Positions 1-64,000 of a stretch of DNA of 64,000 bases are shown here, in pieces. Position numbers and translations under genes: made by a program. Within the stretch, counting starts at the first letter, position 1. Every line of letters starts with the position of its first letter. This DNA is from Gemmatimonadota bacterium (GTDB lineage Bacteria; Gemmatimonadota; Gemmatimonadetes; Gemmatimonadales; Gemmatimonadaceae), in contig DAHUXM010000013.1 in the NCBI GenBank assembly GCA_027307165.1, positions 1 to 64,000 on the forward strand, in the 5' to 3' direction. The notes beneath the pieces are model-generated. The model was given only the letters and a program-made list of their open reading frames with translations, did no database searches and was not told the DNA's origin.

Positions 1-496
1 AGCTCGCGTTCTGATGTCGCCACACAATTACGAAATCGGCGCGTCCATCGCACTTGCCAGTCGCGAACTGGCAGAACTCATGGCTGCCCTGTTCGATCGC
101 ACCGAAGTCCTTGATCGGGAAAACCCTGAGAGTCCCGGGGACAAGTTCGCGGCGGAAATTACCACATACGTTCTTTCTGGTTTTGGCGATCATCGCCTGG
201 CGAGTCCAGGTGACACCACCCTTGTCGTGATAGAACTCGACGTCAGGCGCAAAGAAGCCCGCATGCTTCTGAAGCTGTTCTGGAGAGCTGCACTTGTTGA
301 ACGCGTCGAATACGGCAGAATCGAGCGCGGCGATGGTGTCGAACAGCGAGTCCGTAGCCGGTGCGGCGATCCGTTGATCTCCCGCGGCGAAGACTGTCTG
401 CGATGTTGGTGGCGTGATGGCCAGGAGGAGTCCGATCAGGAAGGCGAGTTTTGCCACGCGGGATTCTGGTGAATGGGCCGTTGGTGGATCTACCAT
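1..496 (-). CDS. Secreted DUF4440/SnoaL-like protein, partial at left edge
   Basis: The reading frame is open from an ATG at 496 to the window edge with no stop, so the C-terminus is missing. After a short polar head comes a hydrophobic stretch (KLAFLIGLLLAITPP) typical of a signal peptide; a GTG at 457 just before it is an alternative start. The mature part has DSAVFDAFNKC..FFAPDVEFYHDKGG..TR, the pattern of NTF2-fold DUF4440/SnoaL-like proteins. Such proteins bind small ligands or are enzymes of mostly unknown substrate, and here it would act outside the cytoplasm. Family assignment is by motif; function is not known. Confidence 0.72.
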   Translation of the reverse strand, partial: MVDPPTAHSPESRVAKLAFLIGLLLAITPPTSQTVFAAGDQRIAAPATDSLFDTIAALDSAVFDAFNKCSSPEQLQKHAGFFAPDVEFYHDKGGVTWTRQAMIAKTRKNVCGNFRRELVPGTLRVFPIKDFGAIEQGSHEFCQFATGKCDGRADFVIVWRHQNAS

Positions 497-709
497 GCAA
501 GCAACGCTGAATCGTGCGTCGAGCTGCTTTGCCTACTCCGTCACCGGTTGTGCGACGATAGTTGCAGGAGGAATACCGGGGTCAAAGCGCGATTTCCCGA
601 AATCAGGCGGAGCTGATTGAAAGGCCTACCTTCGGACCCCCCCCTTTCCGGTTTACCCCTCACGTGGCTGAGACCTGAATCATCGCCGCTCCGAGCGCCC
701 CGCATGACG

Positions 710-1204
710 TCACGGCTCGGCGACCGGCCCCGCAAGAAGCAACTCGGCCTCTCGCCACGGCCATGCTGTGCTCAGTGGGGAGCAGGGAGTGTCGCACAGC
801 CACAAGGCAAGCGCCTCGAGGTCGGCGCCTGATCGATCCTCGAACCATGCATCGATGGCATATGTGAACTCATTCATGCTGCCAATGACGGACCGGTTCG
901 TCGCGCGGCCGAGTCGCACGTCCGCGAGCGCAGCGCGCTCCTTCATGCGAGCGTGTGCCGGAGCTGCGATCTGGTTGATGCGGTGTTGCGCGGCCTCGAC
1001 GAATCGATCGAGCAGCTTGTGCTGCGGTGCGAGCGGGATGACCACGCTGAGAAGCGAGCGCTCGTTGGTGCAGAGTACGAGATGGCGCGGGCGTGTCGCC
1101 ACGATCCGTGCGTACCAATCGCCAAGCTGGCCTGAAGGCGAGACTTCGGTGGCAACCGGACCCATCCGGCGGAGCAATTGAGCGGAGCAGCGAAGTGTTG
1201 TCAT
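710..1204 (-). CDS. DUF6933-like conserved hypothetical protein
   Basis: A 164-aa soluble protein. It begins with TLRCSAQLLRRMG, then LGDWYARIVATRPRHLVLCTNERSLLSVV, and later RSVIGSMNEFTYAID, a layout I recognise from the DUF6933 family of unknown function. No signal peptide or membrane segment is visible. It stands alone: the neighbours on both sides are separated by more than 150 nt and are unrelated. The role is unknown. Coding is supported by the family-like motifs and by composition. Confidence 0.75.
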   Translation of the reverse strand: MTTLRCSAQLLRRMGPVATEVSPSGQLGDWYARIVATRPRHLVLCTNERSLLSVVIPLAPQHKLLDRFVEAAQHRINQIAAPAHARMKERAALADVRLGRATNRSVIGSMNEFTYAIDAWFEDRSGADLEALALWLCDTPCSPLSTAWPWREAELLLAGPVAEP

Positions 1205-1369
1205 GGTGGGTCAATCATATCACGCAACACGAAACCGGGTGGGAGTGCAATTTCCTCAGCCCGGGCGTCGGACGCGACCGAGGAAGTGCACTCGACCGCT
1301 ATTACTCGTAGAATGAAATCTACGTTGAATTTCGGTTCTGCGGCGCGATGATCCGGGTTATGGAGCACC

Positions 1370-1609
1370 TCAGTTTGACATTCTGCCGTTATCGCCAGAA
1401 CGCCTCTTCCGCGAGTAGAAGATCGCGCGGACGCCAGCTGCGAGCACAACGATTCCGACGATGGTCCACGTCGACGAAGCGCCCTGCATTGTCGTGCAAT
1501 TCGCGAAACAGAGGATTGGCCGGACGTGCGCAATCCCCAGCCCCTGAAGCAGCCAGAGTCCACCCAGGAGCACGCCGATCACGCCGGCGATTAGAGCGAT
1601 CGTTTTCAT
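1370..1609 (-). CDS. Small two-helix membrane protein, unknown
   Basis: A 79-aa protein with two hydrophobic segments, residues about 3-27 (IALIAGVIGVLLGGLWLLQG) and about 47-62 (WTIVGIVVLAAGV), and a basic C-terminal tail (YSRKRRSGDNGR). This matches a common class of small bacterial inner-membrane proteins. Two cysteines lie in the loop (LCFANC). No function can be assigned. The 1610-1837 interval upstream shows no gene I would defend. Confidence 0.6.
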   Translation of the reverse strand: MKTIALIAGVIGVLLGGLWLLQGLGIAHVRPILCFANCTTMQGASSTWTIVGIVVLAAGVRAIFYSRKRRSGDNGRMSN

Positions 1610-1837
1610 GCTGCTGCCTCGTCTATTCCACGTTCGAATCGGGACGCAGCTGCCGGATGTCGCTCGCGACTTCGGAGAGATCGTTGTTGAGTTGATGATC
1701 GCGGGTTGCGCGGCCCCTCACATGTGCGCTGCAAATGCGGCCACCTCGATCGGCCCAAGGTTGCGATGGAGCATCGCAAGACGCTCCAGATCGCCGTAGA
1801 CGTAGATCATATTGAACCGATCGGGTCTCAGGGCCAG

Positions 1838-2131
1838 CTACTTGGGTCTGCGTCCGTATTTGTCTATGTGGTCATGCGGGACAATATCTTCGAATAGAAT
1901 TGCCCCGTTCTCCATTCGGTATATGACTCTATCCCCATCGGTACACCGGGCCTCATTGTAGTACTTGTCGGGCTCGATGGGCTTTACTCGCATGCCGGGC
2001 GTTGGATCATCCGACAGGAGTGCAATGATGACTTTGTCGGTCCCTTTCTTCTCCTGCGGTTGCATCCCTCTATAGGTCTTCTCCCATTGCGCCGAAAACT
2101 TGGCATCGAAGAATGATCTTTTGTGCGCCAT
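1838..2131 (-). CDS. RelE/ParE-type toxin of a type II toxin-antitoxin pair
   Basis: A 97-aa basic protein of the size of RelE/YoeB-type mRNA interferases. The C-terminus, DRVIYRMENGAILFEDIVPHD, has the strand pattern ending in a polar or histidine residue that is usual in this fold. It starts 6 nt after the stop of the AbrB-type antitoxin gene, so the two are almost certainly cotranscribed, antitoxin first. If active, it would cleave mRNA at the ribosome unless bound by the antitoxin. The toxin class is inferred from size, fold pattern and gene order. Confidence 0.75.
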   Translation of the reverse strand: MAHKRSFFDAKFSAQWEKTYRGMQPQEKKGTDKVIIALLSDDPTPGMRVKPIEPDKYYNEARCTDGDRVIYRMENGAILFEDIVPHDHIDKYGRRPK

Positions 2132-2137
2132 CAGCCG

Positions 2138-2461
2138 TCAGCGCTTCTTCGAACCGGCACCGTTCTTTTCCTTCAGAGAGTCCAGGTAACGTTGTGTTTC
2201 TGCACTTCCTCTCGTATGAGTGAAGCGACCAGCTCGGAAGTCCTCTTCTGCAGCTGCAATGCGAGACTGCGTCTCGGGCGCATGAAACCACATCTGGTCT
2301 CGAGGGACCAGCTCCACAGGAACCAACTCAAAGGTTCCACTGTCCGTCCGATCCACACGCAATAGTGTATCGGGCGACAAGCCCAGAGCGTCCCGCATTT
2401 CTCGCGGAAGAGTGGTCCGTCCCTTCGGATCGATCGTCAGGCAGCCGATTGTCTGGGTCAT
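2138..2461 (-). CDS. AbrB/MazE-type antitoxin
   Basis: A 107-aa protein with an N-terminal swapped-hairpin AbrB domain at about residues 5-50 (GCLTIDPKGRTTLPREMRDALGLSPDTLLRV cut short here). The rest is a charged, probably disordered tail that would bind the toxin, ending in lysines (GAGSKKR). It is the first gene of the pair with the RelE-like toxin at 1838-2131. Antitoxins of this class usually repress their own promoter. A repeat array with a palindrome lies 37-69 nt upstream of its start (2498-2530) and is the likely operator. Confidence 0.8.
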   Translation of the reverse strand: MTQTIGCLTIDPKGRTTLPREMRDALGLSPDTLLRVDRTDSGTFELVPVELVPRDQMWFHAPETQSRIAAAEEDFRAGRFTHTRGSAETQRYLDSLKEKNGAGSKKR

Positions 2462-2497
2462 ATTTTGGTCGCGGCGGGAGTCTTCTGGTGGGGATTT

Positions 2498-2530
2498 GGT
2501 ATAATACCACTATACCATTATTCCACTATG
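2498..2530. promoter_or_regulatory. Putative toxin-antitoxin operator: palindrome plus 8-bp direct repeats
   Basis: Positions 2498-2508 read GGTATAATACC, a perfect palindrome with an odd centre. It runs into three tandem 8-bp units on the plus strand (CCACTATA, CCATTATT, CCACTATG) at 2507-2530. On the minus strand TATTAT (2506-2501) is a possible -10 for the antitoxin gene. Position and structure suggest an autoregulatory site for the AbrB-type antitoxin; this is inference. Confidence 0.55.
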
Positions 2531-2606
2531 GCCGTCAAGACGTTTGTGGTCCAGATGGCCGGAAGACAGGCCTCTTCTGACCGTCAGTCGCCGGACCGAG
2601 ACGAAG

Positions 2607-2644
2607 GACTCGGAAGCCGCTCGGAGGCCGACCGCTTCCGAGTC
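2607..2644 (-). terminator. Hairpin downstream of the 2709-3146 gene
   Basis: Perfect 11-bp arms GACTCGGAAGC (2607-2617) and GCTTCCGAGTC (2634-2644) enclose a 16-nt loop, about 65 nt past the stop of the minus-strand gene ending at 2709. There is no clear U-tract, so it may be a terminator or only an mRNA 3' structure. The rest of 2462-2708 shows no gene I would defend. Confidence 0.4.
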
Positions 2645-2708
2645 GAGCGCGGGCATCGGGCGTTCGCAGACTGGGCCCTCGCACTGGACATCACACAGGA
2701 GGCACGAG

Positions 2709-3146
2709 CTACACTGCTGTCAGGCCGTTCGGTACGTGGGCAGCACGCGTGATATCTGCGGCGGATGCAAATGGCCAGATCTCAAAATCGATCGTCGCCG
2801 GCAGTGCTTTCTCTGTTGCATGCCTCCTCGCGCTGAACAGTCCTCGCAAGCGGGATAACATCGGCTTCGTCTGGAACGGCGGCCAACTGTATGGAAGACC
2901 GGAGTGGAGGAACAACACGCAGCGAGCGACGAGCCGCCGATCAGCGGATGAGAGAGCGTTCACACCGACGAGACGGTACGTACGGAGATCGCTGTAGAGT
3001 GTCCAGGCGAGTTCCCCGATAGCGACGACACCAAGGTCGGGCGAGCGTCGCGGGTAACCGTCGTCAAAATCATCATTCGTAATACGGCCACTAGCGAGCC
3101 GGCGGAGCAACAGTGCAGCTTCAGTACGCGATATCGGGTCGATCAT
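2709..3146 (-). CDS. Conserved hypothetical protein
   Basis: A 145-aa soluble protein beginning MIDPISRTEAALLLRRLASG. The central part (DLGVVAIGELAWTLYSDLRTYRL..SADRRLVARCVLFLHSGLPYSWP) has the regular amphipathic pattern of a folded helical protein and resembles small bacterial hypotheticals I have seen, but I cannot name a family. No signal peptide, membrane segment or metal motif is evident. It is a single gene with a possible terminator hairpin downstream. Function unknown. Confidence 0.65.
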   Translation of the reverse strand: MIDPISRTEAALLLRRLASGRITNDDFDDGYPRRSPDLGVVAIGELAWTLYSDLRTYRLVGVNALSSADRRLVARCVLFLHSGLPYSWPPFQTKPMLSRLRGLFSARRHATEKALPATIDFEIWPFASAADITRAAHVPNGLTAV

Positions 3147-3215
3147 TTGTACCTCCTACGCCGGCGATAGCTATCCGACGGCAAGTTCTGACGGAAGCCA
3201 TGCCAAGGGACATGC

Positions 3216-3674
3216 TTAACGATGTGTCGCGTTCGTGACGCGAATACTATCAGGGAGGATCTCGACGCGGATCTGGCGCCGCGCAGTCTTCAGTCCGTAT
3301 TCCAGGTACACGACCGGATTCTCCTTCTCGGCGCCTATGGAGATAAGTGTCGGGTCGAGCAATTCGGGCAGTTGGTACGCACGCAGCTCGTCGCCATCGA
3401 GGTTCACACTGATGTATAGTCGGCTGAGGAGGCAGTCACACGCAAGTTCCGCGGGCCCGCCCCAGCTCTCGATCACGCGTACATGCGCACGCCCCTTGCC
3501 AACGGACTGCTCTCCGAGCACCGCAATGCTGTTGAATAGGCGAATGCGTGCCGAATCGCGGAGCGCGATAGGGTGTATCGCAGACGGCGATGGGACACCT
3601 TTCGTGTTGGACTGAGCGAGCGCGGCATGGCTCGCGTGCGAAAGAAGGACGGCCAACAGGATACATCGGATCAT
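3216..3674 (-). CDS. Secreted hypothetical protein
   Basis: A 152-aa protein with a clear signal peptide: MIRCILLAVLLSHASHAALA followed by QSN, a good signal peptidase I site after ALA. The mature part is rich in beta-strand patterns (RAHVRVIESWGG, RLYISVNLDGDELRAYQLPELL, YLEYGLKTARRQIRVEIL) and has a CDC pair. It is probably periplasmic or cell-surface. I do not recognise a family. The neighbours give no functional clue. Confidence 0.65.
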   Translation of the reverse strand: MIRCILLAVLLSHASHAALAQSNTKGVPSPSAIHPIALRDSARIRLFNSIAVLGEQSVGKGRAHVRVIESWGGPAELACDCLLSRLYISVNLDGDELRAYQLPELLDPTLISIGAEKENPVVYLEYGLKTARRQIRVEILPDSIRVTNATHR

Positions 3675-3837
3675 TCGTATTCCCGTATTCGCTAACGCGA
3701 GATTGATCGACAGGGCCTGCGCACTGATTCTGTTGCAAGTTCGGGCGCGGCTTTGGGGAAATACGCAGATCGCTTGCGCGGTAGCAACATCGTCGCAGTA
3801 TCTCCCTCGATTCGAGCGCGCATGTCGCGCGTCGTCA

Positions 3838-4038
3838 TCAGGCCGCGAAACGCACGCGCTGGTATGATCTCAGCGAGTTTATGGGTGTCATTGGTATACG
3901 CGCTTTCAGGAGGGAGTTGAATAGAAGCGAGTCTCCTCGTACCTCACCGCGGATGATTCGTGGCGGTCCAGGTGCCCGCTCCGCTTCCAGGTAGCTCACG
4001 CAGGCACCCGTCCTCCCAACTTTCGCGTAATAACCCAT
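3838..4038 (-). CDS. Possible small hypothetical protein
   Basis: A 66-aa frame starting MGYYAKVGRTGACVSYL and ending SLRSYQRVRFAA. The main support is a good ribosome-binding site on the minus strand, GGAGAG seven nt before the ATG. The protein has no recognised domain. A competing frame covers 3944-4204 but lacks this signal. It could also be a remnant of a longer gene. Low confidence. Confidence 0.35.
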   Translation of the reverse strand: MGYYAKVGRTGACVSYLEAERAPGPPRIIRGEVRGDSLLFNSLLKARIPMTPINSLRSYQRVRFAA

Positions 4039-4130
4039 TCGCTATCTCTCCAAGGAGATGTTGCGGTAACCGGCCGTTGTTGCGGTGACCGACCCTGGTT
4101 AGCAGACCAATTCGTGCGCTAAATAACGTA

Positions 4131-4640
4131 TCACGATCCAGCGACTTTGGCGCCGCCCAATAGCGTGCGAAGGGACAATCCGTTCCTGTATTGAATGTCC
4201 GCAATACGCCACCCCGCCGGCGTTCGCCTCATGCGATATGTGACGAGCGTCTCCGCTCCGGTCCGCGAGCGAAGGTGGGCGACTACTGTCCCAGGTCGCG
4301 CCGCGGAATGAGTGAACGACACGTCTGCCACGTCGGGATCCTGAGAGTCCCACAGCGGCGCGAAATCGAGAGAGCAAATCGCATTCGAACGGCGGACACA
4401 CGCGGCGTCGCGGAGCAGCAGCGCGGCGAGCTCGGGTTCCACGTACCGAAGCAAAGCTGACTTCGGCTGATCGCTAAATGTTTTCGCGCCCGGCCCATCG
4501 TCGCCACCCGTCGCCTCCCACGCGAAATCGGCGTACAGACGCGACAGCAGCGCGATCGGCGTCGAGTCGCTCGCCTGCGCGCGGAGCTGAACGGCCGTGA
4601 GTGTCAGAGCAAGGAGAAAGGCGGGGATGAAACGTCGCAT
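4131..4640 (-). CDS. Secreted hypothetical protein (DUF3828-like layout)
   Basis: A 169-aa protein with a signal peptide (MRRFIPAFLLALTLTAVQLRAQA). The mature region LLSRLYADFAWEATGG..LLRYVEPELAALLLRDAACVRR and the later AETLVTYRMRRTPAGWRIADIQY resemble small exported proteins of the DUF3828/NTF2-like type. The frame continues upstream to 5087, but that part is out of register with the phosphatase gene on the same strand and has no protein-like pattern. I therefore start at the ATG at 4640, where the signal peptide begins. Function unknown. Confidence 0.68.
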   Translation of the reverse strand: MRRFIPAFLLALTLTAVQLRAQASDSTPIALLSRLYADFAWEATGGDDGPGAKTFSDQPKSALLRYVEPELAALLLRDAACVRRSNAICSLDFAPLWDSQDPDVADVSFTHSAARPGTVVAHLRSRTGAETLVTYRMRRTPAGWRIADIQYRNGLSLRTLLGGAKVAGS

Positions 4641-4749
4641 TCCGAAAGATGTTGGGTGAGACGTGACACCAGAGTTGCCCTGCAGACCGCGACTCCACAG
4701 GTATGAGCGGAGTAAATTCTGCGGGTCGCCAGCCCCGCGCCGGGCAATC

Positions 4750-5262
4750 TTAGCGGGTCCGTGCGTCAAATTCAACATATGGGTCGACTCCTCCGCGGAG
4801 GTGTACGAACAATGCCTCGTCCATGTACTCGTAGTCATCCGGAATGTAGAGACATACGACGTGCTTCCCGCTGAGCTCTTCCCGAAACTTCTCCTGAAGC
4901 CGGTGCAGGTGGCGCTTCTCCATGACGAAGATGATATCCGCCCACCCGATGTGCCCGGCCGTGACGCCGACGCGTGCGCCCTTTTCGGTGCCGACGGACC
5001 GAACCGGGCGGCCATTCGGCTCGTCGAAGATGGTTTCGGCAATGAGACTTCGCAGCCGATTCTGATTGCACAGGAAAGGGCCTCCATTACGGATAAGCGT
5101 TTGTGTAACGTCTGCCTTCTTACGGGAAATCAGTGCGGACGGTGCAAGACCTAACCGTGTAACTCTCACAGTGAAGTTAAGGACTTCGTGATTCGCCATC
5201 GAATCAATCGATTTCACAATCTCCTGCGGCACGATCGCTTCGCGATCGAGTACGCTCGTCAT
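4750..5262 (-). CDS. Low-molecular-weight protein tyrosine phosphatase-like protein with unusual N-terminus
   Basis: Residues about 62-165 match the short LMW-PTP-like family: the P-loop-like CNQNRLRS, then GTEKGARVGVTAGHIGWADIIFVMEKRH, and IPDDYEYMDEAL. Homologues usually begin a few residues before the P-loop cysteine (M-K-x-L-F-V-C-S). Here the cysteine is at about residue 65, preceded by ~60 residues of unrelated sequence, and the usual P-T-A-E after the loop is L-I-A-E. The gene may be a fusion with a foreign 5' end, a decaying copy, or have a misplaced start. Activity is uncertain. It would dephosphorylate tyrosine or arsenate-like substrates if functional. Confidence 0.65.
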   Translation of the reverse strand: MTSVLDREAIVPQEIVKSIDSMANHEVLNFTVRVTRLGLAPSALISRKKADVTQTLIRNGGPFLCNQNRLRSLIAETIFDEPNGRPVRSVGTEKGARVGVTAGHIGWADIIFVMEKRHLHRLQEKFREELSGKHVVCLYIPDDYEYMDEALFVHLRGGVDPYVEFDARTR

Positions 5263-5310
5263 TTTCGCCCGGCTCGATCTCCGACGTCTGTAGGCAGATA
5301 CAGCTGTCCG

Positions 5311-5931
5311 TCAGTTTTCGCATCGGTGCCCTTGGGGCGATAGAAGGGGTTCCGGATTGTCATCCGTAGATGGCCCAATGATCTCGAGCCGATCTAACAG
5401 CGACTTGAGGCGCTGTTTACCTCCAACTGTGTTCTTCGAGTATCTCTCAGCGACCAGTGGTTCACCGCCCCATTGACGCACGGCGACGAGAAACATAGGC
5501 TTGGCCGCGAGATGCAAATCTTCGGCATCCTCGATGAAAGCCGCTTTCCATGCAGCGAGCGTACCCATCCTGCTCTCGCGGTCATCCGTAGGCATGGTTA
5601 GTTGCGCCTGCATGATCTGGTTGTATAGGGCCGCCAAGTACGTCCATTGGGATGAGAAGCGCGTGTAAAAAATGGCATAGATTCCGGCGAATATGGTTGC
5701 TAGCCATGGCAGGGTATCGACGACGTCTGCGAGCCCTTGCCGAAAGTCAAATACGGCGACTCTCCCGGTACTCAGCGTAGTCTTGAGCACGAACGCCGGT
5801 ATATAGACCCATGCTGTCAGACACACGGCACGCGCGGCGACGGCCGTTCCGCCATTTACCGTATGACGAGACCAGTTAAGGATCCACTCTCCCGCGAGAA
5901 AGCTTACAGCCCGGTCGACGAATCTTCCCAT
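5311..5931 (-). CDS. Membrane-anchored hypothetical protein
   Basis: A 206-aa protein with two hydrophobic segments at about residues 28-50 (TAVAARAVCLTAWVYIPAFVL) and 70-90 (VDTLPWLATIFAGIYAIFYTRF). A soluble C-terminal half of about 110 residues follows and is probably cytoplasmic. No family recognised. It lies in the accessory region between the phosphatase-like gene and a long gene-poor stretch before the restriction cassette. Confidence 0.6.
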   Translation of the reverse strand: MGRFVDRAVSFLAGEWILNWSRHTVNGGTAVAARAVCLTAWVYIPAFVLKTTLSTGRVAVFDFRQGLADVVDTLPWLATIFAGIYAIFYTRFSSQWTYLAALYNQIMQAQLTMPTDDRESRMGTLAAWKAAFIEDAEDLHLAAKPMFLVAVRQWGGEPLVAERYSKNTVGGKQRLKSLLDRLEIIGPSTDDNPEPLLSPQGHRCEN

Positions 5932-6760
5932 TTTGGTTCCTCAAGAGCGAGTTGGCATTACGCGTCGATCCTCTCGGTAGCAGATAGATACAGTGTGCGG
6001 GGCCTTGCGTAGCGAACTCGGGGTCAAGACCGACCAAAGAATGCGCATAAGCGCTCGAGTCACTCGTCAATCTCACACAGTCTCGTCCTTAATTCCGTCC
6101 TCTTCTCTGCGGAGAGCGGTGAAAAGCTGCCGAGATCGATGCTGCGAATTGGCAACCCACGGACCACCTAGGTCGCCGCGAACCGCGCAAACATGGGTCA
6201 AGTGCATATGTATAGGTTAGCTTGCCGTACCGAGTGGGGTGCTGTATACGAAATGCGCGGTAAACGTTCTAGGAAGAGATACGTTGCCCGAGTCGTATCT
6301 CGCAAAAATGTACGATCGAAGCAGCGGTTACAGGAACGTTGATTTGCGCCCGAAGGCAGGGGGCCGCGCTTAGTAGTCTATAAAACGCCTGCATTGCCCT
6401 AGGCAATGGGGGCACCGGCACCGGTACAACACCGGTGTTCAAAGGTCCGCAGAGAGCGAGGATTAGCTGCAGTAAAATGGACTGCCCTGGCGTTGCGTTT
6501 ACCAGCGGAGATGCCAGCGCGAGATTCCGATTGGCCGCACCTGCGCCCATCGGACAGTAGGGGTGGAGGCAATCGATAGCAGTGGAGGAGGTATTCGTAG
6601 GCTATCTAGTCACCAAAATATGGCGCTATCCCATTCTTTCCTCCATATGTACGCAATTCCGCCACATAAGCGTACGCCAGCTGACCGCTGCTACCGTGTC
6701 ACTGATACGATCCAATACAAGGCAGCGCGGAGCTTGATTTCAGCATCTGGGATTGTGCAT
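5932..6760. other. Gene-poor stretch beside the restriction cassette
   Basis: No gene here is convincing. A 93-codon minus frame at 6269-6550 has low-complexity translation and no motif. A 44-codon minus frame (about 6060-6211, translating MHLTHVCAVRGDLGG) looks slightly protein-like but lacks a ribosome-binding site. Base composition is less GC-rich than the core of the window, as expected for acquired DNA. Confidence 0.5.
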
Positions 6761-7993
6761 TTAGTCTCGGCAGGCCCCTCTTGTCTCTTCGATGAATGAG
6801 CCGAGCCTGATGAGCTCTGGCTGTATTTCCTTCGGATATTTCTCGATTAGCGGCTCAGGAACCACAAGCACGACATCGGATTCCTGCATTTCACGAAATT
6901 GAGCTGGAGAAACTCCCTCTTGCAGCGTTAGCAGGTGCTTGCGCCCGATGCGCTGAGCCTCGTTGAGGATCTGACGCCATCTATCCTTGCAGGTCGTCTT
7001 TGCCGCCAACATCCGTAACTTATCGGAAGACCATGAGCTATCATGATAACGCTCAATGGACGGAAAGATGAAGTCAGGCGTTCGCTTGTCCTCCGTTCGT
7101 TCGCCGTGTGCGTACGGCAATGCCTCTTCATCAAAGATGCGACTAGCGTGGAGCTCCAAGGATCTACCGGCGCGCGCCTTGCGTCGATTCGTCACCGCGT
7201 TAGCCAAGTCAACGAACAGATCCACCGACGCGAAACCTTCTGTTATTCGCGGCATGGTATAGAATTCTTCGACCGATCGAAACATCTCGTACTCGCACTT
7301 GCGCCGGTGAAGCAAGCGGAGATCAGGCGGCTTAGCACTAGACTCTGGTAATCGTCTCACAACTTCGGCGATTATCGCTTCCCCGCTGGGAAACTCCACT
7401 CGCCATGCTTCCGGAAGTTCTGCCTCTGAGAGAAAGCACGATTGGGTTCGGCGGTTAGTACCGATAAGCGGAAGCGTTGATCCGACAGGCGAGTAAATCA
7501 GTCCTGTTCCAGGCTCTACTGGCCCTACACGGTCAAGGACAAGGTCCTCTTCAGCTGGCGATCTGCAGAGCCATATGCGGCACGCGTCCGCATCTTCACC
7601 GTGCGTCGTGTGGTAAGCAAAAACGACCAATGCTCCTGTGGAGTCTGCAGCGACCAGCGGTACTTCGAGTCCGCCCCATCGGGTCATTCGAGCTTCGTCT
7701 CGACCGTCCTTTTGGCCAAGAAGCTTACTATTGTAGTAGACGACCCTTATCTCGCGCGAATATGTATGTGAATCGAGACTAGCGGTAATTACCGTGTCAG
7801 GGTTCTCTTCCGCGAGAGCGCGCACGGCGAGGGTTGGAAAGACGGATCGTACGAGATCCTTTGCAAGGTACGGTCCTCCTTGATGCGCCTTCGCATATGT
7901 ATCGTTAGCCGCGAGAAACTTGACAAACCAGATCCAGTCAGATCCCGTTACATGTTCAAACCAGTTTTCAAGCTCAGACAGGTGGTCAGTCAT
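6761..7993 (-). CDS. EcoRII-type type II restriction endonuclease
   Basis: A 410-aa protein, close to EcoRII (404 aa). Residues about 255-385 form the EcoRII C-terminal PD-(D/E)XK nuclease: RAGRSLELH (E280), the TPDFIFPS motif (D307) and AAKTTCKDRWR (K332). The N-terminal ~200 residues correspond to the effector-binding half of EcoRII, so two-site (type IIE) behaviour is expected. The start at 7993 is chosen because ATGACTGA overlaps the vsr stop by 8 nt, implying coupled translation. The companion Dcm-type methyltransferase suggests a CCWGG-like target; this is inferred from the family, not shown by sequence. Confidence 0.9.
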   Translation of the reverse strand: MTDHLSELENWFEHVTGSDWIWFVKFLAANDTYAKAHQGGPYLAKDLVRSVFPTLAVRALAEENPDTVITASLDSHTYSREIRVVYYNSKLLGQKDGRDEARMTRWGGLEVPLVAADSTGALVVFAYHTTHGEDADACRIWLCRSPAEEDLVLDRVGPVEPGTGLIYSPVGSTLPLIGTNRRTQSCFLSEAELPEAWRVEFPSGEAIIAEVVRRLPESSAKPPDLRLLHRRKCEYEMFRSVEEFYTMPRITEGFASVDLFVDLANAVTNRRKARAGRSLELHASRIFDEEALPYAHGERTEDKRTPDFIFPSIERYHDSSWSSDKLRMLAAKTTCKDRWRQILNEAQRIGRKHLLTLQEGVSPAQFREMQESDVVLVVPEPLIEKYPKEIQPELIRLGSFIEETRGACRD

Positions 7994-8408
7994 TCGTTGG
8001 AGTTTCTCGCTTAATTTGTCGGACGAGAGCTGCCAGACGTCGATCGTTAACTTGACACTCCCACAATGTAAACACACGCCATCCCTTGCGCCGTAGAACG
8101 CCGGCGTTGCGTCGATCCCGATCGGCGTTACCGGTTAGCTTCTTCAGCCAGAAGGAAGTGTTAGTCTTTGGCGTATACGCGAGGTTGCATCCGCGATGAC
8201 GGTGCCAGAAACAGCCATTCACGAAAACCACAGCACGCCATCGTCGAAGAACCAAGTCCGGCTTTCCGGGTAGCTCTTTCTTGTGAAGTGCGAAGCGCAG
8301 GCCTGCACGGTGCAGGTGCGAACGAACGACGAGTTCGGGTTTGGTATTTCGACCTCGAATTCCCGCCATCATGCGGCTTCGAGTGGGACGATCGACTACA
8401 TCTGTCAC
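7986..8408 (-). CDS. vsr: Very short patch repair endonuclease
   Basis: A 140-aa protein matching Vsr along its length: TRSRMMAGIRGRNTKPEL, PGKPDLVL with D51, NGCFWHRHRGC with H69 and zinc-site-type Cys/His residues, then GWRVFTLWEC. D51 and H69 coincide with catalytic positions of E. coli Vsr. Vsr nicks 5' to the T of T:G mismatches that arise when 5-methylcytosine deaminates, so it fits beside a Dcm-type methyltransferase. It starts with GTG at 8408, immediately next to the TAA of the methyltransferase gene, and overlaps the endonuclease start by 8 nt. Confidence 0.93.
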   Translation of the reverse strand: MTDVVDRPTRSRMMAGIRGRNTKPELVVRSHLHRAGLRFALHKKELPGKPDLVLRRWRAVVFVNGCFWHRHRGCNLAYTPKTNTSFWLKKLTGNADRDRRNAGVLRRKGWRVFTLWECQVNDRRLAALVRQIKRETPTND

Positions 8409-9701
8409 TTACCGAGCCATAGCCAGCTCCAGCCTGAGCTGCTCCCTCGCTGCGTATTGTCCGATGATAAAGGGGCGCATAGCACGTGCGACGGCTTCTA
8501 CAAGCGGGACCGCAACCGAGTTGCCGAACTGTCTGTATGCTTGGGTGTCTGATACTGGAATCTGGAATGATCGATTTGGTGTCTCGAACCCCATGAGACG
8601 AGCACACTCTCTCGGGGTGAGCCGCCTTGGATTACCACGAGAGCGTCGTATGAGGATCTCTGAACCATCCTTGAAGTAGCGGGCACTCAAGGTTCGTGCT
8701 ACATCCTCTGGACCGAACAGGCCGAATCCAAATCCGTTGCCTTTTGCGCGATGTTTCTCGGCATAATCCTGAAGATACTGCCAGAGGTGATCGCTAAGAG
8801 TGTATTTTCGAGCAACCTTGCCTCTTGCGTCTGTGTACGGTGGATCGGGTGGTTCTCTTCCGTCCTCTGGATGTAGTACAGAGCCCAGTCTTGGCCATGT
8901 CTCTTGGCGAGGTAACGGTACCATCGACCAGTCGAATGGCATGTCTTCCCGAAATCCGACGATAAAGATCCGCTCCCGGTGCTGCGGCACGAAACAGCGT
9001 GCGTCCAGAACTTTCGTCGTAACGAAATAGCCGAGCTTCTTCCGAAGCACAGTCATGATGGTTTTGAAGGTCTTTCCGCCATCATGACTCTGAAGATTCT
9101 TCACATTTTCTAGCAAAAATGCGCGCGGGCGGTGATGCCTGATGATGCGCTCGACCTCGAAGAATAACGTCCCTTGAGTATCGCAATCGAAGCCGTGCGG
9201 ACGGCCGAGTGAATTCTTCTTAGAAACACCAGCAATACTGAATGGCTGACATGGGAAACCGGCAAGCAGGACATCATGCGGAGGTATCCGATCAGATGCA
9301 ATCTGAACAATATCTCCGTGAATTAGATGCTCCCCAAAATTCGCCCTGTACGTCTGTTGGGAATACTTGTCCCATTCGGACGTGAAAATACAGCGTCCAC
9401 CAATCGCCTCGAACGCCATTCGTAGGCCGCCAATGCCGGCAAACAGATCGATGAACGTAAAGCCGGTAGAAGACTCTCGAACGATCTTGGGAGTACCACC
9501 CGGTAGACTACGCAGATACTCCATAACGCAATCGCGCGGCGGCTGGTCTCCACGCTCCCAGCGGGTTATCGTCTTTTTGTCATACCCTGTACGCTCGGCG
9601 AGGAGAGCTTGGGAAAGGCCGGTAGATTCACGGAGGTGTCGGAGTTCGGCAGCGGCCGGAGGTACAAGCCGCAAATTGCGGGTTTTGGCACGGGGGGACA
9701 T
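8409..9701 (-). CDS. dcm: DNA (cytosine-5) methyltransferase, EcoRII/Dcm type with N-terminal HTH
   Basis: A 430-aa protein. Residues about 20-53 form an XRE-type helix-turn-helix (LRESTGLSQALLAERTGYDKKTITRWERGD). The C5-methylase motifs follow: DLFAGIGG (85-92), the catalytic PCQ (150-152), ENVKNL (198-203), QHRERIFIVGF (240-250) and a C-terminal QFGNSVAVPL. This is the M.EcoRII/Dcm architecture, and relatives such as M.SsoII use the HTH to control their own operon. The ATG at 9701 is chosen because the longer frame (to 9803) runs into the divergent regulator gene. It heads the methylase-vsr-endonuclease operon. Confidence 0.92.
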   Translation of the reverse strand: MSPRAKTRNLRLVPPAAAELRHLRESTGLSQALLAERTGYDKKTITRWERGDQPPRDCVMEYLRSLPGGTPKIVRESSTGFTFIDLFAGIGGLRMAFEAIGGRCIFTSEWDKYSQQTYRANFGEHLIHGDIVQIASDRIPPHDVLLAGFPCQPFSIAGVSKKNSLGRPHGFDCDTQGTLFFEVERIIRHHRPRAFLLENVKNLQSHDGGKTFKTIMTVLRKKLGYFVTTKVLDARCFVPQHRERIFIVGFREDMPFDWSMVPLPRQETWPRLGSVLHPEDGREPPDPPYTDARGKVARKYTLSDHLWQYLQDYAEKHRAKGNGFGFGLFGPEDVARTLSARYFKDGSEILIRRSRGNPRRLTPRECARLMGFETPNRSFQIPVSDTQAYRQFGNSVAVPLVEAVARAMRPFIIGQYAAREQLRLELAMAR

Positions 9702-9724
9702 ATTGGGGACATGATGTCCCCAAT
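9702..9724. promoter_or_regulatory. Perfect 23-bp palindrome between methyltransferase and regulator
   Basis: Arms ATTGGGGACAT and ATGTCCCCAAT flank a single central G. The site starts one nt from the methyltransferase ATG and lies about 30 nt before the divergent XRE gene. It contains the GGACA/TGTCC half-sites recalled for operators bound by the HTH of M.SsoII-type methyltransferases. The likely ligand is the methylase HTH or the XRE protein; which one is inference. Confidence 0.7.
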
Positions 9725-9753
9725 CCTTTAATTTCGCAAGGGGCTGGCCGGAA

Positions 9754-10008
9754 ATGGTTTCTGATGGAATGTCCGCTATTGAGCCAATCGGCGCGAAAAT
9801 CAAGCGACTTCGCCAAGAAAGGAAAATTGTGCAGGACCGGCTGGCGATTGAGGCAGCAGTCGATCAAAGCAGCCTTTCCAAGTTTGAACGTGGGGTGGAT
9901 CAAGGCTTGGGCCCGGCGCCTCTCGGAAGGATTGCAAAAGTACTTGGCTTGACGATTGAGGAACTAACGGCTGGCACGGATTGGAGTGTCAATCGCCAAC
10001 GGAAGTAA
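9754..10008 (+). CDS. XRE-family regulator, probable controller (C) protein
   Basis: An 84-aa protein consisting almost wholly of an HTH_3 domain: IGAKIKRLRQERKIVQDRLA..VDQSSLSKFERGVD..PLGRIAKVLGLTIEEL. Size, family and divergent position next to the restriction operon fit a C protein that times endonuclease expression. An internal ATG at 9769 gives MSAIEPIG and is an equally plausible start. Unlike classical C genes, it is divergent from the endonuclease rather than directly upstream of it, and the methyltransferase also carries an HTH, so the system may have two regulators. Confidence 0.75.
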   Translation: MVSDGMSAIEPIGAKIKRLRQERKIVQDRLAIEAAVDQSSLSKFERGVDQGLGPAPLGRIAKVLGLTIEELTAGTDWSVNRQRK

Positions 10009-10120
10009 CGAACATCAGTGCGCATATCGCAAAGCGACTCGATGCGTCAGCGATGCTGCGTCGCTCAATACGCATGTTACCTTACGATTCCGCGTCGCAC
10101 GCGCCGAGATCCGACGATCG

Positions 10121-10426
10121 CTATCCTTTGTAGATAGGCGGAATGAGATTCGGTTTACATGTCCGGCAGCATTTAGCATCTGCGCACCCACGTTGGTGGA
10201 CCCATGTGCGCAGGGCGATGCGGTCGGTAGAACATACTTTTACACGCCCCGCGATATTGGCTTCGTCAGCATGCGGCACGTGACCGCAACGGGCACGGTG
10301 TAAGACCCAGCCGAAATTGGCGTTTTCGTTCAGGTAATACCCCCGTTTCGAATTGGCACGACGCCACTCTTCGAATCTCTTCGATGCGCGGATGTCGATC
10401 GACTGGTCGAATACTTCAATAGTCAT
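10121..10426 (-). CDS. Conserved hypothetical protein, Cys-rich C-terminus
   Basis: A 101-aa protein. The middle reads GYYLNENANFGWVLHRARCGHVPH and the end has KVCSTDRIALRTWVHQRGCADAKCCRTCKP, a spacing of cysteines and histidines that could bind zinc. Small proteins of this outline occur as hypotheticals near mobile or defence genes. I cannot give a named family. It lies between the restriction regulator and another unknown gene. Confidence 0.5.
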   Translation of the reverse strand: MTIEVFDQSIDIRASKRFEEWRRANSKRGYYLNENANFGWVLHRARCGHVPHADEANIAGRVKVCSTDRIALRTWVHQRGCADAKCCRTCKPNLIPPIYKG

Positions 10427-10761
10427 TTGCGAATTCGGGTCGGCTACCTGCAGCTTTGCGGCGTTCTTGAACGAAAGTATACCAGAATACGTCTCGTGTT
10501 TCTGCGGTAAACTCCATAGCCGACCCTCACCGATGGGAGAGGGAACGAATCTCTCCGCTGAGGGGTCCTTCTCTGCGATGTTGCTAGCTGGATTTCCTGT
10601 CGCAATTGTGTCGCGCCGCAGAGCGTGCTCGACTTCAGGGATCCGCAGCGGTACCGTGCAGACGTCGCAGATATGTTATTCATTAGCGCGCGGGGAGTAA
10701 CGTCAGAACGTCGGGCTGCGTCGTCAGCGCGCCCGCTGGCCCAACTAAAAGGCATCGATAA
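10427..10761. other. Intergenic stretch without a supported gene
   Basis: Several overlapping short frames exist on both strands, but none has a convincing ribosome-binding site, domain or protein-like composition. No repeat or terminator was seen. Confidence 0.5.
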
Positions 10762-11466
10762 TCATAGTTCAGTTATTCTAATTTCGCGTTTTCCCGTTCG
10801 TGATTCACGCCATACCGTCACTCGGAACCGTGGCCGAGGCACTACTGGCGCGTTTGGCGAGACGGCGCGAGGGCGGAGCTCGTCACTAGGCATCGGCCCA
10901 GACTCGATTTCCTCTGGGAGATCCATCGGTAGGACAAGCTGTTGCGGATGTTGACCGACACTGATGATTGTAGCAGCCAGCTGCTCCATGAAATCGGGTG
11001 CTTCGCGCGCGTCGGATCCGACAATCTGTTCGGCTTCGATCATGGCTTCACCTATCGAGATTTCTTGGCGTTGCACCCGTCGAAATAGCCGCCTGATCCG
11101 ACCGAGATCTCCACTCCGTCGTCGTACACGAGGTGGCAAGTTAAGTCGTGTAAACGGTGCGGTGGCACGATGTGCTAGATAATCGCCAGCTCCCCGTACC
11201 TGCTTCGCAATGGTTTCCAAGCCCGAGATGAATGAACCGTAGTTGCTGATTCCTAGGTAGACGGCGCTTAGTGTGGCCGCAACCGTTGCAACAGCCGTTA
11301 CTGATCCCTCTTCCACCTCCAAGCTTACCGAGTAATCGGAGACGGACAACTCGCGCTGAAGGCGCGCGTCCCAATCGTCGAACACGCGCGTGGAGTACTG
11401 CTCAAACTCTTTACGTGGCAGTGTCGGGCCAAGTATAAAGATTTCAGTAGTGCCGAGATCGATCAT
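10762..11466 (-). CDS. Hypothetical protein with central hydrophobic segment
   Basis: A 234-aa protein. Residues about 50-90 (EEGSVTAVATVAATLSAVYLGISNYGSFISGLETI) form a glycine/alanine-rich hydrophobic segment that may be a membrane helix or helical hairpin. A basic region follows (RVRRRSGDLGRIRRLFRRVQRQE), then an acidic and a Pro-rich tail. I recall similar segments in hypothetical proteins from variable genome regions, but I know no function. It belongs to the accessory block with the restriction cassette. Confidence 0.55.
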   Translation of the reverse strand: MIDLGTTEIFILGPTLPRKEFEQYSTRVFDDWDARLQRELSVSDYSVSLEVEEGSVTAVATVAATLSAVYLGISNYGSFISGLETIAKQVRGAGDYLAHRATAPFTRLNLPPRVRRRSGDLGRIRRLFRRVQRQEISIGEAMIEAEQIVGSDAREAPDFMEQLAATIISVGQHPQQLVLPMDLPEEIESGPMPSDELRPRAVSPNAPVVPRPRFRVTVWRESRTGKREIRITEL

Positions 11467-11534
11467 GTGACGGAGTGGTAGGAGCAGATTATCGCGCTAA
11501 CCTGTATCTAGCTGCAAAGCACTTCTTTGGGAAA

Positions 11535-11675
11535 TCACAAGCGTGCGGCAATAAGATGCCCCGACTCGACGTCTACGCAACATGCAGTACGCGGTGCACC
11601 ACCTAATTCGCTAATCAGCGTCAGCGATGGATCGCGATCGTCGCCGACCCACAATGAATCAATCCGGGCTCGCAT
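11535..11675 (-). CDS. Possible 46-aa hypothetical protein or gene fragment
   Basis: A short frame translates MRARIDSLWVGDDRDPSLTL and ends SGHLIAARL. Its composition is protein-like but there is no strong ribosome-binding site or family. It may be the remnant of a longer gene in the 11467-11832 gap, which otherwise shows nothing. Confidence 0.3.
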   Translation of the reverse strand: MRARIDSLWVGDDRDPSLTLISELGGAPRTACCVDVESGHLIAARL

Positions 11676-11832
11676 GGTGATCGGCTTGTAGGATCACTCC
11701 AGCTCTGCTCATTCCCATCCGGTGATCGGAAATGCGTTGCTTCCCGGGTTCTCGGCACTGTGCTACCGCCCGGCGTGCCGAGCCTCTCGTTCCCATTCCT
11801 CGGCTCGACTAGTTTCCGGACGGGGGAGCGAG

Positions 11833-12084
11833 ATGCTGAATGTGTGCGATGTAAGAGTTCGCGGTGCCCACCGACTCTGGCTTCGGTTTAGCGATGGCGT
11901 CGAAGGTGAGATCGACCTGGGTCACCAACTCACAGGCCCCATTTTCCACCCTCTTCGCGATCCGTCCACTTTTGCCACCATACGCGTGGATCTGGAAGTC
12001 CGCACAATTGCGTGGCCAAACGGAGCGGATTTCGCGCCGGAGTTTCTGCGCAGCTTGCTGGACGACAAGGCGGGTGCTGTATAG
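11833..12084 (+). CDS. DUF2442 domain protein
   Basis: An 83-aa protein beginning MLNVCDVRVRGAHRLWLRFSD. The rest, GVEGEIDLGHQL..FHPLRDPSTFATIRVD..TIAWPNGADFAPEFL, matches DUF2442, a small family often paired with DUF4160 genes in toxin-antitoxin-like or mobile contexts. No DUF4160 partner is visible here. The frame is open upstream to 11722 but only low-complexity sequence precedes this ATG, which has a GGGGGAG-type ribosome-binding site just before it. Confidence 0.8.
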   Translation: MLNVCDVRVRGAHRLWLRFSDGVEGEIDLGHQLTGPIFHPLRDPSTFATIRVDLEVRTIAWPNGADFAPEFLRSLLDDKAGAV

Positions 12085-12143
12085 CGAGGGTCGCCGCGGC
12101 CTCGCATAAACTGCCGCCCGCCATTGCTATATTGCGCTGAGTC

Positions 12144-12617
12144 ATGAAACGACGCGCCTTCCTGGCCCTCACCGCCGCGATCCTCGCCCTCGCCGCCTGC
12201 TCCGGCCAAGCCATCACCGGCCTCGACCAGGCCCTCTACAACGCCACCTACTCCGGCCCCGCAACCCTCCAGCGCGCCCTGAACCTCCCGGTCGCTCTGC
12301 CGCTTCAACCCCCGGTCGTCCGCTTCACCATGACCACCTCCCAGCTCGGCCAGTCCTTCACCGGCACCTTCGCCGTCACCGACTCGACCACAGGCCGGCA
12401 ACTGTACGCAGGCAGTCTCACCGGCAAGACCACCAACACCGGTGCCGACCTTACGCTGGTAGTCCCATCCCCGTGCCCCGGTACCCTCTACGGCTCCTTC
12501 ACGGTATCCGCCAACGGCAACCTCACGGGCTTTGCGAACGGTCGCGACTGCAACGCGACCTCCGGCTCGGCAGCCAGTGACGTCCAGATCACCTTCACCA
12601 ACTTGGTCCGACAGTAA
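12144..12617 (+). CDS. Lipoprotein, unknown
   Basis: A 157-aa protein with a lipoprotein signal peptide (ALTAAILALAAC, lipid Cys at residue 19). The mature part is Thr/Ser-rich and beta-patterned (VRFTMTTSQLGQSFTGTFAV, SGSAASDVQITFTNL), probably a small beta-sandwich on the membrane surface. A TATATT box ends 10 nt before the ATG, which leaves little or no 5' leader. It is followed 21 nt later by the cytochrome c gene and may be cotranscribed with it. Confidence 0.72.
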   Translation: MKRRAFLALTAAILALAACSGQAITGLDQALYNATYSGPATLQRALNLPVALPLQPPVVRFTMTTSQLGQSFTGTFAVTDSTTGRQLYAGSLTGKTTNTGADLTLVVPSPCPGTLYGSFTVSANGNLTGFANGRDCNATSGSAASDVQITFTNLVRQ

Positions 12618-12638
12618 GGATCGAGATATTTTCAATAG

Positions 12639-13217
12639 ATGACCACCCGACGCATCACCACTCTCGCGGCCCTCGCGGCCTGCACCTCGCTTGTCGCTCT
12701 CGCCGCCTGTGGCGGTGCCGACAGCCGCGACACGGACCGCACCTCGGTCGCCGCCAATCAGCCGACCAGCGTCATGTACTTCGACTCGACCCAGGCTGTC
12801 ATCCCAGGCGCTGCGGTCGCCGCCGGCGGTGCTGCAGCCGCGCCCAACGGCGCCGAGCTGTTCACCCGATGCGCTGCCTGTCACCAGGCGACGGGACTCG
12901 GCGTTCCCGGCGCGTATCCGCCGCTGGCAGGCTCCGAATGGCTGCTCAACAACCCCGACGTGCCGATCCGCATAGTGCTCCACGGTCTCCAGGGCGACAT
13001 CACGGTCAAGAACACCAAGTTCAACAACGCGATGACCCCCTTTGGCGACCAGCTGTCCGACGCCGAGATCGCGGCGATCATCAGCTACGAGCGCTCCAGC
13101 TGGGGCAACTCGGCGTCCAAGATCACCGCCGAGCAGGTGGCGTCGGTCCGCGCGGCCACCAAATCGCAGACCACGCCGTGGAACCCCGCCGACCTCCAGG
13201 GTCTGATCCACAAATAA
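12639..13217 (+). CDS. Lipid-anchored class I cytochrome c
   Basis: A 192-aa protein with a lipobox (LVALAAC, Cys 24), an Ala/Gly-rich linker, and a single haem motif CAACH at residues 78-82 preceded by GAELFTRC. The distal side has YPPLAGSEWLLN and NAMTPFGDQLSDAEIAAIISYER, where the Met of AMTPF is the likely sixth ligand. This is the mono-haem cytochrome c fold used as a periplasmic electron carrier or as an oxidase or dehydrogenase partner. No oxidase gene is adjacent, so the partner is unknown. Confidence 0.88.
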   Translation: MTTRRITTLAALAACTSLVALAACGGADSRDTDRTSVAANQPTSVMYFDSTQAVIPGAAVAAGGAAAAPNGAELFTRCAACHQATGLGVPGAYPPLAGSEWLLNNPDVPIRIVLHGLQGDITVKNTKFNNAMTPFGDQLSDAEIAAIISYERSSWGNSASKITAEQVASVRAATKSQTTPWNPADLQGLIHK

Positions 13218-13222
13218 CGTAG

Positions 13223-13300
13223 GGCGCGGATATTTCCGCGCCTTCTTTACGCCCGCACGTACCTTCGGGAGGCGCGGATATTTCCGCGCCTTCTTTACGC
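13223..13300 (+). terminator. Tandemly duplicated terminator after the cytochrome c gene
   Basis: GGCGCGGA-TATT-TCCGCGCC followed by TTCTTTACGC occurs twice, at 13223-13252 and 13271-13300, identical over 30 nt. The 8-bp stem, short loop and T-rich tail fit an intrinsic terminator. The stem also resembles the palindromic repeats at 16162 and 52432. Confidence 0.6.
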
Positions 13301-13442
13301 GTGACCGCGGGTCGCGTCGTTGGGATACGACCCGCGCCAATGGATGTCCGACGCATCCGCGCATCGCGCGGCCGCCGAACGTAATCGGCCGTGCGCGGAT
13401 CCCACCGCAAACCCATTCCCGCGCCGTCGTGACCAACCCGGC

Positions 13443-15788
13443 ATGGTAGCAGCTGCACTGCTGATCTTCGCACAGGTCACCGTCACCGTCACGAGTGGCA
13501 AGACTTCCCACGCCGACAGCGTCAAGCGTGCGAAGGAGCTCGCACACCAGGACTCCATGGCGGTGCGCATGGATTCCATTCGCGAAGCTCGCGATTCGTT
13601 CCACGTGAAACGCCGCGAAGCGCGCCACATCGACGTCACGCCGCAGCTCCTCGCGACTGCGTTCAAGGATGCCGCCGCACGCACTCTGCTCGATCGCGCG
13701 CGCGCCGCGAGATTCACGCAGGACTCTGCGCTCAAGTCATACGACGCCACCACCTACGAGCGTCTTTCGGTCAATTCCAAGATCACGAGCCTCGGCCGCG
13801 ACCGCTTGTTGTTCCGCACCGAGCGCGCAACGCGTATCAGATGGGAGCGCGGCAACGGTGCGCTCGTCGACATCACCGGCGCGCGATCCGCACTCCCGAT
13901 GTTCAAGGGGGCAGGCAAGGCCGACGTCGACCTCGGCGCAGGCAGTGTTCCGATTCCATACTATCCCGGCCGCGAAACTCTCTGGATCGGCTCCGAAGTC
14001 GCAAAGGCCGACGCTGATGCGAACGCGCTGATCCATCCACTCGGCAACGGCGCCGAGGCGTACTACACGTACGAGAGCGGTGATTCGGTTTCGTTCCAGC
14101 TGCCGGGCGGGAAGACGATCCTCGTGCGCGAGCTGCGCGTGCAACCACGCACGTCGAGCTGGAACCTGGTAGTAGGATCGCTCTGGTTCGACGTCGCTAC
14201 AGGACAGCTCGTGCGCGGCGTGTATCGCATGGCCGAGCCGATGAACATGATGTCAGTTGCAAAGGAAGAAGACGGCGAGGATCCGGAGACGGAGATACCC
14301 GGCTGGATCAAGCCGATGATTCTCCCCATGACGGGCGGCATCGACGTGATGACAGTCGATTACGGACTGTACGAGGGCCGCTTCTGGCTGCCGCGCATGC
14401 AGACCGCAGAAGGAAAGGCGCGCGCCGGAATCATGCGCTTTCCGTTCGAGCTGCGCCAGCGCTTCGATTTCGAGTCCGTCAACGCAGATCTCAAGATTCC
14501 CACGATTCAACTCACCGCACTCGACACCGCGCACGGCATCGATGCGCGCAGGGAGCGTCGTGCGATGCGCGACAGCTCGTGTGCGAACGGCGGAACGTAC
14601 CGCATGACCAATCGCACGTCGCACGAGAACTCGGTCAACATGCTGGTCCGCGTTCCGTGTGACACAACTTCGCTCGCGACTTCTGCGACTCTTCCGAAAT
14701 CCATCTACGACAAACCCGACTCGCTCTTCGGCGACGCTGACATCGACGCACTCGTCGCGAACGCGCTGTCGCTCAAGCGTCAGGCCGGAGGCGCGGGCTT
14801 TTCGCCGCCGGTCGTGCAATACGGACTTCCATACACGCGCTACAATCGCATCGAGGGATTGTCGACCGGTCTCCGCGTCGACGACGACATGGGCAGCGGT
14901 TACGCCAGTCACGCGATCGCGCGACTGGGATTCGATCTCTCGCCCAACGGCGAACTCGGCATCGCGCGCACCAACGGCCGCGAGACTTACGGCGTCAACG
15001 CGTATCGCAGGCTCAATTCCGCGAACGATCTCGGACGCGATCCATTTAGTCTGAGCTCCTCGCTGTCCGCGTTGATGTTCGGCCGAGACGACGGCGTGTA
15101 TTACAGATCGTGGGGCGCGGAGCTGGTGCACGATCAGGAAGAAGGATTGCTCAGCAGCTGGCGTCTCTTCGGCGAGCAGGAGTTCGGTGCGCGCACCAGG
15201 ACCCACTTCTCACTCGGCGGCAAGCTCGGCGGCGGCTACTTCCCGGACAACATCGACGTGGAGAAGGGAAGCGTCGTCGGACTGTCGCTGCTGAAGCACG
15301 GATCGCATGGCGAGGATCCGGACGGACTTCGGCTCTTCTCCAACCTCCGTCTCGATGGAGCCGCCGGCACCTTCGATTACACCCGTGGCATGGCCGACGT
15401 CACCGTGATGCATCCGCTCGCCGGTCCCGTCACTGCGGCACTCACGCTGAGCGGAGGAACGTCGGGCGGGCACGTCCCCGTGCAGCGGCTCTGGTATCTC
15501 GGCGGCACGTCCACCGTGCGCGGCCAGGACGTCGGCGCCGTGGTCGGCGATGCCTACTGGCTCTCGCGCCTCGAGCTCGGCCTGGGCAGCGTCTTCGCCA
15601 AACCCGTCATCTTCGGCGACCTCGGCTGGGCCGGCGACCGGCACAGCTGGAACGAGGGGGTGGTCCCCGTGAGCGGGGCCGGCATAGGGGGATCCTTCAT
15701 GGACGGGCTGATCAGGCTCGATCTGGCCAAGGGTATCCGCCCCCGGGGTGGGGTCCAGGCCAGCCTGTATCTGGACGCCCGCTTCTAG
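13443..15788 (+). CDS. Omp85/BamA-like surface antigen, outer-membrane beta-barrel
   Basis: About 781 aa. The first ~20 residues (MVAAALLIFAQVTVTVTSG) act as a signal peptide. The N-terminal ~430 residues are soluble (RFTQDSALKSYDATTYERLSV, VGSLWFDVATGQLVRGVYRM), resembling the DUF5686-like front part of such proteins rather than POTRA repeats. The C-terminal ~350 residues alternate in barrel fashion, contain LWYLGGTSTVRGQ (the V-R-G signature of Omp85 strands), and end in LYLDARF with a terminal Phe as outer-membrane barrels do. The ATG at 13443 replaces a longer frame from 13320 that crosses the duplicated terminator. It may assemble or secrete surface proteins. Confidence 0.82.
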   Translation: MVAAALLIFAQVTVTVTSGKTSHADSVKRAKELAHQDSMAVRMDSIREARDSFHVKRREARHIDVTPQLLATAFKDAAARTLLDRARAARFTQDSALKSYDATTYERLSVNSKITSLGRDRLLFRTERATRIRWERGNGALVDITGARSALPMFKGAGKADVDLGAGSVPIPYYPGRETLWIGSEVAKADADANALIHPLGNGAEAYYTYESGDSVSFQLPGGKTILVRELRVQPRTSSWNLVVGSLWFDVATGQLVRGVYRMAEPMNMMSVAKEEDGEDPETEIPGWIKPMILPMTGGIDVMTVDYGLYEGRFWLPRMQTAEGKARAGIMRFPFELRQRFDFESVNADLKIPTIQLTALDTAHGIDARRERRAMRDSSCANGGTYRMTNRTSHENSVNMLVRVPCDTTSLATSATLPKSIYDKPDSLFGDADIDALVANALSLKRQAGGAGFSPPVVQYGLPYTRYNRIEGLSTGLRVDDDMGSGYASHAIARLGFDLSPNGELGIARTNGRETYGVNAYRRLNSANDLGRDPFSLSSSLSALMFGRDDGVYYRSWGAELVHDQEEGLLSSWRLFGEQEFGARTRTHFSLGGKLGGGYFPDNIDVEKGSVVGLSLLKHGSHGEDPDGLRLFSNLRLDGAAGTFDYTRGMADVTVMHPLAGPVTAALTLSGGTSGGHVPVQRLWYLGGTSTVRGQDVGAVVGDAYWLSRLELGLGSVFAKPVIFGDLGWAGDRHSWNEGVVPVSGAGIGGSFMDGLIRLDLAKGIRPRGGVQASLYLDARF

Positions 15789-15846
15789 ATAGGTTAACCT
15801 CAATAGCTGTATTGGAAGTGCCGCAGCCCAACACCCAGAGGACCGT

Positions 15847-16068
15847 ATCTCCAAAGAAGATCTGATCGAGCTCGAAGGGACCGTCACCGAAGTCCTTCCG
15901 AGCACGTCGTTCCGCGTGACCCTCGATAACGGAGCAGCCGTCCTGGCGACCATCGCAGGCAAGCTCCGCCGCTTTCGCATTCGAATCCTCGAAGGCGACC
16001 GCGTGACTGTAGAGGTGTCGCCCTATGACCTCACGCGCGGACGCATAACGTACCGACATAAGGCCTGA
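15847..16068 (+). CDS. infA: Translation initiation factor IF-1, apparent ATC start
   Basis: From 15847 the frame reads [16 protein letters not shown], then [37 protein letters not shown] and [11 protein letters not shown], stop at 16066-16068. This is IF-1 along its whole 73-residue length. IF-1 binds the 30S A site during initiation. The in-frame stop upstream is TAG at 15790, and no ATG, GTG or TTG lies between it and the conserved core. The codon aligned with the usual start is ATC, with a Shine-Dalgarno-like AGAGGA four nt upstream (15837-15842). ATT at 15811 is the only other candidate of that type and lacks such a site. A base error at 15849 would also explain it. Confidence 0.88.
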
Positions 16069-16161
16069 CCCGCGCGCCGCGGTCCACGGACCGCGATTGG
16101 ATTGAACACCACCGCCTTGCCCCGTCGCGTCGCCCCCAACACCAATGGTACGCATGCGTAG

Positions 16162-16181
16162 GGCGCGGATGTATCCGCGCC
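16162..16181. repeat. Dispersed palindrome GGCGCGGAT-GT-ATCCGCGCC
   Basis: Nine-bp arms around GT. The same 20-mer followed by TGGTCCC recurs at 52432-52451, and both copies are preceded by a similar TACGCA-(T/C)-GCGTA motif, so it is a dispersed element. A related palindrome, GGCACGGATGCATCCGTGCC, is at 16379-16398. Confidence 0.8.
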
Positions 16182-16320
16182 TGGTCCCGTTCGGCGCGAT
16201 CGGAATTGGTGAAATGCGACGTATCCGCGCCTGGCCCCATTCGGCGCGATCGGAATCGGATGAAATCCGACGCGCCCCCGCCTGGCCCCATTCGGCGCGA
16301 TCGGAATCGGATGAAATGCG
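16171..16320. repeat. Three tandem ~50-bp repeats downstream of IF-1
   Basis: Units at 16171-16220, 16221-16271 and 16272-16320 share CGCCTGG(T/C)CCC, TTCGGCGCGATCGGAAT and G(G)TGAAAT. Together with the palindromes at 16162 and 16379 they fill most of the 16069-16507 gap, in which I see no gene. Confidence 0.8.
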
Positions 16321-16507
16321 GGTTTGTCGCACGCCGTCATCGCGCGGTAATCGGGGTTCGATTGAACATTCAGTGACAGGCACGGATGCATCCGTGCCCC
16401 ACATTCGCGGGGCTTCGGGTACGCCTGCAACGTGATGGCGTTGAAGCAATCGTCAGCTGTGCATCCCTGCCTTCGGCGCGGATGACGACCGTTCGCGGTA
16501 ACGCCCG

Positions 16508-19168
16508 CTATTCCGCTCTCAGCGCGCGATTGGGATCCAGCCTCGCCGCGCGCCACGCTGGTACACCGCACGCGATCATCGCCACCGCACCCAGCGTGAC
16601 AACCACTGCCAGATAGGTCGTTGCGTCGAGCCGCGATACGCCGAACAGCATCGACACGATTGCGCGAGTCGCTGCGACAGAAGCTGCTAGTCCGATCGCG
16701 AGTCCGAGCGCGGTGAGCCTCATCCCCTGGCCGAGCACGAGCGTGAGAATGCTCTCCGGTGACGCACCCAGCGCCGCTCGAATTCCGATTTCACGCACCT
16801 TCTCCGTGACGCTGGACGAGAGAACGCCGTAGATGCCGACGGCGGCCAGCACCAGCGCAACCATTCCGAACGCTTCGAACAGGATGAGAGCGAAGCGACG
16901 ATCGGCAACGGATCTGCCCACCAGATCATCCATCGTCGCGACGCGGACTATTGGCTGGTTCCTGTCGACGGAGTGGATCGCGTTCCGCACCATGGGAACG
17001 AGCGCCGCTGCATTGCCATTCGTGCGCACCACGAGCGACATGCGATTGTCCACCCAGTGCCACTGCGTCGGCGTGAGGTATATCGCGTCGGTCTCTCCAT
17101 CCGCCAGCGACGATTGCTTCACGTCGCCGACGACTCCGACGATCGTGTAGAGACGTCCATCCGAAGGACCGAAGCCGAGCCGCTTCCCGATGGGATCCTC
17201 GTGCGGGAATTCACGCTTGGCGAACGATTCGTTGATGAGTGCCGCGCGTGGCGCACCGGCACGATCCTCGGCGCCCAGCAATCGCCCGTGCAGTAGCGGA
17301 ATGCGCATCGTCGCGAAGTACGAAGGCGTCACGGCATATCTGAGCGCCGAGCCGGTGGCGTTCGCGTTGGGATCGTTCTCGAACTGCACACTGTAACCGT
17401 CGAAATCGCCGCTCAACGGCAACTGACTGGTAAATGCGGCAGCTGTTACACCGGGTATCTGCTGTACCGCGCCGAGCGCCTCGGCGAAGAACTCGTATCT
17501 GGCACTGTCCCCGGCGGCGCTGTCCTGCTGGAAACGGTGACCCGACTCCTGTACCTGCATCGTGAGCACGTGCGACGGATCGAAGCCGACATTTACTGCG
17601 AGGAGAGTCCTGACGCTCCGAAGCAGCAGTCCGGCGCCGATCAGCAGCACGACCGCGAGCGCGACTTCGGTGACGACGAGTGCCTTGCGCGTGGCTTGAT
17701 GGCCGCCGGTCGTACGCTGCGACGCCTGCTGCATTCCGAGATTGAGTTCCTCGCGCGATGCACGCAATGCCGGTATCACGCCAACCGACAGACCGACAAG
17801 TGTCGTTACCACCAGGCCGAACGCGAACACGGCGGCATCCAGTCGAATCACGCCGACGCGTGGAAGTCCGGTGGGGCTGAGCGCCACCAGCGCACGCACG
17901 CCGAGCTCGGCGACGATCATGCCCAGCGCACCGCCAACGATTGCCAGCAGAAGACTCTCGGTCAGCAACTGCTGCGTCAGTCGTGTTCGTCTCGCGCCCA
18001 GCGCGGACCGCATCGCGAACTCGCCGCGCCGCCGCGCGCTGCTTGCGAGCAGCAGGTTGGTGACGTTGGCGCACGCTATCAACAGCACGAGGATGACGGC
18101 GCCGAGTACCGCAAGGAGGACAGGCCGCACGCCACTGGTCACGTCATCCTGAAGCGAGTGGACCAGCAATCCGCTCTTGAGTGATGCCCAGGGGACGCGC
18201 GGAAAGTCGCTTCGTGGCGTTCGCGCAATCGCGCTCAGCTCGTCTCTCGCCTGCGTCAAGCCGACACCGGCGCGCATCCGTCCTATCATGCGCAGATGAT
18301 GTCCCCACTCGCGGCTATCCGGCCCGAACACCGTGCTGTATTGCAGCGGTGCCCATATCTGCACCGACGGCGCAAGAACGTTCTCGAATGTCGCAGGCAT
18401 CACGCCGATTACGACGTAATCATCGTCGTCCAGTTTTACCGAGTGGCCGATTATGTCGCGATCGCCGGAGAAGCGACGATGCCACAGTGCGTTGCCAAGG
18501 ATCACCACGCGCGGCCCGCCGGCTCTGTCATCCGCGGCTGTGAAATTCCGTCCCAGCATCGGCGACATGCCGAGCACGCGAAAGTAATCTCCGCTCACGC
18601 GCTGTCCGTCCAGTCGGTCCGGATCGGCGCGGCCGACCAGTGTTGGTTGCCACGTATTCACGACAGCCATGGCATCGAACGAGTGGCTTCGTTGCAGGAG
18701 CTCGCGATACGTACCGAACGTCACGTCCAGCGGCGCGCCGTCGGCGCCCATGTCCGATATCATCGTGATTCGCTTCGCGCCGGGGTAGGGCAGCGACTCG
18801 AACAGAATGGGATTCACCGCGCTGAAGATCGCAGTGCTCGCGCCGATGCCGATTGCAAGTGTGAAGACCGTGACGATGGTGACGCCCGGATTACCGCGGA
18901 ACCGGCGGAACGCGTAGCGCACGTCGGCAAGCATCGTCTCGACGGCGTTCTCCCAGCCGTACCCGCGGACCTGTTCTCGCACGTTTGTTACTCCGCCCAC
19001 CTCGATTCGTGCGGCGCGCAGCGCTTCGTCAGGAGACAGCCCGCGGGCGAGGTGTGCTGCGCGCGCGTTCTCGAGATAGTCGTCTACTTCGTCGGCGACG
19101 TTCCGATCGGTGGCGGCGCGATTGGTGAGCGCCTGCAGGCCGCGAGTGAGCTGACGCAGGAGCGACAT
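16508..19168 (-). CDS. ADOP-family ABC permease (MacB/FtsX type)
   Basis: An 886-aa permease. The first ~85 residues are the soluble ADOP leader (DRNVADEVDDYLENARAAHLARGLSPDEALRAARIEVGG). A membrane helix follows (VTIVTVFTLAIGIGASTAIFSAV), then a MacB-type periplasmic domain (residues ~125-340), an FtsX block (VLLAVLGAVILVLLIACANVTNLLL and next helices), a second periplasmic domain and a last FtsX block (LGLAIGLAASVAATRAIVSMLFGVS). Such permeases act in mechanotransmission-type export, usually with an ATPase encoded elsewhere. The PadR gene 4 nt upstream almost certainly regulates it. Confidence 0.92.
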   Translation of the reverse strand: MSLLRQLTRGLQALTNRAATDRNVADEVDDYLENARAAHLARGLSPDEALRAARIEVGGVTNVREQVRGYGWENAVETMLADVRYAFRRFRGNPGVTIVTVFTLAIGIGASTAIFSAVNPILFESLPYPGAKRITMISDMGADGAPLDVTFGTYRELLQRSHSFDAMAVVNTWQPTLVGRADPDRLDGQRVSGDYFRVLGMSPMLGRNFTAADDRAGGPRVVILGNALWHRRFSGDRDIIGHSVKLDDDDYVVIGVMPATFENVLAPSVQIWAPLQYSTVFGPDSREWGHHLRMIGRMRAGVGLTQARDELSAIARTPRSDFPRVPWASLKSGLLVHSLQDDVTSGVRPVLLAVLGAVILVLLIACANVTNLLLASSARRRGEFAMRSALGARRTRLTQQLLTESLLLAIVGGALGMIVAELGVRALVALSPTGLPRVGVIRLDAAVFAFGLVVTTLVGLSVGVIPALRASREELNLGMQQASQRTTGGHQATRKALVVTEVALAVVLLIGAGLLLRSVRTLLAVNVGFDPSHVLTMQVQESGHRFQQDSAAGDSARYEFFAEALGAVQQIPGVTAAAFTSQLPLSGDFDGYSVQFENDPNANATGSALRYAVTPSYFATMRIPLLHGRLLGAEDRAGAPRAALINESFAKREFPHEDPIGKRLGFGPSDGRLYTIVGVVGDVKQSSLADGETDAIYLTPTQWHWVDNRMSLVVRTNGNAAALVPMVRNAIHSVDRNQPIVRVATMDDLVGRSVADRRFALILFEAFGMVALVLAAVGIYGVLSSSVTEKVREIGIRAALGASPESILTLVLGQGMRLTALGLAIGLAASVAATRAIVSMLFGVSRLDATTYLAVVVTLGAVAMIACGVPAWRAARLDPNRALRAE

Positions 19169-19172
19169 GTGC

Positions 19173-19508
19173 TCAACCTTCGGTTTTCAGAAGGCGCGCG
19201 ACGGCCGATGCGCGGCGCGTCCAGTCTTCCGTCTCCACGCCCAGTTGCTTGTGACCCGCCCGCGTCAGCGAATAGAACTTCGCGCGCCGCGAATTTTCAG
19301 TCTGCCGCCACTCCGCGTCGAGCGCCCCGCTGCGCTCGAGCCTTTGCAGGGCCGTCAGCAGCGACCCGGGATTGACCTTGAACGTATCCCTGGAAATCTG
19401 CTCGATCCGCCGTGCGATCCCGTAGCCGTGCATCGGCTGCAGGCTCAACGTCTTGAGTATCAGCATGTCCAGGGTCCCCTGGATCACATCGGTATTCGGC
19501 TCCTGCAC
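19173..19508 (-). CDS. PadR-family transcriptional regulator
   Basis: A 111-aa winged-helix protein: DVIQGTLDMLILKTLSLQPMHGYGIARRI, NPGSLLTALQRLERSGAL and SRRAKFYSLTRAG are the standard PadR elements. The start codon is GTG at 19508. It is the first gene of a two-gene unit with the ADOP permease (4-nt gap), a pairing common in Acidobacteria and Gemmatimonadota. PadR proteins are repressors released by small ligands or stress; the ligand here is unknown. Confidence 0.92.
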   Translation of the reverse strand: MQEPNTDVIQGTLDMLILKTLSLQPMHGYGIARRIEQISRDTFKVNPGSLLTALQRLERSGALDAEWRQTENSRRAKFYSLTRAGHKQLGVETEDWTRRASAVARLLKTEG

Positions 19509-19655
19509 AGCTGGCTCCGTTAGTGAGTCATGTCCAGGATATTAGCGTATGGTATGATTGTCAAGATGTGACGGCCAGAAGATGACGGTCAACCTACATA
19601 CGGGGTCGTCGTCCCGCCGGCTCGTCATCCCCGCGGACTCGTCATCCTCCAGGCT

Positions 19656-19791
19656 CGTCATTCCCGCGAAAGCGGGAATCCATGTTGCCCGTCGTCATCC
19701 CGGCGAAAGCGGAATCCATGTATCCGCCGTCATCCGAGCGAACGTGGGAATCCACGTATCCCTCGTCATTCCCGCGAAAGCGGGAATCCAT
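19656..19791. repeat. Cluster of single REP palindromes upstream of the GIY-YIG gene
   Basis: CGTCATTCCCGCGAAAGCGG with GAATCCATG following occurs at 19656-19684, imperfectly at about 19692-19720 and 19728-19755, and exactly again at 19763-19791. All four lie in the same orientation, spaced 35-36 nt apart. Confidence 0.88.
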
Positions 19792-19881
19792 GTTTACAGA
19801 CTTTACCGTTGATTGAACTCGATACACCCGCACGAGGAACGATACGCCCGGCCGTTACCGCCCGGAATACGTTACGAGTTC

Positions 19882-20214
19882 ATGGTACGAATTCTCACAT
19901 CGAATGTTGCTGTGAAACAGCCAGCGGTGTATTTGCTCGCCAGTGCCCCCCGCGGCACGCTCTATCTGGGCGTTACGTCAAATCTCGTAAAGCGCATATG
20001 GCAACACCGCGAACGGGTCGCCAAGGGGTTCACCCAACGGTACGACATCAAAACGCTCGTGTGGTACGAGCAACATCACACGATGGCGAGTGCGATCGCT
20101 CGTTAAAAAGCAATCAAGAAATGGGCGCGCGGGTGGAAGCTGGAACTGATTGAGACGACAAACCCAACGTGGCAGGATCTCTGGGACGAAATTACGAGCG
20201 TGACGCCGGCGTGA
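19882..20214 (+). pseudogene. GIY-YIG nuclease, interrupted by a nonsense codon
   Basis: The frame reads VKQPAVYLLASAPRGTLYLGVTSN (split here), then LVKRIWQHRERVAKGFTQRY and TLVWYEQHHTMASAIAR, meets TAA at 20104, and continues in frame as KAIKKWARGWKLELIETTNPTW..LWDEI to TGA at 20212-20214. Intact relatives have AIAREK at this point, so the stop replaces the codon (GAA to TAA) of the glutamate that coordinates metal in GIY-YIG nucleases. The first half keeps the VYLL/LYLGV core and the HR of the helix. REP palindromes flank it on both sides (19656-19791 and 20230-20500), which suggests a functional link to those repeats. The start is ATG 19882, or 19813. Confidence 0.8.
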
Positions 20215-20304
20215 CGGTAATACCCTTGTCGGCAGGATCGTCATTCCCGCGGAAATCGTCCCGAATTCGTCATTCCCGCGGAACTGGGAATCCATGTTGC
20301 CCCT

Positions 20305-20407
20305 CGTCATTCCCGCGAACGCGGGAATCCATCTGCTGCCGGGAAGCTTCCTGCTATGTTCGGATCCAAAGACCGATAACATGGATTCCCGCGTTCGCGG
20401 GAATGAC
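20305..20407. repeat. REPIN-like element, copy 1
   Basis: Two inverted REP palindromes (ATTCCCGCGAACGCGGGAAT type) enclose a ~50-bp core containing CTGCCGGGAAGCTTC, TGCTAT, and CCAAAGACCGATAACATGG. The core orientation is the same as at 56805-56908 and opposite to 32267, 47126 and 49417. Additional single or partial REPs lie at about 20240-20295 and 20460-20545. Confidence 0.88.
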
Positions 20408-20585
20408 AAATTGAGCTGTCGACGAGCCTTCAATCGTCGTTGCACTCAGAGGCCGGTAACATGGATTCCCGCTTTCGCGGGAATGACGAGGGGCGAGAGA
20501 GCTTTCGCGGGAATGATGATAGGCGAGAGAGCTTCGCGGGAATGACGGGTCTGCGAATTCCGGCTTTCGCCGCCATGCCCGAACC

Positions 20586-21350
20586 CTACATCTCCTGTTC
20601 CGTCGGCCGGATCAGCATCTCGTTGATCGCCACACGCCGCGGCCGCGTCACCATGTACGTGATCGCATCGGCGATGTCGTCCGCGTGCAGCCGCTCCATG
20701 TTCGCCAACCGGAGTGCGGTCTGTTCGCGGATCTCCGGGCGCAGGTGACTGGTCAGCTCCGTGGTGACAGCACCCGGCTCGACCAGCGCGACGCGCACGT
20801 GGCGACCCGTAACTTCCTGCCGCAGCGACTCGCTGAACGCACCGACGCCGAACTTGGTGAGGTTGTACACGCCGGAGCCGCGACGTGCAACACGCCCCGC
20901 GACGGAGCTGATGTTGATGATGTCCGCAACTCGGCGCGGTCCGATTTCGGCGGCCTTCAACAGATGCGGCAGCGCCGCGTGCGCGGTGTAGAGCAGGCCG
21001 AGCACGTTGAGGTGCACCATGCGCTCCCATTCCTCCATCGGTGCGTCCTCGATGGGGCCGAGCAGCATCACGCCAGCGTTGTTGATGACGATGTCGAGCC
21101 GGCCAAGGTCGTGCACGGTCGTCTCGACCATCGCCCGCGCCTGTATCGGGTCGGTGACGTCGGTTTCGTGAATGAGTGCGCGTCCACCCGCTCTCGTGAT
21201 TTCGTCCGCCAGCTCGGCGAGGCGATCGACTCGGCGCGCGGCCAGGGTGACCGCAGCTCCCTCGCGCGCGAGGAAGCGCGCGGTGGCTGCGCCGATTCCA
21301 CTGCTCGCGCCAGTGACGAGAGCTACGGTTCCATCGAGGTTTCTGGGCAT
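20586..21350 (-). CDS. SDR-family NAD(P)-dependent oxidoreductase
   Basis: A 254-aa classical short-chain dehydrogenase. The cofactor motif is TGASSGIGAATA at about residues 13-24, the structural NNAG at about 90-93, the catalytic Ser in NISSVAG, and the catalytic Y-N-L-T-K within SGVYNLTKFGVGAF. The C-terminal VEPGAVTTELTSHL also fits. Arg residues after the first strand (ARRVDR) suggest NADP preference. The substrate is unknown. It lies alone between REP repeats and the 907-aa gene on the other strand. Confidence 0.9.
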   Translation of the reverse strand: MPRNLDGTVALVTGASSGIGAATARFLAREGAAVTLAARRVDRLAELADEITRAGGRALIHETDVTDPIQARAMVETTVHDLGRLDIVINNAGVMLLGPIEDAPMEEWERMVHLNVLGLLYTAHAALPHLLKAAEIGPRRVADIINISSVAGRVARRGSGVYNLTKFGVGAFSESLRQEVTGRHVRVALVEPGAVTTELTSHLRPEIREQTALRLANMERLHADDIADAITYMVTRPRRVAINEMLIRPTEQEM

Positions 21351-21596
21351 CGGGACTTCTCTTGTTTGGTGTCGTGACGGGCCGTGAGAGATGTCGGCCC
21401 TTGTGTAACGTAGTCCCGCACTTCACGCACCGCGATGCCGGACCGGAACGTGACGATCGACGTGTGCTCATCCGGCTCCAGATTGTTCAAAAATTTAGGT
21501 TGGAATCATCCCGCTCGACCTTGGCTGGCACCAGACTTGTACGCGCTAGGCCGTCCCGTCCCGCTCCGTTTTTCGAACGATGCAAGGGAGGCTGCG

Positions 21597-24320
21597 ATGC
21601 CGGAAATCACCAGCGCTTTTCGTCGTGTCCCGAAGGCCACCTACGTTCCGCTCGCGATAGAGCAGCAGCCCGCTCCGCAAAGCCCGAAGCAACAGCCCCG
21701 ACAGTCCGGCAAGGCTACGAGCTCCCGGCAGCAGCCTCGCGCAGCCGCCGGCGACAGTGCCGCAGTCGTGAAGTTTGGCTTCCTGCGTCAACTCGCCTTG
21801 CAACCGGGTGAAGTGGACGCCGCGATCCGTGCCGCATCCTCAGCTGGCAACGCGCAGGCGGGTCAACAGCCGCCCGCTGACATGGCATCCGCGGCTGGCG
21901 TGTTGCGTGCCTTCGAGGGTTCTCCAATGCCATCGCTGCTTCCGCCGCCGAGCGCGCTGGCAGGGATTCCTTCGGCAACGCTGCTTGCCTTCGGGAATGG
22001 GTTGGTGAAGGTTCGCACCGACGCGGTGAACGCTCCACCCAAGCCGGATGCGACGGTCGAGGCGTTCACGGCCACGCCCGGTGCTCACGAGCTGTATCAG
22101 CTCCATACGGGCATCACCGCCACCAGAAATTTTCAGGCAAATGCCGCCGCCACACGTATCGGCATGCTGAATCTGGAGCGGCTCGAGATGACGCCGGCCG
22201 GCCTGGAACGCGGCGAGCTCATTGCGACCATTCCGCTCGCACCGATGGAGAAGACGTCAGTCGTGCAGAAGGAATGGTCGGTGACGAGCCAGGAATTCAC
22301 GTCGGTCGTGACGGACTCGCTCGAGAACTACAGCGAAACGGGTGTCACCGACAACACCGAGCTCGCGCAGTCGACGACATCGCAGTCCTCGCATGACAAC
22401 CAGTTCAATGCGACCGGTTCGGTGCGCGGCTCGTTTGGAAATTTCGTGACAGCGTCCGCCCAGTCCGGTTTTACGATGCAGGACAAGAATTCGACGTCGG
22501 CAACCGACAGTCGCAAGGACGCGGTATCCGTTACGCGCAAGGCGTCGTCGCGATCCAAGCAGTCGCACAAGGTGACCATCTCGACCACGACGACGACAGG
22601 AACGTCGGAGACGTCCACGCGAACGCTGCACAATTCCAGTCCTACCGACCCGATGCGCATCGACTACTTCAGCCTGATGCGCAAGTGGCACGTTGGCCTC
22701 TACCGATATGGCTTGCGACTGACGTACGACATCGTGGTTCCTGAGCCAGGTGCTGCGATGCGCAAGACGTTCGCCGAGCTGAGCCAGATCCAGGCGCAGA
22801 TCTCGAACGGCTTTGTATTCCCTCTGAAGGTCGAGGACGTTCTGCCCGATCAGAACACCGTGAACCATCTTGCCGACACGTACGGCGTGTCGCTGCCATC
22901 TCCGCCGCAGGCACCAGCATTCCCGCTCACCATCGGCGGTCCGGTGGGCGCACCCGGCAACACACTCGGCAATGATCCCGGATGGAGATTCTTCCAGGTT
23001 CCGTTCACCATTCCCGATGGGTTCGAAGTTCAGAAGATCACGATGGTCGCAATGCTGGGTAATCAGGGTCAGGCTGCGCGGCAGCTCAACCTGCTTGACT
23101 TCGGTGCGCCGTGGGGTGGTGCTGTCACTGGCGGCGAGGTATTCCTCAACCAGGATCTTCAGTTCTCGGGCGGCGACTATTTCATGCAGGGGGCGACTGG
23201 GCAGCAGACGCTCACGTACGAGATCGTCTGGATCGATGCCGCTGCGATCATCTTCTACGTGCACCTCCAGCCAACCGCGCAGGCCATCTCCCAGTGGCAG
23301 ATGGCGGTGTGGAACAGCTGCTTCAACGGCGCCCAGACGAAATATTACGCGGAACAGCAGACGCTCAACGCGCGACTTGCAGCACTCAAGGATCAGATCG
23401 ACAACGTCGATACGTTGACGCTGCGCCGAGAGGAGAACGACGAGATCATGAAGTGCGTGCTGCAGTGGTTGCTGGGAGTCGGGTTCGACTTCATGCCTGC
23501 CGGCGTCGCCAATCTCTTTACCGCCAATGCCGACCCGTCGCTGGGTCCTTCGCCATCGGATTCTCTTCAGTACGGAGTGGCATTCACGGGCAACGATACG
23601 TCGCTGCCGGCGTCGGGCTGGTCCACGATGTTCCAGTACGAGCAGATGGTTCGCTTCATCAACGACGCGATCGAGTGGGAGAACGTCGTCTATTTTCTGT
23701 ACTCGTATTTCTGGGATGTGCCGGCGAGTTGGGAATTCATCAAATCGATTCGGCATACGGATTCCACGCGCCAGGGATTCCTGCGCTCCGGAAGCGCGCG
23801 GGTCGTGCTCACCGTGCGTGAGGGCTTCGAGGAGGCGTGGGTGAAATTTGCAGAGGCCGGTGCAGTAGATGCCATCTACGATGGTCCGTATCTTACCATC
23901 GCACAGCAGATTGCCGACTACAACGCCACCAACTATCCCGGCATTCCACCCACGGCGGCCGGCGGCGGTCCGTTGCCGGACGATGGTGGCCAGGTGGCCA
24001 CGACTTCGAGCGCGGTGCTTGCCGCAAGCGCGGCACGGGTCACCATCGCCGTGGATTCGAGCACCGGATTCATCGCCGGATATTCGGCGGTAATCGATAC
24101 GTTCGACTCCGGCGCTCAGGAAGCGCAACCCATAGTCGATGTTCCGGATGCCACTCACATAACACTGAAGATGCTGAACAATGCACACGACGGATCGAAG
24201 ATCCCCTTCGCCGTGATGCAGGCGGGAGAGAAGGGTGTGTTGATTGCCGAATGGTTCGAGTACACACCGTCGTCGGGGACCGATATCGCCGTTACCAGCA
24301 ATCTTGCCACGATCGCATGA
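21597..24320 (+). CDS. Large unrecognised protein partnered with a PLD-like protein
   Basis: About 907 aa. The ATG at 21597 follows GGGAGG at good spacing; the frame is open back to 21435 without protein-like sequence. There is no signal peptide. Residues ~1-50 are Gln/Pro/Lys-rich and disordered. About 160-230 is a folded region with IATIPLAPMEKTSVVQKEWS, 230-350 is Ser/Thr-rich (TELAQSTTSQSSH, ISTTTTTGTSETSTR), and 350 onward is globular (RKWHVGLYRYGLRLTYDIVVPEPG). The last ~65 residues form a small beta domain (VTIAVDSSTGFIAGYSAVID..THITLKML). I do not recognise the family. The PLD gene begins 18 nt later, so the pair likely acts together. Confidence 0.85.
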   Translation: MPEITSAFRRVPKATYVPLAIEQQPAPQSPKQQPRQSGKATSSRQQPRAAAGDSAAVVKFGFLRQLALQPGEVDAAIRAASSAGNAQAGQQPPADMASAAGVLRAFEGSPMPSLLPPPSALAGIPSATLLAFGNGLVKVRTDAVNAPPKPDATVEAFTATPGAHELYQLHTGITATRNFQANAAATRIGMLNLERLEMTPAGLERGELIATIPLAPMEKTSVVQKEWSVTSQEFTSVVTDSLENYSETGVTDNTELAQSTTSQSSHDNQFNATGSVRGSFGNFVTASAQSGFTMQDKNSTSATDSRKDAVSVTRKASSRSKQSHKVTISTTTTTGTSETSTRTLHNSSPTDPMRIDYFSLMRKWHVGLYRYGLRLTYDIVVPEPGAAMRKTFAELSQIQAQISNGFVFPLKVEDVLPDQNTVNHLADTYGVSLPSPPQAPAFPLTIGGPVGAPGNTLGNDPGWRFFQVPFTIPDGFEVQKITMVAMLGNQGQAARQLNLLDFGAPWGGAVTGGEVFLNQDLQFSGGDYFMQGATGQQTLTYEIVWIDAAAIIFYVHLQPTAQAISQWQMAVWNSCFNGAQTKYYAEQQTLNARLAALKDQIDNVDTLTLRREENDEIMKCVLQWLLGVGFDFMPAGVANLFTANADPSLGPSPSDSLQYGVAFTGNDTSLPASGWSTMFQYEQMVRFINDAIEWENVVYFLYSYFWDVPASWEFIKSIRHTDSTRQGFLRSGSARVVLTVREGFEEAWVKFAEAGAVDAIYDGPYLTIAQQIADYNATNYPGIPPTAAGGGPLPDDGGQVATTSSAVLAASAARVTIAVDSSTGFIAGYSAVIDTFDSGAQEAQPIVDVPDATHITLKMLNNAHDGSKIPFAVMQAGEKGVLIAEWFEYTPSSGTDIAVTSNLATIA

Positions 24321-24338
24321 GCGCGGCACGGTAGCCGA

Positions 24339-25874
24339 ATGGATGTCGGCGACTACTTCCTGAAGAAGACACCAGGGTCTTATGGTTTCGACGCCGAACA
24401 GGATAACGACGTCGTGGTCTATGACAACAACAAGGTGTTCTTCGCGGACGTCCGCGCGGACATGGAGCTGGCTACGGCACCGGACCACTTCATCTATTTC
24501 TGCGGATGGTGGTCCGACACGTATGTACCACTCGGCGACCCCGCGTCGAAAGCGCCGACACTTCGCGAGACGCTCAACAGGCTCGCCGCTGGCCTGCCGG
24601 CACCGGCAGGTCCGATGACTCCGGCTGGACCGCTGGAGAATCAGTTCGGACCCGAGGTGTGCTGCATGGTGTGGCAGCAGAAGGCGCAGGCCGATCTGAT
24701 GTCGGTTGTTCTGGGTGCGAACATCACCAGCATACCGATATGGATGATGCCCGACTCGATCTTCGGAGCACAGGTTCTCGCACCGATCAACACCGAGACC
24801 GTACGCTTTCTCAACTTTCTGCGAGGAGCGAACAGGGGAATTCTGGACAAGGCGCATCGTATATTCGGCAGCCACCATCAGAAATTCATCGTCATCCATA
24901 ATCAGCGCGGTCTGGTCGCATACGTCGGCAGCAGCGATTTCAACGCCGACCGTCTGTACGTCAAGGGTGACACTACGGCGACGAACCCGCCTGCCACACT
25001 CGGAGCTCCGCTGAATGACGTCAATGTCAGAATCGAAGGCCCCGGTGCTTCTGACGTGCTGTCCAGCTTCGTCGATCGCTGGAGCCTGCACGACGAGGGA
25101 AGGAACTGGACGCTGAAGGGGGCGAGCTACGCCCAGGCCAACAAGGTTGCGGGTACCGTGTGGGCACAGGTCACGCACACGTACGGCAAGGGATATCCAT
25201 TCCCCGATGCCGTCCGGAGTGCCGCGGACGCGCAGATCCAGATTATTCGTACCGCCACCCAGTACGTCTACTACGAAGATCAGTATCTCATCGGCACCGA
25301 TCAGCTTGGTGTGGAGCTGGACAGAAAACTGGCTGCCAGCACGAGCTTCGTCGTGATTGGTGTGATGGCTGCAGCGGTAATCGTCAGCGATCTGAAATAC
25401 GTGACGCAGCGCCGGTCCGATTTCTGGTTGCCGCTGACGTCCAAATATGGCAATCGCGTTCTGCTGTACGAGATGCTGGACGATCATCACTCTGACACCG
25501 GACCGGGTGCGTATCTGCACAACAAGATGACGATAGCCGACGACGCAATCGCGACAGTCGGCTCGGTCAACTTCAGTAATCGGTCCTGGTATCACGACTC
25601 CGAGTTGATGCTGAGTATCGGAGGACCGGGTGGCAGAGTATCAGGCGCCGGCCCGTCGAGCGGCGATATAGCGCTCAAGGTGAGAATGATGCGCTGGTGC
25701 CGGCACCTCGGTCAGTCTCCGAGTCAGATACCACAATTCCAGGACGCGCTGGTACGCTGGAGAAGTCTCCCTTCCGGATCGCTCGTCAGACCCTGGTATC
25801 CGTTCGCGAACAACATGAACGCCAATCAGATGTCACTCTACGACGCGCTCTATGCGATAGCTGATCCGACCTAG
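24339..25874 (+). CDS. Phospholipase D-like protein with two HKD motifs
   Basis: A 511-aa protein of the PLD superfamily, with no signal peptide. The first half-site is H180-x-K182 in SHHQKFIVIHN, followed by GSSDFN; the usual acidic residue at position 187 is His. The second, H394-x-K396-x4-D401 in LHNKMTIAD, followed by GSVNFSNRSW, is intact. PLD enzymes cleave phosphodiesters in lipids or nucleic acids through a covalent His intermediate contributed by both motifs, so activity is plausible. It follows the 907-aa gene by 18 nt as the second gene of an apparent operon. The substrate is unknown: membrane lipid, nucleic acid, or an effector target in another cell. Confidence 0.85.
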   Translation: MDVGDYFLKKTPGSYGFDAEQDNDVVVYDNNKVFFADVRADMELATAPDHFIYFCGWWSDTYVPLGDPASKAPTLRETLNRLAAGLPAPAGPMTPAGPLENQFGPEVCCMVWQQKAQADLMSVVLGANITSIPIWMMPDSIFGAQVLAPINTETVRFLNFLRGANRGILDKAHRIFGSHHQKFIVIHNQRGLVAYVGSSDFNADRLYVKGDTTATNPPATLGAPLNDVNVRIEGPGASDVLSSFVDRWSLHDEGRNWTLKGASYAQANKVAGTVWAQVTHTYGKGYPFPDAVRSAADAQIQIIRTATQYVYYEDQYLIGTDQLGVELDRKLAASTSFVVIGVMAAAVIVSDLKYVTQRRSDFWLPLTSKYGNRVLLYEMLDDHHSDTGPGAYLHNKMTIADDAIATVGSVNFSNRSWYHDSELMLSIGGPGGRVSGAGPSSGDIALKVRMMRWCRHLGQSPSQIPQFQDALVRWRSLPSGSLVRPWYPFANNMNANQMSLYDALYAIADPT

Positions 25875-25924
25875 CGTATCGAGACTCGGGCTATCGCTCT
25901 CGCCCGCGGACCAGCTCGTCGTCG

Positions 25925-26440
25925 TCATTTTATCGCGCCGGCCTTACCGGCGATTCGACGAAGGATACCAGTCTGGCCAGCGTGATATGCCTGATGCCAA
26001 CATACCGTACTGAGAAGCGAACCGATGGTCTCATCGGGGTTGTCCGTCGGGCTCCTCGGTGCCGGCGTTGCGAGCGTCTCGGCCGAGAGACCGGCGAGTC
26101 CCGCGTCCACACGCATGCAACATTCATCCCACGCAGCCGTGAGCTCGGATATGTCCAGCGCTTCCGTGCCATCGAGCATTGGCGCCGACCCGCGATTGTA
26201 GCGTTGGATCACGCTGCCCTCGATGACCGGCTCCTGACTGAGCAGCGGCAGCACCTGGTGGTACACCGCGAGCAGATGGCCGACCACCCAGTTGAGGCAA
26301 TTTCCTGCTGGCTGCGGCTGGATCAGTGACTCGGATTGCGTGACTCCCTCGACGTTCAGCTTGACGACCTGATGAACCATCCGCGCCTGGTGCCGCAGGA
26401 CGTCCGTCGTGATCGAGAGAGGGGCGGAGCGTGCTGTCAT
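25925..26440 (-). CDS. DinB-family protein
   Basis: A 171-aa four-helix-bundle protein. NCLNWVVGHLLAVYHQVL and STVCWHQAYHAGQTGILRR carry the three histidines that bind a metal in DinB/YfiT-type proteins. Many members are thiol-dependent transferases or are linked to stress and small-molecule modification; the substrate here is unknown. It overlaps the end of the SRPBCC gene by 4 nt (ATGA type) and is the third gene of the ArsR-SRPBCC-DinB unit, so it shares the ArsR-type control region at about 27300. Confidence 0.85.
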   Translation of the reverse strand: MTARSAPLSITTDVLRHQARMVHQVVKLNVEGVTQSESLIQPQPAGNCLNWVVGHLLAVYHQVLPLLSQEPVIEGSVIQRYNRGSAPMLDGTEALDISELTAAWDECCMRVDAGLAGLSAETLATPAPRSPTDNPDETIGSLLSTVCWHQAYHAGQTGILRRIAGKAGAIK

Positions 26441-26958
26441 GACTGTGCCTGGTGTGGGTTGGATGCATGTGCATGCAGGCCGGCGAGGTAGCCGGCGAGA
26501 CGATCGAAAGTGCTGTTCCAGCCGAGGTTGTGGCCGTCACGCGACGCAACGGTGTCGAAGCCGGTCTGATGAAGCGTGAGCTCTGTCCGGTTTCCGCGAT
26601 CGGCGAATGTGAGTGTGACGTGAGTTTCCACGCCGAGTGTGCCGTTGGCGCGCAGCCACCTGTGAGTGAACGAGAGCCGCTCGGGAGGGACTACTTCAGT
26701 GTACACACCCTGCAGCCAGTGATCGACTCCTTCGGGCGAGCGCATGCAGACCTTGTACTCGCCGCCGGCCCGTATCTCGGATTTGACAGTGGTCACCGTG
26801 AATCCAACCGGCGCGTTCTCCCATCGCTTGAGATGCTCGGGATCGGTCCACGCCTGGAACACGAGCTCGCGTGGCGCGTCGAAGAAACGTGTGATGTGCA
26901 ATTCCGGTCCCGTTGTCGCCGGCGCGCCGAGTCCGGTGCTATCTGCGCTTGCGGACAT
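26437..26958 (-). CDS. SRPBCC/AHSA1 domain protein
   Basis: A 173-aa protein with the Bet v1-like AHSA1 fold: LHITRFFDAPRELVFQAWTD, PEHLKRWENAPVGFTV, GGEYKVCMRSPEG and LTFADRGNRTELTLHQTGF. The last ~15 residues are His-rich (GLHAHASNPHQ). Such proteins form a ligand-binding cavity and are typically encoded next to an ArsR-type regulator, as here, where it overlaps the regulator's end by 20 nt. Ligand and role are unknown. Confidence 0.9.
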   Translation of the reverse strand: MSASADSTGLGAPATTGPELHITRFFDAPRELVFQAWTDPEHLKRWENAPVGFTVTTVKSEIRAGGEYKVCMRSPEGVDHWLQGVYTEVVPPERLSFTHRWLRANGTLGVETHVTLTFADRGNRTELTLHQTGFDTVASRDGHNLGWNSTFDRLAGYLAGLHAHASNPHQAQS

Positions 26959-27298
26959 GTCGCTTCCCCTTTTGTTGGATGGTCTTGAGATAGTTATCCA
27001 GCGCGTCGAAGCGCGCGTCCCAGAAGTGGCGATACTGCTCGATCCAATCCGCTATTTCCTTGAGCGGTTCCGCTTCGATTCGCGCGGGGCGCCACTGCGC
27101 GTCGCGTCCTCGCGATATCAGTCCGGCACTCTCGAGCACCTTGAGGTGCCGGGAGACCGCGGGCTGGCTGATGGAGAACGGCTGCGCCAGCTCTGTGACC
27201 GACGCCTGCCCGCTCGCCAGACGGGCGAGGATGGCGCGCCTGGTCGGGTCCGCAAGGGCTGCGAATGTTGCGTCGAGGGTGGTCGAGCTCTGAAGCAT
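26939..27298 (-). CDS. ArsR-family winged-helix regulator
   Basis: A 119-aa protein: FAALADPTRRAILARLASG, SVTELAQPFSISQPAVSRHL, KVLESAGLISRGRDAQW define the ArsR HTH and wing. No cysteine metal site is evident, as is usual for ArsR proteins paired with SRPBCC genes. It leads the operon and probably represses it. Two copies of the palindrome GTTATATAAC lie 12-37 nt upstream of its start and are the likely binding sites. Confidence 0.9.
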   Translation of the reverse strand: MLQSSTTLDATFAALADPTRRAILARLASGQASVTELAQPFSISQPAVSRHLKVLESAGLISRGRDAQWRPARIEAEPLKEIADWIEQYRHFWDARFDALDNYLKTIQQKGKRHVRKRR

Positions 27299-27309
27299 AT
27301 AAGAGAGTT

Positions 27310-27335
27310 GTTATATAACGATTCTGTTATATAAC
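27310..27335. promoter_or_regulatory. Twin 10-bp palindromes, likely ArsR-type operator
   Basis: GTTATATAAC occurs at 27310-27319 and again at 27326-27335, centres 16 nt apart, just upstream of the ArsR-type gene start at 27298. Each is AT-rich and self-complementary, as expected for a dimeric winged-helix repressor. Confidence 0.65.
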
Positions 27336-27355
27336 GACGCCGCGGACTGCTGTCA

Positions 27356-27407
27356 AGTGCTCAAAGGGGAGAACGATTCAGGCGAATCGTTCTCCCCTTT
27401 GAGCACT
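27356..27407 (-). terminator. Perfect 24-bp stem hairpin downstream of pruA
   Basis: Arms at 27356-27379 and 27384-27407 are exact reverse complements around the loop AGGC. The hairpin starts about 20 nt beyond the pruA stop. It has no strong T-run on the minus strand, so it may be a terminator of the stem-only type or an RNA-stabilising element. Confidence 0.6.
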
Positions 27408-27427
27408 CTAGTCTGTATCCGAGAGCG

Positions 27428-29059
27428 CTACTCTTCCGCCATGTACGGATAACGGAAATCGTGCGGCGGTGAGAACGTCTCCTTCACGGACCGCGCCGAA
27501 ACCCAGCGTACGAGATTGAGCTGCGATCCCGCCTTGTCGTTCGTTCCCGATCCACGCGCTCCGCCGAACGGTTGCTGTCCCACCACCGCGCCGGTCGGCT
27601 TGTCGTTGATGTAGAAGTTTCCGGCACTGTCGCGCAGGATGTTCATCGCCGTGCGCACGGCGGCGCGATCCTGCGAGAAGATGGCGCCGGTTAGAGCGTA
27701 CGGTGAGGTGCTGTCCACCGTTCGCAGCATCGCCTCGTACTCGCTGTCGCGATACACGTGCGCAGTCACGACCGGCCCGAAAATCTCCTCACACAGCAGC
27801 TTGTACGACGGATCGCGGGTCTCGACGAGCGTCGGCTCGATGAAGTAGCCCTTGTCGCCCTTCGCGACGCCGCCCTGCACGATGCTCGCGTTCGCGCGTC
27901 CGTGCTCGACGTAATCGCTGATCTTGTTGAACGCACGGTTGTCGATCACCGCACCCATGAAGTTGCGGAAGTCCGTGGGATCGCCCATGCGAAGCTGCTG
28001 CATGATTCCCACGACGCGCTCCTTCAGCTTGGGCCAGATGCTTTCCGGGACATACACTCGGCTCGCCGCCGAGCACTTCTGGCCCTGGAACTCGAAGCCG
28101 CCACGAGCGATCGCGACCGCGAGGGCGTCGACGTCTGCCGATGCGTGGGCTACGATGAAATCCTTGCCGCCGGTTTCGCCGACGATGCGCGGATACGAAC
28201 GGAACGACGACATGTTTGCGCCGATCGTCTTCCACATGCTGTTGAATACGTTGGTGCTGCCCGTGAAGTGAACGCCGGCGAGGTCACGATGCGACAGCAG
28301 TGCATCGGAAACCATGACCGGGTCGCCGGGAACGAAGTTGATCACACCCGGCGGGAGGCCGGCTTCTTCCAGCAGCTTGTAGATGTACCACGCGCTCAGG
28401 ATCGCCGTAGCAGCAGGCTTCCAGATGACCGTGTTGCCCATCAGGGCCGGCGCGGTCGGAAGATTGCCTGCGATCGACGTGAAGTTGAACGGAGTGACCG
28501 CGTAGACAAAGCCTTCCAGTCCGCGGTAATCCAGCTGATTCCACATCGTGTGGTCGCTGAGCGGCTGCTGGTCATACAACTGCTCGGCGTAGTACGGATT
28601 GAAACGCCAGAAGTCGATCAGCTCGCACGCCGAGTCGATCTCGGCCTGAAATGCAGTCTTGGACTGGCCGAGCATCGTAGCGGCGTTGAGCGTCTGACGG
28701 TGCGTGGTGGTGAGCAGCTCCGCCGCCTTGAGAAAGACCGCGGCGCGGTCGCCCCAGGACCAGCTGCTCCATTCCTTGCGCGCTTCCGCTGACGCCGCAA
28801 CTGCCTGCTGCAGCATCGCGGGCGTCGCCATGTGCCAGTCGGCCAGGACGTGCGAGTGGTCGTGCGGCATCACAGCCTGCGCGAGCTTGCCGCTGCGAAA
28901 TTCCTTGCCGCCGATGACGACCGGGATCTCGATGCGCTCCGCTGCCATCGATGCGAGGCGCGATTTGAGCTCCGTGCGCTCCGGCGTTCCGGGCGCGTAT
29001 GTTTTCACCGGCTCGTTGGCCGGAGGAGGGACTCGTCTGTTACCGTTGAATGCTGACAT
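27428..29059 (-). CDS. pruA: 1-pyrroline-5-carboxylate dehydrogenase
   Basis: A 543-aa aldehyde dehydrogenase of the P5CDH type. Visible elements are EGFVYAVTPFNFTSIAGNLP, the NAD motif HFTGSTNVF, the general base in VGETGGKDFI, the nucleophile in GFEFQGQKCSAASRVYV and the C-terminal QPFGGARGSGTNDKAG. It oxidises glutamate semialdehyde to glutamate, the second step of proline catabolism. The length matches stand-alone PruA rather than bifunctional PutA; no proline dehydrogenase gene is in the window. It is divergent from the lipoprotein gene at 29078 with only 18 nt between start codons. Confidence 0.95.
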   Translation of the reverse strand: MSAFNGNRRVPPPANEPVKTYAPGTPERTELKSRLASMAAERIEIPVVIGGKEFRSGKLAQAVMPHDHSHVLADWHMATPAMLQQAVAASAEARKEWSSWSWGDRAAVFLKAAELLTTTHRQTLNAATMLGQSKTAFQAEIDSACELIDFWRFNPYYAEQLYDQQPLSDHTMWNQLDYRGLEGFVYAVTPFNFTSIAGNLPTAPALMGNTVIWKPAATAILSAWYIYKLLEEAGLPPGVINFVPGDPVMVSDALLSHRDLAGVHFTGSTNVFNSMWKTIGANMSSFRSYPRIVGETGGKDFIVAHASADVDALAVAIARGGFEFQGQKCSAASRVYVPESIWPKLKERVVGIMQQLRMGDPTDFRNFMGAVIDNRAFNKISDYVEHGRANASIVQGGVAKGDKGYFIEPTLVETRDPSYKLLCEEIFGPVVTAHVYRDSEYEAMLRTVDSTSPYALTGAIFSQDRAAVRTAMNILRDSAGNFYINDKPTGAVVGQQPFGGARGSGTNDKAGSQLNLVRWVSARSVKETFSPPHDFRYPYMAEE

Positions 29060-29081
29060 GCTTGTAAATTAGCAAGCATGT
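29056..29081. promoter_or_regulatory. Inverted repeat spanning both divergent start codons
   Basis: ACATGCTTG (29056-29064) and CAAGCATGT (29073-29081) flank TAAATTAG. The pruA ATG lies in the left arm and the ATG at 29078 in the right arm, at symmetric positions. A protein bound here would block both genes, or the real start of the plus-strand gene may be the GTG at 29093. Confidence 0.5.
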
Positions 29082-29887
29082 ACAGTCGGGAAGTGTCGTT
29101 ACGCGGGCAGCGGCTCGTTCGGAGCTTCGCATTCGCGGAAACGGCGGCGATTGCGGTACTTCTGACCGTTGCGTGCTCTTCATCACCGGTGACGCTGGGC
29201 AATGTGAGCTACCCGGCTACATCCGCCATAACGTTGCATCCTCCAGCCGCGGCGACGCCCAACGGCGCGTGCCCGGGGTCGCTCCGGACGGTGCAATCGG
29301 GTCCCGATGTGTACGGCGCCTGGTGGGAAGTGCGCGACGACAGCAGCTCGGTCCTCATGGTGGGCCGGTCGACGGACGAGGGAAAGACATGGGGCATCGC
29401 GCAGCCCGCTGATACTGCGGATGTTTCCCGCCGAGGGTGCGCCAGACCCGCGCCGGCAATCGCGGCCGACAGCAGTACCAACTACGTCGACATCGCGTAT
29501 TTCCTCGTGGCGAAGGAAGGGCCGGGAGTCTTTTTCACCCATAGCATGGACGCCCGGACGCTCGGAAGCGGCGACGGAATATTTCACGCGCCGGTGCCGG
29601 TGGTGTATGGCGGCGATCAACCGGCTCACGTGTCGGTAGCCGCGCGGGGAGACGATCTCGTCGTCGCGTACGAAGACCCCAATGGCGATCTCTCGCAGGT
29701 GGGGCTCGCTCTCTCCCGCACCATGGGACACATCTTCGAGCAGCGGTTGATAGTGTCGTTGCCTGGCCTTCCCGCGCACTCTCCGACGGTCGCGCTCCAT
29801 GGCGATTCGGTGCTGGTTCAGTGGTTGGAGCGCCCCGATTCCGTGCCGACTGGCGGTCGTATAGCGGTGCGTTCCGCACGCTGGTGA
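29078..29887 (+). CDS. Lipoprotein with sialidase/BNR-like repeats
   Basis: A 269-aa protein with a lipobox-like stretch (AIAVLLTVACSSS). The mature part has propeller-type elements: MVGRSTDEGKTWGIAQ (an Asp-box-like S-x-D-x-G-x-T-W), VFFTHSMDARTLG, VSVAARGDDLVVAYEDPNG and HSPTVALHGDSVLVQWLER. This suggests a secreted beta-propeller of the sialidase-like superfamily. Catalytic residues of true sialidases are not evident, so a binding or uncharacterised role is more likely. The start may be ATG 29078 or GTG 29093. Confidence 0.65.
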   Translation: MYSREVSLRGQRLVRSFAFAETAAIAVLLTVACSSSPVTLGNVSYPATSAITLHPPAAATPNGACPGSLRTVQSGPDVYGAWWEVRDDSSSVLMVGRSTDEGKTWGIAQPADTADVSRRGCARPAPAIAADSSTNYVDIAYFLVAKEGPGVFFTHSMDARTLGSGDGIFHAPVPVVYGGDQPAHVSVAARGDDLVVAYEDPNGDLSQVGLALSRTMGHIFEQRLIVSLPGLPAHSPTVALHGDSVLVQWLERPDSVPTGGRIAVRSARW

Positions 29888-29996
29888 GGAAAAAGCGCTA
29901 CTTTCATGGGAGAAATTCGCAGTTTCCCTATTGCGCGTTGCTCTCTAGGATATAGCTTGCTCCCCGTCCGGAATTTCCGCACTCACAGGAGATTGT

Positions 29997-30383
29997 ATGC
30001 CAGCGAAGAAGAAGAGCACGGCCAAGAAGTCAGCGAAGAAGGCGCCGGCCAAGAAGGCCGCTGCTAAAAAGGCACCAGCCAAGAAGGCAGCTGCCAAGAA
30101 GGCGCCCGCCAAGAAGAAAGCGGCAGCTCGCAAGCCGAATGCAGCTTTCATGAAGGCGATGACGCCTTCGCCAGAACTCGCAGCCGTCGTCGGCAGCAAG
30201 CCGATGCCGCGCACTGAGATCACCAAGAAGCTGTGGGTGTACATCAAGAAGAACAATCTGCAGGACCCCAAGGAGCGTCGCATGATCAATGCTGACGACA
30301 ACCTGAAGGCCGTGTTCAACGGAAAGAAGCAGGTGTCGATGTTCGACATGACGAAGCTCGTCAACAAGCACCTCAAGGATTGA
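29997..30383 (+). CDS. SWIB-domain protein with histone H1-like Lys/Ala tail
   Basis: A 128-aa protein. Residues 1-48 are repeats of A-K-K-A/P (SAKKAPAKKAAAKKAPAKKA), the composition of eukaryotic H1 tails and bacterial histone-like proteins. Residues about 49-128 are a SWIB/MDM2 domain (MPRTEITKKLWVYIKKNNLQ, INADDNLKAVF, VSMFDMTKLVNKHL). The combination occurs in chlamydiae and several soil phyla and suggests a nucleoid-associated protein. It is followed 15 nt later by the lepB start. Confidence 0.9.
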   Translation: MPAKKKSTAKKSAKKAPAKKAAAKKAPAKKAAAKKAPAKKKAAARKPNAAFMKAMTPSPELAAVVGSKPMPRTEITKKLWVYIKKNNLQDPKERRMINADDNLKAVFNGKKQVSMFDMTKLVNKHLKD

Positions 30384-30398
30384 TCAGGCGGTAATTAA

Positions 30399-31184
30399 GT
30401 GTCGAATGAAGTACAGAAGGGGCGCGCCGGTAAAGCGCGCCCCTTCGCGCAGCAGTCACCACGCCATGTGATATGGGAGAACGTGAAGGGATTCGCGATT
30501 GTCATCGCGGTCTTTCTCGCGTTCCGCGCATTCATCGCAGAGGCTTACAGAATTCCTTCGGGCAGCATGATTCCAACGCTGCTCGTGGGGGATTGGTTGT
30601 TCGTCAACAAGATGACGTACGGCGCGCACATTCCCTTCACCGATAGCCGCCTGCCGGGTTATCGGACTCCCACAAAGGGAGACGTTGTGGTGTTTGTGTC
30701 GCCGTATCAGGCGGACAACGGCGACGATCCCACGCCGACACTCGTCAAGCGTCTCGTCGGAACCGGCGGCGATACACTCTACATGCGCCACGCGGTGCTG
30801 TACGTGAACGGCGTCGAGTCGCACCGGCCGGCGTCCGCAGTGGATCCGTCGCGCCAGGTGCCAGCACAGCCGGACTATCCCGACCCGGAGCACTTCGGCT
30901 GGCAGAAGCGATACGCGCTCATGTCGTCGCGCTTTGGCGCAGCGCCAGCGGAACCGACCCACGACAACTGGGGTCCAATCGTCGTGCCGGCCGACCATTA
31001 CTTCATGATGGGCGACAACCGGTATGATTCGAAGGACAGCCGGTACTGGGGTTTCGTCCCACGGGAGAATGTGCGCGGACGTCCGATGTTCGTGTACTAC
31101 TCCTACAACGCGGATGACTCGGACCGGCCGTTGCCGTTCATAACCGACATTCGCTGGTCACGACTGGGACATTGGATCAAGTAG
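30399..31184 (+). CDS. lepB: Signal peptidase I
   Basis: A 261-aa protein with one N-terminal membrane helix (FAIVIAVFLAFRAFI), the catalytic serine in PSGSMIPTL (Ser 56), the catalytic lysine in LVKRLVGTGGDTL (Lys 117) and the box GDNRYDSKDSRYWG. It cleaves signal peptides of exported proteins at the outer face of the inner membrane. The start is GTG at 30399; a second GTG at 30468 would remove 23 polar residues. A strong hairpin (30417-30445) lies within the first codons. Confidence 0.95.
   Translation: MSNEVQKGRAGKARPFAQQSPRHVIWENVKGFAIVIAVFLAFRAFIAEAYRIPSGSMIPTLLVGDWLFVNKMTYGAHIPFTDSRLPGYRTPTKGDVVVFVSPYQADNGDDPTPTLVKRLVGTGGDTLYMRHAVLYVNGVESHRPASAVDPSRQVPAQPDYPDPEHFGWQKRYALMSSRFGAAPAEPTHDNWGPIVVPADHYFMMGDNRYDSKDSRYWGFVPRENVRGRPMFVYYSYNADDSDRPLPFITDIRWSRLGHWIK
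30417..30445 (+). terminator. 11-bp hairpin at the 5' end of lepB
   Basis: AAGGGGCGCGC and GCGCGCCCCTT pair perfectly around a 7-nt loop. It sits 34 nt after the SWIB gene stop and inside the first codons of lepB from GTG 30399. It could terminate or attenuate SWIB transcription, or hint that lepB starts later. Confidence 0.4.
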
Positions 31185-31708
31185 GGACAGGAACTTCCTA
31201 TCATCCCGCTCCCCGGAGCGTATGGCATCGGATCGCCGCCTCGTTGATCGAGATGGCGATCATAGCTGGAGTCGTCGTGCGAGTGCTTCACGTGATCGCG
31301 AACGCGCATGGCGCAGAGCTGGACTGGCACTCGTTCGTCGGCACGTTCATAGCGATCCCGGTAATACTGCTTGCGCTCGCGACGATTCATCTCGCGAGCT
31401 ACCCGCTGCATCAGTGGGTCTGGCGCGCGCCGGCCTTCGCGCTGCTGGAATCGGCGGTGGAATCGCTACTCAGCCTCGTGCTGATCTTCGCCGGCCGCGA
31501 GCGATGGGGCACCGGCCGCGCGGTATTCGGCGACTGGCCCGCAATGGCGGCGACCACCTTCCTCAGTCGCTTCGCGATGGTCTGTCTGTTCGCCCTCGTG
31601 CTCGGCGGCGTCGCGCAATTCGTACGTCGTCGTGAGATCCGCGCCGAGCGAAAGAGGGGCGCTCATACTCGTTCTGCCGACCCGCCGGGCGGGGATGTGG
31701 AACCGTGA
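31172..31708 (+). CDS. Membrane protein downstream of lepB
   Basis: A 178-aa protein with about four hydrophobic segments (IEMAIIAGVVVRVLHVIA, VGTFIAIPVILLALATIHLAS, LESAVESLLSLVLIFAG, FAMVCLFALVLGGVAQFV) and a basic tail. The start appears to be TTG at 31172, overlapping the lepB stop by 13 nt, which implies translational coupling. I do not recognise a family; the link to signal peptidase may be only operonic. Confidence 0.6.
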   Translation: MDQVGTGTSYHPAPRSVWHRIAASLIEMAIIAGVVVRVLHVIANAHGAELDWHSFVGTFIAIPVILLALATIHLASYPLHQWVWRAPAFALLESAVESLLSLVLIFAGRERWGTGRAVFGDWPAMAATTFLSRFAMVCLFALVLGGVAQFVRRREIRAERKRGAHTRSADPPGGDVEP

Positions 31709-31753
31709 GTAGGTGACTAACTTATCTTTAGTAATCACCACTGAGGGCCAATC

Positions 31754-32170
31754 ATGTACGACGAACGACTAGTTACTCCGATGCGCGCCGAGCTGACGCG
31801 TCTTGGCGTTGAAGAGATGCGGACCGCCGCCGAGGTGGACGCGAAGTTGAAGGATTCGAAGGGCACGACCCTCGTGGTCGTCAATTCAGTCTGCGGCTGT
31901 GCCGCCCGCAATGCCCGTCCGGCGGTCGCGAAGGCGATCACCAACGCGAAGAAGCCCGACACCCTGACGACGGTATTCGCCGGCCAGGACGTCGATGCAG
32001 TGCAGCGTGCACGCAGCTACTTCCTGGGCTACCCACCCTCGTCACCACAGATCGGGCTGCTCAAGGACGGCAAGATCGTCTACATGCTCGAGCGTCACCA
32101 GATCGAAGGCCGCTCGGCAGATGACATCGCGACCGACCTGACGCACGCGTTCGATCAGTACTGTGCGTAG
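31754..32170 (+). CDS. Bacilliredoxin (BrxA/BrxB family)
   Basis: A 138-aa thioredoxin-fold protein of the YphP/YqiW family. The active site is the C-G-C motif in VVNSVCGCAARNARPAV, with SSPQIGLLKDGKIVYMLERHQIEG downstream. Bacilliredoxins remove bacillithiol from protein thiols, so the family hints at low-molecular-weight thiols of this type in the organism; that is inference. It is a single gene, followed by REP elements. Confidence 0.92.
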   Translation: MYDERLVTPMRAELTRLGVEEMRTAAEVDAKLKDSKGTTLVVVNSVCGCAARNARPAVAKAITNAKKPDTLTTVFAGQDVDAVQRARSYFLGYPPSSPQIGLLKDGKIVYMLERHQIEGRSADDIATDLTHAFDQYCA

Positions 32171-32266
32171 CGGATCGTAGGGGTAGCGACGCCCTTCTGA
32201 TAATCGTCATTCCCGCGAACGCGGCCTGGGCGAGTCGTCGTTCCCGCGAAAGCGGACGGGGCAAGT

Positions 32267-32370
32267 CGTCATTCCCGCGAAAGCGGGAATCCATGTTATC
32301 GGTTTCTGGATGCTATGATAGCAGGAAGCTGACCGGCAGCAGATGGATTCCCGCTTTCGCGGGAATGACG
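32267..32370. repeat. REPIN-like element, copy 2
   Basis: Inverted REPs flank a core TGTTATCGGTTTCTGGATGC, TATGATAGCAGGAAGCT and CGGCAGCAGATGG. Two further partial REPs precede it (about 32206-32260). Confidence 0.9.
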
Positions 32371-32378
32371 GATGGGCT

Positions 32379-32419
32379 GGGGACGGAGTGGGGACGGACT
32401 CCGTCCCTACTCCGTCCCC
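32379..32419. terminator. Strong hairpin between convergent genes
   Basis: GGGGACGGAGT-G-GGGACGG, loop ACT, CCGTCCC-T-ACTCCGTCCCC: a 19-bp stem including one G-T pair, followed by TTATTC. It lies 9 nt from the stop of the permease gene (32428) and beyond the bacilliredoxin gene, so it can serve both strands. Confidence 0.65.
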
Positions 32420-32427
32420 TTATTCGT

Positions 32428-33763
32428 TCACGACGTGAAGATCCATCTCCTGACTTCCGCGAGCGTCGGCCGTTTTCCATACATGAGCAGTCCAACGCGA
32501 TAGATCCGCCCCGCCAGCCAGATCGCGCCGAGACAGCTCAGGACAAGAATCGCCAGACTCGCGACTACCTGAATGGTCGGGACGTTCGTGATCGCCATTC
32601 GTATCGGCAGAATGATCGGCGACGAGAACGGCAGCATCGACATCGTGACTGCGAGCGTGCTGGTTGGATTCTGAACCGTGGGCGAGATCAGCACTGCGGT
32701 CAGGACGAGCAGCAACACCACGGGGAACGCTGCCTGTCGCGCATCCTGTTCGCTGCCGACCGTCGCACCGACGGCGGCGTACAGCGCGCCGTAGAAGAGC
32801 AGGCCGAGCAGGAAGAGGACGAGCACGAGGACCACCCAGCTCCATGGTGTAGCGACGAGCGCCGCCAGCATGTCGTTCGAGCCGAATCCTCCGGCTGCGC
32901 CTGCAGCCTGTGCCTTGGCGATCGCCGGTGCACCGAACAGCATCGTGCGTGCGGAGATGAGCAGGACCGTGCCACCGACCCAGACGATCTGCTGCGTGAG
33001 ACCGACCGCCGTCACGCCGATCACCTTGCCTGCCAGCAGGGTCTCCGGCTTCACGCTCGAGATGACGATCTCGGACACGCGTGACATTTTTTCTTCGATC
33101 ACGCCGCTCAGCATGTTCTGCCCGTAGATGATGATCGACATGTACAGGAAGAACGCGACGATCGTGGCGATGATCGCCTTCGCCGGAGTGGTGACGTCCC
33201 GTCCCGTATCGTTGATCGAGACCGCCTGAATCGTTGGAATTGGCGCTGACACGACGCTGTCGATCGCGGGTGCCGACAGCCCCCCTCGCTCGAGACGCAG
33301 GGCGATCAATCCGGAACGAACGGAATTTGCGATGGTGAGGCGATCGCTCTTGGAGTCCGCCTGTCGTCCGGCATACCCCACAGTGTCGCCCCGCAATGTC
33401 GCTGAATCGAGGACGACGAATCCGTTGGCGAGCCGACGCGCGACTTCGGACGTCGCGTCTTCGCGCGCGTGCGCAAGCGAATCCGGGGATACTATCCGGA
33501 CGTCTGCCGTAGTCGCGTCTTCGGACGTGCTGCGCAGCACCGCGAGCGAGCGCGCGACGTACTTGCCGAGCCCCTGTTGCGTCGCGTCGATGATCAGAAC
33601 GCGTGGCGCAACTGATTTCGCGTCCTTGTTGATGAGCAGCAACGGCAGGAATGCGATAGCCGCGAACAGCAAGGGCGCGAATATCGTTGATATCATGAAC
33701 CATCGTGTACGTACGCGTTCGATGTATTCGCGCCGCACGATCGCCCAGAGTTTCGATGCCGTA

Positions 33764-33771
<8 letters not shown>
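32428..33771 (-). CDS. NatB-like ABC transporter permease
   Basis: A 447-aa ABC-2-type permease. A first membrane helix (WFMISTIFAPLLFAAIAFLPLLL) is followed by a ~170-residue extracytoplasmic domain (PRVLIIDATQQGLG, VRIVSPDSLAHARED), then five helices from about residue 210 (AKAIIATIVAFFLYMSIIIYGQ). The motif VIEEKMSRVSEIVISSVKPETLLAGK is typical of NatB/YhaP exporters. It overlaps the ATPase stop by 8 nt (ATGGCTGA), so the two subunits are translationally coupled. The substrate may be Na+ or a lipid-like compound; the family does not settle this. Confidence 0.9.
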
Positions 33772-34561
<790 letters not shown>

Positions 34562-34711
34562 TGTCGCCAAATATAGGCTCGAACGTCATGCACCGCAGTC
34601 GGCCCGGGGGCGGGGGGGGGAGGTGCCGGAGTGACTGCGGGATGCAGAGCGGGTGACTGGTCCTTTGCGACTTGCGGGAGGCGTCCGACGCAAACTTCGA
34701 CCGCCGTAACG

Positions 34712-34747
34712 ATCGAGGGGCCAGGCTCTCAAGCCCGGCCCCTCGAT
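34712..34747 (-). terminator. 16-bp stem hairpin downstream of the cupredoxin gene
   Basis: Arms 34712-34727 and 34732-34747 pair with a single mismatch around CTCA. It lies about 85 nt past the cupredoxin stop on the minus strand. No T-run follows. Confidence 0.5.
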
Positions 34748-34831
34748 GGTCGAATCGAACTCCGACCCTCCAGTTAGTTCGCGACCGGAGGCGTGCAGCG
34801 ATGCGTCCGCGTCCTGCGGCCACCTCGCCTG

Positions 34832-35266
34832 TCACTTGATGGCGTTCGTAGCTACCGTCCGCTCGCCAACGGTGAGCACCCCGTGCATGCCGAGAAGGTC
34901 GTGAGGATCGCAGACGAAATTGTACTTGCCGGCCGCGAAACGATCATCGATGACGACGTCGTATGTCTGACCCTTGTTCGTGAGATACGGGCCGACCGTG
35001 ATGCTGCCGAGCTTCGTGCCGCCCGGGTGACTCGTGAAGTGAACGTCGTGCGGCACCGCTTCCTCGTCGATGAAGCGCACGGTGTCGCCGCGCACCGCGT
35101 TGACGCTCGACGGTTCGAAGGTGTAGGGCGTGCTGCCCGGCTTCACCACAAGCTTGACGATAATTACGTGAGCGTTGTCTGACGTAGCGCTCTGAGCAAC
35201 GGCTGCAGGCGCCGTGGCAAACAGTGCTGCCACGGATGCTACGATCAGAAATGGTGTGTGAGACAT
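34832..35266 (-). CDS. Cupredoxin (plastocyanin-like) protein
   Basis: A 144-aa secreted protein. The signal peptide is MSHTPFLIVASVAALFATAP.. ending at VAQS. The fold has NAVRGDTVRFIDEEAVPHDVHF (first His ligand), and the C-terminal ligand loop is C-x2-H-x4-M in VCDPHDLLGMHGVL. This is a type 1 copper site used for periplasmic electron transfer. The ATG at 35266 sits at the start of the signal peptide; the longer frame from 35296 adds 10 residues. It may serve the same electron-transfer network as the haem proteins in the window. Confidence 0.88.
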   Translation of the reverse strand: MSHTPFLIVASVAALFATAPAAVAQSATSDNAHVIIVKLVVKPGSTPYTFEPSSVNAVRGDTVRFIDEEAVPHDVHFTSHPGGTKLGSITVGPYLTNKGQTYDVVIDDRFAAGKYNFVCDPHDLLGMHGVLTVGERTVATNAIK

Positions 35267-35558
35267 GGTCCCTTCCCTCGGATGACGTGTGAGCATTGCA
35301 GCACTGGCTGTCCGTGCATCTGAACGTTACGTCTCGCTACACCGCGCGCCCATCGGAGTTTACCTGAACTTTTGTCGGGTAAATCCCTCGCGTGATGCAC
35401 GTTAAGAATGCGTAAAATTGCGGTGTGTCAGTGTTTCCTTTACGTCCTCGTAGGTGAATGGGGAAGCGACGATTCCGGATGCAACATCGGGCAATTTTTT
35501 CATTGCGGATGCGCACTGACAGCCGTACTGTTAGCAATCTCTCAAGGGAGCCTTACCC

Positions 35559-37085
35559 ATGACCGGCGTGCGCTTGCTTGAAACGTTTTCGTATAGTCAC
35601 CGACGTTCATCGCATTGCTGCGTGTACTTCATGCGCGCTGCAGTGTCCCTCACCGCGGTCGGCGCGCCGTTCGCATCCGCGTCGGCACGAACACTGTCGA
35701 CACGCTCACATGGCGTCGACGTTGTACCCGGAATGAGTGTGACGCGGATCGTTGCACCGCGCGGCTTCTTCGCGGCGCTCGACAAGGCGCAGGGCGCAAC
35801 TTTCGCTCACACATCGACGATCGTGCCGAGCTTCTCGCGTCAGACAAAGCTCGCCTGCAGCGCATGTCATTATGCGTTCCCGCAGCTCACACCGTTCGGA
35901 AGACAGTTCAAGCTCAATGGGTACACACTGACGGGTCTCTCCACCATCGGGGAGCCCATGGACACGTCGGGCGGGTTGAAGCTTGCATCGATGCCGCCAG
36001 TGGCTGCAATGGTCGTCGCTTCCGTCACCCGCACGAATACAGCGAAGCCCGGCACGCAGAACAATACCGCGGCATTCCCCGACCAGGCGAGCATATTCGT
36101 CGCCGGTCAACTGACTGCCAACCTCGGCGCATTCACGCAGTTCACCTACGCGTCTCCGGACGGCTCGTTCGGTATCGACAACGTGGATATCCGCTACGCG
36201 CGTCATGAGACGATGGGGAGTCGGGATGTGCTTCTCGGTCTGACCCTGCACAACAATCCCACGGTCCAGGATGTCTGGAACACGACTCCGGCGTGGAGCT
36301 ATCCATTCATGTCCTCCTCGGTGGCGCCATCGCCGATGGCCAGTACTGTCATCGATGGAGCCCTCTCGCAGCAGGTGGTCGGATTGGGCGTGTATTCGCT
36401 GTTCGACAACATGCTGTACGCCGAGGCGACCGCCTATCGCTCCGCGCCGCAGGGCGGCGCAATGCCCCTCGACTCGACCGCCTCGAATACGACAAGCGGA
36501 GTGGTGCCCTACTGGCGACTCGCACTGCAGCACCAGTATGGTCCGACCTACATGATGCTTGGTACGTATGGCTTTGCTGCGAATCTCTATCCGCAGGGCG
36601 TCACCGGGCCGACCAATCGGTATACGGACATCGGGGTGGATGCGCAGGTGGAGCACGGCATCGGCACGACGATGCTCATCGGCCGGGCGTCGTACATCCA
36701 TGAGCGGCAACGGCTCGATGCGTTCCTCGCCAATGGTGCGCAGGGAGCAGAGGAATTGAAGCCGACACTCGCGACACTGCGCGCGAACGTGAGCGTGTTC
36801 GCCAATCAGCGTTACGGAGCTACCCTCGGGTTCTTCCAGACCACAGGCACGAGAGACACTCTTCTTTTCGCCCCCGCTGCATTCAGCGGCAGCCGCACAG
36901 GAAGTCCCAATACGACAGGCGAGACTGCGGAGCTGATCTATAATGCCTGGGAGAATACGCGGGTGGGTGTGCAGTACGTGTACTACAGCAAGTTCAACGG
37001 TGCGTCTACCGCTTACGATATCGCTGGCGGTCGGAGGGCGTCGGACAACAACACCCTCTACCTGTACACGTGGCTGGCGTTCTGA
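35559..37085 (+). CDS. Outer-membrane beta-barrel protein with N-terminal haem motif
   Basis: A 508-aa protein. An export signal of unusual length (to about residue 45) is followed by QTKLACSACHYAFPQLTPFGRQ, a C-x2-C-H haem-binding motif that homologues share just before PxLxxFGxxFxxNGY. The remaining ~390 residues alternate in barrel fashion (FGIDNVDIRYARHETMG, YWRLALQHQYGPTYMML, TRVGVQYVYYSKFNG) and end in LYLYTWLAF with a terminal Phe. This suggests a one-haem porin-like cytochrome of the outer membrane, possibly for electron passage across it. AAGGGAG precedes the ATG. A clear terminator follows. Confidence 0.8.
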   Translation: MTGVRLLETFSYSHRRSSHCCVYFMRAAVSLTAVGAPFASASARTLSTRSHGVDVVPGMSVTRIVAPRGFFAALDKAQGATFAHTSTIVPSFSRQTKLACSACHYAFPQLTPFGRQFKLNGYTLTGLSTIGEPMDTSGGLKLASMPPVAAMVVASVTRTNTAKPGTQNNTAAFPDQASIFVAGQLTANLGAFTQFTYASPDGSFGIDNVDIRYARHETMGSRDVLLGLTLHNNPTVQDVWNTTPAWSYPFMSSSVAPSPMASTVIDGALSQQVVGLGVYSLFDNMLYAEATAYRSAPQGGAMPLDSTASNTTSGVVPYWRLALQHQYGPTYMMLGTYGFAANLYPQGVTGPTNRYTDIGVDAQVEHGIGTTMLIGRASYIHERQRLDAFLANGAQGAEELKPTLATLRANVSVFANQRYGATLGFFQTTGTRDTLLFAPAAFSGSRTGSPNTTGETAELIYNAWENTRVGVQYVYYSKFNGASTAYDIAGGRRASDNNTLYLYTWLAF

Positions 37086-37130
37086 TCCTGGCCTTCCAGT
37101 ACCGTCGTTGTACGGTGTATCTCGAGCTCG

Positions 37131-37157
37131 GGCGGTGCCGGTAACGGCACCGCCTTT
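37131..37157 (+). terminator. Intrinsic terminator
   Basis: GGCGGTGCCG, loop GTAA, CGGCACCGCC, then TTT: a perfect 10-bp stem with a GNRA-type loop, 46 nt after the stop of the outer-membrane cytochrome gene. Confidence 0.85.
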
Positions 37158-37231
37158 GCTAAAGGTGCCGCAGCCAGCTATCTATATCGCGAACGCGGCG
37201 AAAGTATGCCCCTAAAACGCGAAGGCTGAGA

Positions 37232-37846
37232 ATGAGCTGGCAATACCTGCACACACTGGTCAATCACTTTCCCATCGTACTGACTGTGATTGGCGCGCTG
37301 GCGGTTCTCGTTGCGGCGATGGTGCCGCGAAGGGCTACGTGGGTTTATGCGCTATCGACGCTCACTCTCGCCGGCATGACGATCTACCCGGCGTGGTGGA
37401 GCGGCGGCAGGGCGCGTCACGCCGTGCAGAACGCATGGTACATCGAGCGCGGCGCGATCCAGGCACATTCGGCGGCGGCCGACATAACCCTGTGGGTCGT
37501 TGGCGTACTCGGCCTGTTCGCACTGCTCGCGTTGATAACGATGATCCGGACGCGCGAAGCCGTATCACGGGGGCGCGCGCTTCGCGTAATCGTGGGACTC
37601 GGTGCTCTCATCTCCGTCTGCGCCGTTTCATACACGGGCTATCTCGGTGGCAAGATCGTCGTCGAGTCTCCGATCCTCGCCAGTCCGACACCGCCGGTGA
37701 TCACGGCGCCCGTACCGTCCACGACATCGACGCCAGCAATCACGCCCGCATCACCGACGCCCCGGCCTGCGGCCCCGGATTCGGCGCACCCCACTGTGAA
37801 TCCGAAGCCGCAAGCGACATCCGCGCCGCAACCGCACGCGCCGTAA
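37232..37846 (+). CDS. DUF2231-like membrane protein with Pro/Ala-rich tail
   Basis: A 204-aa protein with four membrane helices: YLHTLVNHFPIVLTVIGALA, WVYALSTLTLAGMTIYPAWW, ITLWVVGVLGLFALLALITM and RVIVGLGALISVCAVSYTGYLGG. Histidines in the first and third helices (HTLVNHFP, IQAHSAAAD) fit the DUF2231/cytochrome-b-like type. The last ~55 residues are Pro/Thr/Ala-rich and probably periplasmic. Placement beside the haem-motif barrel suggests a redox role, as inference. It is followed 7 nt later by the ABC permease. Confidence 0.68.
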   Translation: MSWQYLHTLVNHFPIVLTVIGALAVLVAAMVPRRATWVYALSTLTLAGMTIYPAWWSGGRARHAVQNAWYIERGAIQAHSAAADITLWVVGVLGLFALLALITMIRTREAVSRGRALRVIVGLGALISVCAVSYTGYLGGKIVVESPILASPTPPVITAPVPSTTSTPAITPASPTPRPAAPDSAHPTVNPKPQATSAPQPHAP

Positions 37847-37853
37847 CACGCCA

Positions 37854-38651
37854 GTGCGCACCCGGACGTCCAGACTAACGATCGCGCACGTCAGCGCGTG
37901 GGCACTGGGTGCGATGTTGCTGCTGTTTCTTGCCGTCCCCATAATACTTCTCGTCGTACTGGGTGGTGCAGGGATTGGAGGCGCGCTGCGCGATCACGAC
38001 ATGATTGCGGCTCTGGAAACAACCTTCGTAACGGCGACCATAGCGACATTTCTCGCGGCCTTGTGCGGGTCTCCGATCGCGTACGCGTTGTCGCGGGCGA
38101 AATTCCGCGGACGCGCACTGATCGCTGCGATAGTCGATCTCCCGCTGTTGATCCCGCATCCGGTGGCGGGAATCGCGATCCTGCTGCTGGTCAGTCGGGA
38201 TACGGCGTTCGGTAGCACGCTGCTGGATATGGGGTTGCGCGTGGTGGGCACTCCAGCGGGAATCGTCGCGGCGATGCTATTCGTCTCCGCGCCGCTGTAC
38301 GTGAGCGCAGCGCGCGAAGCGTTCGCACGAGTGGACAGGCGCTACGAGTTCGTCGCACGGACGCTTGGCGATACGTCGTGGTCTGCGTTCCGCAGGGTAA
38401 CGTTCCCGATGGCGCGTCGCGGCCTGGCGTCGGCGGCGATCGTAACGTGGGCGCGCGCCGTGAGTGAATTCGGAGCAGTCGTGGTGCTGGCGTACAACCC
38501 CAAGGTTGTAAGCGTGCTGAGCTACGATCGCTTCACGACCGGCGGATTGCGCGACGCACTGCCGATCGCGGCGACGCTTGTCGTGGTTTCGATAGTGCCA
38601 CTCCTGGCGCTGCGCGCGTTGCGATACGACCGAAGCAACGAGGCGGTGTGA
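37854..38651 (+). CDS. ABC permease, molybdate/tungstate/sulfate-type
   Basis: A 265-aa binding-protein-dependent permease with six helices. The EAA loop is REAFARVDRRYEFVARTLGDTSWSAF (shown in part), as in ModB/WtpB/CysT subunits. ALSRAKFRGRALIAAIVDLPLLIPHPVAG is also typical of that family. The start is GTG at 37854. The ATPase gene follows with a 1-nt overlap. No substrate-binding protein gene is adjacent, so the substrate, probably an oxyanion, cannot be fixed. Confidence 0.85.
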   Translation: MRTRTSRLTIAHVSAWALGAMLLLFLAVPIILLVVLGGAGIGGALRDHDMIAALETTFVTATIATFLAALCGSPIAYALSRAKFRGRALIAAIVDLPLLIPHPVAGIAILLLVSRDTAFGSTLLDMGLRVVGTPAGIVAAMLFVSAPLYVSAAREAFARVDRRYEFVARTLGDTSWSAFRRVTFPMARRGLASAAIVTWARAVSEFGAVVVLAYNPKVVSVLSYDRFTTGGLRDALPIAATLVVVSIVPLLALRALRYDRSNEAV

Positions 38652-39274
38652 TGATCGAGTGCCGCGCACTCTGTACGCGCGTCGGCAGTTTCCAGCTACG
38701 CGACGTGTCGCTCACTGTTCCAGCGGGTGGCCATGCAATCATCACGGGGCCGACGGCGTCCGGAAAGACGACGCTGCTCGAGGTGATCGCTGGCGCAGCC
38801 ATGCCGACATCCGGGCACGTGATAGCGGGCGACGTCGACGTTACATTCGCGCCACCGGAATCGCGCGGAATCGGTCTCGTCCCACAACACGGATATCTCT
38901 TCCCGCATCTCGATGCACGCCGGAACATCGAATACGGCGCGGTCGGGCAGGGACTCGTGGATGATCTCGCGCGGCGCTTCGGCGTGGACCATCTGATGCA
39001 GCGGTTCGTGTCGTCGCTGAGCGGCGGCGAGCGCCAGATCGTTGCATTGTGTCGCGCGCTTGCCGCGCGTCCGTCCGTCCTGTTGCTGGACGAGCCCTTC
39101 TCAGCCCTCGATGCGACGCGGCGCACAGCGGCGCTGACCGAGTTTGCCTCTCTCCAGCGCGAATGGGCGTTCACCGTCCTTCACGTGACTCACGTGGAAT
39201 CAGACGCGATCCTCGCAACGCAACGGTTCGAAATGAACGATGGTGAGCTGCGTTCGGCCTCTACCGCAATCTGA
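38651..39274 (+). CDS. ABC ATPase partner of the oxyanion-type permease
   Basis: A 207-aa ATPase: Walker A GPTASGKTT, Q-loop region LVPQHGYLFPHL, signature SLSGGERQIVALCRAL, Walker B VLLLDEPFSALD, and the H-loop in LHVTHVE. It is short and lacks the C-terminal regulatory TOBE domain of ModC/CysA. The ATG at 38651 forms TGATG with the permease stop; a GTG at 38648 is also in frame. With the permease it forms an importer without a visible binding protein. Confidence 0.9.
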   Translation: MIECRALCTRVGSFQLRDVSLTVPAGGHAIITGPTASGKTTLLEVIAGAAMPTSGHVIAGDVDVTFAPPESRGIGLVPQHGYLFPHLDARRNIEYGAVGQGLVDDLARRFGVDHLMQRFVSSLSGGERQIVALCRALAARPSVLLLDEPFSALDATRRTAALTEFASLQREWAFTVLHVTHVESDAILATQRFEMNDGELRSASTAI

Positions 39275-40997
39275 TCTCGCGCGATATGCGGGTCTGGTGC
39301 GCATCATCCCCACCAACCGCAACCGACACCCGATAAGTTCCCTCCGGCAGCCGCGCGAGATCCAGCACAACGGAATGCGACGCAATACCGCTCTTCCCGT
39401 TCGTGTCCTGCCAACGAACAGCGAGCGGAGAATCGCGGCCGGTGATATGCAACGCCTGCCCAAGCCATCGCATCGCTCCGCCATCGATGCGAGTCACGGT
39501 GACGAGTACCGACGACGAATCGGGCGTTGCCGCCGATAACGAATCAGGTGTTGCAACCGCGACTGAATCCGAGTCGGCACCCATTGCGGGCACGCTCCTG
39601 TCGCTGGCTGAATCTGGTGCTTCCGCGCCGTAAACCTCCCAGTACAATCCAAGTCGCCGCGTTCCGCGCAGGTCGGTCGATGTGAGAGCGTGCGCCAGCG
39701 CATCGTCCAGCGTTTCGACCGTCGCGCTGGAATCGGCGGTGAACAGCAGCAGGGTAGAGAGATCCGGCGCGCCTGTGGCATGATGCGGCGGCGCCAGCCA
39801 TACTCGCGCTCGGGCATCGCTCAGCCGTACCGGATCAAACGCTTCCATCGCAACCATCTCCCCTTTCCACCTGCTGTGTGCGCGACGCACATGACCGTGA
39901 TGCGCGCCCGCTCCGCTCGTATCACCCGGCGTGCCCGATACACCGAGCACGGCGCTGCCCAGTGTCGTGTCGGAATAGACGGCGACCACGAGTGCTGAAT
40001 CGCCGCGTTTCATCATCGCGAATTGTGCGTCGAGCGGTGCCAGCGTGTCGATGTAGGGCGGCGCATAGAGTTCTCTCGCGACCGGTGCGTAGGCGTCCCA
40101 GTGTGCGCTGTCTCCCTCCATTTCCGCGGCAAAGTGAAAACTCGGAAGCCGGTCGTGGCCAATGGGAGTCTGGAATGTCGTGTATGGTCCCGGCCACGCA
40201 ACACTGTACCAGAGCGGCTCGCCGTATCTGATGAGCATCTCCCGCAAGTCGTCACCCCACGGCAGTCCGTATGCGTTCTCCGCGGTTTCGGAGAGATCTG
40301 CGAGCAGCAGGCGCGAGAAATGCTCGGTTCGCCGGTCGTTACCGAGAACCGCGAACGAAGGCTTCGCCAGATCCCAGAAGCGCTGTTCCACGGAATCACG
40401 CTGTCCGCACGGCAAAGCATCGTAACTCGCGCGCTCGTCGTCGTCGAGCAGCAGCGAAATGTCGTTCCACCTGCAGCGTTCGTCCGCCGGCATCTTCGCA
40501 AGTGCGCTGTCGAATGCCGCAGCCGCATCGCCATATCGCTCCGACGCGTGAAGTGCGTAGCCGAGCAGCGCTTTGCAATACCAGCGCGGCGGCGCGCAAG
40601 ACCGCGCGACCGACACCGCAGCCGAATCCTCGCCGGCTTCGATCATGTACCGCACGCGCTCTCCCGCGATCCAGTCGTCGCCAGGCGAGACGGCGTTGAG
40701 TCTGGCGAGCGTCGCGATGAGTGACTGCCGGGCTCTCACAATCGAGCCTGTCTCGGGACGCGGTTTCTCCGAACCGTCCTCGCGCCAGTGGCACATGCGG
40801 CCGATCAGGGTCTCGCATGGATGGCTGTCCGGCTGTCCTGTACGCGGGAGCGACTCGCGGCGGCCACGCTCGAAACGGCTCTGCGCTGAATGCGCTTCGC
40901 TCAGTACACGAAGAGAGTCTCCACGCTGCAGTTGCGACTGCGCGGTTGCCGGGACAATGAGACAGCAGACACTGAGAACCCATCGAGTGCCAGGCAT
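39261..40997 (-). CDS. Secreted protein with GWxTD-like region, unknown
   Basis: A 578-aa protein with a signal peptide (MPGTRWVLSVCCLIVPATAQSQ). The N-terminal third has TPR-like helices (LLGYALHASERYGDAAAAFDSALAKMP). The middle has DLREMLIRYGEPLWYSVAWPG, which resembles the strand-loop of GWxTD-type domains. The C-terminal part is beta-rich with an Asp/Ser-rich linker (DSVAVATPDSLSAATPDSSS) and a last Ig-like stretch (VVLDLARLPEGTYRVSVAV). Probably periplasmic or outer-surface; function unknown. Confidence 0.75.
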   Translation of the reverse strand: MPGTRWVLSVCCLIVPATAQSQLQRGDSLRVLSEAHSAQSRFERGRRESLPRTGQPDSHPCETLIGRMCHWREDGSEKPRPETGSIVRARQSLIATLARLNAVSPGDDWIAGERVRYMIEAGEDSAAVSVARSCAPPRWYCKALLGYALHASERYGDAAAAFDSALAKMPADERCRWNDISLLLDDDERASYDALPCGQRDSVEQRFWDLAKPSFAVLGNDRRTEHFSRLLLADLSETAENAYGLPWGDDLREMLIRYGEPLWYSVAWPGPYTTFQTPIGHDRLPSFHFAAEMEGDSAHWDAYAPVARELYAPPYIDTLAPLDAQFAMMKRGDSALVVAVYSDTTLGSAVLGVSGTPGDTSGAGAHHGHVRRAHSRWKGEMVAMEAFDPVRLSDARARVWLAPPHHATGAPDLSTLLLFTADSSATVETLDDALAHALTSTDLRGTRRLGLYWEVYGAEAPDSASDRSVPAMGADSDSVAVATPDSLSAATPDSSSVLVTVTRIDGGAMRWLGQALHITGRDSPLAVRWQDTNGKSGIASHSVVLDLARLPEGTYRVSVAVGGDDAHQTRISREIRLR

Positions 40998-41006
40998 CGT
41001 CGCATC

Positions 41007-41300
41007 CTAAAGCCGGTTGAGCTTCTCCAGTCCTGTAGAAGGCGCCCAGGGAAGCAGCTCGTACTGCGCCATCCCCTTCTTGACGTAAGGATCGTTGTCG
41101 CGAATCGCATCCAGTGCTTCGTTCACTGAATCGTCCGGCACGCGCAACAGCAACGCTCCGCCGCTGCGTGGATCCAGTGGTCCTGATGCAAGCAATGTTC
41201 CGCTGTCGTACAACGTGCGCAGATACGCGCGGTGCTCGTCGGTCACGGTCAGTACCGCTTCCAGTGGCCGGCGATACCGGATGATCGCGATTGCGTACAT
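41007..41300 (-). CDS. YciI-family protein
   Basis: A 97-aa protein of the YciI/dimeric ferredoxin-like fold: MYAIAIIRYRRPLEAV, DEHRAYLRTLYDSGTLLASGP with the family's His, LLLRVPDDSVNEALDAIRDNDPYVK. Function of the family is mostly unknown, with some members acting as hydrolases or dehalogenases. The ATG at 41300 forms a TGATG junction with the sufU stop, so it is translationally coupled to sufU. The frame's upstream extension to 41951 is a shadow of sufU. Confidence 0.88.
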   Translation of the reverse strand: MYAIAIIRYRRPLEAVLTVTDEHRAYLRTLYDSGTLLASGPLDPRSGGALLLRVPDDSVNEALDAIRDNDPYVKKGMAQYELLPWAPSTGLEKLNRL

Positions 41301-41770
41301 CAGCCCTCTTCCCCGTCGGTCTCGCCGCGTTGCGACGCAGCAGTGGCCAGACCCCGCTCCAGTGCGTTCCACGCCAGCAGCGCACACTTGACCCGTGCGG
41401 GAAAGCGCGCGACGCCGGCGAGCGCCCTGGCCCTGCCGAGCGTCGAATCCGCTGCGGCGTCGGCATCGCCCATTACCATCGCGCGAAACCGCTCGCCGAT
41501 CTGGCCGATCTCGCTGGCATGCTTGCCCTTGACCATCTCCGTCATCATGCTCGTGGATGCCTGCGAGATGGAGCATCCGCGGCCCGTGAACCGGACATCC
41601 GCAACCTCGTCGCCGTTCATCTCCAGCTCGAGCGTGATCTCGTCGCCGCAGAGCGGGTTCCGCATTGGAACCGAGATGCTCGCGTGCTCCAGCGTACCCT
41701 TGTTCCGGGGGCGTCGATAGTGATCCAGGATGATGTCCTGATAAAGCGCCGTCAGTGATGCGTCTGCCAT
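41300..41770 (-). CDS. sufU: SufU-type iron-sulfur assembly protein
   Basis: A 156-aa protein of the IscU/NifU-N fold. The three conserved cysteines are C41 (NPLCGDEI), C66 (FTGRGCSISQAS) and C129 (ARVKCALLAW), and the insertion before the last Cys marks SufU rather than IscU. SufU binds zinc and relays sulfur from SufS in many non-proteobacterial SUF systems. The SufS and SufBCD genes are 2.5 kb away. A TATATT box and a GGTGGA site precede the ATG. Confidence 0.92.
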   Translation of the reverse strand: MADASLTALYQDIILDHYRRPRNKGTLEHASISVPMRNPLCGDEITLELEMNGDEVADVRFTGRGCSISQASTSMMTEMVKGKHASEIGQIGERFRAMVMGDADAAADSTLGRARALAGVARFPARVKCALLAWNALERGLATAASQRGETDGEEG

Positions 41771-42006
41771 TCCACCTCAAATATACTCGGCGCTCTTCCA
41801 GCCATGCGATGACGCCGGCAGGCGCTCGCACGTAAGGAAAGGCATCACAAAATTCTTTCAGGCGCGTGGCGGCAGCACCGTTCGAGCCACACATTTCCTG
41901 CGACTGTTCACCCGACAACACCATGCGAATTGCCCAGTTGAAACCTCGCACCAGTACCAGTCACCCCACCCGCATCAGCGCCAGCTCGCGAAACGAGCGA
42001 TTTACA

Positions 42007-43467
42007 ATGTTGGCGGCGATTCCGATTCTCTTTGCGGTGATGCTCTCCTCACCGGCGACTTCCCGAGCGTCCACAGCGGGCCGAGCGCGCATTGCGCGCT
42101 CCACCCGACAACGCTCCGACACCGGCGAAACGGCGAGCCTTACGGGCACTGTGTACGATAGCGTAACCAACACTCCGCTGGCGGAAGCTCAGGTGCAGCT
42201 CGTGGATGTCGATCACCGCACGCGAGCGTACACCGTTCGCTCCGACTCGTTCGGGCGGTTCCGCATTCCAGCGATGGTGCCGGGCCGCTACACAGCCGGC
42301 TTCTTCCACCCATCCGTCGACGCGCTCGGCATCGAGCCGCCGCTCAGATCCGCGACGATTCACGCCGGCGACAACGTGCTCGAACTGGTGATTCCGGGCC
42401 CCGCGCGGATCATGGCTGCGGTATGCGGTGAACAGCCTGCGAGCGACTCGTCTGGCGCGATCGCCGGTGTCGTGCGAGACGCTGCGTCCGGGCTCCCGAT
42501 CGGCAACGCCAAGGTCGTCGTCACGTGGCGCGAAATAGTGATCGACAAACGCGGTCTCGTTTCAGAGACGCGACGAGTGCCAGTGCAAACGGGAGAGGAT
42601 GGCGGCTATCGCATATGCAAGCTGCCGGGCGCCGACACCGTGCTGGCGAGCGCGGAACTGGGCGCAAGACGATCCGGACTCGTCGAGGTCGGAATCCCGA
42701 TCCGTGGCATAACGCGACGCGATTTCTCGCTCGGCGATTCCAGCTCCGCGGTCGCGGTGCGCACCGACTCCAACTCGAGTGTGAGCGCCGATGTACAACG
42801 CGCGACCACGCTACTGCACGGCTCGGCGGCTCTATCTGGTCTCGTACACGGCGCCGACGGAAAGCCGATGCAGGGCGCCACGATCATGGTGTGGGGAACC
42901 GGCCTCGAAACCAGGAGCAGGGCCGACGGTCGCTTCACACTCACCGGTCTTCCCGCAGGCACCTTCAGCGTCGAGGCTCGCATGCTCGGCTACGAACCCC
43001 AGCGCGCCGCCGTCGATCTGTCGCCGCAAACACCGGCAACCGTCGATCTCGAGTTCAAGGATCGCGTGCAACAACTGTCACGCGTGGTCATCATGGGCAA
43101 GCCATCACGCACGCCCAGTGACATAATGGGCTTCCTGGAGCGATCGCGCACCGGAATGGGGCACTACATCACTGCATCCGACAACGCCCTCAAGAATGCA
43201 ATCACCGCCACCGACGCGCTCCGAACGACACCCGGAATTCAGGTGGTGCCAGGCAGCAGCTTCGGTCACGTAATCCTTATGCGCGGAGGATGTGTCCCAG
43301 TTGTGTACGTGGATGGCATGCAGATGCAGGACGGTTACGAGACTCTGGATGACATTGTCCCACCGCAACAGGTTGCGGGAATGGAGATCTACGCCGGACT
43401 CGGCGAGGCACCCATGAAGTACCAGTCCAACGGATGCGGAGTACTTTTGGTCTGGACCAAACGTTGA
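42007..43467 (+). CDS. Carboxypeptidase-regulatory-domain protein with TonB-plug-like C-terminus
   Basis: About 486 aa from a signal-peptide-like start (MLAAIPILFAVMLSSPATSR); ATG 41923 and 41866 are in frame upstream. Three CarboxypepD_reg-type beta-sandwich domains follow (LTGTVYDSVTNTPLAEAQVQ; AGVVRDAASGLPIGNAKVVV; LSGLVHGADGKPMQGATIMV). The last ~110 residues are like a TonB receptor plug (ATDALRTTPGIQVVPGSSFG, ILMRGGCVPVVYVDGMQMQ, IEIYAGLGEAP-like end), but no barrel follows. Proteins of this outline are common in this phylum; the role is unknown. Confidence 0.8.
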   Translation: MLAAIPILFAVMLSSPATSRASTAGRARIARSTRQRSDTGETASLTGTVYDSVTNTPLAEAQVQLVDVDHRTRAYTVRSDSFGRFRIPAMVPGRYTAGFFHPSVDALGIEPPLRSATIHAGDNVLELVIPGPARIMAAVCGEQPASDSSGAIAGVVRDAASGLPIGNAKVVVTWREIVIDKRGLVSETRRVPVQTGEDGGYRICKLPGADTVLASAELGARRSGLVEVGIPIRGITRRDFSLGDSSSAVAVRTDSNSSVSADVQRATTLLHGSAALSGLVHGADGKPMQGATIMVWGTGLETRSRADGRFTLTGLPAGTFSVEARMLGYEPQRAAVDLSPQTPATVDLEFKDRVQQLSRVVIMGKPSRTPSDIMGFLERSRTGMGHYITASDNALKNAITATDALRTTPGIQVVPGSSFGHVILMRGGCVPVVYVDGMQMQDGYETLDDIVPPQQVAGMEIYAGLGEAPMKYQSNGCGVLLVWTKR

Positions 43468-43488
43468 TCGACGGAGGGGGAAGGAATC

Positions 43489-44235
43489 GTGAATTTCGAC
43501 TCGATGCACCAGTTGATGCACCGGTTGATGGGCCGGCATCCCGGCGCCTGCGCGGTGCTTGCATTCGCGATTCCTTCAGTGTCGAGTGCGCAGATGAGTC
43601 TGCGGGAAACGCCGCGCATGGAAGCAGGGGCTGCGTTCGAGTACGCGCAACCCATCGGTGATTTTCGCCAGAATGTACGCCAGGGATTCGGAGGCGCCGG
43701 ACATTTCGTCCTTGGACTCGACCCTCAGGCGATCGTCGGGATTCGTGTCGATGCGGGGTTCATCAACTACGGCAACGAGACGCACTACGTGCCGTTCAGC
43801 TCCAGCGTGCGCCGGATCATCGTGCGCGAAGAAACCTCCAACAACATCTTCGTTGCGAGCGTCGGCCCGCAGTTGACGCTCCCGCTCGGCCGCGTGCGGC
43901 CATACGTGAACGCCGGTATCGGCCTGGCCTATTTCTTCACACAGACCTCGCTAACGACTGACGACAATTCCCAGCAGATCGCGCAGACCACCAACTACAG
44001 CGACAACTCGCTCGCCTACACGGGCGGCGCCGGCTTCAACGTTCCACTGACATCCGGCAGCTCACCGATGTCACTCAACGTCGGCGCGCGCTACAACTCG
44101 ATCTCGAGCGCCCGATATCTGACGAAGGGCGACATAATGGATGATCCGAACAGTCAGTACGGGATCATTATCACCCCGCACCAGTCAGCCGCGGATTTCA
44201 TCACGTATCAGCTCGGGATTTCGTTCCGGTTCTAG
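43489..44235 (+). CDS. Outer-membrane beta-barrel protein
   Basis: A 248-aa protein with a signal-like segment (GACAVLAFAIPSVSSAQ) and then eight or so barrel-type strands: MEAGAAFEYAQPIGDF, AIVGIRVDAGFINYGNE, NIFVASVGPQLTLPLGRVRP, YVNAGIGLAYFFT. It ends in YQLGISFRF with a terminal Phe. It belongs to the broad OmpA/OMP_b-brl type and lies 21 nt after the plug-domain gene on the same strand, so the two may be expressed together. Specific function unknown. Confidence 0.82.
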   Translation: MNFDSMHQLMHRLMGRHPGACAVLAFAIPSVSSAQMSLRETPRMEAGAAFEYAQPIGDFRQNVRQGFGGAGHFVLGLDPQAIVGIRVDAGFINYGNETHYVPFSSSVRRIIVREETSNNIFVASVGPQLTLPLGRVRPYVNAGIGLAYFFTQTSLTTDDNSQQIAQTTNYSDNSLAYTGGAGFNVPLTSGSSPMSLNVGARYNSISSARYLTKGDIMDDPNSQYGIIITPHQSAADFITYQLGISFRF

Positions 44236-44244
44236 AGCGGAGCG

Positions 44245-44263
44245 CCGGGAAAGGCCCGGTTTT
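44245..44263 (+). terminator. Short terminator hairpin after the barrel gene
   Basis: CCGGG, loop AAAGG, CCCGG, then TTTT. The stem is only 5 bp but the T-run and position, 9 nt past the stop, support it. Confidence 0.5.
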
Positions 44264-44290
44264 GCAAATTCCGCCATCGTCGCTGCAGGG

Positions 44291-45520
44291 CTATGCCGTA
44301 CCGCTCTCCGCGAACATCGTCGTTGCCTGCTTTACCCCCGCCACCAGCGCGTCCACGTCGCTCTCGTCGTTGTAGATGTAGAACGACGCGCGCGCGGTCG
44401 AGCTCACGCCGAGCCGGCGCATCAGCGGTTGTGCGCAGTGATGACCGGAGCGTATGCAGACGCCAGTGCTGTCCAGAATCGTCGCAAGGTCATGCGCGTG
44501 CACGTCGGCAACGTTGAACGAGATCACGCCACTGCGTTGCGCCGGCGGCGGACCGTAGATCGTGACGTCGCCCAGCTCTTCCAGACGCTGCTGCGCCAGC
44601 GCGACCAGCTTCTGCTCGTGGGCCTGGACATTTTCCATCCCGATCGCGTCCAGATATTCCACCGCCGCGGCCAGGCCGACCGCACCGGCGGAATTGGGGG
44701 TTCCCGCCTCGAACTTGTGCGGCAACGGCGCCCACGTGGTCGTCTCGTCGTGCACGAACTCGATCATGTCTCCGCCGAACTGATACGGCGGGATTCGCTC
44801 CAACAGCTCGCGTTTGGCGATGAGGCCGCCAAGTCCCATGGGCCCGCCCATCTTGTGGCCGCTGAAGGCATAGGCATCCACCCCGAGATCGTCGAACCCG
44901 ACGCGGATGTGCGGCGCCCCCTGGGCACCGTCGCACACGATCATCGCATCGCACCGGTCGCGCACCATCGCGGCTATCCGGCTCACCGGGTTCACCGTCC
45001 CCAGCGCGTTGGAGACGTGGCCAAAGGCGACCACCCGGGTTCGAGGCCCAAGCATCGAGGCCAGCATGTCGAGATCGATCTGGCCGTCCGGCGTCAGCTC
45101 GCAGATACGGAACCGGGCCCCCGTCGCCAGCGCCGCCTGCTGCCAGGTGACGAAGTTCGAGTGGTGTTCCATCGCCGTGACGACGAACTCGGCGCCTGAA
45201 CGATCGTTCTGTAGGCTAGTCGAACGGGTGTACGAAGTTGCGAGAAGATTCAGAGCTTCGGTCGTCCCGCGGGTGAAGATCAGTGTGTCGGGATCCTTGG
45301 CGCCGAGAAATGTCGCGATGCGTTTCCGGGCAAGATGATACCGCTCCGTAGCATCCACCGAGAGTGAGTAGGCACCCCGGTGGGGGTTGGCGTAGCTGCG
45401 CTCGTAGTAGTCACGGATCGCGTCCAGCACGACCTTCGGTTTCTGGGCCGAAGCAGCGGAATCGAGATAGTGCAGTGCCGGATTGGCGGCCAGCAGGGGG
45501 AAGTCTGAGCGGTATGGCAT
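44291..45520 (-). CDS. sufS: Cysteine desulfurase
   Basis: A 409-aa class II cysteine desulfurase. The PLP lysine is K223 in [11 protein letters not shown], the N-terminal region has [10 protein letters not shown] and [10 protein letters not shown], and the catalytic cysteine is C362 in [11 protein letters not shown]. It takes sulfur from cysteine for Fe-S cluster building and would hand it to SufU. It is divergent from sufBCD, with 87 nt between the starts, a region that must hold both promoters. Confidence 0.95.
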
Positions 45521-45607
45521 CGTTTATCTACAAAAAGCCGACAAAATCACTTACCTTTACATCAATCTACGCGAAAGTGTAGTAACGCCAAGGAGTTAGA
45601 CGCAGTA

Positions 45608-47044
<1,437 letters not shown>

Positions 47045-47125
47045 TGCCGGTCGCCAGTCCGCCATTCCCGCGAAAGCGGAAGCTTTGGGCGTCGTCATTC
47101 CCGCGAAAGCGGGAGCTTCGGGCGT

Positions 47126-47229
47126 CGTCATTCCCGCGAAAGCGGGAATCCATGTTATCGATCTCTGGATGCGATGACAGCACGAAGCTTGTCGGCAGCA
47201 GATGGATTCCCGCTTTCGCGGGAATGACG
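47126..47229. repeat. REPIN-like element, copy 3, between sufB and sufC
   Basis: Inverted REPs flank a core containing TTATCGATCTCTGGATGCG, ATGACAGCACGAAGCTT and CGGCAGCAGATGG. Partial REPs precede it (about 47065-47120). It ends 38 nt before the sufC ATG. Confidence 0.92.
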
Positions 47230-47267
47230 AGACGCTGCGCAATACATCTCCAATTCAGACACAAGTA

Positions 47268-48014
47268 ATGCTCGATATAACCGCCCTCCGTGCCGGAATC
47301 GCCGAACGCGAGATCCTCAAGGGAATCGATCTCAACATCAAGCCCGGCGAAGTGCACGCAGTCATGGGGCCCAACGGCTCCGGAAAATCCACGCTCGCGC
47401 AGGTGCTCGCCGGCAACCCCGCATACGAAGTGCTCGGCGGCTCGGCGATCTACAACGGCGAGGAATTGCTGGAGCTGGAACCCGAAGTGCGCGCACAGAA
47501 GGGAATATTCCTCGCGTTCCAGTACCCGGTCGAGATTCCCGGCGTCACCAACGCCTACTTCCTTCGCTCGGCGTACAACGAGATTCGCAAGGCGCGCGGC
47601 GAGGACGAAGTCGATCCACTCGAGTTCCTCGACCTCATCGAGGAGCGCATGAAGCTCGTGGAAATGGACGCATCGATGCTCAACCGATCGGTGAATGCCG
47701 GCTTCTCCGGCGGCGAGAAGAAGCGCAACGAGATTCTGCAGATGGCCGTGCTGCAGCCCAGGCTCGCGATCCTCGACGAGACCGATTCCGGTCTCGACAT
47801 CGACGCGCTGCGCATCGTTGCCGGTGGCGTGAACGCGTTGCGCCGCCCCGACAATGCGACGATCGTGGTGACGCACTATCAGAGGTTGCTGAACTACATC
47901 GTGCCCGATTTCGTGCACGTGCTCGCCAACGGCCGCATCGTCCGCTCCGGTGGCAAGGAGCTCGCGCTGGAGCTGGAAGAGCGCGGTTACGACTGGCTGC
48001 TCGACGCAGCATGA
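47268..48014 (+). CDS. sufC: SUF system ATPase SufC
   Basis: A 248-aa ABC-type ATPase: Walker A MGPNGSGKST (residues 33-42), NAGFSGGEKKRNEILQM as signature, AILDETDSGLD as Walker B and VVTHYQRLL as switch. It drives conformational change of the SufBC2D scaffold. The ATG at 47268 gives the usual SufC start (MLDITALRAG); the frame upstream to 47202 is only the translated REP element. It overlaps sufD by 4 nt. Confidence 0.96.
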   Translation: MLDITALRAGIAEREILKGIDLNIKPGEVHAVMGPNGSGKSTLAQVLAGNPAYEVLGGSAIYNGEELLELEPEVRAQKGIFLAFQYPVEIPGVTNAYFLRSAYNEIRKARGEDEVDPLEFLDLIEERMKLVEMDASMLNRSVNAGFSGGEKKRNEILQMAVLQPRLAILDETDSGLDIDALRIVAGGVNALRRPDNATIVVTHYQRLLNYIVPDFVHVLANGRIVRSGGKELALELEERGYDWLLDAA

Positions 48015-49408
48015 CCCAGGTCATGACTGACGCCGTTCTGGCGCAGGACTCCGAGTCGCCAGAAATCGGACGCGCTGGTGCACCGATGCCCGTCGCGACG
48101 CGCGACGCGCGCACCGCCGAATACGTGGCGCTCTTCGACGACGTCGACCGCACCAGCGAGCCGCAATGGCTCGGCGCGCAACGTCGCGCCTCGATCGAGT
48201 GCTTCGCGACACTGGGATTTCCTACCACGAAGAACGAGGACTGGCACTTCACCAGCGTGGCCTCGCTCCTCGAACAGAGTTACGCTCCCGTCGCAACGGG
48301 GTCGTTGGCGCTGGCCGAGCGCGACATCGAGCAGTTCCGTTTCGAAGGCGAATGGCAGACGCTGGTGTTCCTCAACGGGAACTTCGTCGCTCACCTGTCG
48401 GATGTCGAGGCGAGCGCCAAGCTGTACGCCGGTCCGCTGCGCCGCGCGTTGTCCGACGAACGGTACGCACGCGTGATAGAGCAGCATCATGGCGGACTCG
48501 CCGACACGCGCACGCACGCATTCACCGCGCTCAACTCTGCGTTTTCCGGCGACGGCGCGTTCGTGCACGCACCGGCCGGCACCGTGGCGCCGCGCAACGT
48601 GCATCTCATCTTCGTGTCCGATGATTCCGCCCAGGGCGCACTGCTGTCACCGCGCAACCTGATCGTGATGGAACACCACGCGGAGGCGACCGTCGTGGAG
48701 AGTTATGTCTCGCTCGGCAACGCCAACTATCTCACCAATGCGGTGACGGAAGTGTACGTCGCCGATGGCGCGCGACTCAGGCATTACAAGATCCAGCGCG
48801 AGAGCCTCCGCGCGTATCACGTCGGATCCTGGTACGCCAATCAGGGCCGCGACTGTGCCTACGAGGCATTCTCGTTCGCGGTGGGCGCCGATCTCTCGCG
48901 CACGAACATCGCGACATTGCTCGACGGCGAGGGCTCGCACGTTTCACTGGATGGACTGTATCTCGTGAATGGCGAGCAGACCGTGGATCACCAGACGAGC
49001 GTCATCCACGCGAAGGAGAGCTGCACCAGCCACGAGCTGTACAAGGGCGTCATGGACGGCGAGTCGCACGCGGTATTCAATGGCAAGGTGTACGTCCGCC
49101 CCGAAGCACAGAAGACCGACGGCAAGCAGAGCAACAACAATCTGCTTCTCTCGGAAGGTGCGCGCGTCGATACCAAGCCACAACTCGAGATCTACGCCGA
49201 CGACGTCAAGTGCACGCACGGCGCCACGATCGGACCGGTCGATTCGACGGCGTTGTTCTACCTCAAGAGTCGCGGCATCGGGCCTGAGATAGCGCTGCGG
49301 TTGCTCACCTACGCATTCGCGGCCGAAGTGCTGGAAGAGTTGACGATCCCCGCAGTGCGCGACGAGCTGGAGAAGCTCGCGTTCGAGCGGTTCGCTGTGG
49401 GTGCGTAG
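48011..49408 (+). CDS. sufD: Fe-S cluster assembly protein SufD
   Basis: A 465-aa protein of the SufB/SufD beta-helix family: GFPTTKNEDWHFTSVASLL, LVFLNGNFVAHLSD, NLIVMEHHAEATVVESYVSL, DGLYLVNGEQTVDHQTSVIH, SNNNLLLSEGARVDTKPQLEI (shown in part), ALFYLKSRGIGPEIALRLLT. It is the partner of SufB in the scaffold. It overlaps sufC by ATGA. The first ~30 residues are unusually variable, and an internal ATG (residue 4 or 28) may be the true start. Confidence 0.95.
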   Translation: MTQVMTDAVLAQDSESPEIGRAGAPMPVATRDARTAEYVALFDDVDRTSEPQWLGAQRRASIECFATLGFPTTKNEDWHFTSVASLLEQSYAPVATGSLALAERDIEQFRFEGEWQTLVFLNGNFVAHLSDVEASAKLYAGPLRRALSDERYARVIEQHHGGLADTRTHAFTALNSAFSGDGAFVHAPAGTVAPRNVHLIFVSDDSAQGALLSPRNLIVMEHHAEATVVESYVSLGNANYLTNAVTEVYVADGARLRHYKIQRESLRAYHVGSWYANQGRDCAYEAFSFAVGADLSRTNIATLLDGEGSHVSLDGLYLVNGEQTVDHQTSVIHAKESCTSHELYKGVMDGESHAVFNGKVYVRPEAQKTDGKQSNNNLLLSEGARVDTKPQLEIYADDVKCTHGATIGPVDSTALFYLKSRGIGPEIALRLLTYAFAAEVLEELTIPAVRDELEKLAFERFAVGA

Positions 49409-49416
49409 CGAATCGT

Positions 49417-49520
49417 CGTCATTCCCGCGAAAGCGGGAACCCATGTTATCGATCTCCAGGTGAGATGATAGCACGAAGCTGGTCGGCAGCAAATGGATCC
49501 CCGCTTTCGCGGGGATGACG
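49417..49520. repeat. REPIN-like element, copy 4, after sufD
   Basis: Inverted REPs flank a core TTATCGATCTCCAGGTGAG, ATGATAGCACGAAGCTGG and CGGCAGCAAATGG. Both palindromes have diverged by a base (GGGAACCC; GGATCCCC), as in an older copy. Confidence 0.9.
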
Positions 49521-49570
49521 AGCCAAGGGAGAGCTTACGTGGGAACGACGACTTCCAACTCGTTCCCGAG

Positions 49571-50080
49571 CTACCTCAGACTCAACGCCCAGTACGCCGC
49601 GCCGCCGACGATCACCACGACGGCCGCCAGGACGAGCGGCATCATCTTGAGGCCGCTTGACGGCTGCTGAATCTCCGGCGCGTTCGGCTGGCCCGGAAAT
49701 GTCAGCGTAGGACGTCTGCCGTCCACCGTGGCCGGACGATCCACCGGGGTCGCGATCTTCATCGCGACCGGAAGCCGCTCTCGTGTGAAGATGAACTTCA
49801 TCGACCCGACCAGGAACGTCGAGCCTTCATGGAGAGGCTGCGGAGCGAGCACCGGCATCGAGTTCATCACCGTGGTGGTCGACCCGACAGGATGCAGAAC
49901 GAAGGCGTCGCCTTCCTGCCGGATCTCCGCGTGATGGCGCGATACAGCCACCTCGTTGACGGTGATGTCGCACGCCGTCTCCCGCCCGATCGAGAGCGGA
50001 TGATCCGCGGGGATCGGGTACGCCTTGTGCTCGTAGGCGTGAATCAGATAGGGCGTGCCTGCCGCTTTCGCTTCCGACAT
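49571..50080 (-). CDS. FHA-domain protein with C-terminal membrane anchor
   Basis: About 169 aa from the ATG at 50080 (MSEAKAAGTPYLIHAYEHKA); an upstream ATG at 50167 is in frame. Residues ~25-105 are an FHA domain: SIGRETACDITVNEVAVSRHHAEIRQ (shown in part) and HPVGSTTTVMNSMPV hold the G-R, S-R-H and phosphothreonine-loop features. A Pro-rich linker leads to a C-terminal helix (MMPLVLAAVVVIVGGAAYWAL). It would bind phosphothreonine proteins at the inner membrane face; no kinase is adjacent. Confidence 0.85.
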   Translation of the reverse strand: MSEAKAAGTPYLIHAYEHKAYPIPADHPLSIGRETACDITVNEVAVSRHHAEIRQEGDAFVLHPVGSTTTVMNSMPVLAPQPLHEGSTFLVGSMKFIFTRERLPVAMKIATPVDRPATVDGRRPTLTFPGQPNAPEIQQPSSGLKMMPLVLAAVVVIVGGAAYWALSLR

Positions 50081-50230
50081 TGTCAAGTCTGACGATCCTG
50101 GTTCTGCAAAGGGCACACCGGAGCCGGTCGGTCCGGCCCTTCCGTCGCTATCGGCAAGTATCGTCACGCAGCGACCGACCTGTCAGCATGCGATCACGCA
50201 TTCCGCGATTGCGGCGCCATCCGGGCGGGA

Positions 50231-50752
50231 TCAGGATGCGAATGGATTGTCCGAGAGATGCTCATCCACGATGTACCAGTGCCCGCCTCGCAGCACGAAT
50301 ACGGCGGTCCAGGCGCCCCCGATCACGTGCGGCAGTCCACTGGGTTGTCGGTGCGGTATCCTGTACGTTGCGGTCATAACGGCCACTCCTGGGGCAAGTA
50401 CGTCGATGTGCATCGCGGTCCACTCCACGTGCGCATCGCGCATATTCTGCCCGACATTGGTCCAGAATGCCTGGATGCCAGCCCGGAGCGAATCCCGCGA
50501 CGTCGTGATCCGCCCGCCACTGGCCGACAGGATCGGTCCGGTGGGGGCGTACAGGGCCATGAGGTTCCCGGGAACGTCCGGGCGGGTGAAGTCGTAGGCC
50601 GCCTCGACCTCGGTCCTGATCGCCCGTTGCGCCGCAATGCGCTGGATGGCGGTCACTCCTGGTGCGGACCCGGAGGAGCAGCCTGGTGCGGCCAGTCCGG
50701 CTAGTCCGGCCAGTCCCGCGAGGGCTGCGATCTTCGCCAGATTTCGGATCAT
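50231..50752 (-). CDS. DUF4440/SnoaL-like lipoprotein
   Basis: A 173-aa protein with a lipoprotein signal (IAALAGLAGLAGLAAPGCSS). The mature part is an NTF2-fold DUF4440 domain: RTEVEAAYDFTRPDVPGNLMALYA, ITTSRDSLRAGIQAFWTNV, GAWTAVFVLRGGHWYIVDEHLS. It would sit on the membrane surface. The start at 50752 coincides with the signal peptide; the longer frame overlaps the divergent gene. It resembles the edge gene at 1-496 in fold. Confidence 0.82.
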   Translation of the reverse strand: MIRNLAKIAALAGLAGLAGLAAPGCSSGSAPGVTAIQRIAAQRAIRTEVEAAYDFTRPDVPGNLMALYAPTGPILSASGGRITTSRDSLRAGIQAFWTNVGQNMRDAHVEWTAMHIDVLAPGVAVMTATYRIPHRQPSGLPHVIGGAWTAVFVLRGGHWYIVDEHLSDNPFAS

Positions 50753-50830
50753 GAGGATGGAACCTTGGTTTGGACCGGGGGTTGAGTACGCGGGTCGAAA
50801 TATGGTCGAAGGACGTCCGCTGGAGGACAC

Positions 50831-51436
50831 ATGCGTTACGGGTCGCTGTTCGCTTCCGCCGCGGTGCTGTTGAGCGTTGCCGCGTGCAAGGGAAAGGACG
50901 CCAGAATGAGCGATGATCTGGCGAAGGACCTGGCTACTGCCAAGACAAACGATGTGCTGGCACTCGCACCCCACGCTGGTGTGCAGACAGTCGTGTCTCC
51001 CGAGGAACTGTCGCCGCAGGGACGTGCGAAACTTCGATCGTCGAGCAAATCGACGCGACTGGTCAGCAGTCGCGTGACGCATCGTGATGTGACGCCGTCA
51101 CCGGCTGCTGCGCTTCCGCCACTCCCCGTGGCCACTACCACGTCCGAGCCCGCGACCACCAGTTCCGATGTAGCCTCCGCGACTCCCGCTCCGGTGGATC
51201 AGCCAGCTGTCCCTACGCCGCGCCCGCAACCCGTCGACGTTTCCTATCCATCGGGTGAGTCGTCGGGATCGACGCATAGCGGTGGTGGGCTCGCCGGAAT
51301 CATCGGCGCGATCGGCGGTGCAATTTTACGTGGCGGAGTGGTCGACGGCGATCACTGCGATCCTCGCGGACGTCACGGCCGCGGTGGCACTATCTTGATC
51401 AACCAGCGCGGTCCAATCCTTCGTGGCAATTACTAA
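50831..51436 (+). CDS. Lipoprotein, Pro/Thr/Ser-rich
   Basis: A 201-aa protein with a lipobox (AVLLSVAAC, Cys 19). The next ~40 residues (KGKDARMSDDLAKDLATAKT) resemble the start of the following gene's product, which suggests a related pair. The middle is Pro/Thr/Ser-rich and disordered, followed by a glycine-zipper-like GGGLAGIIGAIGGAILRGG and a short basic end. No function known. Confidence 0.68.
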   Translation: MRYGSLFASAAVLLSVAACKGKDARMSDDLAKDLATAKTNDVLALAPHAGVQTVVSPEELSPQGRAKLRSSSKSTRLVSSRVTHRDVTPSPAAALPPLPVATTTSEPATTSSDVASATPAPVDQPAVPTPRPQPVDVSYPSGESSGSTHSGGGLAGIIGAIGGAILRGGVVDGDHCDPRGRHGRGGTILINQRGPILRGNY

Positions 51437-51453
51437 GCGAACCTAATAACTCA

Positions 51454-52383
51454 ATGAGATCAATCCGTCCCGCGGCGATCTGTGCAATAGCGCTGCTCGC
51501 CGCCGCTGCGTGCAACAAGAGCGACAATAAATCAGCCCAGGATCCACTGGCGCAGGACTCGTCACTCTCGCGCGATCTCCAGCTCGCGAACAACGATACG
51601 GCCGCGCAGCCGCAGCTCAAGGACGTTCCCACAACACCGCCGCCAGCGCCGCCCCGTGCCGCGGTAGTCGAGAAAAAGCGCGTCGCCGTCGCGCCGCCGC
51701 CGCGCAGGCGCACTCCCGCGCCGGAGCCAAAGGCGCCGGCAGTCGCTCAGGCGCCCGCACCGGTCACCACACCGTCCGGTAACACAGTCGTCAAGGCGCC
51801 TTCGACCGCCGCCAACACCGAGGGGAGAGTGGGAGTCGTATCAGCGGGCACCAATCTCTCGCTCAGCTCCGGACAGCGCGTCTGCACCAACACCAACAGC
51901 GTCGGCGACCGCATAACGGCGACGCTCGCCGAGGCCGTGTCGGGATCCAACGGCGTCGTGATTCCAGCGGGTGCAACGGCGGTTCTGGAAATCACTTCGC
52001 TCGGCCGAAGCAATCAGGCCGGCGAGAACATGAACATCGGCCTGGTCGTGCGCTCGATCACGTACGGCGGCAAGACCTATCCTGTGAATGGCCAGATCGT
52101 CAGTGCCGCCGTCGAAAAGGTGAAGGCGGCCGATAACAACGACGCGACCAAGGTGGCCGGCGGTGCGGTCGTGGGTGCGATTCTCGGACGCATACTCGGC
52201 GGCCGGTCCAAGACCAAGGGCACGATCATCGGTGCCGCCGGCGGCGCCGCGGCGGGCGCAGTACTGGCACACCAGACCGAGAAGTACGACGCGTGCCTGC
52301 CGAGTGGCGGCCAGGTGGTCGTGAAGCTGGATTCGCCAATGTCGATTCAGAACGGCACCGGAACGACAAACGGCGTGATCTGA
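51454..52383 (+). CDS. Glycine-zipper lipoprotein
   Basis: A 309-aa protein with a lipobox (ALLAAAACNK). A disordered Pro/Ala/Lys region (residues ~60-110) leads to a beta domain (RVCTNTNSVGDRITATLAEAV, GVVIPAGATAVLEITSLG) like those in TrbI/YmgG-type proteins. A glycine zipper follows at about 225-270 (KVAGGAVVGAILGRILGGRS, GAAGGAAAGAVLAHQ). Such segments associate with membranes. It starts 17 nt after the previous lipoprotein gene, so both are probably one unit. Confidence 0.75.
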   Translation: MRSIRPAAICAIALLAAAACNKSDNKSAQDPLAQDSSLSRDLQLANNDTAAQPQLKDVPTTPPPAPPRAAVVEKKRVAVAPPPRRRTPAPEPKAPAVAQAPAPVTTPSGNTVVKAPSTAANTEGRVGVVSAGTNLSLSSGQRVCTNTNSVGDRITATLAEAVSGSNGVVIPAGATAVLEITSLGRSNQAGENMNIGLVVRSITYGGKTYPVNGQIVSAAVEKVKAADNNDATKVAGGAVVGAILGRILGGRSKTKGTIIGAAGGAAAGAVLAHQTEKYDACLPSGGQVVVKLDSPMSIQNGTGTTNGVI

Positions 52384-52431
52384 CGGTTCGCCCGTCGCGT
52401 CGCAGGAGACATCGATGCTACGCACGCGTAA

Positions 52432-52451
52432 GGCGCGGATGTATCCGCGCC
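52432..52451. repeat. Dispersed palindrome, second copy
   Basis: GGCGCGGATGTATCCGCGCC identical to 16162-16181, followed by TGGTCCC in both. A region resembling (CCCGTCGCGTCGC) precedes both copies. Confidence 0.8.
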
Positions 52452-52479
52452 TGGTCCCTCTACGTGCAATCGAAATTGG

Positions 52480-53358
52480 ATGACCGCCTGTAACCCCGTT
52501 ACCACAGCGATGCACGGTAAGATCTGTGTCATCACCGGCGCAAACACGGGCATCGGCAAGGCCGCCGCCGCGGCACTCGCGGCGCTCGGCGCGCGAATCG
52601 TGATGGTATGCCGCGACAGAGCCAGGGGCGAGCGTGCTCTTGAAGAGATCGCGGCAGCGGCACTGAAGGGCGGACACGGCGGCAGTGCGGAGCTGTCCAT
52701 TGCCGATCTCTCGTCACAATCGGACATACGCTCCATTGCAGCGGCAATTCTCACCGCGCATCCCCGGATCGACGTACTGGTCAACAATGCCGGCGTTGCG
52801 CTCAAGCATCGCGAGTTGACGGTAGACGGCATCGAGCGCACGTTCGCGGTGAACTATCTCGCGTATTTCATGCTCGCCAATCTGCTGCTTCCAGGATTGC
52901 GTGCCGCCGGTAGCGCCCGGATCGTCAATGTCTCATCTGGTGCGCATCGGCGGGGCAGGCTCGACTTCGACAATCTCCAGGGTGAACGCAGCTACAGCAA
53001 CATTCGCATGTATTCCGATAGCAAGCTGGAGGACTTGATGTTCACGTACGCACTTGCGCGCAGGCTCGCAGGAACCGGCGTCACGGTGAACGCGTTGCAT
53101 CCAGGGGTAGTTGCGACGGAGATATGGCGGGAGGTTCCCATCCTCGATTTTCTGAGCCGATGGCTCATGCTCTCGCCGGAGAAAGGCGCGCGCACCACGG
53201 TGTATCTTGCCGCGTCGCCTGATGTGGAAGGCGTGACGGGGCAGTACTTTGACAAGTGCAAGCCGGTTGGGACAAGTGCATTGAGTAACGACGTGGCGCT
53301 GCAGGAAAGGCTGTGGACGACGAGCGTGGCACTTACCGGCGTTGGCGCGGAAATCTGA
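52480..53358 (+). CDS. SDR-family oxidoreductase, retinol dehydrogenase-like
   Basis: A 292-aa short-chain dehydrogenase: TGANTGIGKAAA, CRDRARGERAL, NNAGVALKHRELTVDGIERT with FAVNYLAYFMLANLLL, NVSSGAHRR, the catalytic Y-S-D-S-K in IRMYSDSKLEDLM, and LHPGVVATEIWR. This is the RDH-like branch that acts on lipid-type alcohols or ketones; the substrate is unknown. An internal ATG at 52510 (MHGKICVITG) is an alternative start. Confidence 0.9.
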   Translation: MTACNPVTTAMHGKICVITGANTGIGKAAAAALAALGARIVMVCRDRARGERALEEIAAAALKGGHGGSAELSIADLSSQSDIRSIAAAILTAHPRIDVLVNNAGVALKHRELTVDGIERTFAVNYLAYFMLANLLLPGLRAAGSARIVNVSSGAHRRGRLDFDNLQGERSYSNIRMYSDSKLEDLMFTYALARRLAGTGVTVNALHPGVVATEIWREVPILDFLSRWLMLSPEKGARTTVYLAASPDVEGVTGQYFDKCKPVGTSALSNDVALQERLWTTSVALTGVGAEI

Positions 53359-53364
53359 CCGTAC

Positions 53365-54000
53365 ATGAGAAGTCCGCTCGAAATTGCGCAAAGAAATGCG
53401 ATGATCGTTGCACTGGTCGCGATGGCCGGATGTGGCGCGAGCATACGTCCACTTCCTCCGCTACCCGCTCCCGTGCCGGAGTCATATCCATCCGGCGGAA
53501 CGGCAAGGGTGCCGGCGGACGCCGACGACACATCCTACTTCGATGCCAATCCGCTGATGGTTCCCGTGGAGGGGGTTCAGCCGAGCGGCGTTTCGGACAG
53601 CTTCAACGACCGGCGCGATAATGGAAGGACCCATCGCGCGAGTGACATTCTGGTTCCCAAGGGGACGAGAGTGGTGGCCGCCGAGTCCGGTACGATCATG
53701 CGGCTGAGCAGGAATGCGCTGGGCGGGATCACCATCTACATGATGGATGAAACGGGCCGGTTCATATTCTATTATGCCCATCTCGAAGGATACGCGGACG
53801 GACTGGCAGCGAACGAGCATGTCTCGCAGGGCGAACTGCTCGGTTATGTTGGTATGACGGGAAACGCGCCGGTGCCGCATCTGCACTTTCAGGTAATGCG
53901 GCGCGATCCCGATCGGCACGATTACTGGAACAGTCCGGCGGTCGACGTCAAACCGTTCTTTACAATTCCTGGACAGGTGCGCGCGAGCAATGAACAGTAA
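53365..54000 (+). CDS. M23-family peptidase-like lipoprotein
   Basis: A 211-aa protein with a lipobox (IVALVAMAGCGA). The LytM-type domain covers residues ~75-200: DNGRTHRASDILVPKGTRVVA with the H-x3-D zinc ligands, YYAHLEGYADGLAANEHVSQG, and PVPHLHFQVM with the H-x-H motif. These ligands indicate an active peptidoglycan hydrolase acting in the periplasm. It overlaps yhbY by 11 nt. Confidence 0.9.
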   Translation: MRSPLEIAQRNAMIVALVAMAGCGASIRPLPPLPAPVPESYPSGGTARVPADADDTSYFDANPLMVPVEGVQPSGVSDSFNDRRDNGRTHRASDILVPKGTRVVAAESGTIMRLSRNALGGITIYMMDETGRFIFYYAHLEGYADGLAANEHVSQGELLGYVGMTGNAPVPHLHFQVMRRDPDRHDYWNSPAVDVKPFFTIPGQVRASNEQ

Positions 54001-54289
54001 GGAGCGAGCGAATCTGCGCGCCGAGGCGCAGCGATTGAGTCCGCTGGTTCACGTCGGGCACGGCGGAGTCACCGACGCGATCGTCAAGACGATGGACGAC
54101 GTGCTTCGAACGCACGAGCTCGTGAAGGTGGATATCAGCCGCAACCTGAGTGCGCCTATCAAGGAAGTCGCCGGCGCGCTCGCCGACGCGACTGGCGCCG
54201 AGGTGGTGCAGGTGATCGGGCGAAAAGCGACGTTCTTCAGGGACAATCCGGAGCTGGAGTGGAAGGGCAACGTCCCGCCCTGGCGTTGA
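53990..54289 (+). CDS. yhbY: YhbY-family RNA-binding protein (CRM domain)
   Basis: A 99-aa protein matching Yhb[38 protein letters not shown], and [18 protein letters not shown]. The CRM domain contacts ribosomal RNA, and YhbY is linked to 50S assembly. It starts inside the end of the peptidase gene (11-nt overlap). Confidence 0.93.
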
Positions 54290-54362
54290 AATCTGGTCCC
54301 CCGGGCCTATCTTTCTTAGGATTGACCAATCGCTTCATAGAAGGCCGAACCAACCCCTTGAA

Positions 54363-54626
54363 ATGCCCTACGTAATTACTGAAGCCTGCATCGGCGTAAA
54401 GGACCGTGCTTGCGTCGACGTCTGCCCCGTGGATTGCATCTACGAGGGCGAGAAGCAGCTATATATCCATCCGGATGAATGCATCGATTGCGGTGCATGC
54501 GAGCCGGAATGCCCCGTGACTGCCATTTTCCCGGAAGAAGACGTTCCGCAGAACTTGCGATCGTACATCGCGCTCAACGCGGACGTGTTCAAGGGGCCCA
54601 ATCCACCCGGAAAGCCTCAACGGTAG
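54363..54626 (+). CDS. 7Fe-type ferredoxin
   Basis: An 87-aa ferredoxin close to Azotobacter FdI. Cysteines at 9, 17, 21 and 25 and at 40, 43, 46 and 50 lie in [15 protein letters not shown] and [14 protein letters not shown]. Relative to FdI, C11 is absent while C9/C17/C50 could hold a [3Fe-4S] and C21/C40/C43/C46 a [4Fe-4S] cluster. It is a low-potential cytoplasmic electron carrier. A terminator follows. Confidence 0.93.
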
Positions 54627-54650
54627 AGCCGTCTTTCTTCGTATTTGCAG

Positions 54651-54669
54651 GGCGCCTTCGGGCGCCTTT
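54651..54669 (+). terminator. Terminator after the ferredoxin gene
   Basis: GGCGCC, UUCG-type loop TTCG, GGCGCC, then TTT. The tetraloop and position, 24 nt past the stop, make it a good intrinsic terminator. Confidence 0.8.
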
Positions 54670-54723
54670 GCTGTTCCCGGGCTCGTCTCAGCATCCCCAA
54701 CGCACTCCCCATTCGGAAGTCAG

Positions 54724-55968
54724 ATGAAGTCATTGCACCGCTCGGCCGCTGCGTCAGTCGTCGCCACGCTGGCAATCATCGTTTCCGCATGCGCTACCGC
54801 GCCGGTGCAGCCAGCGGCCGGTGTATCGCCGACCGGTGCCGCGCCACAGGTGATACTCGTCTCGATGGACGGATTCCGTCGCAGCTATCTCGACACCGAC
54901 TCCGTCCCGACGCTCCACGCACTCGGCCGCGAAGGCGTCACGGCCCAGGCGATGATACCGTCGTTTCCCACGCTGACATTTCCGAATCACTACACCATCG
55001 TCACGGGCCTCTATCCAGAGCACCACGGCATCGTCGGCAACACGATCTACGATCCCGAATTCAAGGCGCTGTTCACGATGAGCAACGCCGCCTCCAGGGA
55101 AAGTCGCTGGTGGGGCGGCCAGCCGATCTGGGTCACGGCGGAGAAGCAGGGCGAGCGCGCGGCGTCGATGTTCTGGGTGGGATCGGAGGTCGAGATCGAC
55201 GGCGTTCGGCCGACGAGATGGAAACCGTTCGACGGAAAGGTTCCGTTCCAGGCGCGCGTGGATACCGTGCTGTCGTGGCTCGATCTTACCGGTGCACAGC
55301 GCCTGTCGCTCATCACGCTCTACTTCGACGAGCCCGACCATACCGGTCATGAGGTGGGACCGGATTCACCAAGGACTGCCGAGGCTGCGGCGCGTGCCGA
55401 CAGCGCGCTCGGCAGGCTCGTACAGGGATTACGTGCGCGCGGCATGTACGACAAGGTGAATCTGATAGTCGTGTCGGACCACGGGATGTCACAGCTGTCA
55501 CCCGATCGCGTGGTGTATCTCGATGACGTGGTCGACACCGCGTCGATCCGCATCACTTCAATATCGCCCAACCTGATGGTCACGCCGCGCGATGGAGATG
55601 CTCTCGCGCTGCTTGCCAGAATCAGGAAACTGCCGCATGTGAGTGCGTGGCTCAAGGCTGATGTTCCTGAGCGTCTGCACTACAACGAAGGTCGTCGCAT
55701 CACACCCGTGGTCGCCGTCGCGGACGACGGGTGGACGATCGCGACGCACGGACCTCGCCGTGGTCCTCCGGGCGGTGCGCACGGTTACGACAACGCGAAT
55801 GCGTCGATGAATGCGATATTCGTGGCGCACGGCCCGGCGTTCAGGCAGGGAGTGACGATGCCGTCGTTCCCCAATGTCGACGTGTACGATCTGCTTGCGA
55901 AACTGCTTCGCCTGCAACCGGCGCTGAACGACGGATCGCTGCAGCCCTTTGCCGAGGTGTTACGCTGA
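54724..55968 (+). CDS. Nucleotide pyrophosphatase/phosphodiesterase-like lipoprotein
   Basis: A 414-aa protein with a lipobox (LAIIVSACAT). The alkaline-phosphatase-superfamily core has VILVSMDGFRRSYL (metal Asp), FPTLTFPNHYTIVTGLYPEHHGI with the nucleophile Thr, DEPDHTGHEVGPDSP, IVVSDHGMSQL and THGPRRGPPGGAHGYDN. This is the NPP type that cleaves phosphodiester or pyrophosphate bonds outside the cell. The substrate could be nucleotides or phospholipid head groups. Confidence 0.9.
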   Translation: MKSLHRSAAASVVATLAIIVSACATAPVQPAAGVSPTGAAPQVILVSMDGFRRSYLDTDSVPTLHALGREGVTAQAMIPSFPTLTFPNHYTIVTGLYPEHHGIVGNTIYDPEFKALFTMSNAASRESRWWGGQPIWVTAEKQGERAASMFWVGSEVEIDGVRPTRWKPFDGKVPFQARVDTVLSWLDLTGAQRLSLITLYFDEPDHTGHEVGPDSPRTAEAAARADSALGRLVQGLRARGMYDKVNLIVVSDHGMSQLSPDRVVYLDDVVDTASIRITSISPNLMVTPRDGDALALLARIRKLPHVSAWLKADVPERLHYNEGRRITPVVAVADDGWTIATHGPRRGPPGGAHGYDNANASMNAIFVAHGPAFRQGVTMPSFPNVDVYDLLAKLLRLQPALNDGSLQPFAEVLR

Positions 55969-55983
55969 TTCGCCGATCGCGAA

Positions 55984-56649
55984 TCAGGGCATCGGCTTTC
56001 CGCCGATTCCGTAGCGGCTCTTGATCACGAAGGCGATGATGAGCACCGCGTATTGCATGAAGGTGCTCACTTCGCTGCGCCACGCCTGCGGCCAGTCGAA
56101 GTCGCCGCCGGCGGGCAATGTGGGCGGACGTGGAATCCAGCGCGGCGTCGCCGACTTGTAAGAGAGATATTCGCCGTCGAAGGTGCTCTCCAGTACTCCT
56201 TCCTCGAACCGAACGATCAGGGAGTACTCGATTGCGAAGAGCACGATGGCTACCGGCAGAAACCAGAATACGCCGGAGATTACGGCGAAGCCCATCCAGA
56301 TCAGGAAGTTTCCGTTGTAGAGCGGATTGCGGCTCCAGGCGAACGGACCGTAAGTGACGAGTCTGTTGACGTTGCGCGAGCGCCGCCGCGTCGACGTGCC
56401 GGCCGCGGCGACGCCCCAGAGTCGCCACGCTTCACCCACCACCACGAGAGCGATACCGATCACCCAGAGCTGCGGCGACATCGAGCCCGGCGCCACCAGG
56501 GGAATGCCAAGGAAGAGGATCGGCAACCAGCCGCGCTGCCGGAACAAGACAGCGCCAGCCCGGGCTGCCGGAGTACGTTCCGCCGCTGAGAGCGACACAG
56601 CCGGTGCCGGCGCCGCCTTCGTCACTACGTCTTTCTGGGACTCATTCAT
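55984..56649 (-). CDS. Isoprenylcysteine/phospholipid methyltransferase-like membrane protein
   Basis: A 221-aa integral membrane protein. After a polar leader come helices (WLPILFLGIPLVAPG, LWVIGIALVVVGEAWRLWGV), then LVTYGPFAWSRNPLYNGNFLIW, the R-x-P-x-Y and SAM-binding type motif of ICMT/PEMT proteins, and EYSLIVRFEEGVLESTFDGEYLSYKS with the conserved E-E..Y pattern. It probably methylates a lipid or prenyl substrate. ATG 56649 is chosen; the frame upstream is REP sequence. Confidence 0.88.
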   Translation of the reverse strand: MNESQKDVVTKAAPAPAVSLSAAERTPAARAGAVLFRQRGWLPILFLGIPLVAPGSMSPQLWVIGIALVVVGEAWRLWGVAAAGTSTRRRSRNVNRLVTYGPFAWSRNPLYNGNFLIWMGFAVISGVFWFLPVAIVLFAIEYSLIVRFEEGVLESTFDGEYLSYKSATPRWIPRPPTLPAGGDFDWPQAWRSEVSTFMQYAVLIIAFVIKSRYGIGGKPMP

Positions 56650-56804
56650 CGGCTCAATTTGCAACAAGGTCGCGCGATGCTCAACACGTGATTTGCGCGG
56701 GGCTGCGCGGCCGGCCAGCGGCGGGCGCGTCAACCCACTGGAAATCGAAAGGGAGACCGTTCGATCGGTCTCCCTCTGATTCTTCGTCGTCCCCGCAAAA
56801 GTCT

Positions 56805-56908
56805 CGTCATTCCCGCGAAAGCGGGAATCCATCTACTGCCGAGAAGCTTCGTGCTATCATCACATCCAAAGACCGATAAAATGGATCCCCGCTTTCGCGG
56901 GAATGACG
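56805..56908. repeat. REPIN-like element, copy 5
   Basis: Inverted REPs flank a core CTACTGCCGAGAAGCTTCG, TGCTATCATCACATCC, AAAGACCGATAAAATGG, which is the reverse orientation of copies 2-4. A single REP follows at about 56920-56943. Confidence 0.92.
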
Positions 56909-56952
56909 GCAGACACATGGATCCCCGCTTTCGCGGGAATGACGGGTCACCG

Positions 56953-57342
56953 CTACGACTTCCTGGCCGTGGATTTCCGGCCCGCAGATTTGCGGCCGGT
57001 CGATTTCTTCCTGGCGCTGGTCCGCGCAGCCGATTTGCGTGATGCTGCCTTGCGTGGAGCCGACTTGCGGACCGACGTCTTCGACGCGCGCTTGCGTGGC
57101 GTCTTCTCACCCTTTTCTCGCGCCTCGTTTATTCCGATCGCGAGTGCCTGCTTCCGGCTCGTCACCTTGCGTCCGCCGCGTGTCTTGAGCGTGCCGCGTT
57201 TGCGTCGGCGCATCGCGCTGCCAACGGTTGCGCTCGCCTTGCTGCTGTACTTCCTGCCGGATGACTTCCGGCTCGACTTGCGGGCCGACGTCTTGTGAGC
57301 CGAAGACTTTCGCCCCGACCGTGATGCCTTGCGTGCTGCCAT
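56953..57342 (-). CDS. DUF6496-like basic protein with histone-type repeats
   Basis: A 129-aa, strongly basic protein. Residues 1-35 (ARKASRSGRKSSAHKTSARK) and ~85-129 (SRKSAARTSARKKSTGRKSA) are Lys/Arg/Ser repeats. The middle, KYSSKASATVGSAMRRRKRG and RKQALAIGINEARE, is the conserved DUF6496 core. It is a likely DNA-binding nucleoid protein. With the SWIB protein at 29997 it is the second histone-tail-like protein in the window. Confidence 0.85.
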   Translation of the reverse strand: MAARKASRSGRKSSAHKTSARKSSRKSSGRKYSSKASATVGSAMRRRKRGTLKTRGGRKVTSRKQALAIGINEAREKGEKTPRKRASKTSVRKSAPRKAASRKSAARTSARKKSTGRKSAGRKSTARKS

Positions 57343-57441
57343 CTGAACCTCCCCGGAAAGGTTGATCTGTGACGCACGTAATGTTTTGCAAGAGCCGCGC
57401 CGATCAGGCCCATGCGTGCTGAGCGTACCCGCACTGAAATG

Positions 57442-58440
57442 TCAGAGCAAACGCGAGTCGAAGGTGTTCCAGAACAGCGTCGTTCCGCTTGCAGTGCGCG
57501 CAAGCGACAGTGCTACCACAAACGCCTTTGCGGAATAGGTGTCGTCGAGCTGAATTCCCGTGGCCGCTGCGAGTGAGCGCGCAGCCGCGGTTGCGGCGGG
57601 AAGCGGTCTGCCGTACGCGCCGCCGTACGCGTCGCGCACGACGCCGAGCAGATGCGCTGGAACGCGCGGAATGCGCTCTCCGCTCATTCGCTCGATCAGG
57701 CGCGCGGTTCGCGAGATGAGCCGCCGCACCCGCAGTCTGTTCGCGACGATGGCCGGCGTCACCTGGACGCAGATCGTCGCGATGTCGAGTCCCGCGATTG
57801 CGAATCCGAGTGACAGGCCGGCAACGGTCCCACCACTTCCCAGCGGTACTACTACGCGCGCTGGCATCGGCAACTCTCCGGCGCGGATCTGTTCCGCAAG
57901 CTCCAGTGCGGCGTTGACGTGCGCGAGAACGCCGATCGGTGTGGATCCGCCAAGCGGCACATAATGGCATCGCTGAGTGAGCCGAGCCAGCTGCGCGGCG
58001 AGCAGCGCGCGCGTCGCACCGCCATACACGCGCGATGACACGCATTCATCGGAGATCATGTCGGCGACGCGGTACGCCGAGTGATTCATGTCATGTCGCC
58101 ATCGTATGCCGATGACCCGAGCGCCGAGTCTGCGTGCGTGCATCGCCGTGGCAAGCACGTGCGTGGATCCCTCGCCGCCGGTCGTGATGACAGTGTCGCC
58201 GCTGCCGACACCGGCGAGCAGGAACTCGAGCGCTCGCGCCTTGTTGCCGCCGCAGACCGCTGCGTTGAGGCCGTCCGACTTGATCCATATCTCGGCGCCG
58301 TCAACAGCAACGCGATCGACAGGGGAGGGCAGGATGCACAACGAGACGCGTGGAATCGCGCGAAGTGCGGGGAATCGCTCGTACAACGGCAGCGGCGATC
58401 CTTTGCGTTCTCCCCGGACCTGCGGTGTCTCGTCCGTCAT
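57442..58440 (-). CDS. PLP-dependent D-cysteine desulfhydrase / ACC deaminase-like enzyme
   Basis: A 332-aa fold-type II PLP enzyme. The PLP lysine lies in VCGGNKARALEFLLAG, with IWIKSDGLN upstream, TTGGEGSTHVLATAMHARRLG and PLGSGGTVAGLSLG for phosphate binding. This matches the ACC deaminase / D-cysteine desulfhydrase family. True ACC deaminases need extra active-site residues that I cannot verify, so a desulfhydrase role is at least as likely. It starts 9 nt after the stop of the AI-2E gene on the same strand. Confidence 0.88.
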   Translation of the reverse strand: MTDETPQVRGERKGSPLPLYERFPALRAIPRVSLCILPSPVDRVAVDGAEIWIKSDGLNAAVCGGNKARALEFLLAGVGSGDTVITTGGEGSTHVLATAMHARRLGARVIGIRWRHDMNHSAYRVADMISDECVSSRVYGGATRALLAAQLARLTQRCHYVPLGGSTPIGVLAHVNAALELAEQIRAGELPMPARVVVPLGSGGTVAGLSLGFAIAGLDIATICVQVTPAIVANRLRVRRLISRTARLIERMSGERIPRVPAHLLGVVRDAYGGAYGRPLPAATAAARSLAAATGIQLDDTYSAKAFVVALSLARTASGTTLFWNTFDSRLL

Positions 58441-58449
58441 CCTATCCTG

Positions 58450-59652
58450 TCATTCATCCGGATGCGGTGGCGGCTCGGCGACGAACGGCAACGGAGTCGG
58501 ATCGCCGATCACATCCTCGACGTACAGCATCTTCACGAGGATCATCACCAGGACCAGCAGTGGAACGGCGACGAACAGCCCCATGACACCGAACGCGAGT
58601 GCCATTCCGGCCTGCGTAAGCACCGTGAGAACCGGCGGCAGATTCACTCCCTCCTTCATGAGGAGCGGGATCAGCAGATGGCTCTCGAGGAAGTGGATGA
58701 TGTAGAAGGCGACCAGCACGGCCGCGGCCTTCTCAGGCGAATCCACGAAGCCCATCGCGATCGCCGGCACCGCGCTGATGATGGGCCCGGCCATGGGGAC
58801 GAACTGCAGCAGGCCGGACAGGATCCCCAGCGGTACCGCAGCGCGTACCTGCAGCGCCGTGAGCACGGCGGTCGCGACCACGCCCATGACCACCATTGCG
58901 ACGAGCTGAGTGACGAGCCAGCGGCGCAGGGCGAGCGTTATCGCCTCCAGCACCTGCTCGCCGCGTACTCGTTTGCTGTGCGGAATGAGGGCGATGATCC
59001 CGCTGCGATAAAGCTTGGGGTCGGCTCCTATGTAAACAGCCAGGAAAAAGATGATGACTATGCTGGCCGCAACCTCGACGGTCGAGTGGAGCACCGGAAG
59101 AACGTAGCCCGAAGCCCCTGGACTTCGGGCCAGGATCTGCTCCTTGAGCGCCCTGAGGTGAACCAGGGAATCACCGCCTTGCGGCTCATTTAGTCCTATA
59201 CTGTCCCGTTGCTGCTGCGATAATGGCGCTACTTGTGTGGAGTCCGGCTCGCCCGTAAGTAATGAGCCGACCACGCCGCCCTGGCGCTGCCCGATCCATC
59301 TGTCCAGCTTCACGAAGGCTTCCGGGAGGCGTTGCTTGAGCTCGCGGTACTGGGTCCGGACCGTTGGGCCGGTCCAGGCGCCGAAGCCTATCAAGAGCGC
59401 GACCGAGGCTGCTACTATCAGGGCCGCGCCCAGTCCCTGTCCTATGCCGAATCGCCGCAATCTCGCCGCGCCTGCCGAGATCGCGATGCCGAGCAGCGCT
59501 CCGATGTAGGCGACGAAGATGAGATTGTGAGCCCGGAAGATCACGAAGCCGCTGACCGCAACGAGCAGGATTACGATTGCCGCTCGTGCTATGTCACGGG
59601 TAAACCAGCCTGGGTGACGCTCTGTGGGACGCGGGAATCGCTCTGAGGTCAT
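58450..59652 (-). CDS. AI-2E family transporter
   Basis: A 400-aa membrane protein of the PF01594 family with about seven or eight helices (AAIVILLVAVSGFVIF, LIFVAYIGALLGIAISAG, AALIVAASVALLIGFGAW, VEVAASIVIIFFLAVYIG, MVVMGVVATAVLTALQV, PLGILSGLLQFVPMAGPIIS). The last motif is characteristic of the family. Members export autoinducer-2 or act as Na+/H+ antiporters; the sequence does not decide. The loop at residues 105-185 is longer and more polar than usual. It is divergent from rnd, 13 nt apart. Confidence 0.9.
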   Translation of the reverse strand: MTSERFPRPTERHPGWFTRDIARAAIVILLVAVSGFVIFRAHNLIFVAYIGALLGIAISAGAARLRRFGIGQGLGAALIVAASVALLIGFGAWTGPTVRTQYRELKQRLPEAFVKLDRWIGQRQGGVVGSLLTGEPDSTQVAPLSQQQRDSIGLNEPQGGDSLVHLRALKEQILARSPGASGYVLPVLHSTVEVAASIVIIFFLAVYIGADPKLYRSGIIALIPHSKRVRGEQVLEAITLALRRWLVTQLVAMVVMGVVATAVLTALQVRAAVPLGILSGLLQFVPMAGPIISAVPAIAMGFVDSPEKAAAVLVAFYIIHFLESHLLIPLLMKEGVNLPPVLTVLTQAGMALAFGVMGLFVAVPLLVLVMILVKMLYVEDVIGDPTPLPFVAEPPPHPDE

Positions 59653-59665
59653 GATAGATTGAGGT

Positions 59666-60802
59666 ATGGCAGATCCGTACCAGCCAGTTTACCTGGACAC
59701 AGCAGAAAAAGCCGGCCTTTTCGTGGACTCCATTGCGGACGTCCGCGAAATCGCGCTGGATACCGAAGGGGCGAGCTTCCATCGCTACGTCGATCGGATC
59801 TATCTGCTGCAGCTCTCCACGCAGCATCATAGTGCCATCATCGATCCGTTGCACGCAGGTGCGCTGCCCAAGCTTGGCGCGCTGATGGAGAATCGGGAGG
59901 TGGAGGTCATCTTCCACGACGCCGACTACGATCTCCGGCTGCTTCGCCAGGACTACGGCTGGCATACGACGCACGTGTTTGACACCCGTATCGCGGCACA
60001 GTTGCTTGGGATTCCGGCGTTCGGGCTTGCGGCGCTGCTGGAGAAGTTCTTCAGTGTGAAGCTGGACAAGCAGCACCAGCGAGCTGACTGGTCGATGCGG
60101 CCTCTCACGCCGAGCATGCTCGACTATGCCGCGCAGGACACGCGCTATCTGCTGGATTTGAGGGACGAATTGCGCACCGGGCTGGAATCGCTTGGTCGCA
60201 TGTCGTGGGCGGAGGAGGAGTTCGAGCGGCTCGAGTCGATCCAGTTCGCACCGGACGATCCTGCGACGGGCTTCATGCGTACCAAGGGCGCGCGCGATCT
60301 CAAGCGGCGCGAGCTTGCGGTGCTCAAGGAGCTGGTTGCATGGCGCGACGAGCGCGCCGCGGCTCTCGATCGCGCGACGTTCCGTGTAATGGGCAGTGAG
60401 GCGATGTTCGAGATTGCGCGCGTGCATCCCAAGACGCGCGAGGAGCTCGCCGCGATCAAGGGCGTCCCGCGCGGGGTGGTAGAGCGGCACGCGCAGGATC
60501 TGCTGGATGCGGTGCAGCGCGGGCTCGCGGTTCCCGAGGCCGATCTGCCGCGCTTTCCGCGGGCACCGCGCTGGGACCGCGACCCCGACTTCGATTCCAA
60601 CGTCGCGAAGCTGAAATCGGTCAGAGATGTCGCGGCGGGCCGGCTCAAGCTGGATCCCGGGGTGCTGTGCGCGCGGGATCGCATGGAAGCAGTCGCGCGC
60701 CGGAAGCCGAAGGCGGTCGAGGAGCTCGCCGAGATCCCGGAGCTCAGGCGTTGGCAGGCGTCGGTGTTGGGATCGGATTTCGTGGCGGCGTTGCGGGGAT
60801 AA
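59666..60802 (+). CDS. rnd: Ribonuclease D
   Basis: A 378-aa protein. The DEDDy exonuclease domain has D32 and E34 in EIALDTEGASFHRY, D89 in FHDADYDLRLL, and YAAQDTRYLLDL with the Tyr and last Asp. An HRDC domain follows at about 210-290 (KRRELAVLKELVAWRDERAA, HPKTREELAAIKGVP). It trims 3' ends of tRNA and other RNAs. Divergent from the AI-2E gene; downstream lies a tandem repeat array. Confidence 0.94.
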   Translation: MADPYQPVYLDTAEKAGLFVDSIADVREIALDTEGASFHRYVDRIYLLQLSTQHHSAIIDPLHAGALPKLGALMENREVEVIFHDADYDLRLLRQDYGWHTTHVFDTRIAAQLLGIPAFGLAALLEKFFSVKLDKQHQRADWSMRPLTPSMLDYAAQDTRYLLDLRDELRTGLESLGRMSWAEEEFERLESIQFAPDDPATGFMRTKGARDLKRRELAVLKELVAWRDERAAALDRATFRVMGSEAMFEIARVHPKTREELAAIKGVPRGVVERHAQDLLDAVQRGLAVPEADLPRFPRAPRWDRDPDFDSNVAKLKSVRDVAAGRLKLDPGVLCARDRMEAVARRKPKAVEELAEIPELRRWQASVLGSDFVAALRG

Positions 60803-60808
60803 CGACGC

Positions 60809-60975
60809 CCCGATCGATGACGACGGCGTCGTCGCGACCCCACGCCCCCATCGATGACGACGACGTCGTCGCGATCCCCACGCCCCATCGATGACGACGA
60901 CGTCGTCGCGATCCCCATGCCCCGATCGATGACGACGACGACGCGACGCCGACGCCCCCATCGACGACGACGCCC
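60809..60975. repeat. Tandem array of ~37-bp units downstream of rnd
   Basis: ATCGATGACGACG recurs at 60813, 60850, 60887 and 60925, with a variant at 60960 (periods 37, 37, 38, 35). Most units carry GACGACGTCGTC, itself a palindrome, and end CGATCCCCA(C/T)GCC. The remainder of 60976-61276 holds GC palindromes, a 10-T run (61067-61076) and C-runs, with no gene. Confidence 0.85.
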
Positions 60976-61216
60976 GTAGGGGCAGGCCCCCGTGCCTGCC
61001 CGCCGTACGACGACGCCCCCCGCCCCCGTCGAACCCCATGACGTAATCCATACCCGGCGCGCGACGTTTTTTTTTTGACGTCCCCGACGTTTTTCCGCCA
61101 TTCCCCCGTTTTTCGTCTGTTCCCGACGTTTTCCGCCGCCCCCCCCGTGTCTTTTGCCCCGAGCCACCGTATCGTTCACGGCATCAGGGCGGGGCGGGCA
61201 CGGGGGCCCGCCCCTA
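60975..61216. repeat. Inverted pair of GC-rich repeats in the rnd-sigma gap
   Basis: GTAGGGGCAGGCCCCCGTGC with CTGCCC following (about 60975-60999) matches, in reverse complement, GGGCACGGGGGCCCGCCCCTAC at about 61195-61216. Together they bracket the T-run and C-run stretch. Confidence 0.75.
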
Positions 61217-61276
61217 CAGAATCCACGTACGGATTCAAACCTTCCTTTACTCCGGTCCGTCTTATTGCCAGGACCG

Positions 61277-61861
61277 ATGCAGACAGCCCTTGCCACCTCG
61301 CCCGAGACCATGAGTCCGACCACGAGTCCCACCATGAGTCCCATGGCCGCCGAGCCCGATGTACGACTCGCGGCCAGCGGGGACAGGCATGCGTTTGAGA
61401 GATTGTACCGGGACAACTTGAATCATGTGTACGCAGTGTGTGTGCGGATGTGTGGTGACCGCATGCGTGCGGAGGAGCTAGCGCAGGATGCGTTCGTGCG
61501 GGCGTGGGAGCGGTTGCCGCAGTTTCGGGGCGACTCCGCCTTCTCGACATGGCTTCACCGATTGACGGTGAACGTCGTGCTGGAGGCCCAGCGTAGCGAA
61601 CGACGCAATCGCGCTCGAACCGAGAGCGATGACGTACTGGATGAGGCACCGCCGATCGTGAGGCGCGAGCATCATGCGGAGAAGATGGATCTCGCGGTTG
61701 CGATAGCGGCGTTACCACCCGGTGCCCGCGCGGTGTTCGCACTGCACGACGTGGAAGGATACAAGCACGAGGAGATCGCGGAGATGCTCGACATCACTGC
61801 AGGCGGAAGCAAGGCTCAACTGCATCGCGCTCGGCGACTTCTCAGGGAGGCACTGGCATGA
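61277..61861 (+). CDS. ECF-type RNA polymerase sigma factor
   Basis: A 194-aa sigma factor. Region 2 is AFERLYRDNLNHVYAVCVRM..AEELAQDAFVRAWERLPQFRG and STWLHRLTVNVVL; region 4 is VAIAALPPGARAVFALHDVE with GYKHEEIAEMLDITAGGSKA (an HTH) and LHRARRLLREAL. The ATG at 61277 has AGGA just upstream; the frame to 61154 lies in repeats. It overlaps the next gene, a likely anti-sigma factor, by 4 nt, so the pair forms a classical ECF module. Confidence 0.92.
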   Translation: MQTALATSPETMSPTTSPTMSPMAAEPDVRLAASGDRHAFERLYRDNLNHVYAVCVRMCGDRMRAEELAQDAFVRAWERLPQFRGDSAFSTWLHRLTVNVVLEAQRSERRNRARTESDDVLDEAPPIVRREHHAEKMDLAVAIAALPPGARAVFALHDVEGYKHEEIAEMLDITAGGSKAQLHRARRLLREALA

Positions 61862-62607
61862 CGAACGAAGAACCGCTCATGGATGACGAGCAGGCTGGAG
61901 ACGCGGTGGCGAAGTATCTCGAGGAAAACCCGGAGTTGTTGCAGGGCATCGTGCCGGAGCACGATCTGTGGCCGGCGATCGAGAGCCGGATATCGGCGCG
62001 CGTCATTCCGATGTCGGCGCGTCCCGCGCGAGCTGCCCGCAGATCGTTCGGATGGGTGCCGATGCTGATCGCCGCGTCGGCGCTCATCGCCGCGAGTGCG
62101 GGAGTGACGTACGTACTGACCACGCGATCCGTCTTGCAGGGCCGTGCGGTGGCGAGCAACGTTGCGAACACCCCTGCAGTCATACCCGCAACCACGGACA
62201 CGCAATCACGCGTCGTGAAGCAGGGTGAGACTGCCGCGACACAATCACGGGTTGGAAGCGTTGCGGTGCACGCCGCGGACGATTCGCCGAAGATCACGCA
62301 GCACAGTCGCGCCGCGATGCAGCTTGCGTCACGCCAGGGCGACAACGACGGCGATGCGATGCGGCAGACCTACGATTCCGAGATCACCACACTGCGCGCG
62401 GCACTGGATGCGCGGCGCGGGCAGTTGAATCCATCCACGGTTGCAGTGATCGAGCAGAATTTGCGCGTCATCGATGAAGCAATCAGCCAGTCCAAAGCGG
62501 CGCTCGCGAAGGACCCGAACAGCCGTCTCCTGAATGATCAGCTGGACCGCACGCTCGCCAAGAAGACAGGGTTGTTGCGCGCTGCGGCACTACTTCCGTC
62601 AGCGTGA
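61858..62607 (+). CDS. Probable anti-sigma factor, single-pass membrane protein
   Basis: A 249-aa protein. The cytoplasmic part (residues 1-65, GDAVAKYLEENPELLQGIV) lacks a Zn-binding H-x3-C-x2-C motif. A membrane helix at about 66-90 (VPMLIAASALIAASAGVTYVL) is followed by a periplasmic region with a long helix (STVAVIEQNLRVIDEAISQS). Position directly after the ECF sigma gene (ATGA overlap) is the main evidence for its role. The sequence-specific anti-sigma fold is not proven. Confidence 0.72.
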   Translation: MTNEEPLMDDEQAGDAVAKYLEENPELLQGIVPEHDLWPAIESRISARVIPMSARPARAARRSFGWVPMLIAASALIAASAGVTYVLTTRSVLQGRAVASNVANTPAVIPATTDTQSRVVKQGETAATQSRVGSVAVHAADDSPKITQHSRAAMQLASRQGDNDGDAMRQTYDSEITTLRAALDARRGQLNPSTVAVIEQNLRVIDEAISQSKAALAKDPNSRLLNDQLDRTLAKKTGLLRAAALLPSA

Positions 62608-62629
62608 TGACGAGAGAGGAAATGAGTAT

Positions 62630-63679
62630 ATGAGCAACACGCACATGAAGATCCGAATGCAGAGACTCGTCCTTCCCGCCGTGATAGCGGCGTTCGCGAT
62701 TGGCGCAGCTCCGTGCTGGGCCCAGGTCCCCACACCGCCATCGCCGCCGAGTCCCCCAAGTCCGGCCGATGCACCTGTGTCTCCACGTCCGCCGCGACCG
62801 CCGCGTCCACCGCGGACATGGTTCGGCGGCGATCACGGAGTCGCGAAGATCGACACGCTGCTTCCGTTCTCGTCGAACGGCACCATCGACCTTTCGCTGG
62901 TCTCTGGGACGATGAAGGTCTCTACCTGGGACAGGAACCAGGTGCGGGTGGTCGCGAGTACCACTGGCGAGCCATCGTTGCAGCTCGACGCAAGCAGCAC
63001 GCATCTGACTCTGGAGCAGACAAGGTCCGGGAGCCGGCGCGGGCGCGGCGATGACATTGGAACGGCCACGTACGACGTCACGGTTCCGAGCGGAACGCGG
63101 GCGTCGTTGGCAGCGGTATCCGGAAGCATCAACGCCACAGGTCTGCGTGGAGCGGTCGACGCGAGCAACGTCAGCGGCTCGATGGATCTTCGCGACCTCG
63201 GCGCATCCCTGAACGTCGAAGGCGTATCGGGCCGCATAACGGTTGCCAACGTCGCCAGTGATGCCCATGTCGAGAATGTCAGCGGGCGCGTCTCGCTTAC
63301 GGGGGTCGGAGGGTCGGTCAACGCCGAGACCGTGAGCGGAGGTATCAGCCTGGCCGGTGTGCGGGGCGATCGGGTGCATGTCACGACCGTGAGCGGCGAC
63401 ATCGACTTTACCGGATCCGTACCGAGCTCCGGAAGGTATGACTTCGAGACGCACTCGGGTGACGCGAGACTGAAGCTGGCGAGCAACACCCAGGCGACTC
63501 TGAGTGTCGAAACATTCAGTGGATCGGTATCGAATGACTTTCCCGGAGCCGTAAGGCGAAAGAACAGTGATCCGGATGACGACAGTACCAATTATGACTT
63601 CATAATCAACCGCGGTGGCGGACGGGTGCGAGTAGAAACTTTCAGCGGCAGCGTACACATCTCAAAGGTGAACCAATGA
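62630..63679 (+). CDS. Secreted DUF4097 protein
   Basis: A 349-aa protein with a signal peptide (LVLPAVIAAFAIGAAPCWAQ), then a Pro-rich linker (PSPPSPPSPADAPVSPRPPR) and a DUF4097 beta-helix-like domain with many V-S-G-x-I/V repeats (LAAVSGSINATGLRG, VEGVSGRITVANV, VETFSGSVSND, VETFSGSVHIS). Such proteins follow ECF sigma/anti-sigma pairs in this phylum and may be envelope adhesins or sensors. The ATG at 62630 opens the signal peptide. It overlaps the next gene by 4 nt. Confidence 0.85.
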   Translation: MSNTHMKIRMQRLVLPAVIAAFAIGAAPCWAQVPTPPSPPSPPSPADAPVSPRPPRPPRPPRTWFGGDHGVAKIDTLLPFSSNGTIDLSLVSGTMKVSTWDRNQVRVVASTTGEPSLQLDASSTHLTLEQTRSGSRRGRGDDIGTATYDVTVPSGTRASLAAVSGSINATGLRGAVDASNVSGSMDLRDLGASLNVEGVSGRITVANVASDAHVENVSGRVSLTGVGGSVNAETVSGGISLAGVRGDRVHVTTVSGDIDFTGSVPSSGRYDFETHSGDARLKLASNTQATLSVETFSGSVSNDFPGAVRRKNSDPDDDSTNYDFIINRGGGRVRVETFSGSVHISKVNQ

Positions 63680-64000
63680 TCAGGACTTCCAGGTACGTCA
63701 TGGCGGCCGCATGTGCCGCAGCTGTTGGTGCCGCGCCGCTCATGGCGCAACAGGATCTCGGACGCGATGGAACCACGTGGAAGTGGGACGGCGCGCTTGC
63801 GAGCGGCGGATCACTCAAGTTGTTCAACATAAACGGAGCGCTGCGCTTCACCGCGAGCGCGGACGGGAGTGTGCACGTCCAGGCCGTGAAGCACGTCCAC
63901 TCGGGCGGTGATCCCCGCACGGTGCACTATGCCGTGGTGCGCGACGGGAACAACCTCACGATCTGCGCCATGTGGAACGACGATGCCACGTGCGACATCG
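63676..64000 (+). CDS. Second DUF4097-like protein, partial at right edge
   Basis: The frame MIRTSRYVMAAACAAAVGAA starts at the ATGA overlap with the previous stop and has a signal peptide ending PLMAQQ. The visible mature part (LKLFNINGALRFTASADGSV, VHYAVVRDGNNLTICAMW) has the DUF4097 opening in which a norm-and-ratio beta pattern follows the signal. It continues beyond 64000. It is the fourth gene of the sigma-factor operon. Confidence 0.75.
   Translation, partial: MIRTSRYVMAAACAAAVGAAPLMAQQDLGRDGTTWKWDGALASGGSLKLFNINGALRFTASADGSVHVQAVKHVHSGGDPRTVHYAVVRDGNNLTICAMWNDDATCDI

Follow-up and report, generated by a model that had tools for sequence, protein, structure and literature searches.

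Organisation of the EcoRII-type cassette

The window, by which we mean the whole 64,000-nucleotide stretch analysed, contains a restriction-modification cassette whose genes and regulatory features are collected in Table 1. The methylase is a single 430-aa protein that carries the PF00145 domain and, at its N-terminus, an HTH domain (HTH_31/HTH_3). Its stop codon is directly followed by the start of vsr. The likely ATG of the endonuclease (7993) overlaps the end of vsr, and the open reading frame itself extends back to 8077. Because these genes abut or overlap, they suggest a single methylase-vsr-endonuclease operon with the methylase first. The overlap of the vsr stop with the likely endonuclease ATG (7986–7993) also suggests translational coupling within such an operon. 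The endonuclease possesses both the EcoRII N- and C-terminal domains (PF09217 and PF09019) and is accompanied by a Dcm-like methylase (TIGR00675), which identifies the cassette as an EcoRII-type restriction-modification system. The flanking open reading frames, at 10762–11466 (minus strand, 234 aa) and 5311–5931 (minus strand, 206 aa), gave no Pfam or PADLOC match.

Table 1. Genes and regulatory features of the cassette, in positions of the window.
Feature	Position	Strand	Basis and remarks
EcoRII-type restriction endonuclease	6761–7993	−	PF09019 2.4e-62, PF09217 2e-34; 1na6 EcoRII match 3.5e-95
Vsr mismatch endonuclease	7986–8408	−	PF03852, TIGR00632
HTH + C5-cytosine DNA methylase (Dcm/EcoRII-like), proposed autorepressor	8409–9701	−	Pfam PF00145 1e-80, PF13560 1.9e-11; TIGR00675
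Third half-site ATGTCCCC, over methylase start codon	9694–9701	−	With right outer arm TCCC 9695–9698; family alignment
23-bp perfect palindrome	9702–9724		Core GGACATGATGTCC 9707–9719, centre 9713; proposed inner operator
Predicted methylase −10, CATCAT (family consensus CATAAT)	9711–9716	−	Within palindrome; family alignment
Possible −10 of divergent XRE gene, TTTAAT	9727–9732	+	Within methylase promoter spacer; tentative, from sequence
Predicted methylase −35, TTGCGA	9734–9739	−	17 bp from −10; TTG at this offset in 12/23 non-redundant homologs; inferred
XRE/controller-like HTH protein, 84 aa, divergent	9754–10008	+	PF12844 2.3e-07; 62% homolog beside same methylase in genome G143

A perfect palindrome adjoins the methylase start codon

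The start codons of the methylase (9701, minus strand) and XRE (9754, plus strand) genes enclose a 52-bp gap. Our analysis confirmed that, as an earlier note on this DNA had claimed, the gap between the HTH-methylase and the divergent regulator holds a perfect 23-bp palindrome with GGACA/TGTCC half-sites; the methylase start codon immediately adjoins it. The palindrome reads ATTGGGGACAT-G-ATGTCCCCAAT, with arms complementary at 11/11 positions around a 1-nt spacer, and its core is the 13-bp GGACA-N3-TGTCC. The full sequence has a single match in the 64 kb, even when three mismatches are allowed, and none in shuffles. Palindromes with 11-bp arms and a 1-nt spacer are expected by chance 0.027 times per 64 kb, and about 2e-5 times in a 52-bp gap. 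Apart from this palindrome, the window has inverted repeats with perfect 11-bp arms and a spacer of at most 9 nt only at 27367–27400 and 30416–30450. The shorter pattern GGACANNNTGTCC is present once in the window against a shuffle mean of 0.08. Across 3.7 Mb it occupies 5 places compared with 2 for the reversed control pattern; such a count differs little from chance and gives no indication of a wider regulon.

The predicted −10 element of the methylase falls inside the palindrome, and if this promoter assignment is right the methylase transcript would begin close to the ATG. No promoter was found by a sigma-70 scan with strict settings, and the predicted hexamers are weak. An extra copy of the half-site, GGGGACAT, is present in direct orientation at 9694–9701.

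The core is part of a nested operator-promoter module

For homolog comparison we used 80 loci from GTDB genomes, as well as Gemmatimonadota genomes. The core was enriched upstream of homologous methylases, with 21 of 52 regions reaching p<=0.05 when compared with dinucleotide shuffles and a Fisher combined value of 4e-16, although over half of these regions, taken singly, fell short of significance for the GGACA core. Relatives keep the 13-bp core rather than all 23 bp, and the extension of the inner palindrome is absent from close relatives, for example at loci L086 and L106.

We aligned 31 sites on the core alone, so that the outer arms and TTG played no part in site choice. In relatives from several phyla the alignment showed a larger module at the methylase promoter, composed of a −35 TTG, GGGA-N8-GGACATAATGTCC-N8-TCCC, and a −10 CATAAT inside the palindrome. 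Relative to the centre, TTG is positioned at −26, GGGA at −18 to −15 and TCCC at +15 to +18, and a 17-bp spacer separates the −35 from the −10; the outer arms are mirror images about the core's own centre. Among 23 non-redundant loci, GGGR was found exactly at −18 in 13, YCCM at +15 in 17 and TTG at −26 in 12. The columns next to the outer arms and TTG were near random, in contrast to the sharply fixed offsets of these elements. In the window, the −35, the core and the right outer arm are all retained, but TTAA stands where the left outer arm GGGA would be expected.

The exact nested-dyad pattern was found at only three sites in 395 Gemmatimonadota genomes, all immediately before such methylases, compared with 0 for the control pattern. 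Viral contigs contained three further sites, two ahead of HTH-methylases that are accompanied by Vsr and EcoRII-C-like genes, and one within a phage gene. On a matrix built from the family, the window scored 32.1 against 8.2 for shuffles, being itself part of the training set, and locus L126, which was held out, reached 35.7, where the highest shuffle score was 9.1. Locus L125 was not counted as held out because its module is the same as that of the training locus L032.

This layout also bears on whether the inverted repeat might act as an intrinsic terminator or RNA hairpin and not as a DNA operator. A terminator scanner does report a plus-strand stem of 10 pairs with CCTTTAATTT after it; however, no plus-strand gene reads into the repeat and the T run is poor. 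Moreover, neither mRNA would include the whole repeat, since transcription of each divergent gene is predicted to start either at the repeat or downstream of it, and the conserved outer arms and −35 spacing suit an operator-promoter instead. On these grounds we rejected the terminator reading as highly improbable.

Half-site variation follows the methylase HTH

The recognition-helix pattern [KR]T..RW is present in most of the methylases. Whether a half-site is of the TGCCA or the GGACA variant correlates with which residue begins HTH helix 2, a covariation that is confounded by phylogeny. Specifically, GCC-type half-sites such as TGCCA accompany 9 of the 14 non-redundant methylases without Q at this position and 0 of the 17 with Q (p=1e-4, uncorrected for relatedness). 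This covariation fits the methylase being the reader of the site. At L008, L009, L018 and L023, half-sites of the TGCCA/TGGCA type (e.g., TGCCATATTGGCA) replace GGACA/TGTCC upstream of the methylase, in some cases with TTCCC outer arms. At two other loci (L051:4464-4742 and L078:4429-4713), a separate small HTH-like open reading frame lies directly upstream, on the same strand, of a methylase lacking the N-terminal HTH; these are possibly a split form of the fused regulator.

Comparison with SsoII and EcoRII

The regulatory site of M.SsoII and M.Ecl18kI is AGGACAAATTGTCCT (PMC6100179, PMC3695355). In this system two methylase molecules occupy one site via their N-terminal domains, so that the methylase gene is repressed and the divergent endonuclease gene favoured (PMC6100179, PMC3695355). 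These enzymes share with the window's methylase the fusion of an HTH to an m5C methylase and a GGACA-N3-TGTCC with equal half-sites and spacing in their own promoter region; autorepression is a property of the known system. The proposal in the earlier note of an M.SsoII-type operator is supported by this match to the published half-sites and spacing and by the search that it had suggested upstream of homologous cassettes, where the 13-bp core proved conserved. The N-terminal HTH on an m5C methylase, the SsoII half-sites and spacing a few bases before the ATG, and the retention of the site with the methylase in homologous loci place it, as a probable member, with the SsoII/EcoRII-type autoregulatory operators.

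The arrangement differs from that of SsoII. There the operator covers positions +7 to +21 of the methylase transcript, and it is the endonuclease gene that is divergent and stimulated (PMC6100179); in the window, by contrast, the core overlaps the predicted −10. Furthermore, the window's divergent gene encodes the XRE protein, and the endonuclease gene is co-directional, downstream of vsr in the methylase operon; the window thus lacks a divergent endonuclease gene stimulated by methylase binding, the strict SsoII-like feature. A small plasmid (L111) tested as a possible SsoII relative had neither an N-terminal HTH nor the site and was set aside.

Self-repression by M.EcoRII has been reported (cited in PMC3978073); going by that citation, there is already a known case of autorepression among EcoRII-type systems. 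In the EcoRII system of IncN plasmids (L116) we identified TGGGTCAAATGAGTGATACAGTTTCACCCATAAGACCCA upstream of the methylase, with TGGGTC...GACCCA around an inner GTGA...TCAC. This dyad (L116:2300-2340) is 39 bp long, nested and imperfect, and has the outer spacing of the Gemmatimonadota module: GGG/CCC lie 16 to 18 bp on each side of the centre, at the offsets of the module, and TGA/TCA occupy the inner positions. Its score on the family matrix (7.0) does not exceed that of shuffles (11.7), so the agreement is one of symmetry and register only. The two systems therefore resemble each other in the EcoRII-type endonuclease, the Dcm-like methylase, reported in the EcoRII case to be self-repressing, and the nested dyad upstream of the methylase. 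They differ in that the EcoRII methylase and endonuclease genes are convergent, the inner half-sites are GTGA/TCAC, and the annotation shows neither a Vsr gene nor a divergent XRE gene next to them.

The XRE gene is a rare addition to the cassette

Only two genomes, out of 395 searched in the phylum and 179 in the family, contained a relative of the XRE protein: that of the window and G143. In both the gene is divergent from this methylase. With the profile used, a divergent HTH gene was likewise detected at 2 of 98 methylase loci, the same two. Being confined to these genomes and placed beside the methylase in each, the XRE gene is a rare, cassette-linked addition. Searches against PADLOC gave weak matches only (control protein, 4.7e-06; capH, 5.4e-07), viral contigs yielded no relatives, and plasmids yielded only HTH proteins at about 36–39%, mainly from Rhizobium. 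The AlphaFold model, obtained from two sequences, was poor (pLDDT 70, pTM 0.31).

According to the earlier note, the methylase HTH and the XRE protein share one site. The two proteins would then compete for, or jointly bind, one dyad between overlapping divergent promoters, as a two-input switch over two divergent genes. If true, two regulators would act on an operon carrying both a methylase and an EcoRII-type endonuclease. The XRE gene is indeed divergent, 52 bp away and adjacent to this methylase in both genomes that have it, and the predicted promoters overlap on opposite strands. Kpn2I offers a precedent, since its divergent C and methylase genes have competing promoters (PMC6237814), and it too has a small HTH gene divergent from the methylase over a short intergenic region. 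However, in Kpn2I it is the C protein that governs the methylase promoter, whereas the conserved site in the window tracks a methylase with its own HTH. The core site is kept in cassettes without the XRE gene, the other XRE-bearing locus, L106 (GGACGTAATGTCC), lacks the extended 23-bp symmetry, and the XRE recognition helix (DQSSLSKFE) is without the [KR]T..RW pattern of most of the methylases. A second inverted repeat common to the two XRE loci was looked for and none was found. With the XRE gene limited to so few genomes, the shared site is unsupported, and we regard dual control as unlikely. Far less credible still is that the palindrome is the site of the XRE protein alone and the methylase HTH has some other role: the protein is encoded nearby and, at 84 aa, is controller-sized, but conservation of the core goes with the methylase and not with the XRE gene.

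The rarity of the XRE gene, and the conservation of the site in cassettes that lack this gene, point to the methylase HTH as the domain likely to bind. A second regulator is not needed to explain the palindrome, although the XRE protein may regulate the cassette.

Proposed autorepression and its implications

From the observed sequence, genes and cross-phylum conservation of the core together with promoter elements and a concentric outer GGGA/TCCC dyad, we infer binding, dimerisation, promoter use and repression at the methylase promoter. Based on this, we propose that the palindrome is very probably the operator of the cassette's own methylase, at which an HTH dimer would block RNA polymerase and cap transcription of the operon. 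A dimer of the N-terminal HTH would bind GGACA-N3-TGTCC, which includes the predicted methylase −10, and would exclude RNA polymerase from this promoter. Transcription of methylase, vsr and endonuclease would thus be capped when methylase is sufficient, and the same binding would probably also block the predicted XRE promoter, which overlaps that of the methylase. Since the endonuclease gene sits in the methylase operon, both enzymes should be held down by the feedback, in contrast to SsoII, unless the endonuclease gene has its own promoter.

The SsoII/EcoRII mode of methylase autorepression would thereby be extended to Gemmatimonadota. The operator-promoter module is compact, common to HTH-Dcm methylases across phyla, and so specific that such methylases can be located by DNA sequence alone. 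Its nested GGGA/TCCC outer dyad provides a testable prediction of what the flanks contact, and, with a methylase-vsr-endonuclease operon controlled by an autorepressor, one may ask how expression of the endonuclease is timed.

Follow-up and report, generated by a model that had tools for sequence, protein, structure and literature searches.

The infA gene (IF-1) in the 64,000-nt stretch of Gemmatimonadota DNA analyzed here, which we call the window, lacks an ATG, GTG or TTG start, and sequence comparison strongly supports AUC as its start codon: the codon is kept in the genus, occupies the position at which other infA genes have ATG and stands at a normal distance from a Shine-Dalgarno (SD) site. 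The infA frame runs on the forward strand from 15790 to 16068, bounded by an in-frame TAG (15790–15792) and by the stop codon TGA (16066–16068). Reading the in-frame codons between this TAG and the IF-1 core revealed no ATG, GTG or TTG; the first standard codon in the frame, GTG at 15916, lies inside the conserved domain and therefore cannot start a whole IF-1. Counted from the proposed start codon, ATC at 15847–15849, the gene (15847–16068, forward strand) has 73 codons. It is preceded by the SD-like motif AGAGGA (15837–15842), separated from the ATC by the 4 nt CCGT (15843–15846). Measured from the GAGG core (15838–15841), which is invariant within the genus, the spacer is 5 nt, a normal SD distance. 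The first-pass annotation of this DNA had placed the frame without a standard start, and the ATC behind AGAGGA, at the same positions. The eIF-1a profile of Pfam (PF01176) spans residues 7–70 of the 73 with 86.3 bits (1.1e-24; cut-off 30.2), and this frame is its single match in the organism's own genome, an assembly of 37 contigs that is 98.2% complete.

Upstream of infA, an open reading frame on the same strand extends from a mechanically assigned start at 13320 to 15788. Its stop codon (15786–15788) lies 58 nt before the ATC, and its C-terminal part shows a weak likeness to ShlB/FhaC (PF03865, 26.5 bits; Pfam cut-off 22.7). Just 3' of infA, at 16160–16311, a 51-nt direct repeat occurs three times (76–100% alike, spacing 50–51), and downstream a MacB/FtsX-like ABC permease gene (16508–19168) lies on the reverse strand, convergent with infA.

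All four genomes of the genus that were examined have ATC at the infA start position, with diverged DNA around it; two of the genus records, L006 and L007, are the Gemmatimonadetes metagenome assemblies fen_1247 and palsa_1236. The infA leader varies among the four by substitutions and indels, and in G003 the upstream frame differs from that in the other sequences; in none of the four is there an in-frame ATG, GTG or TTG between the upstream stop and the ATC. The IF-1 protein is identical in the four genomes (0 amino-acid differences over 73 codons), with 11–32 synonymous codon differences per genome pair, and the PF01176 profile found one infA match in each. Judged by these substitutions, infA of the genus is intact and under purifying selection. 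The first-pass annotation had also considered a base error or a silenced paralogue. Alignment of the relatives at the start codon, giving ATC in all four genus genomes examined, excludes the former, and a single copy without amino-acid changes despite up to 32 synonymous codon differences refutes the latter. Between L006 and L007, synonymous differences in infA number 0 in codons 1–20 and 28 in codons 21–73; between the window and L006 they number 3 and 29, respectively. With so few near the start, the start region of infA is kept at the nucleotide level. In the four sequences 15782–15801 and 15837–15860 are invariant in 44/44 columns (20/20 and 24/24), while 27–41 of the 44 columns between them are alike per pair and 132–152 of 161 in the remainder of infA.

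Elsewhere in the family the start is standard: a reading of 50 infA start regions from outside the genus, with a small number of genomes represented twice, gave 45 ATG and 5 GTG or TTG. PF01176 matched in 167 of the 179 family genomes. For the 12 without a match (G018, G022, G031, G033, G037, G058, G059, G068, G080, G087, G111, and G176), two of which reach at least 90% completeness with no more than 5% contamination, either missing contigs or a diverged infA would be the explanation. A pattern for NTH starts, tried first on the window, was run over 395 Gemmatimonadota genomes and matched in 7, with a non-standard infA start only in the four genus members; its core fits 103 of 194 infA rows, so further cases may be missed. 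The match in G115 was set aside as an IF-1 gene with an ATG one codon later, and those in G502 and G530 as a common short frame unrelated to IF-1. The AUC start of infA looks like a derived trait of the genus.

Four Acidobacteriota genomes likewise have an infA without a standard start, with ATC in its place. Among the best 80 loci listed, two (L008 and L009, titled Acidobacteria/Acidobacteriota) carry ATC at the start of infA. In the family of the L009 genome, where 16 of 18 genomes were matched, the starts were ATC in 3, TTG in 12, and ATG in 1. In G179, G180, and G200, which carry the ATC, it follows AAGGAGG or AAAGGAGG at a distance of 8 nt. G180, which is also L009, has a standard codon in frame at least 66 codons upstream of the ATC; such a codon was not found upstream in G200 or in G179, whose contig ends soon upstream. 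In G942, which belongs to a second Acidobacteriota family, infA shows AAGGAG-ATAGCC-ATC and no standard codon in frame; six relatives of G942 start infA with TTG (3), ATG (2), or an ambiguous codon (1). Pattern search of 396 Acidobacteriota genomes matched in 11, of which G180 and G942 are IF-1; the remaining 9 of the 11 matches were each read individually and discarded as other frames.

In the Acidimicrobiia genomes read, CTG was the most frequent codon at the infA start position. Among the best 80 loci listed, six Actinomycetota have CTG there, four of them titled Acidimicrobium, Acidimicrobiaceae, or Ilumatobacteraceae; the class of the L058 genome is presumably Acidimicrobiia. Profile search of 13 genomes, including L008, L009, and the six Actinomycetota, found one infA in each. 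Within the class, PF01176 matched in 142 of 148 genomes, 5 of which had two matches. A sample of 90 different genomes, made up of the best 30 and 60 others chosen down the list, gave CTG in 46, GTA in 3, ATC in 2, and GTT and GTC in 1 each, next to the standard codons TTG (20), GTG (11), and ATG (6). The CTG count is manual; a script counted 47, as it adds two genes with CTG before an ATG and omits L221, in which the CTG start lies further upstream. The IF-1 N-terminus of L221 has a short, partly repeated extra stretch after the CTG (PKTKELKTKEEA). Under a loose rule, 45 of the 46 CTG starts are preceded by an SD-like tetramer. Reading upstream in frame as far as a stop, no ATG, GTG or TTG occurs in 20 of the 46, and in 26 a standard codon in frame upstream is a formal rival start. 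The two ATC cases, L267 and L268, are ambiguous, with ATG or TTG four codons upstream; L269 has ATG in place of their ATC.

Neighboring genes served as controls. At 36 Acidimicrobiia loci (a few genomes occurring twice), the recognized starts of rpmJ were GTG (18), ATG (13), and TTG (2), and those of rpsM were ATG (31) and GTG (1); CTG was found in 0 of these 65 starts (33 rpmJ and 32 rpsM). All four genus genomes have GTG as the start of rpmJ and ATG as that of rpsM. As the starts of rpmJ and rpsM are standard, the odd starts go with infA and not with the genes beside it. An IF3 profile search identified infC in three of the four genus genomes, with two copies in G002. The infC start region in G000, G002, and G003 reads CGAGG-TTTTGCTC-ATC-CCC, from which infC of the genus probably starts with ATC; a TTG two codons before this ATC, with 2 nt between it and GAGG, is a less likely start. 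The second, different infC of G002 (L165, G002:C63:55077-55334), which may come from a contaminant, has ATT at the likely start behind GGAG.

In the IF-1 tree (104 rows and 73 columns, few columns for this number of rows), the genus is placed with five rows from Acidobacteriota, of which four have ATC and one (L132) has ATG, at a support of 88/72, which is below the tool's star. The Acidimicrobiia form one group (99/97) apart from the genus. Transfer of infA together with its start codon, giving the ATC of the genus and of the Acidobacteriota one origin, is possible; the sure minimum number of origins of the odd starts is therefore two.

We consider it fairly probable that this infA is a working single-copy gene translated from AUC and that the codon is kept as a regulatory feedback sensed by initiation factors, as in infC. 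According to the review PMC4611024, AUG, GUG, and UUG owe their canonical status to being spared by IF3, which discriminates against other triplets, and IF1 acts jointly with IF3 in securing fidelity, mostly when the 50S subunit docks. Passages of PMC5472188 describe infC as starting with ATT in E. coli and with ATC in Streptomyces, as autoregulated through its start codon, and as a gene to which gene finders assign the wrong start in most Streptomyces. In the proposed mechanism, initiator tRNA would read the AUC at 15847 as fMet, and IF3, helped by IF1, would reject AUC complexes; with IF1 and IF3 plentiful, translation of infA would be low, and with both short it would rise. By analogy with infC, AUC-started infA probably responds to IF1 and/or IF3 through such a feedback; IF3 alone could be the discriminator, and the sensing of IF1 itself is what we infer. 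Translational self-control, suggested in the first-pass annotation, thus stays plausible, strengthened by the recurrence of non-standard infA starts elsewhere, while the regulatory step would follow from the analogy.

Some observations weigh against a feedback. With ATG in 45 and GTG or TTG in 5 of the 50 family regions outside the genus, IF-1 generally needs no such start. UUG and GUG, which are common on infA elsewhere, escape IF3 discrimination (PMC4611024, in the sections concerned), and in 26 of the 46 CTG cases, in L009/G180, in L267, and in L268 the infA frame has a standard codon further upstream. AUC might instead be a fixed low-rate start, a weak codon that keeps IF-1 output low without feedback from IF1 or IF3, which we regard as unlikely, though worth serious consideration. 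Plastid infA starts with UUG, and changing this codon to AUG raised translation 300-fold, as reported in part of PMC9845219. TTG in 12 of the 16 genomes of one Acidobacteriota family and TTG or GTG in 31 of the 90 Acidimicrobiia suggest a general pressure for a weak start on infA. For a low rate, however, UUG, GUG, or a poorer SD site would suffice, and AUC and CUG fall outside the set of triplets that IF3 tolerates according to PMC4611024 in those sections.

It is improbable that expression is set mainly by the leader, through a hairpin that masks the SD and AUC until ribosomes completing the upstream gene open it, with the odd codon adding tightness. The predicted fold pairs a candidate 5' arm (15782–15801, forward strand) with a candidate 3' arm (15838–15859, forward strand) that comprises the SD, the AUC, and the first codons, both of which initiation signals it would hide. 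The same pairing is predicted in all four genus sequences, both arms fall within the 44 invariant columns while the loop varies, and the 5' arm contains the stop codon of the upstream gene, which makes translational coupling conceivable. No compensatory change was found among the four sequences, however, and the stability is at background level (z -1.77; 10 of 200 shuffles as good), so that the hairpin was dropped as main evidence. As well paired were 43 of 5000 arm shuffles and, with the 3' arm, 356 of 12796 20-mers of the window, and an upstream duplex as strong occurred at 56% of 3000 random window positions. Because the palindrome AGGTTAACCT lies within it, the invariant 5' arm may alternatively have been conserved as a DNA site. 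An Rfam search of 15300–16600 with E up to 1 gave no match.

We give very little credence to a start elsewhere, be it at CTG 15862, at an odd upstream codon, or by frameshift from the upstream gene. All four sequences retain this CTG in the infA frame, but a start there would lose SKED, which is kept in the IF-1 of other bacteria. Upstream, ATT at 15811 varies, being ACT or ATC in relatives, G003 has another upstream frame, and a frameshift is barred by the stops at 15786 and 15790. A base error or a dead paralogue has next to no probability, even though both named genus records are metagenome assemblies, as four diverged genomes agree, a second infA was not found, and the protein is unchanged.

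Among known systems, infC of E. coli and Streptomyces is alike in being an initiation-factor gene with a non-NTG start behind an SD site and a product that acts in fidelity (PMC5472188 and PMC4611024, in the passages on these points). It is a different gene for a different factor, and IF3 autocontrol is known there, whereas a feedback on infA would be deduced by analogy; moreover, IF1 acts mostly at 50S docking, as part of PMC4611024 describes. Streptomyces sigR, with a GTC start repressed by IF3, is another regulatory non-standard start missed by gene finders (PMC5472188, in part); sigR, however, encodes a sigma factor without self-control via ribosome fidelity, and infA an initiation factor. 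Plastid infA (Chlorella, tobacco) shares a weak start, UUG, that limits output (PMC9845219, in the part dealing with this codon), but UUG is standard and not discriminated against by IF3 according to sections of PMC4611024, unlike AUC here.

The lack of a standard start on infA is thus real and kept, and it extends further than the first-pass annotation could show; the regulatory reading is likely. In the literature listings and paper passages searched, bacterial infA was not found described with an AUC or CUG start. A 2020 survey by Gvozdjak and Samanta (arXiv:2008.10758) may list infA. It is quite possible, if short of probable, that infA is a recurrent seat of start-codon sensing beside infC in three phyla, with IF1 titrating its own synthesis via ribosome fidelity; this would cover AUC in the Gemmatimonadota genus and some Acidobacteriota, and CUG, rarely GUA, GUU or GUC, in much of Acidimicrobiia. 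Of the three initiation factors, IF3 (infC) is the one for which self-control through the start codon is established. A conserved AUC or CUG start of infA, if true, would extend infC-type self-control to IF1, and gene finders limited to ATG, GTG, and TTG would miss or mis-start the essential infA in whole lineages.
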